From a bacterium (GTDB lineage Bacteria > Elusimicrobiota > Elusimicrobia > UBA1565 > UBA9628): a DNA stretch of 34,997 nucleotides. The notes under the pieces were generated by a model that was given only the letters and a program-made list of their open reading frames with translations, searched no databases and was not told the origin of the DNA. Position numbers and translations under genes: made by a program. The DNA lies in assembly GCA_021846045.1 (NCBI GenBank), contig JAJZCM010000019.1:1-34997 (forward strand), in the 5' to 3' direction. Below, one piece after another: positions 1-34,997 of this stretch; positions within the stretch are counted from its first letter, which is position 1, and each line of letters begins with the position of its first letter.

Positions 1-1130
1 AGCGCGACGTGCTTTGACATCTTATACTTGTTGACGACCTTGCCGACGGCTACCCCGATTTCGTTCGCGCCCTTGTTCTTGAGTTCACCCCGCGCGACCA
101 TAGCCTGGATTTTCTGCAACTCCATCTTGGTCGCCTCAAGCAGGGATTGCCGCTTGTGGCCGCGCATCTTGCGAAGCTCTGGATTCAGGCAGACGACCAA
201 GCGCTCACCCGGATAATCGGGGTGCGTGATCTCACAGAGGTTGCGTTTGTCGAACAAATCCATCTGCACGGCTTTGTCTTCGACGAGTTTTTTGATCCCC
301 TGCGGCTTGAGCGCCGCGATCCAGTCCACGCCGTCGATCGTTTTGAGTTCGTCGATCTGCGCCTGGGTGATCATGCTCCGGTCGCCGACGATCGCCATCG
401 TCTTGATGCCGAAATCCTCTTTGACTTTATGGACCTGCGGTATTAAAGTTTTCGGATCGCCCGTGTTCCCCTTGAATACCGAGACGGCGACGGGGCGACC
501 ACGCTCGTCGGTCAACAGTCCCCAATTGACCTGAAGCGTGCCCCTTTTCACATCCCTGCTTTTGCCCAGGGCGGCCAGCGGACAGGTAACGCCCTCAAAA
601 TAGCTCGAGGTCAAGTCGAACAGGACCAAGCCGCCCTTCGTCAAATGTCTGGCGGCGAGTTTTTTCTCGATGCGCGGCTGGCGCTTGAGCAGCCAGTCCA
701 TGGCATCGTAAAGATCATCCTCGTCGGCGTCGGTGATGCCAAGTTCCGTGGGCAATGTCGTCGTGTGCCACCAGCATGTGGTTGAGAGCTTGCTGTCCGG
801 CTCAAGGATGCGGGCGGCGACCATGCCCAAGACTAGGTCGCGCTCGCGCGAGAGCTTCGATGCCAAGAGTCCTTCAAAGCCCAGGCGCGTCATCGCGCGC
901 AAGGCGGCATCAACGTGGCCCTGATGCTGTGAATCCACGATTTCAAAAAGTTCGCGCACGGGCGCCAATTTTTCACCTTGGAGAAGAAGACGCAGCGTCT
1001 CCACTTTGTCTTTGGGCCAGTGGCTCAGGTTGGTCAAGGTTCTGCTCTTGACCTTGCCGTGCTCCCGATAGGACTCGCGCAGGAGGATGGCGGGGGGCGA
1101 ATTTCGATTGGGTATCGTGTGTATGAACAT
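1..1130 (-). CDS. IS1634-family (DDE) transposase, 3' end beyond window
   Basis: Manual minus-strand translation is open from ATG at 1130 to the window edge: MFIHTIPNRNSPPAILLRESYREHGKVKSRTLTNLSHWP...LVLFDLTSSYFEG...VFKGNTGDPKTLIPQV...MAIVGDRSMITQAQID. The FDLTS, F.GN and GDRxMI motifs are typical of IS1634 transposases. It is absent from the ORF track because it runs off the edge. Confidence 0.9.
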   Translation of the reverse strand, partial: MFIHTIPNRNSPPAILLRESYREHGKVKSRTLTNLSHWPKDKVETLRLLLQGEKLAPVRELFEIVDSQHQGHVDAALRAMTRLGFEGLLASKLSRERDLVLGMVAARILEPDSKLSTTCWWHTTTLPTELGITDADEDDLYDAMDWLLKRQPRIEKKLAARHLTKGGLVLFDLTSSYFEGVTCPLAALGKSRDVKRGTLQVNWGLLTDERGRPVAVSVFKGNTGDPKTLIPQVHKVKEDFGIKTMAIVGDRSMITQAQIDELKTIDGVDWIAALKPQGIKKLVEDKAVQMDLFDKRNLCEITHPDYPGERLVVCLNPELRKMRGHKRQSLLEATKMELQKIQAMVARGELKNKGANEIGVAVGKVVNKYKMSKHVA

Positions 1131-1136
1131 GCTTAC

Positions 1137-1211
1137 TATAATACGAATAATAAAGCGTATTATAAATATATAAATACGCGTAAAATGTAATTTACATGCC
1201 TGCATCATGCA
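1137..1211. repeat. AT-rich cluster of short palindromes upstream of the IS1634 transposase
   Basis: TATAATACG(1137-1145)...CGTATTATA(1156-1164); ATGTAA-T-TTACAT (1185-1197); TGCAT-C-ATGCA (1201-1211). Confidence 0.6.
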
Positions 1212-1472
1212 CATAAAAAAGATGAAATCTGCTGGCAGGATATAGGTTTTTAAGAAAAACGGGCGGGAAACTTCAGATTAGAATTTAGTAACGGCGCCAT
1301 GCGCCCCTACAGGGACAGTATGAAGCAAAAAATCCTCCAGCGCAAGGGGCTCGGCTGATTTTTACCGATTTTTTACTTTTTAACGGAGAGGACGATATCC
1401 ATGTCTGATGCCCTCTTCAATCCACTCCTTAAGGCTCATATCCCTCACGGAAATGGCTCTGATCCGGTTTCC

Positions 1473-2396
1473 TTATTTATTTTGGGTCTTACTTGGTTGA
1501 AGAACCTCGTCCAAATTAATTCCCAAGAGCGGCCATTGGGATTTCTCATAGCGGGCGAAGTATTCCAAGGCGAGAACGTCTTTAACGACGCTGTTAAAAG
1601 CCGCGTGTCGGATATAGGTTTCTCCCCCCTTCTGAATGACAAACACTTGGTGGGAAATTAAAACCGGCTCGCGAGGATTTTCGCCGCGAACGAGATTGGC
1701 AATGGTTCCCGATGGAATATTTTCCAGGCGATCGGCAAAATCCCGAATCGGCAAATAGGGGATGGACGCCTCTTCATCCGGCATCTCTTGGCCTATTTCG
1801 CGCAGATTTTGAAGCAACGCCTCCTTTTCTTGCGGCGTCATCCTTGAAAAACCCTGGATGTCCGACAATTTCTTTTCCTGATACCATTTCTTCTTTGATA
1901 TCCACTTGGAAGCGACCTCGAGATCCGGCCCCGCGACCGTGGCCGTGATATCTTTGATGAACCCGGCGGCAACGTTATTAGGAATCCAGTCAACCGATGG
2001 AAAATGATTCCTCGTTTGATAGGACACCACTCCGCCCTTATAGCGAATGCGCTTGAGAATTTCTTTGGCTTGGTCTAAGTTCTCAGCTAAAGACAAGGCC
2101 ATCGTTTCTTCGACAAAGGTCGTGCAGTCAACCGCGGAAAAAGAGATGAGCGGCTTTCGGTCAAATTCCCCCTGGGGGCCTTCACCCAACGGCCCGAGAT
2201 GATACGGCGTTCCCAAGAAATGCGCGCTAATCTCAATGATCCGGTCCGAGAGCCCCGGAGTCTGTTCATGGATTTTTGAGATAGTCCGGCTGATCTCACG
2301 GGGATTCATCTGATAAAACGGCCTCTTCGAGTTATTCAAAGCGCGGCAATTCCAGCAGAGAAAAAACAGTGGAAAAAACAAAAGCTTTACTCTCAT
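1473..2396 (-). CDS. DUF1460 / N-acetylmuramoyl-L-alanine amidase-like (NlpC/P60 superfamily) lipoprotein
   Basis: Contains VDCTTFVEETMAL and SHQVFVIQKGGETYIRHAA. The likely start is MRVKLLFFPLFFLCWNC (lipobox-like) rather than the ORF-track start at 2426, which lies inside a palindromic repeat. Confidence 0.75.
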   Translation of the reverse strand: MRVKLLFFPLFFLCWNCRALNNSKRPFYQMNPREISRTISKIHEQTPGLSDRIIEISAHFLGTPYHLGPLGEGPQGEFDRKPLISFSAVDCTTFVEETMALSLAENLDQAKEILKRIRYKGGVVSYQTRNHFPSVDWIPNNVAAGFIKDITATVAGPDLEVASKWISKKKWYQEKKLSDIQGFSRMTPQEKEALLQNLREIGQEMPDEEASIPYLPIRDFADRLENIPSGTIANLVRGENPREPVLISHQVFVIQKGGETYIRHAAFNSVVKDVLALEYFARYEKSQWPLLGINLDEVLQPSKTQNK

Positions 2397-2406
2397 ATCT
2401 TTTTCA

Positions 2407-2497
2407 TAACCGCTCAGGTTCGTCATTCCGGCGAAAGCCGGAATCCAAAAGATCGCTACTCTGGACCCCGGCTTGCGCCGGGGTGACGTGAGTAGTT
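2407..2497 (-). repeat. Palindromic repeat family A, copy 1
   Basis: Its reverse complement matches 7323-7413 at 87 of 91 positions without gaps. It comprises two hairpins, GTCACCCCGGCGCAAGCCGGGGTCCAG and TTGGATTCCGGCTTTCGCCGGAATGAC. Confidence 0.93.
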
Positions 2498-2577
2498 TAT
2501 CTTTTTCACAAAACCGTATCTCTATTTAGAACTTTAACAGAGTTAAATAAAAAAATCAAGAATGCGTTTTAGCCAAC

Positions 2578-3540
2578 TTAAAAAGGAGTCGAATTATATC
2601 CCATTTTCTTTAGCAGCCAGCCGTAGAAAAACGTCATATAAAGCATGCCGCGCCGGCCGATAAAGGACGAATCAACCCCATACGGGGTTTGATAGGCCAG
2701 CCCGATTTGATACCAGTCCGTCTGGTAGTTAATCTCGTAGCTGGTATAGCCAGCCGTCGCCCCTTGATGTCCATTCGCGCTTTCATTAATCAAGGTCCGG
2801 CTCTCAATGGCGGGAACCACTTGATCCAGAAAGCTGGGCACATTCCAACCGACTACGTCGTGAAGATACAGGAAACTGTATTCAAGAGCCCCGTCAAAGC
2901 GGGCGGAGTTCCCAAAGTCATAAAGTCCGACATACGGAGACAAAGGCTCCGGGCCGCTACTGCCGAAAGGGGTGATGCCCGCAATATCGGTCTGAATGGC
3001 GAAGGGACGAATCCAAGAGACGGGAATATCCCCCATCCCTTTATTAAAAAGCAGATAGCCGTAAAGCGTCATCGGATTTCCCTGACCAGCTTGGGAATAT
3101 CCCATCGGGGTTGTCGCGCGCACGATCGCGGTGGCCATGATTTCATGCGGCGCATTCTCGTAAAACATATATTTTCCTTGAACTCCGAAATACTGAAAGC
3201 CCGTGTGCGCGCCGCCGGGGGTTTGAACGTCCTCATAGTGAGACTCAAGCCGAAGACTGAAAGAATGCGTCAAGCGCTTTTCAAGCGCAATGGGAGTCTG
3301 AAAAAGAGTGGAGCCCCCGTAGCCCGGGCTCAAGGACGGCGCGACGGTAATTTGATTATCAATATCGGCGTCCTTAACCACCAATGGCTCAATGAAAATG
3401 CGCTCGCCCGCCCGCGCCAAATCGCTGTTATAGACTCCGGTCGCCGTGTGAGAGCTTGGATGAACCGCCAGAGAACTCGTGGCGCCGACCGTTTGAGCGG
3501 CGCACAAGCCGCAGAAGGCGATTAGAAAAAACTTCTTCAT
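2578..3540 (-). CDS. Putative outer-membrane/secreted protein with signal peptide
   Basis: Signal peptide MKKFFLIAFCGLCAAQTVGA, aromatic beta-strand-rich sequence, and overlap with the upstream gene. Confidence 0.6.
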   Translation of the reverse strand: MKKFFLIAFCGLCAAQTVGATSSLAVHPSSHTATGVYNSDLARAGERIFIEPLVVKDADIDNQITVAPSLSPGYGGSTLFQTPIALEKRLTHSFSLRLESHYEDVQTPGGAHTGFQYFGVQGKYMFYENAPHEIMATAIVRATTPMGYSQAGQGNPMTLYGYLLFNKGMGDIPVSWIRPFAIQTDIAGITPFGSSGPEPLSPYVGLYDFGNSARFDGALEYSFLYLHDVVGWNVPSFLDQVVPAIESRTLINESANGHQGATAGYTSYEINYQTDWYQIGLAYQTPYGVDSSFIGRRGMLYMTFFYGWLLKKMGYNSTPF

Positions 3541-4541
3541 AAAAACCGCGCGACCTCATCGCGCGAAAAACGAGGGAACGCCCCGCGTCCCCGCTCGCCT
3601 TTTAATACGACTCCTTTTCCCCGAAAAGCCCGTCCGATTATGGAAGCCGGAATTTTAAGGCGTGAAAGCTTGTTTAGAATTTTCCTCGACGCTTGGGGGC
3701 TTGAAGCAATCAAAAGAGCCCCCGAGGACAAAGATCCCAGAGGGTTTAGGCCATAGAAATTCAACAGCCGCTGCGCGCATTCTAAAATGGAAATTTTCTC
3801 TTTTTCAACGATGATTTGAACCTTGGAGGCCTCAGCCATTTCATAAAGAGCGGATGAGAGCCCGCCCTCGGTGGGGTCGTGCATGGCATGAACGCCGCCC
3901 AACTGATAAGCGGCCAAGGCCTCTTTAACAACCCCAAGGTTTTGAATCAGATTTTCGCATTCTTGAGCAAACCGCGTCCCAAATTTTGAGCGCACTTCGG
4001 ATTTTCTCTCCCGCGCAAGAACGGAAGCCGCCTCCAAAGAAATGCTTTTCGTCAAAACAATCTCATCGCCCGGGCAAACCCCCGAAGTCGTCAAGGCTTT
4101 TTTGCCGAGAACCTCCCCCAACATAATCCCGGTTAGAACCGGGCGCGTGACGGCGGAAGTCACCTCGGTATGTCCCCCAATAGAAGAAACGCCGAAAAGG
4201 CGGCAAGCGCGCTCAACCTCGGAAAAAATTTTTTCAATCATTCTCGGATGGGCGGACGTCTCGGGAAAAAGGGCCGAACAGAGAAACCATCTCGGCTTTG
4301 CCCCACGGGTCGCGATATCGTTGGCATTGACGGCCACCGCATAAAAACCTGCATTGCCCGACAAAAAAGTGACTGGGTCGACCGCCGCCGCGATCATTTT
4401 TCCGCCGACCGACAAAACCGCCGCGTCTTCCCCAACGGCGGGCCCCTGTAAGACCTTGGGATCGGAAACATGGAATTTTTTAAGCATCCGGGACAGAAAT
4501 AAAGGCGGAAGTTTTCCCGCCGGAAAATTAGCGCGGGGCAT
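3537..4541 (-). CDS. AIR synthase-related (PurM/HypE/ThiL superfamily) protein
   Basis: GEDAAVL, AVNANDIATRGAKPRWFL, GGHTEVT, and MHDPTEGGLSSALYEMAEAS motifs. Confidence 0.8.
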   Translation of the reverse strand: MPRANFPAGKLPPLFLSRMLKKFHVSDPKVLQGPAVGEDAAVLSVGGKMIAAAVDPVTFLSGNAGFYAVAVNANDIATRGAKPRWFLCSALFPETSAHPRMIEKIFSEVERACRLFGVSSIGGHTEVTSAVTRPVLTGIMLGEVLGKKALTTSGVCPGDEIVLTKSISLEAASVLARERKSEVRSKFGTRFAQECENLIQNLGVVKEALAAYQLGGVHAMHDPTEGGLSSALYEMAEASKVQIIVEKEKISILECAQRLLNFYGLNPLGSLSSGALLIASSPQASRKILNKLSRLKIPASIIGRAFRGKGVVLKGERGRGAFPRFSRDEVARFL

Positions 4542-5916
4542 AAGAGGTTTGCTTTTTAAACATGGAATAAAGGTAGAACGAAGAGGCCGCTAAGAGCCCC
4601 GGATAAATGGGGGCCAATCCCAAGGGCCGCTTAAGAAAAGTCCAAAGAGCCGCCGCCCCGCTTCCGCCAAGCATGATTTTAACGGCGTCTTCCGAGCGGG
4701 GCTTTAAAGAAGGAAAATATCCCAAACACAACGGAAATAAAAGCCCGGCGACCGCGATGGAACTGAGCGTGTACCAAATGTCAACGACCGACGGCAAAAT
4801 CACCGCAACGACCGTCCCCAAAATCAGGCCCGCCACTAGCCCCGATTGAACATGCCGCGTCTCGGAGAGGCCGGGAACCTTGAAGAACTTCCAGACGATG
4901 TCTTTTCCCAGAGTCGAGGCAAACAAAAAGGCCAGAGAGCTAAACGCCGCAAAAATGGCGCCGAGCATCCCGACATAGAAAAATCCTTTCCATAGCGGCG
5001 GAAGAATCCGCGCGGCCAAAGCCGGGTAAGACAGAACCGGGTCTTTTAAATCCGGCAAAATAGCCCGGGCATAGAGCCCAGCCACCGTCGTTATAAAGTC
5101 AAACAATATCCAAAACAGGACGCTGATTAGAATTCCTTTTCTTGCCGTCTCCGGGCTTTTGGCCGCCAAGCATTTTTGATAAAACGTCGGCTCGACTAGG
5201 GTCCAGAGGCCTAAAAACCACCAAGAACCGATATAGCCCAAGCTTTTTCCCCCGCTCCACTCCAAATGCGTTTTGGGGAGATGGGTCCGAAGAAAGGAAA
5301 GCCCGCCCCAAGCGTGGTAGGCGTAGACGGGCAAAACAATGAGACCGCTGTACATCAAGATAAAATGCAAGACATCCGCCCGCACGTCCGAGCGAAATCC
5401 ACCGACAAAAAGAAACGCAGTGGCTGACGCCATCGCGATGAAAAAAGAAGCCCACAAGGAAATCCCAGCCAAGGACTTAACCAAAACCCAGATCATGAGA
5501 ATATAAGGAGCTGGGGAAACGAGCAAAAGCAAAAGAGCCGCCCCAACGCCGGAGGCTTTGGTCCCGTAGAATTTTTCCAAAAGCTCGGGCAAGGTCACCG
5601 CCCCCGAACTCGCAATTTTAGGGGCCAGAAAATACGCGTAAATAAGGGCGAAAAGATAATACGGAAAGCCCAAGACCACCCAGTTGAGTAGGCCGTAGCG
5701 GTAAGAAAACTCCCCCACGCCCAGAACCCCGCCGTACCAACTAGAAACCAAGGCCGCGACGAAAATGGGAAGGCTGAGGCCCCGGCCCGCCAACAAATAG
5801 TCCGCCATCTCGGAATTGTTCTGATTTTTTCGGTAGGACCAAAAGCCCACCGCGAGGTTGGCCGCAAAATAGGCCGCGATGACGGCGTAATCAACAAAAC
5901 CGAGAGAAAATCTCAT
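4528..5916 (-). CDS. Sodium:solute symporter (SSS) family transporter
   Basis: Multi-TM protein with DYLLAGRGLSLPIFVAALVSSWYGG and VEPTFYQKCLAAKSPETARKG, typical of the SSS family. Confidence 0.85.
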   Translation of the reverse strand: MRFSLGFVDYAVIAAYFAANLAVGFWSYRKNQNNSEMADYLLAGRGLSLPIFVAALVSSWYGGVLGVGEFSYRYGLLNWVVLGFPYYLFALIYAYFLAPKIASSGAVTLPELLEKFYGTKASGVGAALLLLLVSPAPYILMIWVLVKSLAGISLWASFFIAMASATAFLFVGGFRSDVRADVLHFILMYSGLIVLPVYAYHAWGGLSFLRTHLPKTHLEWSGGKSLGYIGSWWFLGLWTLVEPTFYQKCLAAKSPETARKGILISVLFWILFDFITTVAGLYARAILPDLKDPVLSYPALAARILPPLWKGFFYVGMLGAIFAAFSSLAFLFASTLGKDIVWKFFKVPGLSETRHVQSGLVAGLILGTVVAVILPSVVDIWYTLSSIAVAGLLFPLCLGYFPSLKPRSEDAVKIMLGGSGAAALWTFLKRPLGLAPIYPGLLAASSFYLYSMFKKQTSYAPR

Positions 5917-5938
5917 ACTGATTTCTTATAATACTAAT

Positions 5939-6409
5939 ATGAAAGAAACATTCCTAACGCGAGCCGGCTATGAGAAACTCGTTGACGAGCTCGAGCCGCT
6001 CAAAAAAATGAAAAATCAGCTGTCTCAAGATATCGCCGAGGCCCGAGAAAAAGGAGATCTCAAGGAAAACGCGGAATATCACAGCGCCAAGGAAAAACTC
6101 GGCGAGGTGATGGGCCGAATCGCGAAAATACAAGACAAGCTCGAAAGCGCGCGAATTATCGACGATTTGGAGGTTCCCAAGGACGTCGTTTCCATCGGCA
6201 ACCGCATCACGATTCAAAATGAATCGGGAGACGAGTCTGTCTACACGCTCGTTGGCGAGGATGAATCCGACCCCGCCGAGGGAAAGATTTCCGTCTATGC
6301 GCCCATCGCGCAAGGCCTTTTGGGTAAAAAAATCGGCGAAACCGTCACCGTAACTCTTCCCGCAGGCCCCCGACGCTTTAAAATCCTTAAATCCGAGCCC
6401 GCTTTATAG
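5939..6409 (+). CDS. greA: Transcription elongation factor GreA
   Basis: LTRAGYEKLVDELEPLK, REKGDLKENAEYHSAKEK, and C-terminal GLLGKKIGETVTVTLPAG. Confidence 0.96.
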   Translation: MKETFLTRAGYEKLVDELEPLKKMKNQLSQDIAEAREKGDLKENAEYHSAKEKLGEVMGRIAKIQDKLESARIIDDLEVPKDVVSIGNRITIQNESGDESVYTLVGEDESDPAEGKISVYAPIAQGLLGKKIGETVTVTLPAGPRRFKILKSEPAL

Positions 6410-7446
6410 ACGCCGGCAAAATAGCTCAAGCCTTAAAGGAACGCGCGCTTGAAATTGGAGCCGATCGTGTCGGAATTTCTCCCGCCGCGGCATTTCCAGA
6501 GGCGAAATCCTACCAGGAATGGGTCTCAAAATCTTACCACGGGTCCATGGCTTACATGGCGAAAAACCCGAAGACGCGCGCCGACATCCGGCTTTGGTGG
6601 CCACAGGCCCGCTCGGTTCTCATCTGCGCCTTTGATTATTCCGCCAACAAAAAAGCGCCTCTTCCCCAAGGCCATGGCCGCGTCGCGCGCTACGCGGGGG
6701 AAAGAGATTATCACCTCGTTTTAAGAGAAAAGATGGAAACGCTCTCTTTACAACTCAAAACGCTGGAGCCCTCCGCCGATTCAAAGGTCTTTGTCGACAC
6801 CAGCCCCATTCTTGAGAGGCTCTACGGGCATTTTGCGGGCCTTGGCTGGATCGGCAAGAACACGATGCTTTTGTCGGAAAAGGGCTCTTATTTTTTCCTG
6901 TCGGGAATGGCGATGAATCTCGAACTCCCGCCTGACGAGACTGAAACCAATCATTGCGGCAGTTGCCGAAGATGCCTGGAAGCCTGCCCGACCGGCGCTT
7001 TTCCCCAGGAACGAGTCATGGATGCCGGCAAGTGCATTTCTTATTGGACCATCGAACACAAGGGAGAAATTCCTCAAGAGAAACATTCAGGGATGGGGGA
7101 ATGGGTATTTGGATGCGACGTCTGCCAAGAAGTCTGTCCGTTTAACCGCTTTGCCTCTTTCGGACGCACATTTAAAACGCCGGGATACGAGAGCCTTCCG
7201 CTCAAGGAAATCACGCAATGGACAGACAGCGAATTTAAATCCCGTTTTTCAAAGACGGCTCTCGCCCGAACCAAACGCGCAGGCCTCCTAAGAAACGCCC
7301 GCATCGCCCTTAAAAACGCCGTAACTACTCACGTCACCCCGGCGCAAGCCGGGGTCCAGAGTAGCGATCTTCTGGATTCCGGCTTGCGCCGGAATGACGA
7401 ACTTGAGCAGTTACAAAACGCCGAGAAGCTCCCACCATGCGATTAA
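6406..7446 (+). CDS. queG: Epoxyqueuosine reductase QueG; start codon uncertain and non-canonical
   Basis: HGSMAYMAKNP.TRADIRLWWPQARSVL; GLGWIGKNTMLL; two ferredoxin clusters CGSCRRCLEACP and CDVCQEVCP. QueG-like N-terminus (IAQALKERALEIGADRVGIS) continues upstream of the ORF-track ATG at 6547. Confidence 0.92.
   Translation: MDAGKIAQALKERALEIGADRVGISPAAAFPEAKSYQEWVSKSYHGSMAYMAKNPKTRADIRLWWPQARSVLICAFDYSANKKAPLPQGHGRVARYAGERDYHLVLREKMETLSLQLKTLEPSADSKVFVDTSPILERLYGHFAGLGWIGKNTMLLSEKGSYFFLSGMAMNLELPPDETETNHCGSCRRCLEACPTGAFPQERVMDAGKCISYWTIEHKGEIPQEKHSGMGEWVFGCDVCQEVCPFNRFASFGRTFKTPGYESLPLKEITQWTDSEFKSRFSKTALARTKRAGLLRNARIALKNAVTTHVTPAQAGVQSSDLLDSGLRRNDELEQLQNAEKLPPCD
7323..7413 (+). repeat. 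Palindromic repeat family A, copy 2
   Basis: GTCACCCCGGCGCAAGCCGGGGTCCAG...CTGGATTCCGGCTTGCGCCGGAATGAC. It is an inverted copy of 2407-2497 and encodes the QueG C-terminal tail. Confidence 0.93.
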
Positions 7447-8741
7447 GATTATTTTCTTGTTGTCTTTTCCTCTTATCTCTTGGCGTCCAAGCCCACGCCC
7501 AAGACCAAAATAACAACCAGGATCAGATCATCGTCAAAAATCTAAAACCCCCAACCACCTCTCAAACCGACGTGGATAAAACTCCGGCCCTGGTCAGGTG
7601 GATGTTCTACAAGCAAGATCGAAACATCCAGGTCATCGTCCCCATTCTCGCGACCGACCCCAACAGCGGAACCTCGATAGGAATCATGCCCATCTGGGTC
7701 AAACAGAAAAAGAATTCAGATGACATCCAAAGCATCACGGCTCCTTCCATCACCGAAAACCAATACTTTGGCCCTGAAGCGACCTATCGGTATTATTACT
7801 TCCCGAACCAATATGAAAGCTTCACCGCCATAGGCACGATCGGAAAATATGAAAACGAAGCCCTCATCGAATACAAAAACCTGCGCTTTGAAAACACCGG
7901 AACCGACTTCGATTTTCGCCTGCATAAAAATACCAACGCCGGAGGACTTTTTTACGGCATCGGACAAAACTCGGCTTACGGAAATGAGTCCAGTTATATT
8001 TCCCATGCCTGGAGCTACAACGTAACCGCCGGACACGCGATTGTGCCCGGCTCCAATTGGCGAATAGAAGCCAATAGCCATCTTTTGTCCGAACGGGTAA
8101 CCAACGGCGTCATTCCCGGCATGCCCGGAATAAAAACGCAATTTGGCGGATATGTTCCGCAAAATTTCCAACAAGTCCAGGAAGGAAGGCTAAGTCTCAA
8201 TTACGACTCACGGGACAGCGCAGTTACAACCACCAAGGGAGCTTTCCTTCAGGCTTATTCCGGTTATTCCGTGCGCGGAATCGCCAGCAGTTATAATTAC
8301 AATCGCTACGGAATCGACGGGCGTTATTTTTACCCGTGGCCCAATCATCCAGACAACGTTCTAGCTTTCCAAATTCAAGGGCAGCAGCTTTACGGCAACG
8401 CGCCTTTTTGGCTTATGCCGGAACTGGGCGGGAAATACAGCCTTAGGGCTTACGCCTATGGCCGGTATATCGACAACGGAATGTACGCCGCCAACATCGA
8501 GCAGCGTTTTAAGGTTTATGAGGCCAAAATGGCGGGAGTGCCGACGGAAATTGAAGTGGCCCCTTTTGCCGGAATCGGCAGCGTTTTTGCCGATCCCACC
8601 GATGCCACGGCCCGCTATTCCCGCCCGGTTTTTGGAACCGCCATCCGCGCAATCGCAAGACCCCAGGTCGTGGGTTCTCTTGATTTCGGAGTAGGCCAAG
8701 AAGGCCTGGTCGCCTTTATGGACATCAACTACGCGTTTTAA
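7437..8741 (+). CDS. Outer membrane beta-barrel protein, surface antigen D15/Omp85 C-terminal-like
   Basis: Signal peptide MRLRLFSCCLFLLSLGVQAHAQ; RLSLNYDSRDSAVTTTKGAFLQ; GGKYSLRAYAYGRY; terminal aromatic (NYAF). Confidence 0.8.
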   Translation: MRLRLFSCCLFLLSLGVQAHAQDQNNNQDQIIVKNLKPPTTSQTDVDKTPALVRWMFYKQDRNIQVIVPILATDPNSGTSIGIMPIWVKQKKNSDDIQSITAPSITENQYFGPEATYRYYYFPNQYESFTAIGTIGKYENEALIEYKNLRFENTGTDFDFRLHKNTNAGGLFYGIGQNSAYGNESSYISHAWSYNVTAGHAIVPGSNWRIEANSHLLSERVTNGVIPGMPGIKTQFGGYVPQNFQQVQEGRLSLNYDSRDSAVTTTKGAFLQAYSGYSVRGIASSYNYNRYGIDGRYFYPWPNHPDNVLAFQIQGQQLYGNAPFWLMPELGGKYSLRAYAYGRYIDNGMYAANIEQRFKVYEAKMAGVPTEIEVAPFAGIGSVFADPTDATARYSRPVFGTAIRAIARPQVVGSLDFGVGQEGLVAFMDINYAF

Positions 8742-8757
8742 AAGCGGCGAGGGCTTC

Positions 8758-9081
8758 TCAATCCCCTTCCCAATTTTCATCGAGAGAGTCTTCCGACAGG
8801 AAAGAGCGGCACCAGGGACATCTTCGCACGGGGCCATAAGTGCGGTGGCAATCGTTTTCCGAAGACCACCATTCCTCGAAAAACATCGGAACGGTCTTTC
8901 GGCATTTGATGCAAAAGCGAATCAAGGTAGCGCCGCAAGACCAGCAAAACTTGGGGAACTCTTCTCCTTCCGGATGATGAATCAGCGACCGGCACACCCC
9001 GCATTGGATGTCGGTATGAACATGAAATCTGGGCCTAAGAACCTCTTTCTTGTCTTTTCTCTCTCTTTTATCTTTAGCCAT
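8758..9081 (-). CDS. Small zinc-ribbon-like protein with four CxxC motifs
   Basis: CGVC, CWSC, CIKC, CPWC spaced through 107 aa. Confidence 0.6.
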   Translation of the reverse strand: MAKDKRERKDKKEVLRPRFHVHTDIQCGVCRSLIHHPEGEEFPKFCWSCGATLIRFCIKCRKTVPMFFEEWWSSENDCHRTYGPVRRCPWCRSFLSEDSLDENWEGD

Positions 9082-9099
9082 ACGCTCCCCCTCAACCGG

Positions 9100-11481
9100 T
9101 TAAGACAAGGCCGTCATCCAAACGGTTTTAAATTCCAAATATCTCCGCATCCAGGACCGCCCCTGGGCTTGGGAACTTTCCCAATCCGCGGGATTATGAA
9201 CCCAAATCCGTTTCATATTGCTAATCGACAATTCTTCGATTTTTTTAGCCAACTCTCGGTCGCCCGAGAAATCAAGCCCCGAAACGGCTCGATGCTCCGC
9301 TAAAATGGGCGAGAGTTCCCCGGCTTTTCCGGTAACGATGTTGACCGCTCCGGCCGGCATGTCGGAAGCGTCCAAGACTTCGATTAAAACCTGGGCCGCC
9401 AAGGGATATTTCTCGGAAGGCACGGCAATCACCGCATTTCCAGAGGCTATAGCCGGGAAAATCTTGGACACCAGGGCCAGAAGAGACGGAGTTTCCGGAG
9501 AAATAAGGCCGACAACGCCCATCGGCTCGGGATAGGTGATATTGAAATCAGTCTGCGTGACCGGGTTGACGTTTCCCGTGTATTTGTCGGTCCAGCCGGC
9601 ATAGTAGAGAATGCGGTTGAGGCTCAATTCGACTTCCCTTTGGGCCGCAGACAAGTCGCATCCGGTTTGAGCCGCCAACATCTGGACCAGTTCCGAGAAT
9701 CGGCTTTGAAGAATTTCGGCAGTGCGGTAGAGAATCTGAGCGCGCAAATAGGCGGTCGACTTTGCCCACGCGGGCTGAGCCTTTAAAGCCGCTTCCACCG
9801 CGTCGCGAATATCTTTTCTCGAACCGAGAGGCATATCCGCCATCAATTTTCCGTCATGGGAGAGAACCTTATAATAGCGTCCGGATTCCGAGCGCACCTG
9901 TTTGCCCCCAATGAGCATTTTCGGAGTTTTCCAAATGGAATTGGTGACAGTCCCCAATTCCAATAACGACGAATTAGAAATAGGGACAGTCCCCTTGTCC
10001 TCGGCATGGACATATTCCCACAATCCCTGGGGTCCGCCCTCGCGGCCAAAACCGCTCTCCTTAAAACCGCCGAATTCAGCCGCCGCGTCGAATTTATTGG
10101 CGCCGTTTCCCCAAATCGTCCCGGCCTTAACGGCGCGGGCGACTTCGATCATTTTCGCGACATCCTTGGTCCAAACGCTCGCGGCCAGCCCGTAGAAAGT
10201 ATTGTTGGCCAAATCAATCGCTTCTTCTTTGGTGCGGAAAGTCATCGCGGCTAGAACCGGACCGAAAATCTCTTCCCGCGCGATAGTGTGAGAAGTCTCA
10301 ACCTCGGTAAACAAGGTCGGCAAGAAAAAAAAGCCGTCTTTTGGGCAGGCAAAAGGCGCCTGATATTTGACCGCGCCTTCTTTTTCCCCAAGCCGAACAT
10401 AGCGTTCGATGGTCTCAAGCTGATTTTTTGAATTAATCGCGCCCATGTCGATATTCTTATCCAATGGGTCGCCGACGCGAATTTTTCGCATCCTTTCCTT
10501 GAGGAGACGGATGAATTTGGGAGCGATAGTTTCTTGAAGCAACAGACGGGAACCCGCGCAGCAGACCTGGCCCTGATTAAAAAAGATGCCGTCGACGATG
10601 CCCTCGACCGCCTCGTAGAGAGGCGCGTCTTCAAAAACGATCGTCGGCGATTTTCCGCCGAGTTCCAAGGAAAGCTTTTTTCCGCTTCCTGCGGTCATTT
10701 TTCGGATGAGCTTCCCGACCTCGGTTGAACCCGTAAAAGCGATCTTATTAACGCCCGCATGCGAAACGAGCGCCGCCCCGGTTTTCCCAAAACCCGTCAC
10801 GATATTGACGACCCCATCGGGGACGCCTACTTCTTGAATAATCTCGGCCAAATGAAGAACTGAAAGAGACGTCGTCTCGGCCGGTTTTAACACCACCGTG
10901 TTTCCAGCGGCCAAAGCCGGGGCGATTTTCCATGCCGCCATCAAAAGCGGAAAATTCCAGGGAATAATCTGAGCAACGACGCCCACTGGAGACGTCTCCA
11001 TTCCCGGAAAAGCCTCGTCTAACTTGTCGGCCCAGCCGGCGTAATAGAAGAAATGCCGGGCGGCCAATGGAATATCAATGTCGCGGGTTTCTCGAATCGG
11101 TTTTCCGTTATCCAAAGTTTCAATGACGGCCAACTCCCGCGAGCGTTCTAAAATCACTCGCGCAATCGCGTAGAGAAGCCGCGCGCGCTCGCTACCGGGA
11201 ATTTGAGACCAGGTTTTAAAAGCTTCCTTGGCCGCTAAGACGGCCATGTCCACGTCTTTTTCGCCCGCCTCGGCCACTTTTGCCAAAACCCGTCCGTTGG
11301 CGGGATGGATCGAATCGAAATATTTGCCTGCATCCGGAGAAACCCATTTTCCGCCGATAAAAAGTTCGTATCTAGGCTTGATCTTAACGTGGGATATTGA
11401 TTCCGGAGCCTGCCCGTATTCGGCCCAGGAAAAATTATTCCGTTTTTTTTGAGTCGGCGGCGCCTTGGTTTGTTTGATCAT
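9100..11481 (-). CDS. Tandem-domain aldehyde dehydrogenase, ALDH16-like
   Basis: Complete first ALDH domain (FNQGQVCCAGSR, FTGSTEVGK, LELGGKSP). The second ALDH-like domain (LIGGKQVRSESGRYYKV...YYAGWTDKYTG) lacks a catalytic-Cys motif and is C-terminally short. Confidence 0.88.
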   Translation of the reverse strand: MIKQTKAPPTQKKRNNFSWAEYGQAPESISHVKIKPRYELFIGGKWVSPDAGKYFDSIHPANGRVLAKVAEAGEKDVDMAVLAAKEAFKTWSQIPGSERARLLYAIARVILERSRELAVIETLDNGKPIRETRDIDIPLAARHFFYYAGWADKLDEAFPGMETSPVGVVAQIIPWNFPLLMAAWKIAPALAAGNTVVLKPAETTSLSVLHLAEIIQEVGVPDGVVNIVTGFGKTGAALVSHAGVNKIAFTGSTEVGKLIRKMTAGSGKKLSLELGGKSPTIVFEDAPLYEAVEGIVDGIFFNQGQVCCAGSRLLLQETIAPKFIRLLKERMRKIRVGDPLDKNIDMGAINSKNQLETIERYVRLGEKEGAVKYQAPFACPKDGFFFLPTLFTEVETSHTIAREEIFGPVLAAMTFRTKEEAIDLANNTFYGLAASVWTKDVAKMIEVARAVKAGTIWGNGANKFDAAAEFGGFKESGFGREGGPQGLWEYVHAEDKGTVPISNSSLLELGTVTNSIWKTPKMLIGGKQVRSESGRYYKVLSHDGKLMADMPLGSRKDIRDAVEAALKAQPAWAKSTAYLRAQILYRTAEILQSRFSELVQMLAAQTGCDLSAAQREVELSLNRILYYAGWTDKYTGNVNPVTQTDFNITYPEPMGVVGLISPETPSLLALVSKIFPAIASGNAVIAVPSEKYPLAAQVLIEVLDASDMPAGAVNIVTGKAGELSPILAEHRAVSGLDFSGDRELAKKIEELSISNMKRIWVHNPADWESSQAQGRSWMRRYLEFKTVWMTALS
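9943..9994. repeat. Palindrome/direct-repeat family C (GGGACTGTCCC type) in the ALDH inter-domain linker
   Basis: ggtgacagtccccaattccaataacgacgaattagaaatagggacagtcccc; encodes KGTVPISNSSLLELGTVT in frame. Confidence 0.75.
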
Positions 11482-11484
11482 TTT

Positions 11485-12447
11485 TCACCCTTTCGGAATA
11501 TAATCGTAAGATTCGTATTGGCCGGTTCGAAGATGATGGATTTGACGCGCGATATCATCTAGGAGGGAACTGGCGCCAAAGCGGAACAGATCCGGCGTCA
11601 GCCAATCGTCTCCCACCGTTTCCTTGACCAAGGACAGCCAATGAAGAGATTCTTTCGCCTGACGAATTCCGCCGGCGGGCTTGTGCCCGATGCGGTAGCC
11701 GGTCCGAAGATAGAAATCCTCGATGGCGTTAAGCATCACCAAACTCACCGGCAAGGTCGCGGAAACCCCGATTTTTCCGGTCGAGGTCTTGATGAAATCG
11801 GCCCCCGCCTGCATCGCGATTTCACTTGCCGTCCATACGTTTTGAATCTCACCCAGTTCTCCGGTCTCTAAAATCACCTTTAAATGAGCCTCCCCGCACG
11901 CTTCCCGAATCATCGCGATTTCGTCATAAACCCGGGAATAGTCGCCTCTCAAAAATGCCCCGCGGTTGACCACCATGTCAATTTCATCGGCGCCGGAAGC
12001 GACCAAGGCTTTGGTCTCCTGAATCTTAAGAGGAAGAGGAACCTGCCCATGCGGAAAAGCGGTTGAGACCGCGGCGACTTTAACCGAACTTCCTTCCAAA
12101 GCCCTTTTCGCCTCGCTGACGAAATTACCGTAGACGCAAACGGCGGCGACTTGAATTTCGGGACAATCCACGAGCGGCCTCAGGGCTTTTTGGCATAGGC
12201 GCCTTACGCGATGGGGCGTGTCGATGCCTTCCAAGGTGGTTAAATCGATCATTGACACCGCATGCAAAAGCCAGGTCTCCTGTCGCTCTTTTTTCGGGTT
12301 TCTGGTTTTGGTGATTTTAGAAACGCGGTCATAAACGCCGGTCGCATCCACTTGCAGGCGGCGCAAAACGTCCAAGTCCAGGCGATGGACCGGGTTGCGG
12401 CGGGTTTTCGTAAAGTTCTCGGGGGCGTTATTTTTCAATGTAGACAT
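11485..12447 (-). CDS. deoC: Deoxyribose-phosphate aldolase, eukaryotic-DERA-like long form
   Basis: GADFIKTSTGKIG; KPAGGIRQAKESLHWLSLVKETVGDDWLTPDLFRFGASSLLDDIARQIHH. Confidence 0.93.
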   Translation of the reverse strand: MSTLKNNAPENFTKTRRNPVHRLDLDVLRRLQVDATGVYDRVSKITKTRNPKKERQETWLLHAVSMIDLTTLEGIDTPHRVRRLCQKALRPLVDCPEIQVAAVCVYGNFVSEAKRALEGSSVKVAAVSTAFPHGQVPLPLKIQETKALVASGADEIDMVVNRGAFLRGDYSRVYDEIAMIREACGEAHLKVILETGELGEIQNVWTASEIAMQAGADFIKTSTGKIGVSATLPVSLVMLNAIEDFYLRTGYRIGHKPAGGIRQAKESLHWLSLVKETVGDDWLTPDLFRFGASSLLDDIARQIHHLRTGQYESYDYIPKG

Positions 12448-13030
12448 GGTCTCCCGTTTTCACCTCCGCAGCGTTGGCTTCGTCGGTGTCGATATGAAAT
12501 TCCAAGCTGTAATCGTTTGAAATCCGGCACAAAACGTTGGAGTAAACAAGCTCGCGCGGCCCGCCAATCCCGGCGCGCACGCGAACAATTTCACCTTCCT
12601 TGATTCCCATCGCCTCAGCTTCCGGCGGGCTGAAATGGATATGACGGCTGGCAATCACCAAGCCTTCCTTAACTTCCAACATTCCCTTAGGTCCGATGAT
12701 TCGGATCGGGCTCGAGCCCCCCAGATCTCCGGAACCGCGAACCGGTGGGCGAAGCCCCAATTGACTGGCGTCGGTCTTGGCGATTTCAACCTGGGTTTTC
12801 TTGCGATGCGGGGCAATCAAACGGACGTTTTCGATGGTTCCCTTGGGCCCCTTAAGAGTCACGGTCTCATAACAGGCCCAAAAACCCGGCTGCTTGACGG
12901 AGCGAAATCGTCTGGGCTCGGCGCCCGGGCCGAACAAAAAATCCCAATCGGCCTGGCACAAATGAACATGGCGGTTGGAAACGCCGACCGGAATAGGGGT
13001 TTCGTAGCGCGACTTTAAAAGATCAAGCAT
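12428..13030 (-). CDS. pduL: Phosphate propanoyltransferase/phosphotransacylase PduL
   Basis: PVGVSNRHVHLCQADWD and VIASRHIHFSPPEAEAMGI histidine motifs. Confidence 0.93.
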   Translation of the reverse strand: MLDLLKSRYETPIPVGVSNRHVHLCQADWDFLFGPGAEPRRFRSVKQPGFWACYETVTLKGPKGTIENVRLIAPHRKKTQVEIAKTDASQLGLRPPVRGSGDLGGSSPIRIIGPKGMLEVKEGLVIASRHIHFSPPEAEAMGIKEGEIVRVRAGIGGPRELVYSNVLCRISNDYSLEFHIDTDEANAAEVKTGDHVYIEK

Positions 13031-13802
13031 GAATCACCTTCCTAGCAAAGTTGATAATTCTTAAAAAGGATTCGGCTTTGAGGCTTTCTCCTCCGACCAA
13101 GGCGCCATCAATATCGGGTTCGGCCATCAGGGCGTCAATAGCGCCCGTTTTGACCGAACCTCCGTAGATAATCCGCGTCTTCTGGGAAAAATCATGGCCT
13201 AACAAAGCCGCTAAACGACCACGAATAAAACCGTGCATATCTTGGGCTTCCCCAGGGGACGCCGTTTTCCCGGTCCCAATCGCCCAAACCGGCTCATAGG
13301 CGATGACTAAAGCTCCTAGTTCCGATTGCGAAAGCCCGGACAAGGCCGCATCCAATTGGCCGCCAACGACTTCCCCAGCGCGTCGCGCCTGATGATCCTC
13401 CAACGTTTCCCCCACGCATAAAACAGGAATCAAGGCCGCATCCAAAGCCGCCGCAATTTTCTTGCGAACATCGGCATCGGTCTCCCCGAAGATACGCCGC
13501 CTCTCGCTGTGGCCCAGCAAAACCGCACGACAACCGGCATCCTTAAGCTGAGGCGCGGAAATTTCTCCGGTAAAAGCCCCGGATTTTTCCCAGAATACAT
13601 TTTGCGCTCCCAGCCAAATAGGGGTTGAAGACAAAACGTCTCTGGCCGCGCTCAGAGCGGTAAAGGGGACAAACAAAGCGACATCGGAGCGGACGTCTTT
13701 AGCGACTGAAGATTTAATCTTCTCGGCCAAGACCTTGGATTCGGCTAGGCCCAAGTTCATCTTCCAATTCCCGGCGATCAATGGTTTTCGATGAAAGTCC
13801 AT
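13023..13802 (-). CDS. tpiA: Triosephosphate isomerase
   Basis: LIAGNWKMN, LLGHSERRRIFGETD, VIAYEPVWAIGTGKTA, IYGGSVK. Confidence 0.97.
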   Translation of the reverse strand: MDFHRKPLIAGNWKMNLGLAESKVLAEKIKSSVAKDVRSDVALFVPFTALSAARDVLSSTPIWLGAQNVFWEKSGAFTGEISAPQLKDAGCRAVLLGHSERRRIFGETDADVRKKIAAALDAALIPVLCVGETLEDHQARRAGEVVGGQLDAALSGLSQSELGALVIAYEPVWAIGTGKTASPGEAQDMHGFIRGRLAALLGHDFSQKTRIIYGGSVKTGAIDALMAEPDIDGALVGGESLKAESFLRIINFARKVIHA

Positions 13803-13883
13803 TCTAAGTTCATTCTACCGCTTTCCACTTCCGACGTCAATAAAACTTGCTGGAAATCATAAAAAAATGTTTAGATTGTAATT

Positions 13884-14516
13884 ATGAATATCATTCCCCA
13901 AGTCATTGAAAGATCAACCCAAGGCTCCGTCATCGGCTACGACATCTATTCCCGGCTTTTGAGAGACCGGATTATTTTCGTCGGAGGATATGAAGGCGAA
14001 TTCACGACCGATTCGGCCAATATCCTCATCGCCCAGCTGTTATATCTTGAATCAGACGACAATTCAAAAGACATCAACCTCTACATCAACTCCCCCGGAG
14101 GAATGGTGACCGCAGGTTTGGCCGTTTACGACACAATGCAGTATATCAAGGCCCCGATTACGACTATCTGTATGGGAATGGCGATGTCTTTCGGCGCGGT
14201 GATTTTGGCCGCGGGATCTAAAGGAAAGCGTTTTGCTCTTCCGCAATCGCGCATCATGATCCACCAGCCTCTTGTCGGCGGAATCTCGGGGCAAGCGACC
14301 GACATCATCGTCGAGGCCAAGGAAATGGCCTACATCCGCAAGAATCTCGAGCAGATTCTCTCCAAACATACGGGACAGCCCGCTGAAAAAATGGCCCGCG
14401 ACATGGAGCGCAACTACTACATGTCGGCCGAGGAAGCCAAGGAATACGGCATCATCGACGAGGTCCTGACCGGGTCCAAGGTAGATGCTCTCAGAACCGC
14501 ATTGACCGGCAAATAA
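13884..14516 (+). CDS. clpP: ATP-dependent Clp protease proteolytic subunit
   Basis: [57 protein letters not shown]. Confidence 0.97.
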
Positions 14517-14629
14517 GTTAACGCTCGCCAAACTCAAGCGTCCGGGACTGGGGGTTTATGATGGGAATCAACCAGACCATGACTCCGTAACGAAATAGCA
14601 TTGACAAATTTGAGTTCCTCGGTTACCCT

Positions 14630-16423
14630 ATGAACAGAATGCCGAATGTTGAACCTTCCCTCTCATCATTGGGGTTGCCCAGACGCCTGGCCGAGCTTTT
14701 GGTTTCCCAAGGACTTCTCAGCAGGGAACAGCTGTCGGAAGCCCTCGGCGAACAACACAAAACCGGCGGGAAACTGGGCTCCATCCTCATTTCAAAAGGC
14801 TTGTTGACGGAAGAACAGTTTCTCTCGTTTTTAGGGGATCAATGCGGAATTCGCTACGTCTCCTTGTCTGAATTCAGCTTTGAAGACAACATTCTGGAAT
14901 TAATTCCCGAATCTATCGCTCGCCAGCACATTCTCATTCCCTGCCGCAAATCAGAAGAAAATGTCATGACTGTCGCGGTTTCAGACCCGCTTAACGTCAT
15001 GGTCTTAGACGATCTAAAAATGATGACGGGTTGCGAAATATCGGCGATCTTGGCTTCGGAATCGGAAATTTTAACGGCCATCGAAAAAGGCTATCACTCG
15101 ATGAGCGCGGAAGAAGCGCTCGACGAAATCGTCCATCAAAGCGATGCCGCTGAAAACACGGCGGATGTCGCGCTCGACAAGGACTCGGAAACCCAAGAAG
15201 TGGTCCAAGACCTTCGGGGGCTTGAGAAATCGGCCTCCGACGCGCCGGTCATCAAGATGGTTAATTTAATCATGTCCAACGCCGTCAAAGACCACGCCTC
15301 CGATATTCATATCGAAGCTTTCCCAAAGGAAATACGAATCCGCTACCGCATCGACGGCGTCCTCCATGAACGCCCATCCCCGCCCAAGAAATTTCACCAA
15401 GCGCTCACGACCCGCATTAAGATCATGGCCAACCTCAACATCGCCGAGCGCCGCATTCCCCAGGACGGACGCATCAAGATCAAGGCCAGCGGAAAAGAAA
15501 TCGATCTGCGCGTTTCCGTTTTACCCTGCGCTCCCGGGGAAAAAATCGTCATGCGTATTTTAGACTCCTCCGGGCTTAAGGTCCAGATGAACCAATTAGG
15601 CTTTGAGCCGGAAGCTCTCGCCGTATTCAACAAATACATGAACGCACCTTACGGGATCAATCTCATCACCGGCCCAACGGGATCCGGAAAATCAACCACT
15701 CTTTATTCGGCTCTCGCCAATTTAAACACCCCCGACACCAATATCCTGACGGTCGAAGACCCGGTCGAGTATCAACTGCACGGCATCAACCAGGTTCAGG
15801 TCAACCCCCACGCGGGACTGACTTTTGCCACAGCCCTGCGCTCTTTTTTGCGTCAGGACCCCGACATCATCATGGTGGGAGAAACTCGCGACCTTGAGAC
15901 GGCTCAAATCGCCATTAACGCCGCCTTGACCGGACATTTGGTTTTCACGACTCTCCACACCAATGACGCGCCCAGCTCCATTACCCGGCTTTCGATGATG
16001 GGCGTCGAACCCTTTCTTATCAGCGCGGCGGTGCTCATGGTCGAAGCCCAAAGGCTTGTGCGCAGCATTTGCCCAAAATGCAAGGAAGCCTATGAGGTCG
16101 ACGTCGTCTCTCTCATCAAGCACAGCATCCCCGAGGAAGCGCTCAAACCCCAGAACGGGAAAGTGACTCTTTATAAAGGAAAAGGATGCGAGCATTGCGC
16201 CAAGACCGGTTATAGAGGCCGCCTCGGACTCTATGAGGTTCTGGAAGTCACCGATTCGATTAGGGAATTGATTTTGAGCAAGGCCCCGACCTCGGAAATA
16301 AAGAAAGTGGGCATTAAGCAAGGAATGCTCACTTTGCGCGCCTGCGCCTTGAGAAAACTTCTCGAAGGAGCGACGACTGTTGAGGAGATGATTCGCGTCA
16401 CGGCTTCCGATATTGAAACATGA
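14630..16423 (+). CDS. pilB: Type IV pilus assembly ATPase PilB (GspE family)
   Basis: N-terminal MshEN-like domain; ITGPTGSGKSTTLYSAL; DPDIIMVGETRDLETAQIAINAALTGHLVFTTLHTNDA; tetracysteine CPKC...CEHC. Confidence 0.93.
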   Translation: MNRMPNVEPSLSSLGLPRRLAELLVSQGLLSREQLSEALGEQHKTGGKLGSILISKGLLTEEQFLSFLGDQCGIRYVSLSEFSFEDNILELIPESIARQHILIPCRKSEENVMTVAVSDPLNVMVLDDLKMMTGCEISAILASESEILTAIEKGYHSMSAEEALDEIVHQSDAAENTADVALDKDSETQEVVQDLRGLEKSASDAPVIKMVNLIMSNAVKDHASDIHIEAFPKEIRIRYRIDGVLHERPSPPKKFHQALTTRIKIMANLNIAERRIPQDGRIKIKASGKEIDLRVSVLPCAPGEKIVMRILDSSGLKVQMNQLGFEPEALAVFNKYMNAPYGINLITGPTGSGKSTTLYSALANLNTPDTNILTVEDPVEYQLHGINQVQVNPHAGLTFATALRSFLRQDPDIIMVGETRDLETAQIAINAALTGHLVFTTLHTNDAPSSITRLSMMGVEPFLISAAVLMVEAQRLVRSICPKCKEAYEVDVVSLIKHSIPEEALKPQNGKVTLYKGKGCEHCAKTGYRGRLGLYEVLEVTDSIRELILSKAPTSEIKKVGIKQGMLTLRACALRKLLEGATTVEEMIRVTASDIET

Positions 16424-16441
16424 TTCTATGAAGGAGAAATT

Positions 16442-17518
16442 ATGGCATCTCTGAGCGAACTCTTTATCCTCATGCACGAGCGCGGGGCCTCCGATCTTCA
16501 CTTGACCGTCGGCGCTCCCCCGACTCTTCGCGTCGATGGGGAACTTGTCCCCACCCCTTTCGAAAAATTGACGCCGGAAACAACCCAGCAATTGGTTTTT
16601 TCGCTTCTCAGCGATCAGCAAAAACAGCGCTTTGACGCCACCAACGAACTCGATTTGGCCTTGAGCATCAAGGGCGCTGGACGGCTACGCGTCAATATTT
16701 TTAGACAGCGGGGAGCGGTTGGCGCCGCCATACGCTCGATTCCCAACCAGTTTAAGACCTTCGATCAATTGGGTCTTCCCAAGACGGTCGAAAACTTGGT
16801 CAATATCCCGAAAGGGCTGATTTTAGTCACCGGGCCCACGGGCTCCGGAAAATCAACCACCTTGGCCAGCATTATTGACTACATCAACGAACACCACACG
16901 CTCCACATTGTGACGGTCGAAGATCCCATCGAATACGTCCACTCGCACAAAAAATCCCTGATCAATCAAAGGGAAGTGGGTCAAGACACGGAAAGTTTTC
17001 CCGCCGCCCTCAAGTATGTCCTTAGGCAAGACCCCAACGTCATTCTAATCGGAGAATTGCGCGACTTGGATACGATTTCTTCCGCCTTGACCATCGCCGA
17101 AACCGGGCATTTGGTCTTTGGAACGCTTCACACCAACGACTGCGCGCAATCCATTAACCGCTTGATCGACGTCTTCCCGCCGCATCAAATCAATCAAGTC
17201 AGGGTCCAACTTTCTTTCGTTCTCCAGGCCGTTTTATCCCAACAGCTTTTATCCAACGCCTCCGGAACGGGAAGATCGCTCGCCTGTGAGCTTCTGATGG
17301 TCACCTCCGCTGTCCGAAATTTAATCCGTGAGCAAAAAATAGAACAGATTCAGCTCTCCATTCAGACCGGCGGAAAGTTTGGAATGCAGACGATGAACCA
17401 GTCTTTGGCTAGTTTGTGCCGCGCCCGAAAGATTACGCCGCAGGAAGCCTTTTTGCATTCGACAGACCCCGAAGATCTTAAGCGGCTTTTGAGTCAAAAC
17501 CAAATACCCATAGCCTGA
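16442..17518 (+). CDS. pilT: Type IV pilus retraction ATPase PilT
   Basis: MHERGASDLHLTVGAPP; VTGPTGSGKSTTLASIID; AETGHLVFGTLHTNDCAQSINRLIDVFP. Confidence 0.95.
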   Translation: MASLSELFILMHERGASDLHLTVGAPPTLRVDGELVPTPFEKLTPETTQQLVFSLLSDQQKQRFDATNELDLALSIKGAGRLRVNIFRQRGAVGAAIRSIPNQFKTFDQLGLPKTVENLVNIPKGLILVTGPTGSGKSTTLASIIDYINEHHTLHIVTVEDPIEYVHSHKKSLINQREVGQDTESFPAALKYVLRQDPNVILIGELRDLDTISSALTIAETGHLVFGTLHTNDCAQSINRLIDVFPPHQINQVRVQLSFVLQAVLSQQLLSNASGTGRSLACELLMVTSAVRNLIREQKIEQIQLSIQTGGKFGMQTMNQSLASLCRARKITPQEAFLHSTDPEDLKRLLSQNQIPIA

Positions 17519-17531
17519 CCAACAATGACCT

Positions 17532-18752
17532 ATGCCCACATTCGCCTATAAAGTTAAAGCGGGGGATGGAAAAATTACGGTCGGCTCCATTGATGCCGAT
17601 GCCCCTAGATCGGCCATCGACCGCTTGAGAGCCCAAAAGCTAGTCGTCTTGGAAATCGCGGAAAAAAAGGCCGGCGTTTCTGATAAATTTAAAGATTGGT
17701 TCAAGGGAAAAATTTCCTCGAAAGAACTCACCCTTTTTTCACGCCAGCTCTCAACGTTGGTCGCGGCTGGAGTTCCCATCGTCCAAAGCCTCAGCATTTT
17801 GGAAGGCCAGGCAGAAAGCAAAAACTTTCATGAAGTTCTAACAGCGGTCAAGACCGACATCGAAGGCGGTCTGTCCATTTCCGACGCCTTAAAAAAACAT
17901 CCGCGCGCTTTTCCCGATCTCTACACGGCGATGGTCAAAGCCGGAGAACTGGGGGGAATCCTCGATTCCATTCTTGAACGCTTAAGCGTCTATTTGGAAA
18001 GCTCCGAAGCCCTTAAGGGCAAGGTCAAATCAGCGATGACTTACCCGATTGTCGTCTTAACTATTTGCGCCGCGGTCACCATTTTCCTCCTCATTTTCGT
18101 CATTCCGACTTTTAAGGCGATTTTTGCCAGCTTTCATTCCGCTCTTCCCTGGCCTACCCAGGCGCTTCTTGATCTGTCGGATTTCCTCAGGCATAATTTT
18201 TGGATTATCTTTGTCGTTCCGTTGGCTGCCTGGAAAGGGTTTAAAACCGCCTACGCAAACCCTAAAGGCCGCCGTTTAATCGATGGACAGATTCTTAAAA
18301 TCCCCATGTTCGGCATTTTACTTAGAAAATTCGCCATCGCCCGTTTTTCAAGAACCTTGGGAACCCTCGTCAAATCCGGAGTGCCCATTCTCCAGGCTCT
18401 TGAGACCGTCGCTCAAACTGCGGGCAACGTGGTTATTTCCGACGCTATTTTATCGGCTAGGCAAGCGGTTAAAGAAGGCGGGCATTTAAGCGAGCCGCTC
18501 AAAAAAGCCGGCATTTTCCCGACCATGGTCACCTCGATGATTTCAGTCGGAGAGGAAACCGGAAACCTAGACCAAATGCTCCAAAAAATCGCCGATTTTT
18601 ACGATGGGGAAGTCGACACCGCCGTCAAAGGCCTCACCTCCATGATCGAGCCCATCGTCATCGTGATCATGGGAATCATTATCGGCTCGATTGTCATCGC
18701 GATGTTCTTGCCGATGTTCGACATGGATGAATTGGTCACCAAAAGCCAATAA
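17532..18752 (+). CDS. pilC: Type IV pilus inner-membrane protein PilC (GspF family)
   Basis: LTLFSRQLSTLVAAGVPIVQSL; RFSRTLGTLVKSGVPILQALE; GEETGNLDQMLQKIADFYDGEVD. Confidence 0.95.
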   Translation: MPTFAYKVKAGDGKITVGSIDADAPRSAIDRLRAQKLVVLEIAEKKAGVSDKFKDWFKGKISSKELTLFSRQLSTLVAAGVPIVQSLSILEGQAESKNFHEVLTAVKTDIEGGLSISDALKKHPRAFPDLYTAMVKAGELGGILDSILERLSVYLESSEALKGKVKSAMTYPIVVLTICAAVTIFLLIFVIPTFKAIFASFHSALPWPTQALLDLSDFLRHNFWIIFVVPLAAWKGFKTAYANPKGRRLIDGQILKIPMFGILLRKFAIARFSRTLGTLVKSGVPILQALETVAQTAGNVVISDAILSARQAVKEGGHLSEPLKKAGIFPTMVTSMISVGEETGNLDQMLQKIADFYDGEVDTAVKGLTSMIEPIVIVIMGIIIGSIVIAMFLPMFDMDELVTKSQ

Positions 18753-18759
18753 CCCAATT

Positions 18760-20064
18760 TTATCCGCTCAAAAGTTTTTTGTCGCGGAGCAGACGATGGT
18801 AGCCAATTCCAAAACGATGAGCCTCATCTCTCAAGCGTTCCAAGAGATTGCGGGCGTCGCTCCCGCGCTCTAAAATGACGGACTCGGGCCGTCCGGGGAT
18901 AAAAACCTCTTCCAGACGCTTGGCCAAGGAAATCACGGGAACATGAACCTGGATGTCTTTAAGCGCCGCCCAAGCCGCGGAGAGCTGTCCCTTGCCGCCA
19001 TCAATCAAGATCAAATCCGGATAAACTTGGCCTTCTTTTTTTAAACGAAGATACCGCCTTCGCACGACTTCCGCCATTGATTTAAAGTCGTCAATCCCCG
19101 CCATCTCCTTGATTTTAAATTTCCGGTAATGGGCCTTATGAGGAACTCCCCCCTTGAAGCAAACCATAGAAGCCACGGTTTCATGACCTTGGAAATGGGA
19201 GATATCGAAACACTCGATATGAAAAGGCGGAGTTTTGAGGCATAAAGCCTCTTGAAGCGCGCTCACCGAGCGGGAATAACCGAGAGTCTCGATCACATCA
19301 TCAGCTTTCAGCGCCCGCAAGCGAACGTTCTCTCCCATCTGAGACAAAGCCGCAAGACTGTCTCTTAAGCGCGCCGCCCATTCATAATCAAGATTGGAGG
19401 AGGCCGCCTTCATCTCCCGCGCTAAAGACTCTTTGAGCTTTTCATATTCGCCCTTGAAGAAAAATCTCGCGTTTTCAACCTCCCGGCGATATTTTTCATG
19501 GGAAATGAGCCCCGCGCAGGGCGCCGGGCAATCTCCGGTGTGGTAGTAGAGGCAGGAATTAATTTTTTGAGGAGCCAAGGGACGGTCAAAGCCGAAATCC
19601 CAGCGGCAAGGTCTGAGCCTAAAATATCTGCGCCGCCACAAAAAGCGCAAAAGCCCGCGCACCGGAGAAACCTTGGGAAAAGGGCCGAAATAAGCGGCGC
19701 CGTCCGCGATTTTTTTCCGAACGAGGAAAATCCTAGGAAAATCTTCGTTGAGGCTGATTTTGACATAGGGATAGGCCTTGTCATCTTTGAGCGCGATATT
19801 GAAAAAAGGCTTTTTCTCTTTAATCAAGGTCCGCTCAAGCAAAAGAGCTTCTCTTTCGGAGGCGGAGGGAATATAGTCGATTCTTCGAATCAGCGGAGCC
19901 AAAACCGAGGTTTTTAAGCTCGCGCGCTCCGGATTAAAATATTGCGAAACGCGCTTGGCCAAATCCTTGGCTTTTCCGATGTAGAGAATTTCCGAAGCGG
20001 CATCCCTCATCAAATACACCCCGCAGGCATGAGGCACGTGCGCGTAAAGGTTTTTTCTATCCAT
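18760..20064 (-). CDS. uvrC: Excinuclease ABC subunit C, short form
   Basis: GIY-YIG domain (GVYLMRDAASEILYIGKAKDLAKRV); ECFDISHFQGHETVASMVCF; LILIDGGKGQLSAA; RDEAHRFGIGYHR. The product ends before the usual HhH2 region. Confidence 0.88.
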   Translation of the reverse strand: MDRKNLYAHVPHACGVYLMRDAASEILYIGKAKDLAKRVSQYFNPERASLKTSVLAPLIRRIDYIPSASEREALLLERTLIKEKKPFFNIALKDDKAYPYVKISLNEDFPRIFLVRKKIADGAAYFGPFPKVSPVRGLLRFLWRRRYFRLRPCRWDFGFDRPLAPQKINSCLYYHTGDCPAPCAGLISHEKYRREVENARFFFKGEYEKLKESLAREMKAASSNLDYEWAARLRDSLAALSQMGENVRLRALKADDVIETLGYSRSVSALQEALCLKTPPFHIECFDISHFQGHETVASMVCFKGGVPHKAHYRKFKIKEMAGIDDFKSMAEVVRRRYLRLKKEGQVYPDLILIDGGKGQLSAAWAALKDIQVHVPVISLAKRLEEVFIPGRPESVILERGSDARNLLERLRDEAHRFGIGYHRLLRDKKLLSG

Positions 20065-20085
20065 GGGTACGATTAGTCTTTTAAG

Positions 20086-20153
20086 TTAGTCCCTTTCCTC
20101 AATGATACTAAGGTTGGGACAATGCCGACCTTATGGTTATTTAGGGAAGGCAT
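20086..20153 (+). repeat. Nested-palindrome repeat family B, copy 1
   Basis: TTAGTCCCTTTCCTCAATGATACTAAGGTTGGGACAATGCCGACCTTATGGTTATTTAGGGAAGGCAT; near-identical inverted copy at 26819-26885. Confidence 0.9.
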
Positions 20154-20179
20154 AGTATACGTAACTCCCATCGGTTATG

Positions 20180-20640
20180 TGAGGCGCTCCCAAAAATTCG
20201 GACCAGGGGCTGAGGTGGTAAAATGACCTTAAATGGGGAGCAAAAAGATGCGAAAACCGCAGAAACAGTATAGTGCGGACTTCAAAGCCCGCGTGGTGGT
20301 GTCCGCGTTGAGGGAAGACCGGATGCTCAACAAGATGGCAAGCCGCTACGAGGTTCATCCGACGGCAATTACGCGGTGGAAAAAGCAGGCTCTGGAAGGA
20401 TTGCCTGGCGTGTTTTCGGCCCCGATGACAGGCCGGAGTCCCGACGATGCGCTTGAGGCGGATCTTTACGAGCAGATAGGTCGGCTGAAAGTGGAGCTGG
20501 GGTGGCTAAAAAAAAGATGGGGCCCTGGACTTGAGGAGCGGCGGGCGATGATAGAACTTGGCCACCCGGAGATTTCGGTGAGACGGCAAAGACCAGCTCA
20601 AATCAGGTCAACCGTGGTCCAAAGAACTGGGAGCGCCTCA
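20180..20640 (+). mobile_element. Internally deleted IS3-family element retaining both terminal inverted repeats
   Basis: Left TIR TGAGGCGCTCCCAAAAATTCGGACCA (20180-20205). The right TIR reverse complement is TGAGGCGCTCCCAGTTCTTTGGACCA (20615-20640). Confidence 0.85.
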
Positions 20641-20658
20641 GCCTTAGGGGACCGTTAA
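20233..20658 (+). pseudogene. IS3-family OrfA with remnant of OrfB (deleted)
   Basis: YSADFKARVVVSALREDRMLNKMASRYEVHPTAITRWKKQALEG is OrfA-like. The OrfB start GLEERRAMIELGHPEISVRRQ then jumps to the element's right end. An A8 run (ctaaaaaaaagatgg) at the OrfA/OrfB junction resembles an IS3 frameshift site. Confidence 0.85.
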
Positions 20659-21936
20659 ATGATAAACGGTCGTCTTTTTCTGCGAAGTAATCGCCATTTC
20701 TGTTAAATCCACGCTATAGCGGATGATGGGGCGAGGGGCCTCAGGATGCTTTTCTTTCCAAAGGAGAAATTCGCTTTTTCCCAGGATTTTTCCATTCTGT
20801 TCGATGAAAAATTGTCCCTGAGACTCGGCCCATAAATGATTTTGAGAAAGGGCCATGGGTTTGGCGTTGGGCGCGGAGTAGAGAAATGATTCTTTCCCGC
20901 GCTTGACAACATAGGCCCAGCCTCCATTAGAGAGAATTCCCCATTTTGAGCCTCGATGATAATAATAATTGGCGCCGTTGGATATCCAACCTTCTTTATT
21001 GGACAAATCTTTGGGCGGAGGCCAAGGAAGTTGGGCGGCTTCATCCGGCCCCAGAGAGCGCCCGGAAAGGTATTGTCCAGCAGGCGGCGTCGGAAGATTT
21101 CCCTGATTCCAGGGATTGGGAGGGAATTTTCCCACCCGAGGAGATGTCAAGGCTTTCTTTCCAATCCATTTTTCAATAGAAATTTTTCTTTTTGAGTTTT
21201 TCTTGTGATTTCTTGCGTGGGCGCGTCTTTTTTTTGAATCTCTAATTTTTTTGGAAGTATGTCGAATATTGATTCGAGCGAGATGATAGGCTCGGAGGAG
21301 CGGATTGCGAGGCGGGCGGGAATGTTTTCGGGGCGGCCTCTGCCGCGCGACTTTCACTTTTTCGTTTTTATGCAAAACAGCTTTTCCGGAAACTTTCCCG
21401 GTCTTGACCCATTCTTTGAGAAGGCGTTTTTCCGCTTCAATTTCATGGTTGGGTCTTTGTCTTCCTTGAGTTGGGGGCGCCGGAGTGGCCGCGGCGTTTG
21501 GAAAATCAAATTTGTTTGAGCCATGGGTTTTTGAGTTTTTTGCGAAATAGGGCGAGTATTCACTGAGAGGCGTCTCGCGGCTTTTCTTTTTTTGAGATTT
21601 GCCCTCGCCTAAAAAGATCCAAGAGTGGGCCCCTGAGTCGTTCGGCATTGAATGAGAAGCGTATTCTCCTATTTCTCTTGGGACATCCGAAGCCATGGCG
21701 TCATTCCAAATCCGGGCGCTCAGAGGTTTGATTTGCGCCTTAGATTGGATGAGTGGGGATGTGAATGGATCAGCGGGACGCGCAACGGCCTTGCTCGTTT
21801 GCGTAGGGGGTTCCTTGGGGGCGCCTTTTCCCATCATGAAAACAGGATTCTTAAGGCGCGGCATGGTAAAAAAGGCCAGAAAGAGAATCGCCCCTAAAAG
21901 CAGGAGGGCCAAAAACGGCTTTTTCATCTGAGGCAT
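20644..21936 (-). CDS. Uncharacterised single-pass membrane protein with basic low-complexity linker and Trp/Tyr-rich C-terminal domain
   Basis: N-terminal TM (KKPFLALLLLGAILFLAFFTM), Lys/Arg-rich centre, C-terminal NYYYHRGSKWGILSNGGWAYVVKRG. Coupled (TAAATG) to the upstream lytic transglycosylase. Confidence 0.55.
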   Translation of the reverse strand: MPQMKKPFLALLLLGAILFLAFFTMPRLKNPVFMMGKGAPKEPPTQTSKAVARPADPFTSPLIQSKAQIKPLSARIWNDAMASDVPREIGEYASHSMPNDSGAHSWIFLGEGKSQKKKSRETPLSEYSPYFAKNSKTHGSNKFDFPNAAATPAPPTQGRQRPNHEIEAEKRLLKEWVKTGKVSGKAVLHKNEKVKVARQRPPRKHSRPPRNPLLRAYHLARINIRHTSKKIRDSKKRRAHARNHKKNSKRKISIEKWIGKKALTSPRVGKFPPNPWNQGNLPTPPAGQYLSGRSLGPDEAAQLPWPPPKDLSNKEGWISNGANYYYHRGSKWGILSNGGWAYVVKRGKESFLYSAPNAKPMALSQNHLWAESQGQFFIEQNGKILGKSEFLLWKEKHPEAPRPIIRYSVDLTEMAITSQKKTTVYHLTVP

Positions 21937-22773
21937 TTATATCTCCGCGACAAAATGCGCGGCGAGTGACTTGGGCTGCGGTGGGGCGTTGCGAATTTGA
22001 GATACGGGCGAATGATAGAAAAGCATGACTTTCCGAACATAATTTCGGGTTGATCGGTAGAGCCAGCGGCTTCTTAAAAACCGCGGTCCGGCGTGATAAG
22101 CGGCGATGACGCGTTCAATGACCCAAGGCGGCAGACGCTTGATGGAGGCGCCGCTAAGGCCTAGCTTCTTTAGGATGTTGGCAAAGAGATTCGCCAGATA
22201 AGCGCTTCCCGCCGCGATATTATCATCGCCGAAAAAAAGGCGGTAGGAAGAGATGCCGAAGTGGGAAGCCGTTCTGGGGACGACTTGCATGAGCCCTCGC
22301 GCGCCGCGGCCGGAAACCGCATTTTCATTAAAGCCGGATTCGGCGGCGATGACCGCTTTAATGAGGCGTGGGTCGAGATGATAAATTGCCGCATATTTGA
22401 GAATAACGGGGTCGTATTGGTCAATTTTTTGTGGATGAGAGGTAAATTGGGTAAATAGACGTTTATACCCGCTAATCTCATTGGGGAGAGGGATTTTAAA
22501 GAAATTCTTTCTTGGAAGCCCTCTAAGATTGATGGGCTTATTTAAGGCTTTTGACGGGGCTTGGGCCGAGGGCGTGGAAACAGAACCTTGAATCTTGGTT
22601 ATTTCCCGGTCAAACAGCCAATTGAGGTGATTAACATCAACATCTGCGGCCGGGAAGCCCGCCATGGCCAGTATTGGCGCCTCGCGCCCGGGGTTTCCAT
22701 TTTGCGAGTGGGCGGAGTTGGCGGCTAAGACCATTACGGTTAAGACCATCAGAGGACGATATAATCTCACCAT
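21937..22773 (-). CDS. Lytic transglycosylase (SLT domain), secreted
   Basis: LIKAVIAAESGFNENAVSGRGARGLMQVVPRTASHFGI; AAGSAYLANL; VIAAYHAGP. Confidence 0.88.
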   Translation of the reverse strand: MVRLYRPLMVLTVMVLAANSAHSQNGNPGREAPILAMAGFPAADVDVNHLNWLFDREITKIQGSVSTPSAQAPSKALNKPINLRGLPRKNFFKIPLPNEISGYKRLFTQFTSHPQKIDQYDPVILKYAAIYHLDPRLIKAVIAAESGFNENAVSGRGARGLMQVVPRTASHFGISSYRLFFGDDNIAAGSAYLANLFANILKKLGLSGASIKRLPPWVIERVIAAYHAGPRFLRSRWLYRSTRNYVRKVMLFYHSPVSQIRNAPPQPKSLAAHFVAEI

Positions 22774-22854
22774 ACACCCAGTATATCACGCATTCCCTTT
22801 ATCGGACAGGGCCAAAGGGCCTAGATTTGCCTAGGTCTTTAGACCTACCTGAAA

Positions 22855-22877
22855 GAAATAGGGACTGTCCCTATTTC
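22855..22877. repeat. Palindrome family C (GAAATAGGGACTGTCCCTATTTC)
   Basis: 23-nt palindrome, symmetric except for the central base. It contains the stop codon of the nitroreductase gene. Confidence 0.85.
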
Positions 22878-23911
22878 CTGATTATTTTGCGGAGGCTGCG
22901 GGCGGAGGGCTCTTTGGCGGCATATCCCAAGCGAAAAAACATTAAAATTCTCTTTTCATTTTCAATAGAAAACGCTTCCTTGAGCATTTTTATCCCGTTG
23001 GTGAGGCATTCCCGCTGGGAGGGCGTAAATTGGGCGGGGTTATTCCAAAGCATATGAAACAAGGCAACCAGGGCGTATTCGGGCTGGAGGGAAAGGCCTA
23101 AGGATGTCATTTTTAGCCAAAGGCGTTCAAACAATTTCCCGCCATTAAGAATGGATTGCGGCGAATCATCCGGAACTTCGATGAGGCCCAAGGCGGAAGA
23201 CCCCATACATAATTGATAATCTCGAAAAGCCGCGAAACGGCTGAGACCAAAAAGATTAAGCGCCTTTGTCAGCCTCCAAGAGCTCAAGAATCTAAAGGCC
23301 GGCTCTTGAATTCCCAATTCCAGGGTTTTGATATAGAGTCCGTCGCGGGTTCTTTCAGCTTCCGCTTGATTCCAGCGGATACTCTGAAAAAGAGCTTGAT
23401 GGATGCCCTGATCTTCCATCATGACCTGAGAACCGTAAAAGGCGGCCTTGGCCGCGGATTTCTTAGCGGGAAGCCCATCCGCAAGAGAGAGCCGTCCAAA
23501 GCCTGAATTTTGGGCGGTTTGAATGAGTTCTTCTCGAATTTCAGGGGGCAGGTCCCTATGCAAATAATTTCGACGGTTGACCGAGCGCTTTTCAATAAAT
23601 GGAAAAAGCGGATGTGGCGTTTTCACCGAAGATTCGCGAAACTTTAGAGAGGCGATGGCCCCCCCCGCAGGGAATAAATCTTCCATCATTTCTAGCCCTA
23701 ATTCTTGAGCGGCAATCAACATGTTTTCCAAAACGGCGCCGTAGCCTGTGAGAGATGGACGATGATTTAAGTTGAATGGGTGGTTATGAAACGCCCCCAC
23801 GAGTTCCAGAGCGTCCTCTTTTAGAGAAAAACGCCAGTCCTGGAGATTGTCACCCGAGGGCGCCATCTGCCCGTAGCGGGCAATTTCTAGGAGCGTTTCC
23901 TTTGTGATCAT
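22871..23911 (-). CDS. Nitroreductase-fold protein (Rv1355c/MoeY C-terminal-domain-like)
   Basis: LLEIARYGQMAPSGDNLQDWRF; IEKRSVNRRNYLHRDLP; GYGAVLENMLIAAQELGLEM. The likely start (MITKET, 23911) overlaps the ThiF stop as ATGA. Confidence 0.75.
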   Translation of the reverse strand: MITKETLLEIARYGQMAPSGDNLQDWRFSLKEDALELVGAFHNHPFNLNHRPSLTGYGAVLENMLIAAQELGLEMMEDLFPAGGAIASLKFRESSVKTPHPLFPFIEKRSVNRRNYLHRDLPPEIREELIQTAQNSGFGRLSLADGLPAKKSAAKAAFYGSQVMMEDQGIHQALFQSIRWNQAEAERTRDGLYIKTLELGIQEPAFRFLSSWRLTKALNLFGLSRFAAFRDYQLCMGSSALGLIEVPDDSPQSILNGGKLFERLWLKMTSLGLSLQPEYALVALFHMLWNNPAQFTPSQRECLTNGIKMLKEAFSIENEKRILMFFRLGYAAKEPSARSLRKIIRK

Positions 23912-24774
23912 ATCTTGGCGGCGCGTTTGACGCGACGCAAGAGGATTTTCTGCTTGAGCTTTTGAATCGGATTTTTGCCGCCGAACCATAAATACCCTTT
24001 TTTATAGCGCTTGAGATAAGGATCGAATTGAAAGTAATAAGGCGCGGACAGGGGCGGGGTCCTTTTTAGAATCCAGTTGACGGCTTCAGTTGAGGCAAGG
24101 CCCGCGCAAAGGGCGCAGGCGGACGCCAAGGCCGGCCCTTTTCCGGCTTTGAGATCCACTTTGCCGAGATTGAGGTATTTGAGATGCAAAAGGGCCGGAG
24201 TAAGACCGACCGCAAAGGCGGCGATTTTTTCCTCATAACCCATGGAATCATTAATTCCGAAATATTCGTCAAAATTCATTCCGGTCGGTGAAAAATTAAG
24301 AAGCATGGCGCCAAAACCCAAGGGGCCGGAGGTGACGACCGGAATTTTCTTTTCCCAAGCCGTCATGAAGTAGAGGCGCCGCGCATCGATTTGAAAAAAA
24401 TCAATGCCGTCCAAGGCGACGTCGACCCCTTGAAGAAAGGAGTCGATATTTTGAGCGTTGACAAATTCTTTAAAGACCGTGACCTTGGCTTGGGGGTTGA
24501 TGGATTTTACTATTGCCGCGACAGTCTCGGCTTTGTTTTCTCCGAAAGTTTCAACCGAAGCGCCGTATTGACGGTTGATGTTGACGATTTCAAAAACATC
24601 CTCATCAGCGACATGAAAGTTTCCCACTCCCATGCGCGCCAAGGTCGCAAGATGAATGCCGCCCACTCCCCCGGCGCCGGCGACGGCAACCGTTGATTGG
24701 CGGAGAGCGTTTTGCTCCTGCTCGGTTAAAATACCGATGTTGCGAGAGAAAGCTTGGTCGTAGTCGTAACTCAT
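23908..24774 (-). CDS. ThiF/MoeB/HesA-family E1-like adenylyltransferase
   Basis: VAVAGAGGVGGIHLATLARMGVGNFHVADEDVFEIVNINRQYGAS; VDVALDGIDFFQIDARRL. ATG at 24774 (MSYDYDQAF) is preferred over TTG at 24795. Confidence 0.88.
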   Translation of the reverse strand: MSYDYDQAFSRNIGILTEQEQNALRQSTVAVAGAGGVGGIHLATLARMGVGNFHVADEDVFEIVNINRQYGASVETFGENKAETVAAIVKSINPQAKVTVFKEFVNAQNIDSFLQGVDVALDGIDFFQIDARRLYFMTAWEKKIPVVTSGPLGFGAMLLNFSPTGMNFDEYFGINDSMGYEEKIAAFAVGLTPALLHLKYLNLGKVDLKAGKGPALASACALCAGLASTEAVNWILKRTPPLSAPYYFQFDPYLKRYKKGYLWFGGKNPIQKLKQKILLRRVKRAAKI

Positions 24775-24818
24775 TGAATTTTTTGATATCTTCAATTATA
24801 GTACCATAACAATTACAT

Positions 24819-25211
24819 ATGTTCAAAAGAATAATGATCGCAGATGACAATTCGGTCGTCCATGATTTGATTTCCGCGCAGATGGCTATTTTAGGGCACG
24901 AGGTCGCGGGCGTCGAATCGGTCGGCAAGAAGGTCGTATCAACTTACCAGCGTCTTAAGCCGGACCTCTTGGTCTTAGACATCAGTTTCGAGGATACAGA
25001 CGGATTAAGCATATTGCGCGAACTTCGCAGTATCCATCCAGAGGCCAAGGTTTTAGTGCTCAGCGCCAATGAACAAAAAGAGACTCGCGCAATCGTGACC
25101 GCATTAGAAGCGGCCTTTCTTGCTAAGCCTTTTGCCGCAGTAGACCTTCAGGCGGCAGTTAAAAAAATATTCGACCAACCATCCGGTAACAGCACGAGGG
25201 CTTCCAAGTGA
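24819..25211 (+). CDS. CheY-like single-domain response regulator
   Basis: IMIADDN, DLLVLDISFEDTDG (phospho-acceptor Asp), VLVLSAN, AFLAKPF (Lys-Pro). Confidence 0.92.
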   Translation: MFKRIMIADDNSVVHDLISAQMAILGHEVAGVESVGKKVVSTYQRLKPDLLVLDISFEDTDGLSILRELRSIHPEAKVLVLSANEQKETRAIVTALEAAFLAKPFAAVDLQAAVKKIFDQPSGNSTRASK

Positions 25212-26551
25212 GCGAATCATTGAGCCCTCAGGAGTTGGAAGTTCTAGGCAAGATATTCCGGGACGGGGCGCTTTTAAGCGGTCGGAAATTATCTAAGTTT
25301 GGCCAAGGGAAATGGAAAGTTTCTTTTTCAGGCATACGGACGGTTACCGGCGAAAAAATCTCAGAATTTTTTAAGCTGGACATTGGAATAAACATGGGCG
25401 CCTTTGTCGGCATTTCAGAGCCGCTTTTTTTTGAAATCGTGATGTTGTTTCCGGAATGGAGCTTGATTCCTTTGGAAAAAAGTATTGCCGAAGCAACTCA
25501 AACCAGCGCCAGCAATTCGGACATGAACCGCCCGATTTTTAGCGAAGTGGCCAATATTTTGGGGAACGGTATTTTGGGAGCCTTGGCGGATCATTGCGGA
25601 GAGGCCTTTATCTCCTTGGCTCCAAAACTTGCGCGCGGTACGAAGCAACAAATTATTTCAATGGCGACGCGTCGCATGCCGGAAAACGCCGAGGCTCTCT
25701 TGATCCATGCGGAATTTTTCTCGGACAGTCAAGCCTGCGCAGCGACGGTTCTGGTCTTGGCGGATGCGGCGGCTTTAAGAAAGATATTGCCGAACAATTC
25801 GTCACTCCGGCAATCCGTAAGCTGGAGTCCAGACCCGAGTGAAAGTCTGGATTCCGGCTTTCGCCGGAATGACGGCATTGAAAGGACGCCTTCTCCGAGC
25901 GCCGATTTTAAGGTTTTATGCGCACAAAGCCCTCAAGATTTAGAAGATGTTTTTCGGCTTCGCTACCAGGTTTATGTAGTTGAGCATGGGTTCGAAAATC
26001 CAGCGGATTATCCTGACAAGCTTGAGAAAGACCTCTATGACGACTCTTCCGTCCATTTCTTGGCTCGCGACAATCAAGGTCGCGCCATTGGAACCGCGCG
26101 ATTGGTTTTAAATTCAAATCATGGTTTCCCTATGGAAAAGGAATACGATATTACGAAAACTTTGGCGCAAATTGATAGGAAAAAAACCGGAGAATTTTCA
26201 CGTTTCGCCATTCCGCGAAATGTCCAGGGTGAAAGGGGCGATTCTTTCAATGAATCCGCACGCGCCGGACATAGTGAAATCGCGTTGGCTTTGCTTTTGG
26301 CGGTATTTCAGAAAAGCGAACAAGAGGGTTTGACCCACTGGTGCTCCGCTGTTGAGCGGGCCTTGTGGCTGGCGTTGCGTCGTGGCGGCGTTTATTGGCA
26401 TCAAATTGGGGAACCTAAAGACTATCACGGCATCCGCATTCCATGTTTGCTTCCCATCGAAGAGTGCGTCAATCTTCGGGTGTTTCCCTTTCCGAAGGAA
26501 GTCGAGGCCTTCTACGCCTCCCGAGCCAAGGGAATTTTCGACGATAAGTAG
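25208..26551 (+). CDS. CheC/CheX-like phosphatase domain fused to autoinducer-synthase (LuxI)-like / exosortase-associated acyltransferase domain
   Basis: N-terminal FSEVANILGNGILGALADHCGEAFISLAP contains E-x2-N-x22-P. C-terminal LEDVFRLRYQVYVVEHGFENP, VHFLARDNQGRAIGTARLVLNSNHGFPMEKEY, GEFSRFAIPR. Confidence 0.78.
   Translation: MSESLSPQELEVLGKIFRDGALLSGRKLSKFGQGKWKVSFSGIRTVTGEKISEFFKLDIGINMGAFVGISEPLFFEIVMLFPEWSLIPLEKSIAEATQTSASNSDMNRPIFSEVANILGNGILGALADHCGEAFISLAPKLARGTKQQIISMATRRMPENAEALLIHAEFFSDSQACAATVLVLADAAALRKILPNNSSLRQSVSWSPDPSESLDSGFRRNDGIERTPSPSADFKVLCAQSPQDLEDVFRLRYQVYVVEHGFENPADYPDKLEKDLYDDSSVHFLARDNQGRAIGTARLVLNSNHGFPMEKEYDITKTLAQIDRKKTGEFSRFAIPRNVQGERGDSFNESARAGHSEIALALLLAVFQKSEQEGLTHWCSAVERALWLALRRGGVYWHQIGEPKDYHGIRIPCLLPIEECVNLRVFPFPKEVEAFYASRAKGIFDDK
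25801..25874 (+). repeat. Palindromic repeat family A, copy 3, inside a coding sequence
   Basis: GTCACTCCGGCAATCCGTAAGCTGGAGTCCAGACCCGAGTGAAAGTCTGGATTCCGGCTTTCGCCGGAATGACGG; encodes in-frame SLRQSVSWSPDPSESLDSGFRRNDG. Confidence 0.9.
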
Positions 26552-26561
26552 AAACAAGCGG

Positions 26562-26575
26562 TTGATTTAAATCAA
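26562..26575. promoter_or_regulatory. Perfect FNR/CRP-superfamily-type box TTGATTTAAATCAA
   Basis: Exact TTGAT-N4-ATCAA palindrome in the intergenic region upstream of the small peptide gene. Confidence 0.6.
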
Positions 26576-26666
26576 TCCCAGGCCTTAACTTCTCTCATGG
26601 CGCGGCCGGCGGCGCTTGCAGTATCATAAAAGCATGAGAAAAGATAACCCAAGGGAGGGTCAAAAT

Positions 26667-26819
26667 ATGAAATCAATGCTTTTGTCGTTGGCGTTTGTGT
26701 CGGTAGGATTCTTGTTTGCGAAGGTTTCTATTGTCAGCCCCTGTTCGCCGGGACGCGTTTGCGTTCAGCCTCAAATCGTAAGCCCCTGCAGCCCGGGCCA
26801 TATTTGCATCAACGGCTAA
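26667..26819 (+). CDS. Small secreted peptide with tandem Cys repeat
   Basis: SD-like gggaggg then MKSMLLSLAFVSVGFLFAKVSIVSPCSPGRVCVQPQIVSPCSPGHICING: hydrophobic leader plus two IVSPCSPGxxC units. Confidence 0.6.
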   Translation: MKSMLLSLAFVSVGFLFAKVSIVSPCSPGRVCVQPQIVSPCSPGHICING

Positions 26820-26885
26820 TGCCTTTCCTCATAACCATAAGGTCGGCATTGTCCCGTCCTTAAGATGATTGAGGAAAGGGACTAA
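26819..26885 (-). repeat. Nested-palindrome repeat family B, copy 2
   Basis: Reverse complement TTAGTCCCTTTCCTCAATCATCTTAAGGACGGGACAATGCCGACCTTATGGTTATGAGGAAAGGCAT matches 20086-20153. Outer inverted repeat CCTTTCCTCA/TGAGGAAAGG is perfect. Confidence 0.9.
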
Positions 26886-27946
26886 AAGAAAAGACGCCCC
26901 GGCAAAATTGTCGGGGCGTCTTTTTTGAACTCTTCCATTAGTCTTCGGCGAAGAGCGGTTTCAGCAAGCCCGAAACGCAGTCCGTTGAGATTCATTTCCC
27001 ACAAATCTTCCACTTTTATTCCCAGCTCCAAATAGGCTCTTTCGTATTCGCGTCCAAGGTCGGTGTTAAAAAAGGGCGGGTCATCGGTATTGAGCGTTAA
27101 AGGAATTTGGGCCTTGAGGAGGCGCTTGAGAGGATGATGCTCGATTCTTTTGAACACTTTGAGGCAAAGATTGCTGGTCAGGGCGACATCGCAGCAGATA
27201 TTGTGAGTTTTGAGCAAATCTAAAACTTTTTTGCTTTCAACAGCCCGAACGCCGTGCTGGATGCGACGCGCTTTGAGATCCAAAACGGCTTCTTGGACGT
27301 GATGAGCGCCTTCGGTTTCTCCCGCATGGGCCACGCAAAAATAGCCAGCTTCTCTTGCGCGCTTAAAATATTCGGTGAATTTCTTTCTCGGAAATCCCTC
27401 TTCGGGACCGCCAAGGCCAATCGCCGCGATTAAAGGATTTTTCTCTTCTTCTAAAAGCCGGGTTGTGTACTCCCCGGCTTTTTCTCCCCCCTCAGCTGGA
27501 ATGTCGATAATGAGGCGGGTGACGGGGCCGCCTTTTTTCTCAAGAGATTCGAGTTTTTTTGTAACCGCATTGAGAGCTCGTTTTCCCCCAATGGCAAATT
27601 TTTCGTGATTAAAAGGAGTAAAGTGAAGCTCGGCATAACGGATATTTTGTTTTTCACAGCTTTTCGCGAAACCCTCGACCATCAATGCGTAATCGTCTTC
27701 GGTCTTAAAACAGCGGCACATGACCTGCCAGAGTTCGAGAAATTTATCGAAAGACTCAAATTCATAAAGCGCGGAGAGTTCTTTAAGCGTCCCGACTGGA
27801 AGCGAGACATGGTTTTTACGAGCCATCTTCCACAGAGTTTGCGGAGACACAGTGCCTTCAAGGTGTAAATGCAGCTCCGTTTTCGGCATCTTGCGGAAAA
27901 ATTCCAAAGCGCTCATGGTTTCCTTTTGCACGGAATCTGGAACCAA
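26882..27946 (-). CDS. add: Adenosine deaminase
   Basis: MPKTELHLHLEGTVSPQTLW; CVAHAGETEGAHHVQEAVLDLKARRIQHGVRAV; PLTLNTDDPPFFNTDLGREY. Confidence 0.93.
   Translation of the reverse strand: MVPDSVQKETMSALEFFRKMPKTELHLHLEGTVSPQTLWKMARKNHVSLPVGTLKELSALYEFESFDKFLELWQVMCRCFKTEDDYALMVEGFAKSCEKQNIRYAELHFTPFNHEKFAIGGKRALNAVTKKLESLEKKGGPVTRLIIDIPAEGGEKAGEYTTRLLEEEKNPLIAAIGLGGPEEGFPRKKFTEYFKRAREAGYFCVAHAGETEGAHHVQEAVLDLKARRIQHGVRAVESKKVLDLLKTHNICCDVALTSNLCLKVFKRIEHHPLKRLLKAQIPLTLNTDDPPFFNTDLGREYERAYLELGIKVEDLWEMNLNGLRFGLAETALRRRLMEEFKKDAPTILPGRLFF
26889..26926. terminator. Strong intrinsic (bidirectional-looking) terminator overlapping the add 3' end
   Basis: AAAAGACGCCCCG-gcaaaattgt-CGGGGCGTCTTTT(TT): perfect 13-bp stem, T-run on the plus side and A-run on the other. 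Confidence 0.88.
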
Positions 27947-28023
27947 CCATTTCCTCGCTTAAGCTCGGTCATCTCGTAATTATAGCGAAAAGAGGCGATT
28001 AAATTTTTTGCTAGGATACAAGC

Positions 28024-29604
28024 ATGGCGACACAAGTGAGACCTGAGGCCGAGGAAAACAGGGCTTATCATCAGAATTTGATTTCAGAACTTAATTCCCG
28101 TTTGGAAACGGTTCGCCTGGGGGGACCCGAAAAGGCAGTGAGCCTCCATAAAAAACGCGGGAAATTGACGGCCAGAGAGCGCATCGAAAAGTTAATTGAC
28201 CCAGGGTCTTATTTTCTGGAATTTTCACCGCTTGCCGCTTTCGGGCTTTATGACAACGAAGTTCCGTCGGCCGGAATTGTCGCTGGAATGGGAGTAGTCA
28301 GCGGACGTCTTTGCGTTCTTGCCGCCAATGATGCGACGGTTAAGGGCGGAACCTATTTTCCAGAAACCATTAAAAAACATTTGCGTGCGCAAGAAATCGC
28401 GCTTCAAAACCGTTTGCCCTGTATTTATTTGGTGGACTCCGGCGGGGTTTTTCTGCCGAAACAGGCTGAGGTTTTTCCGGACAAAGAGCATTTCGGGCGC
28501 ATTTTCTATAATCAGGCCCTCATGTCTTCGCTGGGAATTCCTCAAATTTCAATCGTGATGGGTATGTGCACCGCGGGAGGAGCCTACGTCCCGGCGATGT
28601 CGGATGAGGCAATTATCGTGCGCAATCAGGGAACGATTTATCTTGGAGGCCCCCCCTTGGTCAAAGCGGCAACTGGAGAAGAATCCACGGCGGAAGAATT
28701 GGGCGGCGGCGATATGCACAGCCGAGTTTCCGGAGTTACCGATTATCTGGCCGATAACGACGAAGAAGCCATTCGGATTTGCCGCTCCTTGGTTGAGAAT
28801 CTTAATCTTCCGGCTTTTAAGTGGGGCGTTGGGGCTGAACCGAAATATTTGGCGGATGAACTCTATGAGATCATCAATCGCGATTTAAGGCGTCCCTGCA
28901 ACGTGACGGATATCGTTTTTCGGTTAGTCGATGACAGCCGCTTTCAGCAGTTTAAGCAATATTACGGGCAGACCCTGGTTTGCGGTTTTGCCAAAATTAT
29001 GGGCCACCCCGTTGGAATTTTGGGAAATCAAGGCATTTTGTTTGCGGAATCAGCCCTTAAGGGCGCGCATTTTATCGAGCTTTGTTGCCAAAGAAAGGTT
29101 CCAATTCTTTTTCTACAGAACATCACCGGATTCATGGTTGGAAAAGATTATGAACAGGCGGGAATCATCAAGCATGGAGCGAAACTCGTGCAAGCCGTTT
29201 CAACCGCCAATGTTCCGAAGCTAACGGTCATGGTGGGTTCCTCCAATGGCGCCGGCAACTACGCGATGTGCGGACGGGCCTATAACCCAAGGTTTCTTTT
29301 TACATGGCCCAATGCGCGAGTTTCCGTCATGGGGGCCGAGCAGGCGGGGGCGGTGATGGGTTTGATTAAAAAAGAGCAGCTCTTGCGCGAGCATAAGGAA
29401 ATTTCCGCTAAAGAAATGGAAGCGATAGCCCTTCCGGTGCGCAAGCAATATGAGACCGAGGGGAATCCCTATTATGGAACCGCCCGGCTGTGGGATGACG
29501 GGATTATCATTCCCTCTCAGACCCGCCAGATTTTAGGTTTTTGCCTCTCCGCCGTCTTGAATGCTCGGGTTGACGATCCCCGCTATCCTGTTTTTAGAAT
29601 GTGA
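28024..29604 (+). CDS. mccB: Acyl-CoA (probably methylcrotonoyl-CoA) carboxylase carboxyltransferase subunit
   Basis: [92 protein letters not shown]. Followed by other leucine-degradation genes. Confidence 0.92.
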
Positions 29605-30392
29605 TGAGTCAATCGCTCGCGGTCAAACAAGACGGTTCTGTTGTGACAGTTGCGCTCAATCGCCCGGAAATTCGAAATGCGCTCGATGAAAAGGCGCTCG
29701 CGGAATTAGCCGGTTTTTTTTCAAAGTCTCCCCTTTTAGAAAAGGCCAACGCCGTTATTTTGCGCGGAGAAGGCCCTGATTTTTGCGCGGGGGCCGATAT
29801 TCGCTGGATGCGCCGCGCGGCTGATTATCCGCCGGCAAAAAACCGAAAGGATGCGCGGCTCTTAAGCGCCGCTTTAAAGGCTATTGACGAGTGCCCGGTT
29901 CCGGTTATTGCCCGCGTTCATGGCGGAATTTACGGCGGAGGCTTGGGGCTCATTGCCGCTTCCGACATAGTTTTAGCCGATGAAAATTCAAAAATGCGTT
30001 TTTCCGAATGCCGGCTTGGGATATTGCCTTCAGTTATTTCAGCTTTTGTTTTACCCAAAATTGGCGCATCGAGCGCTAGACGCCTTTATTTGACCGGGGA
30101 AGTCTTTAAAGCCGGTTTTGCCAAGGAAATTGGCCTAGTCCATGAAGTTTGTTCCGCTGAAGTATTAGACGCGCGCGTTTTTGAGTTGATCGGCCAAATT
30201 CTCCTCAATGGCCCCCGGGCCAATCGCCTGGCCAAGTCTTATTTGCGGGAACTTCAGGAATTGCCCCGCAAAAAAAGAGAAAAATTTTCAATTGATACCT
30301 TGGTAAAGGCCCGGTCTTCCTCGGAGGCGAAAGAAGGCCTCTCCGCCTTCCTTGAGAAAAGAAGCCCCTCGTGGGTCATTAAAAAACAGTGA
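29601..30392 (+). CDS. liuC: Enoyl-CoA hydratase/isomerase family, probable methylglutaconyl-CoA hydratase
   Basis: [68 protein letters not shown]. Confidence 0.88.
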
Positions 30393-31288
30393 AGCGGCCA
30401 AATCCAATCCTCATCGAGATGGCCCCTAGAGACGGGCTTCAAAGTCAACATAGTCTTATTCCGACCGAAGCCAAAGTCTCTTTTATCGAGGCTTTATCGG
30501 AATCAGGGCTTTCTGAAATTGAAGCCGGCGCCTTTGTTTCCCCTAAGGCCGTTCCCGCCATGGCGGATTCTCTATTGGTTTTTCAAAAGATGAAAAGAAA
30601 AAAAGGAGTCGTCTATTCAGCCTTGGCGCCCAATGAAAAAGGCTTGGATTTGGCGGTTTTGGCCGGCGTAAATAAAATTGCCGTGTTTACCGCGGCCTCC
30701 GAGACTTTCAATCAAAAAAACATAAACGCTACAACGAAAGAATCCCTCAAGCGCTTCTTGCCGGTTGTTTCAAAAGCCAAGATAGCGAGCCTTCCAATTC
30801 GAGGTTATGTGTCGACCGCGTTTTTTTGTCCGTATGAAGGGAGAATCAGTCCGGAGGCGGCGCTGAGGGTCTGTTTGGAACTCCTGGATCTGGGGGTTGA
30901 TGAAATTTCGATCGGCGATACTATCGGACGAGCTTGTCCGGATGATGTGCGGAGGCTCTTGGACCTCTGCTTGAAAAAAATTCCCGCAGATAAAATGGCT
31001 CTTCATTTCCACGACACTTATGGAATGGCGGTGGCCAATGCCTTGGCCGCATGGGATGAATATAAAATCGCCCGTTTTGACGCTTCTTCCGGCGGAATCG
31101 GCGGATGTCCTTACGCGCCGGGGGCTTCCGGAAACGTCGCATTAGAAGACTTGGCCTTTGCCTTTGAGTCTTGTGCGGGCAAGACGGGAGTTGATTTAAA
31201 AAAAATTAATAAGGCCTTGGACGGAATCGCCCCCTACATAGAGAAACCGTTCTCTTCACGGCTGCAAACCTTAAGGAGTGCGCTATGA
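30389..31288 (+). CDS. mvaB: Hydroxymethylglutaryl-CoA lyase
   Basis: IEMAPRDGLQSQ; AVFTAASETFNQKNIN; ISIGDTIGRACP; LHFHDTYGMAVANALAAW; GGIGGCPYAPGASGNVALEDL. Confidence 0.95.
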   Translation: MKRPNPILIEMAPRDGLQSQHSLIPTEAKVSFIEALSESGLSEIEAGAFVSPKAVPAMADSLLVFQKMKRKKGVVYSALAPNEKGLDLAVLAGVNKIAVFTAASETFNQKNINATTKESLKRFLPVVSKAKIASLPIRGYVSTAFFCPYEGRISPEAALRVCLELLDLGVDEISIGDTIGRACPDDVRRLLDLCLKKIPADKMALHFHDTYGMAVANALAAWDEYKIARFDASSGGIGGCPYAPGASGNVALEDLAFAFESCAGKTGVDLKKINKALDGIAPYIEKPFSSRLQTLRSAL

Positions 31289-31974
31289 TTTATTACCGAT
31301 ACCACTTTAAATTTGAAAACGGGACCGAAAAAATTTTTGAGATTAAATTAGATGAGGAAAATTTAAGCATTCAAAATACCATTCCGGCTCCGCTGCCGGA
31401 ATGGGCGAGTCTCAATGTTTCAAAATGCGAGAACTGTCCGTTGAGCCAAGAGTCGGTTCCGTTTTGTCCGACGGCGGCTTCCATCGTAGGGCTAACCCGT
31501 TCTTTCTCGGAGGTGATGTCAATTGAACCGGCAGAAGTGATGGTCGAAAGTTCAGCCCGCAACTATTATAAAAAAGTTCCCGCCCAGCAAGGACTTTTTT
31601 CGCTTCTGGGAATTTACATGGCGACTAGCGGCTGCCCGGTAACTCAAAAGCTTCGCCCCATGGTGCGTCATCATCTTCCTTTCTCCTCCTCCTCGGAAAC
31701 GATTTACCGCGTCTTGACGATGTATTTAGCGGCCCAGTATTACCGGATGCGGAAGGGATTGGCTCCCGATTGGGAGCTTCACGATCTGATCCGTTTTTAT
31801 GAAGACATTCAAAAAGTCAATGTTGGTTTTAGCCAACGCTTGCGGCAAGCGGTTAAGGAAGAATCTTTGACAAACGCGGTCGTAATGCTCGACACCTTGG
31901 CTTCTTTGTTTCACCACTTTTCCAAGAAAAGCGTGGATTCTCTGGAAAATCTCTTTAAGGCTTATCTGAAATAA
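31285..31974 (+). CDS. Uncharacterised conserved-looking protein with Cys motif (KCENCPL...PFCPTA), possibly DUF6901-like
   Basis: Start ATG overlaps the HMG-CoA lyase TGA stop (ATGA). 229 aa with SKCENCPLSQESVPFCPTAASI. Confidence 0.55.
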   Translation: MIYYRYHFKFENGTEKIFEIKLDEENLSIQNTIPAPLPEWASLNVSKCENCPLSQESVPFCPTAASIVGLTRSFSEVMSIEPAEVMVESSARNYYKKVPAQQGLFSLLGIYMATSGCPVTQKLRPMVRHHLPFSSSSETIYRVLTMYLAAQYYRMRKGLAPDWELHDLIRFYEDIQKVNVGFSQRLRQAVKEESLTNAVVMLDTLASLFHHFSKKSVDSLENLFKAYLK

Positions 31975-31979
31975 ACCCC

Positions 31980-32008
31980 TTGACGAAACGTCCGTTTTCC
32001 GGTACGCT
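31980..32008 (+). promoter_or_regulatory. Sigma70-type promoter for the TA module
   Basis: TTGACG-17 nt-TACGCT immediately upstream of the GTG start at 32015. Confidence 0.5.
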
Positions 32009-32014
32009 TAGAGT

Positions 32015-32257
32015 GTGACTACTTTGACCGCAAGTTCCGCTAGGGCGCGGCTCTATAGGTTGCTTGATGAAACCGCTTCTTCCCATGAGCCGGTTCAGAT
32101 TACCGGGAAGCGCTCCAGCGGAGTCTTGGTTTCCGAAGAGGATTGGCGCTCCATTCAGGAGACTCTTTATCTCCTTTCCATGCCTGGGATGCGAAAATCC
32201 ATCCGGGCAGGGCTTCAAACGCCGCTTAAAAAAACATCCTCAAAGCTTCGCTGGTGA
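32015..32257 (+). CDS. yefM: Type II antitoxin, Phd/YefM family
   Basis: TASSARARLYRLLDETASSHEPVQITGKRSSGVLVSEEDWRSIQETLYLL; GTG start; overlaps the toxin gene. Confidence 0.88.
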   Translation: MTTLTASSARARLYRLLDETASSHEPVQITGKRSSGVLVSEEDWRSIQETLYLLSMPGMRKSIRAGLQTPLKKTSSKLRW

Positions 32258-32517
32258 ACTGGCAGATCGTCTTTACGAAACAGGCCCAGAAAGACGCCAA
32301 GAAACTTGCCGCTACGGGGTTGCGGTCAAAGGCGGAAGCGCTTCTTCGTATTCTTGGGCGCGATCCTTTTCAAAACCCTCCTCGCTTTGAAAAGCTTGTT
32401 GGTGATCTCGCTGGCGCTTATTCCCGCCGCATCAATATCCATCATCGCCTCGTTTATCAAGTCCTTCCGGGAGCTAAAATGGTTAAGGTCATCCGGCTTT
32501 GGACTCATTACGAATAA
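32254..32517 (+). CDS. yoeB: Type II toxin, YoeB/Txe family
   Basis: WQIVFTKQAQKDAKKLAATGL; YSRRINIHHRLVYQVL; VIRLWTHYE. Confidence 0.9.
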   Translation: MNWQIVFTKQAQKDAKKLAATGLRSKAEALLRILGRDPFQNPPRFEKLVGDLAGAYSRRINIHHRLVYQVLPGAKMVKVIRLWTHYE

Positions 32518-32592
32518 GTATTAGCCAACTACAAAATCACCACAAGTAAAAAACCGGTTTCCCAATTAATGGAGGTTTCATAACGAGTCTCT

Positions 32593-32664
32593 TGCGCCCG
32601 AGAGGAATTGAACCTCTACTTACAGCTTCGGAGGCTGTCGTGATATCCGTTTCACTACGGGCGC
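32593..32664 (-). tRNA. tRNA-Arg (anticodon CCG)
   Basis: Reverse complement GCGCCCGTAGTGAAACGGATATCACGACAGCCTCCGAAGCTGTAAGTAGAGGTTCAATTCCTCTCGGGCGC folds as a cloverleaf with loop CT-CCG-AA. Confidence 0.93.
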
Positions 32665-32680
32665 GAAAAAAATTAAAATA

Positions 32681-32719
32681 GGGACGGTAAAATAGGATTA
32701 GGTCCCATTTTACCGTCCC
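32681..32719. repeat. Perfect 13-bp inverted repeat GGGACGGTAAAAT / ATTTTACCGTCCC
   Basis: 32681-32693 and 32707-32719 with a 13-nt loop, just downstream of the rplA stop. Confidence 0.85.
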
Positions 32720-32727
32720 CAGCTTGG

Positions 32728-33411
32728 TTAGAACTTCTGGTTAGGATCGACGGATATCCCGGGACCCATGCTGGATGAGAGAGTCACGCTCATCATGTAG
32801 GTCCCTTTGGAGGATGAGGGCTTGGCCTTTTGGACGGCTTCCAAAACGGCTTTCGCGTTTCCGACGATTTTGGCCGGATCAAAAGAGGCTTTTCCCACCG
32901 GGACATGGAGGATTCCGTAATCATCCACTTTGTATTCGACGCGTCCGGCTTTAAGTTCCTTGACGGCTTTTCCTAATTCGATGGCGACCGTGCCGCTCTT
33001 GGGGTTGGGCATGAGTCCGCGAGGGCCAAGAATTTTTCCGAGTTTGGAAAGGTCTTTCATCATGTCCGGAGTCGCAACTAAGATGTCAAATTCCAAGAAT
33101 CCTTTTGATATCTGGTCGATCAAATCATCTCCTCCAACGATATCGGCTCCAGCAGCGGAAGCTTCTTTTTGCTTTTCCCCTCTAGTGACGACCGCTACTT
33201 TCTTGGTTTTACCGAGTCCGTTCGGCAAAACGACGGTGCCGCGAACCTGTTGGTCGGCTTGTTTCGGGTCGACTCCCAAGCGAACATGGAGTTCAATGGT
33301 CTCGTCGAATTTTGCCGTCGCGCATTTCTTGGAAAGAGCCGAGGCTTCCTCCAAGGCGTAAAGCTTGCCGACTTCTACTTCTTTAGCTGCCAATACTGTT
33401 CTTTTTCCCAT
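32728..33411 (-). CDS. rplA: 50S ribosomal protein L1
   Basis: KFDETIELHVRLGVDPKQADQQVRGTVVLPNGLGK; LGPRGLMPNPKSGTV. Confidence 0.97.
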   Translation of the reverse strand: MGKRTVLAAKEVEVGKLYALEEASALSKKCATAKFDETIELHVRLGVDPKQADQQVRGTVVLPNGLGKTKKVAVVTRGEKQKEASAAGADIVGGDDLIDQISKGFLEFDILVATPDMMKDLSKLGKILGPRGLMPNPKSGTVAIELGKAVKELKAGRVEYKVDDYGILHVPVGKASFDPAKIVGNAKAVLEAVQKAKPSSSKGTYMMSVTLSSSMGPGISVDPNQKF

Positions 33412-33415
33412 ATTC

Positions 33416-33844
33416 TTATCCTATGACCTCAATTCCCATTGAACGCGCAGTTCCTTTAACCATTTCAACGGCGCTTTTTAAGTCCTTGGTGTTTAAATCC
33501 GGCATTTTTTGGGTCGCGATTTCTTCCGCTTGCTTGACGGTAATTTTGCCGACTTTGTTGCGATTTGGCTCGCCGGAGGCTTTGGCCAAACCCGCCGCGC
33601 GTTTGAGAAGAGAAGAAATAGGCGGCATTTTGGTGACAAAGGTAAATGAGCGGTCATCAAAAACGGTTAAAACCACTGGAATGGTCATTCCCGATTCCGC
33701 TGATTTCGTGCGTTCATTGAACTGCTTGCAGAAATCCATGATGTTGACGCCATGTTGTCCCAATGCTGGTCCCACAGGCGGGGCGGGAGTCGCTCCACCA
33801 GCTGGGATTTGGAGTTTAACTTGTGTTTTTACTTTTTTGGCCAT
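33416..33844 (-). CDS. rplK: 50S ribosomal protein L11
   Basis: [44 protein letters not shown]. Confidence 0.97.
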
Positions 33845-33867
33845 TCTATTTTCCTCTTATTATATGT

Positions 33868-34416
33868 TTACACTTTTTCAACTTGCAGAAAATCAAGTTC
33901 AACGGGGGTCGGGCGTCCAAAAATGGTCACCATGGCTTTTATTTTGGCCTTGGGCTCGTTGATTTCTTCGACGATTCCAACAAAATGCCTGAAAGGTCCC
34001 TCGATGATGCGGATGTTTTCCCCCTTCTCGAATTGAATCGCGGGGCGCGGCTTTTCCGCCGAGGTTGAATCGGTCAAATTCTGAATGGAGAGGACTTCTT
34101 CCTCGGGAAGAGGAGTCGGGTGGGGCTCTCCCAGAAAACCCGCAACCCCGGGAATGCCTTTAACCGCCCAATAAGTGATCTCATCAACTTGCATATCCAC
34201 CAGAATATAGCCGGGAAAAAATTTTCTCTTTGAGACTTTCTTTTTGTTTTTTTTGATTTCAACAACGTCTTCCATCGGTACTAAAACTTTGAAAATCTTG
34301 TCTTGAAGCTTTTCCGTCTCGATCTTGCTCTGGAGAAGCCGGGTCACTTTTTCTTCATGCCCTGTCTGCGTGTGAAGGACATACCAGCCGCGCGTCACGG
34401 ATTGAGTTTGCGTCAT
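33868..34416 (-). CDS. nusG: Transcription termination/antitermination protein NusG
   Basis: WYVLHTQTGHEEKVTRLLQ; FFPGYILVDM; GENIRIIEGPFRHFVGIVEEIN; KOW domain. Confidence 0.96.
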   Translation of the reverse strand: MTQTQSVTRGWYVLHTQTGHEEKVTRLLQSKIETEKLQDKIFKVLVPMEDVVEIKKNKKKVSKRKFFPGYILVDMQVDEITYWAVKGIPGVAGFLGEPHPTPLPEEEVLSIQNLTDSTSAEKPRPAIQFEKGENIRIIEGPFRHFVGIVEEINEPKAKIKAMVTIFGRPTPVELDFLQVEKV

Positions 34417-34604
34417 TACCTGCCTCCTAATACGGCGCCTAAAATAACTGATAAAACAAAATCAATTCCCGCTATATAAAGCGAGAAGAGAAGAACCAAA
34501 ATGATGACCACCCGGGTTGACTCAAAGGCTTGCTTGCGAGTCAGCCAAGAAGACTTTTTTAGTTCTGAATAAGCTTCTTGTACAAATTGCGTTGCTTTGT
34601 TCAT
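34416..34604 (-). CDS. secE: Preprotein translocase subunit SecE
   Basis: FVQEAYSELKKSSWLTRKQAFESTRVVIILVLLFSLYIAGIDFVLS; located upstream of nusG. Confidence 0.92.
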   Translation of the reverse strand: MNKATQFVQEAYSELKKSSWLTRKQAFESTRVVIILVLLFSLYIAGIDFVLSVILGAVLGGR

Positions 34605-34618
34605 GGTTTATATCCGCG

Positions 34619-34691
34619 CGGGGGCGCCAGGACTTGAACCTGGAGTCTTGGTTTTGGAGACCAATGGTTTAGCCAATTAACCGACACCCCC
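34619..34691 (-). tRNA. tRNA-Trp (anticodon CCA)
   Basis: Reverse complement GGGGGTGTCGGTTAATTGGCTAAACCATTGGTCTCCAAAACCAAGACTCCAGGTTCAAGTCCTGGCGCCCCCG; anticodon loop CT-CCA-AA. Confidence 0.93.
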
Positions 34692-34697
34692 AATTAG

Positions 34698-34853
34698 CTA
34701 TTGCTTGGACTCCTTGTGCGCGGTCGACTTCCCGCATTTGCGGCAAAACTTATTGACTTCCAGCTTGTAATCCTTTTTTTTACCGCGCTGAAAGGCGTAG
34801 TTTTTGTCTTTGCACGCCGAACACGCGAGAATTGTGATGATTCTGTCGCCCAT
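34698..34853 (-). CDS. rpmG: 50S ribosomal protein L33
   Basis: MGDRIITILACSACKDKNYAFQRGKKKDYKLEVNKFCRKCGKSTAHKESKQ. The ORF-track start at 34985 is an upstream over-extension into tuf. Confidence 0.93.
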   Translation of the reverse strand: MGDRIITILACSACKDKNYAFQRGKKKDYKLEVNKFCRKCGKSTAHKESKQ

Positions 34854-34875
34854 AGTTTCCTCTAGTTTAATTTTT

Positions 34876-34997
34876 TCAAGCGATAATATCGCCGACGACT
34901 CCGGCTCCGACGGTGTGACCGCCTTCGCGAACCGCGAATCTAAGTCCCTTCTCAAGAGCGATCGGGCAGATGAGCTCAACATCAATATCGATATTGT
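34876..34997 (-). CDS. tuf: Elongation factor Tu, C-terminal end (5' part beyond window)
   Basis: Minus-strand translation ...[38 protein letters not shown]-stop. Confidence 0.93.

Follow-up and report, generated by a model that had tools for sequence, protein, structure and literature searches.

A four-gene cassette on a 34,997-nucleotide stretch of Elusimicrobiota DNA (contig JAJZCM010000019.1 of a draft assembly; hereafter the window) probably directs the synthesis of an N-acylated, and probably aromatic, amino acid product, the first step of this synthesis possibly being under phosphorylation-dependent control. The cassette comprises genes for a predicted N-acyl amino acid synthase, a ThiF-like cyclase, and a flavin-dependent oxidase (FDO), together with a CheY-type receiver (Table 1). 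The synthase is fused to a CheC-like domain. The regulatory part of this system is unusual; the pathway is of a known kind.

Table 1. Features of the cassette, in window coordinates.
Feature	Positions	Strand	Basis or comment
Nitroreductase-superfamily flavin-dependent oxidase (FDO)	22871-23911	-	Acg/Rv3131-like; predicted desaturase of N-acyl amino acid or its oxazolone
ThiF/E1-like ATP-dependent cyclase, TyzB/OxzB/TrzS-type	23908-24774	-	Predicted
Divergent intergenic region, 44 bp	24775-24818	.	Between ThiF and cheY
Stand-alone CheY-type receiver	24819-25211	+	PF00072 and phosphorylation-site residues
CheC-like CheY-P phosphatase domain, first ~198 residues	25208-25800	+	20-sequence profile; predicted activity
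REP-like palindrome, in frame in the CheC/acyltransferase linker	25801-25874	+	Genomic copies and fold
N-acyl amino acid synthase / LuxI-like acyltransferase domain, TIGR03694 branch	25895-26551	+	Predicted

The ATG of the FDO gene (23911) overlaps the TGA of the ThiF gene (23908-23910) as ATGA on the minus strand. The gene calls confirmed the coordinates and the overlap of this pair described in a first-pass annotation of the DNA, as well as its divergence from the CheY gene, the gap being 44 rather than about 45 bp. On the other arm, cheY ends in a TGA that shares bases with the GTG start codon of the gene downstream, as GTGA (25208-25211). The latter gene (25208-26551, 447 codons) encodes a CheC-like N-terminal half and an acyltransferase C-terminal half. 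This overlap indicates translational coupling between the CheC::acyltransferase fusion and cheY, whose product is a complete receiver.

The ThiF protein matched PF00899 (160.7 bits) and NF006077 (368.9 bits for a cut-off of 266), and its top broad-family matches were the ThiF parts of the ThiF-nitroreductase fusion families PRK14851 (337 bits) and PRK14852. The GxGGVGG motif and the ATP-site residues R68, K81, and D125 were invariant among nine homologues. D125 aligns with the MoeB/ThiF-family aspartate and is presumably the equivalent of D217 of TrzS. The FDO matched PF00881 (Nitroreductase, 34.9 bits), the FDO part of PRK14851 (161.8 bits), and, across the full FDO part, the Rv1355c family (129.1 bits). 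Its score for the Acg family NF047509 (114 bits) was under the cut-off of 199. A search of the PDB with the single FDO sequence returned no significant match; with a six-sequence profile, Acg (2YMV) was the best solved structure (E 1.1e-11). APSGDN and other FDO positions were invariant. A predicted ThiF-type cyclase retaining its ATP-site residues thus adjoins an FDO gene, and the FDO is of the Acg-like nitroreductase type (putatively FDO-A); both are among the features by which oxazolone clusters are recognized. The pair had been likened to the two halves of Mycobacterium tuberculosis Rv1355c. This comparison was apt, as Rv1355c is TrzS, a ThiF-flavin oxidase fusion making tryptazolones (PMC12856293), and the closest family models, PRK14851 and PRK14852, are also fusions. 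The pair itself lies outside the Rv1355c/TrzS family (NF005901, PRK07877): it consists of two separate genes, and the scores of their products, 129 bits for the FDO and only 63 bits for ThiF, compare with a cut-off of 476.

The acyltransferase half scored above the cut-off for TIGR03694 (158.9 bits for a cut-off of 111.95), FeeM (42.3 bits), and Autoind_synth (29.5 bits), and matched a solved AHL synthase, 3P2F (E 2.1e-6). Residues R250, R252, D275, D278, R298, E329, and R332 were invariant among seven homologues; these are the LuxI-type residues and presumably have the roles known in that family. The TIGR03694 score would also fit a PEP-CTERM/exosortase-associated enzyme acting in envelope protein sorting, with ThiF and the nitroreductase as unrelated neighbors, and a fused Nitratidesulfovibrio protein (see below) does sit among PEP-CTERM genes. 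The absence of exosortase (PF09721) from all 38 genomes searched (the window genome and 37 relatives) largely refutes this role, and ThiF, FDO, and acyltransferase are kept together across genera, and fused, so that we consider it highly improbable.

The first-pass annotation had proposed that these enzymes could build or tailor an acylated small molecule. That idea is supported, and what had been left open-ended becomes a known kind of pathway, that of the acyl-oxazolones. The same trio has been proven biochemically in M. tuberculosis. TyzA acylates tyrosine or phenylalanine, TyzB (ThiF) cyclizes the product with ATP, and TyzC (FDO) desaturates it with O2 (PMC10404671). TrzA and TrzS (Rv1356c and Rv1355c) carry out the same reactions with tryptophan, cyclization coming first in TrzS (PMC12856293). 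In Stieleria, Thalassotalea, and Massilia, the presence of this trio is linked to 2,3-dehydrotyrosine products (PMC12479983). By analogy with OxzAB, TyzACB, and TrzAS, the combination of an N-acyl amino acid synthase, a ThiF cyclase, and a flavin oxidase very probably represents an acyl-oxazolone / N-acyl-dehydrotyrosine kit.

The three reactions proposed for the cassette are taken from these characterized relatives. The C-terminal domain of the 25208-26551 product would acylate an amino acid, with acyl-ACP or acyl-CoA as the donor. The ThiF-like protein would then adenylate the carboxylate with ATP, and attack by the amide oxygen would generate a 5-oxazolone ring. Finally, the flavin oxidase would take two hydrogens with O2, leading to an acyl-oxazolone or, after ring opening, to an N-acyl dehydro amino acid. 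A supply of O2 for the FDO is plausible because the window genome contains two COX1-type oxidase genes. An aromatic amino acid is the rather likely substrate, as suggested by a genome from another genus of the family (G021), in which a DAHP synthase gene, the second copy in that genome, lies directly upstream of ThiF.

Related clusters, in which these enzymes occur in other arrangements, independently support this reading. A 989-residue protein encoded by a Nitratidesulfovibrio vulgaris plasmid combines FeeM, ThiF, and nitroreductase parts, three overlapping genes encode FeeM, ThiF, and FDO in G007, and the clusters of G167 and G051 include an MMPL exporter. The acyltransferase of the window belongs to the TIGR03694 branch, and a direct BLAST comparison detected no similarity between it and the FeeM segment of the plasmid protein, so that its acyl acceptor could differ.

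The pathway might instead end with an N-acyl dehydro amino acid in its open-chain form, or with a simple N-acyl amino acid (a signal, surfactant, or membrane lipid), the oxazolone being at most a transient intermediate. Indeed, the trio of Stieleria, Thalassotalea, and Massilia yields N-acyl (dehydro)tyrosines, oxazolones being unreported (PMC12479983), and the oxazolone ring is easily opened by acid or alcohol (PMC12856293). However, the Tyz and Trz enzymes make oxazolones both in vivo and in vitro when reactions are gently quenched (PMC10404671, PMC12856293), and we regard an exclusively open-chain outcome as unlikely.

The proposed linkage of the two divergent arms held up in a neighborhood analysis of related genomes. 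The order and divergence of the cassette are kept in three of the four congeneric genomes (G001, G002, and G003), which also share its flanks, where contigs reach: a lytic transglycosylase gene on one side, and adenosine deaminase and carboxylase genes on the other. In the fourth (G004), the whole cassette is absent as a block and the flanks are joined, with a 3-base TTT overlap at the cassette edges. The lytic transglycosylase of G004 is 92% identical to those of G002 and G003, which are 77-81% identical to that of the window. Loss of the cassette in G004 is the simpler reading because G004 is closer to G002 and G003 than the latter are to the window. In G021, the ThiF gene faces three separate genes, for CheY, CheC, and the acyltransferase, on the opposite strand; ThiF is at the contig end, and the sequence beyond it, where an FDO gene could follow, lies outside the contig. 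Among 341 genomes of the phylum, the acyltransferase was detected in 7 and this type of ThiF in 11, all seven genomes with the acyltransferase having this ThiF (Fisher p 3e-12, relatedness ignored). Since the four genes occur in the same order in three congeners and are cleanly absent from a fourth between the same flanks, gene order indicates that they form one unit.

The extent of this unit differs at one end from that given in the first-pass annotation. The four genes stood, but the locus had been extended to 26819 and hence took in an unrelated ORF of 50-61 residues (26634 or 26668 to 26819). This conserved, short, secreted-looking ORF with Cys repeats is next to the cassette and could in principle encode the precursor of a ribosomal peptide modified by ThiF and the nitroreductase (a RiPP-like pairing of E1 and dehydrogenase); E1-like enzymes act on peptides elsewhere, and MccB and PaaA were among the solved-structure matches. 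The ORF is nonetheless equally conserved in G004, which is devoid of ThiF, FDO, and acyltransferase, and it lies outside the breakpoints of the empty site. We therefore rejected it as a precursor, and hardly any credence is left for peptide modification.

ThiF evolved differently from the rest of the cassette. The ThiF proteins of the window and G001 are 91% identical to each other and only 47% identical to those of G002 and G003, as compared to 63-81% for the other cassette proteins among the four genomes and 72-80% for most neighbors. In the tree, ThiF of the window and G001 groups with that of G007 and G167 (98/98), apart from that of G002 and G003. The phylogeny indicates an in situ replacement of ThiF in one lineage. 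This replacement could retune the product, and the products of the congeners may differ. In G002 and G003, an extra ORF of 147 residues precedes ThiF, between the two arms. Its match to the ACT domain was weak and under the cut-off (14.8 bits for a cut-off of 27).

The divergent arms had been suggested to share a control region, with a TATAAT on the minus strand. This hexamer is present at 24795-24800, but it is not conserved among the congeners and a single-genome scan was not above chance level, leading us to reject it as a promoter. Only in the window and G001 could the arms plausibly share such a region, the two arms being separated by another ORF in G002 and G003. As read by eye from the alignment of the window and three congeners, a plus-strand signal preceding cheY is better conserved, with -35/-10-like pairs in G002 (TTGACA-17-CATAAT), G003 (TTGACA-17-CATAGT), and the window (TTGATA-16-CATAAC). 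The cheY message is likely to be leaderless, since this sigma-70-like -10 element is only a few bases from the ATG of cheY.

The CheY protein matched Response_reg (PF00072) over its full length (63.9 bits), was 69-75% identical to its counterparts in G001-G003, and has a complete phosphorylation site (D9, D10, D54, S82, and K103, read from the translation). The CheC half of the fusion had no Pfam match. A profile built from 20 CheC-like proteins matched the solved CheC structures 3QTA (E 8.9e-13) and Thermotoga maritima CheC (1XKR/2F9Z, E 8.1e-10). In this profile, N116 and P139 were invariant and E113 was present in at least 90% of the proteins. The CheC half is therefore of the single-site type, the second canonical site (E113-x2-N116-x22-P139) being kept and the first lost. 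An AlphaFold2 model of the fusion based on three sequences was too poor to be used (mean pLDDT 37.5).

The linker between the two halves contains a 74-bp REP-like palindrome, which folds to -44.7 kcal/mol (z -5.6) and whose core occurs in 84 copies with at most 2 mismatches in the window genome (0 for the control). The corresponding linkers of G001, G002, and G003 lack it, and it is thus confined to the species of the window. The palindrome leaves the reading frame intact, contributing extra or substitute residues to the linker, which it marks as tolerant.

Most CheC-like genes of the phylum are immediately preceded by a CheY gene, and the pairs adjoin varied genes, among them those for a Mur ligase, a short-chain dehydrogenase, and MotA/ExbB. 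For these reasons, CheY-CheC appears from its genomic contexts to be a two-gene module, which is joined here to the synthase and, in the genus of the window, fused to it. The fusion appears to have arisen from a linked set because CheY, CheC, and the synthase are encoded by three consecutive genes in G021 and most CheC genes of the phylum have CheY upstream. The module is probably not a part of chemotaxis, since CheW was not found in the module-bearing G001-G003 (G002 being only 80% complete), while G004 has CheW and no module. The window genome has CheW, on another contig.

These features suggest how synthesis could be controlled. A kinase encoded elsewhere, the cassette containing no histidine kinase gene, would phosphorylate the adjacent CheY; CheY-P would bind to the CheC half of the synthase, thereby changing the activity or location of the enzyme, and dephosphorylation of CheY-P by CheC would reset the system. 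Gating of the synthase by CheY-P is an inferred step, which we put forward tentatively. With the same enzymes, CheC might not be a gate, and might only keep CheY dephosphorylated or hold the enzyme at a membrane or polar complex, with CheY-P acting on something else. The unrelated genes adjoining CheY-CheC pairs in the phylum and the existence of CheC and synthase as separate proteins in G021 are in favor of such a role. We nevertheless find it unlikely: the two domains are fused in the window and three congeners, and the set is conserved there and missing as a block from G004, which a direct functional link fits better than a neutral fusion.

If CheY-P does gate the synthase, single-domain response regulators would gain small-molecule synthesis as a direct output. 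Fusion of the first enzyme to a predicted CheY-P-binding domain connects product formation with a testable signal. What acyl-oxazolones do physiologically is, for the discoverers of the M. tuberculosis pathways, a major unresolved question (PMC12856293), and we propose, with still greater reserve than for gating itself, that acyl-oxazolones could be phospho-gated signal or stress molecules. The cassette also extends the acyl-oxazolone kind of pathway, with hints of aromatic supply, to an uncultured lineage. It accounts for genes whose sole labels, PEP-CTERM or 'molybdopterin', are misleading. Within the literature searched, neither a CheC-acyltransferase fusion nor an N-acyl amino acid synthase controlled by CheY was found, a result that does not prove absence, and CheY or CheC is undescribed in the Tyz, Trz, and Stieleria reports (PMC10404671, PMC12856293, PMC12479983).

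The CheC half resembles CheC of T. maritima (1XKR/2F9Z) and 3QTA by its profile match and the E-x2-N-x22-P motif at the second site; in contrast to them, it has lost the first site, is fused to an enzyme, and lies outside a chemotaxis operon. Nas343 and Nas354 are N-acyltyrosine synthases also fused to a signaling domain, a PilZ domain (PMC4897644). However, this domain binds c-di-GMP and is C-terminal, whereas the CheC domain of the window is N-terminal, and a ThiF/FDO operon is unreported for these synthases (PMC4897644). OxzAB of Pseudoalteromonas rubra, compared by description only, associates an acyltransferase with ThiF and FDO and makes an acyl-oxazolone, but OxzB is a fusion and phospho-signaling genes are undescribed (PMC10404671, PMC12856293). 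The N. vulgaris DP4 protein (WP_011787321.1, PRK14852-type, plasmid pDVUL01) also brings a synthase, ThiF, and a nitroreductase together, with 49% and 26% identity for the ThiF and FDO parts, respectively; it differs in being a single polypeptide with a FeeM-type synthase in PEP-CTERM surroundings. In TrzAS (PMC12856293), ThiF and FDO occur in the same order as in the window, whose FDO matches the Rv1355c family over the full FDO part and whose ThiF matches it only weakly, but they are fused, and c-di-GMP genes rather than CheY/CheC are next door. A similar layout is that of TyzACB (Rv2336, Rv2337c, and Rv2338c), which produces the C12:0-tyrazolone of M. tuberculosis (PMC10404671): the same three enzyme classes are encoded, with the synthase gene divergent from a ThiF and stand-alone FDO pair. 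TyzACB differs from the cassette of the window by the lack of CheY/CheC, an acyltransferase of another branch, flanking cysteine genes and mmpL9, and a proven product (PMC10404671).

The genes that adjoin CheY-CheC pairs at L060, L061, L062 and similar loci include a MotA/ExbB gene and those for a Mur ligase and a short-chain dehydrogenase; the pair may thus serve as a general control module across the phylum. The G007 genome provides another link between the TIGR03694 branch of acyltransferases and phospho-signalling, since its second acyltransferase, which belongs to this branch, follows an OmpR-type response regulator.

The DAHP synthase gene adjoining thiF in G021, from another genus of the family, is the second copy in that genome. 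The ThiF encoded downstream of the 147-residue ORF in the congeners G002 and G003 belongs to the other ThiF type; the ORF product resembles amino acid sensors of the ACT type, but its score lies below the cut-off.

The short, secreted-looking ORF of the window contains two IVSPCSPG-x-x-C repeats; all five congeners have conserved it, even the one that lacks the cassette. The REP-like palindromic element was present in 84 core copies (at most 2 mismatches) in the 2.0-Mb draft genome. Five of the 30 copies inspected were located well within an open frame, according to a mechanical ORF count, as are Rickettsia palindromic elements.

In contrast to the ThiF/flavin-dependent oxidase (FDO) clusters of G051 and G167, the window cluster contains no MMPL exporter gene. 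The exporter in the latter two genomes parallels mmpL9, which adjoins the tyz (tyrazolone) genes of M. tuberculosis.

Features of the window and of compared loci.
Feature	Location	Strand	Remark
DAHP synthase gene, G021	L047 1106-2197	-	directly upstream of ThiF
147-aa ORF, G002/G003	L043 3289-3732	+	extra ORF upstream of ThiF
147-aa ORF, G002/G003	L044 9944-10387	+	extra ORF upstream of ThiF
REP-like element, copy 1	window 2421-2447	-	
REP-like element, copy 2	window 7373-7399	+	
REP-like element, copy 3	window 25848-25874	+	
ThiF/FDO cluster with MMPL exporter, G051	L046 7646-12281		
ThiF/FDO cluster with MMPL exporter, G167	L100 2767-10704		
Second acyltransferase, G007	L097 3729-5196		directly downstream of regulator
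Short ORF	window 26634-26819	+	alternative ATG 26667

Follow-up and report, generated by a model that had tools for sequence, protein, structure and literature searches.

What might a CheY-type receiver control when the gene that follows it encodes a chemotaxis-type phosphatase domain fused to an autoinducer-synthase-like enzyme? Such an arrangement lies within the 34,997-nt stretch of Elusimicrobiota DNA analysed here (the window), where a sequence-only reading had placed a receiver gene at positions 24819-25211 and, overlapping it by 4 nt, a gene for a 447-aa fusion protein at 25208-26551. Both genes were found exactly there, on the forward strand. The first encodes a 130-aa single-domain receiver (PF00072, 63.9 bits) with all of the phosphorylation residues (D9, D10, D54, S82 and K103) in place, and the GTG start codon of the second lies inside its stop (GTGA); a 4-nt overlap between the two genes is common to all four species that carry the fusion. 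Autoinducer and N-acyl synthases are usually seen as controlled through transcription and substrate. Covalent attachment to a receiver phosphatase would, if true, place acyl synthesis under direct, fast and reversible two-component control, and the domains found here suggest that production of an acyl molecule may be switched directly by protein phosphorylation.

The N-terminal half of the fusion (residues 1-195; 25208-25792, forward strand) had been read as CheC-like from an E-x2-N-x22-P motif, and both the motif and the homology held up. Pfam returned no CheC or CheX match for the fusion protein alone, the N-terminal half being too divergent, and a single-protein search gave a weak CheC match (NF041093, 23 bits, E=5e-5), so that the assignment rests on profile, fold and motif together. 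A profile of 22 homologues matched solved CheC structures (3qta, E=1.2e-13; 2f9z and 1xkr, 1e-8), and the top five Foldseek matches to the AlphaFold model of the fusion were all CheC proteins, 3qta, 2f9z and 1xkr among them (3qta_B: E=2.4e-9, TM 0.74 on target). The AlphaFold2 model itself, built from a six-row alignment, has a mean pLDDT of 53, with the acyltransferase half ranging over about 26-75 per 10-residue block, and is good enough for the CheC fold match only. The spacing of 22 residues in the motif is exact (E113, N116, P139); across 22 homologues that share about 22% identity, N116 and P139 never vary and E113 does so in one row (D in G022), so that the motif is not due to chance. 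The N-terminal half is a predicted CheY-P-type phosphatase domain, sharing its fold, its site and an adjoining receiver gene with the CheC/CheX/FliY phosphatases (PF04509, PF13690; T. maritima CheC, 1xkr/2f9z; H. marismortui CheC-like protein, 3qta), which act by placing two residues, a conserved Asn and an acidic one, in the receiver's active site (PMC3035606). It differs from CheC in keeping only the second of the two active sites: the first motif is not kept in the window's family in the homologue and structure alignments, and the domain is single-site, as in CheX.

The C-terminal half (residues 234-447; 25907-26548, forward strand) had been likened to LuxI and to the acyltransferases associated with PEP-CTERM systems, and its homology to GNAT enzymes of the LuxI/NAS type was borne out. 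TIGR03694 scored 158.9 bits against a curated cut-off of 111.95, and PF13444, PF21926 (FeeM) and PF00765 each exceeded their own cut-offs (PF21926, 42.3 versus 27 bits); against the FeeM structure 2g0b, the acyltransferase profile reached E=0.0017 only. R252, D275, D278, R298, E329 (the candidate catalytic Glu) and R332 are kept in every aligned acyltransferase homologue, and the pattern R..Y, E-x-D-xx-D, R, E-x-SR is shared with the TIGR03694 acyltransferases and the N-acyl amino acid synthases (FeeM, 2g0b). LuxI-type AHL synthases (PF00765) belong to the same superfamily and have most of the core residues in common with the domain, but the position of their conserved core tryptophan (W34 in LuxI) is occupied here by F262 (alignment to 6wn0), and no LuxR-type gene was found among the ORFs scanned in the window. 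Because phenylalanine replaces the tryptophan, we have not adopted the label of AHL synthase.

The literature on the family favours another kind of product: it is linked to N-acyl amino acid synthesis, with a Glu essential in Nas354 (PMC4897644), and the N-acyl tyrosines of Stieleria represent another product class (PMC7293339). By analogy, the product would most likely be an N-acyl amino acid or a related amide. Nas343 and Nas354 are, like the protein described here, N-acyl amino acid synthase-type enzymes covalently joined to a regulatory domain; theirs, however, is a C-terminal PilZ domain that binds a second messenger (PMC4897644), while here it is an N-terminal receiver phosphatase domain.

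The exosortase link implied by the family's name did not hold. TIGR03694 is rare in the phylum, exceeding its cut-off in seven of 345 genomes, and none of these seven has an exosortase: PF09721 had no match in G000-G003, and G008, G022 and G054 lie outside the 13 genomes with a match. Exosortases above cut-off occur in seven other genomes of the phylum. PEP-CTERM proteins were found in none of six genomes, a result to be read beside control genomes that likewise gave no match. On the PF09721 result we rejected an exosortase association for the acyltransferase; the absence of both a kinase and an exosortase from the window, as the reading had it, is true for the 20 ORFs scanned. A TIGR03694 enzyme thus stands apart from the exosortase, without need of it, and differs from the exosortase-associated members of its family in being tied to a receiver/CheC pair. 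Among plasmids we found four distant acyltransferases, none with 80% query coverage, and viral contigs gave no matches. In G008 (L075:3729-6617, C103), a lone TIGR03694 acyltransferase gene lies 10 nt after an OmpR-type response regulator gene and precedes a gene whose 466-aa product has no Pfam match.

The whole fusion is present in four of five species examined from one genus of uncultured bacteria, at 75-76% identity, and is missing from the fifth (a genome 94% complete); outside the genus, none was found in 345 genomes of the phylum at E<=1e-14. A scan of genome contigs, in which CheC-domain peptides were the sole queries and which would therefore miss acyltransferase fusions to other CheC domains, returned the same genus and G022 only. 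In this last genome, which belongs to the same family, the receiver, the CheC-like protein and the acyltransferase each have a gene of their own; those for the CheC-like protein and the acyltransferase lie in different frames and share 11 nt. In the tree, the CheC of G022 is placed beside the fusions, and this grouping is fully supported. Every genome is a fragmented draft, and those with names are MAGs; the separate genes of G022 are equally explicable as a fusion broken by an indel (contig coverage about 2.6). That the fusion is itself an artefact of assembly or frameshifting is nonetheless refuted by its presence in four separate genomes, with differing linker lengths and sequences and always in frame, and we give this explanation a negligible chance.

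Selection on the gene is uneven along its length. Within the genus, dN is 0.09-0.14 for the CheC domain and 0.15-0.18 for the acyltransferase, with dS at least 0.65 (dN/dS roughly 0.1-0.16 and at most about 0.17, respectively), whereas in the linker (residues 196-233; 25793-25906, forward strand) dN is about 0.5-1.1; both domains are thus under selection and the linker is not. The fusion is a genuine architecture on which purifying selection acts, and its adjacency to the receiver is conserved in the four species, so that all three findings on which the sequence-only reading had staked itself, a CheC-type N-terminus, a GNAT-type C-terminus and this adjacency in relatives, came out as it had claimed. 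The domain families are known, and their combination is new as an architecture; no account of a CheC-acyltransferase fusion was found in the papers that could be searched.

In frame within the linker lies a copy of a dispersed palindromic repeat (25801-25877, forward strand), which makes up about 77 nt of the linker, is new relative to the earlier reading and is not found in the linkers of the sister species. The repeat has strong hairpin potential (z=-4.9) and at least 42 matches in the window's genome, and is present too in G001-G003; its core occurs three times in the window, in this full 77-bp copy and at 7372-7398 and 2422-2448. A linker that is free of constraint and bears a repeat tells against a finely tuned linkage, and coupling between the domains, if any, would then be by tethering or surface contacts. 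The state of the linker also speaks for a simpler arrangement, in which the receiver/CheC module and the acyltransferase are tethered or co-expressed because they share a process, neither affecting the other, and the occurrence of the acyltransferase without CheC in G008 and G054 points the same way. However, the fusion has been kept in four species, the acyltransferase is the next gene in G022, and that of G008 again directly follows a response regulator gene, and we think it rather unlikely that the linkage amounts to so little.

Pairs of a receiver and a CheC-like gene are common in the order. In relatives outside the genus, a receiver gene lies directly upstream of the CheC-like gene, on the same strand, in 23 of 26 loci (gap -4 to 35 nt), and because they adjoin so regularly we regard the receiver and the CheC domain as a functional pair. 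The outer neighbours of these pairs differ, among them a citrate synthase, a Mur ligase and an MG2-domain protein; at two loci the neighbour is a cyclase-HD protein. This last arrangement, in which the pair is followed by a gene for a PF00211 + HD_5 protein, was seen in two genomes (L073:5457-8543 and L062:1115-3820) and may represent another output. CheA had no match in G001, G002, G003 or G022, nor in the eight f2 genomes searched, and one in G000, and the flagellar export gate FlhA was present in only 2 of 60 genomes. Since both are mostly absent, in the majority of these genomes the pair functions outside classical chemotaxis, with independence from CheA supported in the sister species at least, and a role in chemotaxis was set aside as unlikely. 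Unlike the CheC/CheX/FliY phosphatases, the domain described here thus occurs mostly where CheA and the flagellar export genes are missing, and is fused to an acyltransferase. The fusion suggests a role for receiver-CheC pairs, which are numerous in bacteria without CheA and flagella. HisKA kinases are plentiful, with 17 matches in G000.

FliM middle domains were also among the Foldseek matches, and in G003 the fusion adjoins a cluster of receiver, MotA, MotB and kinase genes that includes one with a FliG_C domain. The CheC-like domain could accordingly be pictured as a FliM-like adaptor that brings the phosphorylated receiver to a motor cluster of the FliF-FliG/MotAB type, where the acyltransferase would act. 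But the phosphatase motif is kept, G022 has the receiver, CheC and acyltransferase genes and no FliG_C match, and the remaining three fusion species have their FliG_C matches on contigs other than the one that carries the fusion; we consider an adaptor role highly improbable. As a separate observation, G000, which has no FlhA match, contains a motor-like cluster unconnected with flagella (L084:1375-9133, C58): a gene for a 537-aa FliF_C-FliG_M-FliG_C fusion protein is accompanied by genes for histidine kinases and by divergent receiver/MotA/MotB genes. The cluster next to the CheC fusion locus in G003 (L085:3422-11544, C62) is similar. G000 also has (L086:867-2828, C9) a 654-aa protein in which FliG_M-FliG_C is followed by TPR repeats, and most relatives have FliG_C matches in frames of about that length.

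Our tentative proposal for the locus, to which we assign a little under an even chance, is a two-gene phospho-switch with an acyl-metabolite enzyme as its output, in which the phosphorylated receiver would gate the acyltransferase via the CheC domain. A histidine kinase encoded elsewhere would phosphorylate the orphan receiver at D54, and the phosphorylated receiver would then dock on the fusion protein's CheC domain, altering the activity of the tethered FeeM/LuxI-like acyltransferase or its access to acyl-ACP. The acyltransferase would make, most likely, an N-acyl amino acid or a similar amide, and the CheC site (E113/N116) would strip the phosphate, leaving the enzyme gated by a self-resetting timer. 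We infer the kinase, the docking, the direction of the effect and the product, as well as the gating itself and any role of the product as a signal; the proposal draws on the domain identities, the motif and catalytic residues, the coupling of the genes and the purifying selection, and the three-gene form in G022, where the acyltransferase is linked to the receiver/CheC pair without fusion, counts for it, as do the many HisKA kinases of these genomes. Against it stand the absence from the window of a kinase gene linked to the fusion, the low confidence of the fold model and the D for E in the motif of G022.

In B. subtilis, CheC binds the enzyme CheD with an affinity that CheY-P increases more than seven-fold (PMC3513319), and a CheC protein can therefore be a phospho-dependent controller of an enzyme. 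A CheC-type protein would act as a CheY-P-responsive enzyme controller in both systems, but that of B. subtilis is non-covalent, belongs to chemotaxis and acts on a receptor deamidase (PMC3513319). The same system also lends support to coupling in the reverse direction, since CheD increases the phosphatase activity of CheC five-fold (PMC3513319): the acyltransferase might sense its own product or how much acyl-ACP is supplied, and thereby tune the CheC phosphatase, so that the phosphorylated receiver, which is a free protein and could act elsewhere, would report lipid status to another target. Yet no further target of the receiver is visible, and the acyltransferase keeps the core residues of its superfamily, with dN far below dS, as for a working enzyme; reverse coupling seems to us unlikely.

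Downstream from the fusion is a perfect, FNR/CRP-box-like palindrome, TTGATTTAAATCAA (26562-26575, forward strand), which is identical in all four fusion species and was found once in the window against 0.03 expected. This palindrome and a conserved leader precede a gene for a 50-aa exported-looking peptide (26667-26819, forward strand), which has its own ribosome-binding site, a signal-like N-terminus and two IVSPCSPGxxC repeats, comes after the fusion gene in each of the four species and has no Pfam or NCBIfam family match. Only its position ties it to the fusion. The phospho-switch proposed above might be extended to include it: the receiver and single-site CheC would form a transferable, self-resetting phospho-timer used beyond chemotaxis in the phylum, joined here to an N-acyl synthase so that a phosphorelay gates synthesis post-translationally, possibly with the exported Cys-peptide as a partner or substrate. 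We regard this wider scheme as possible, if on balance doubtful. The mature part of the peptide is under strong purifying selection (pN 0.00-0.12 versus pS 0.35-0.72).
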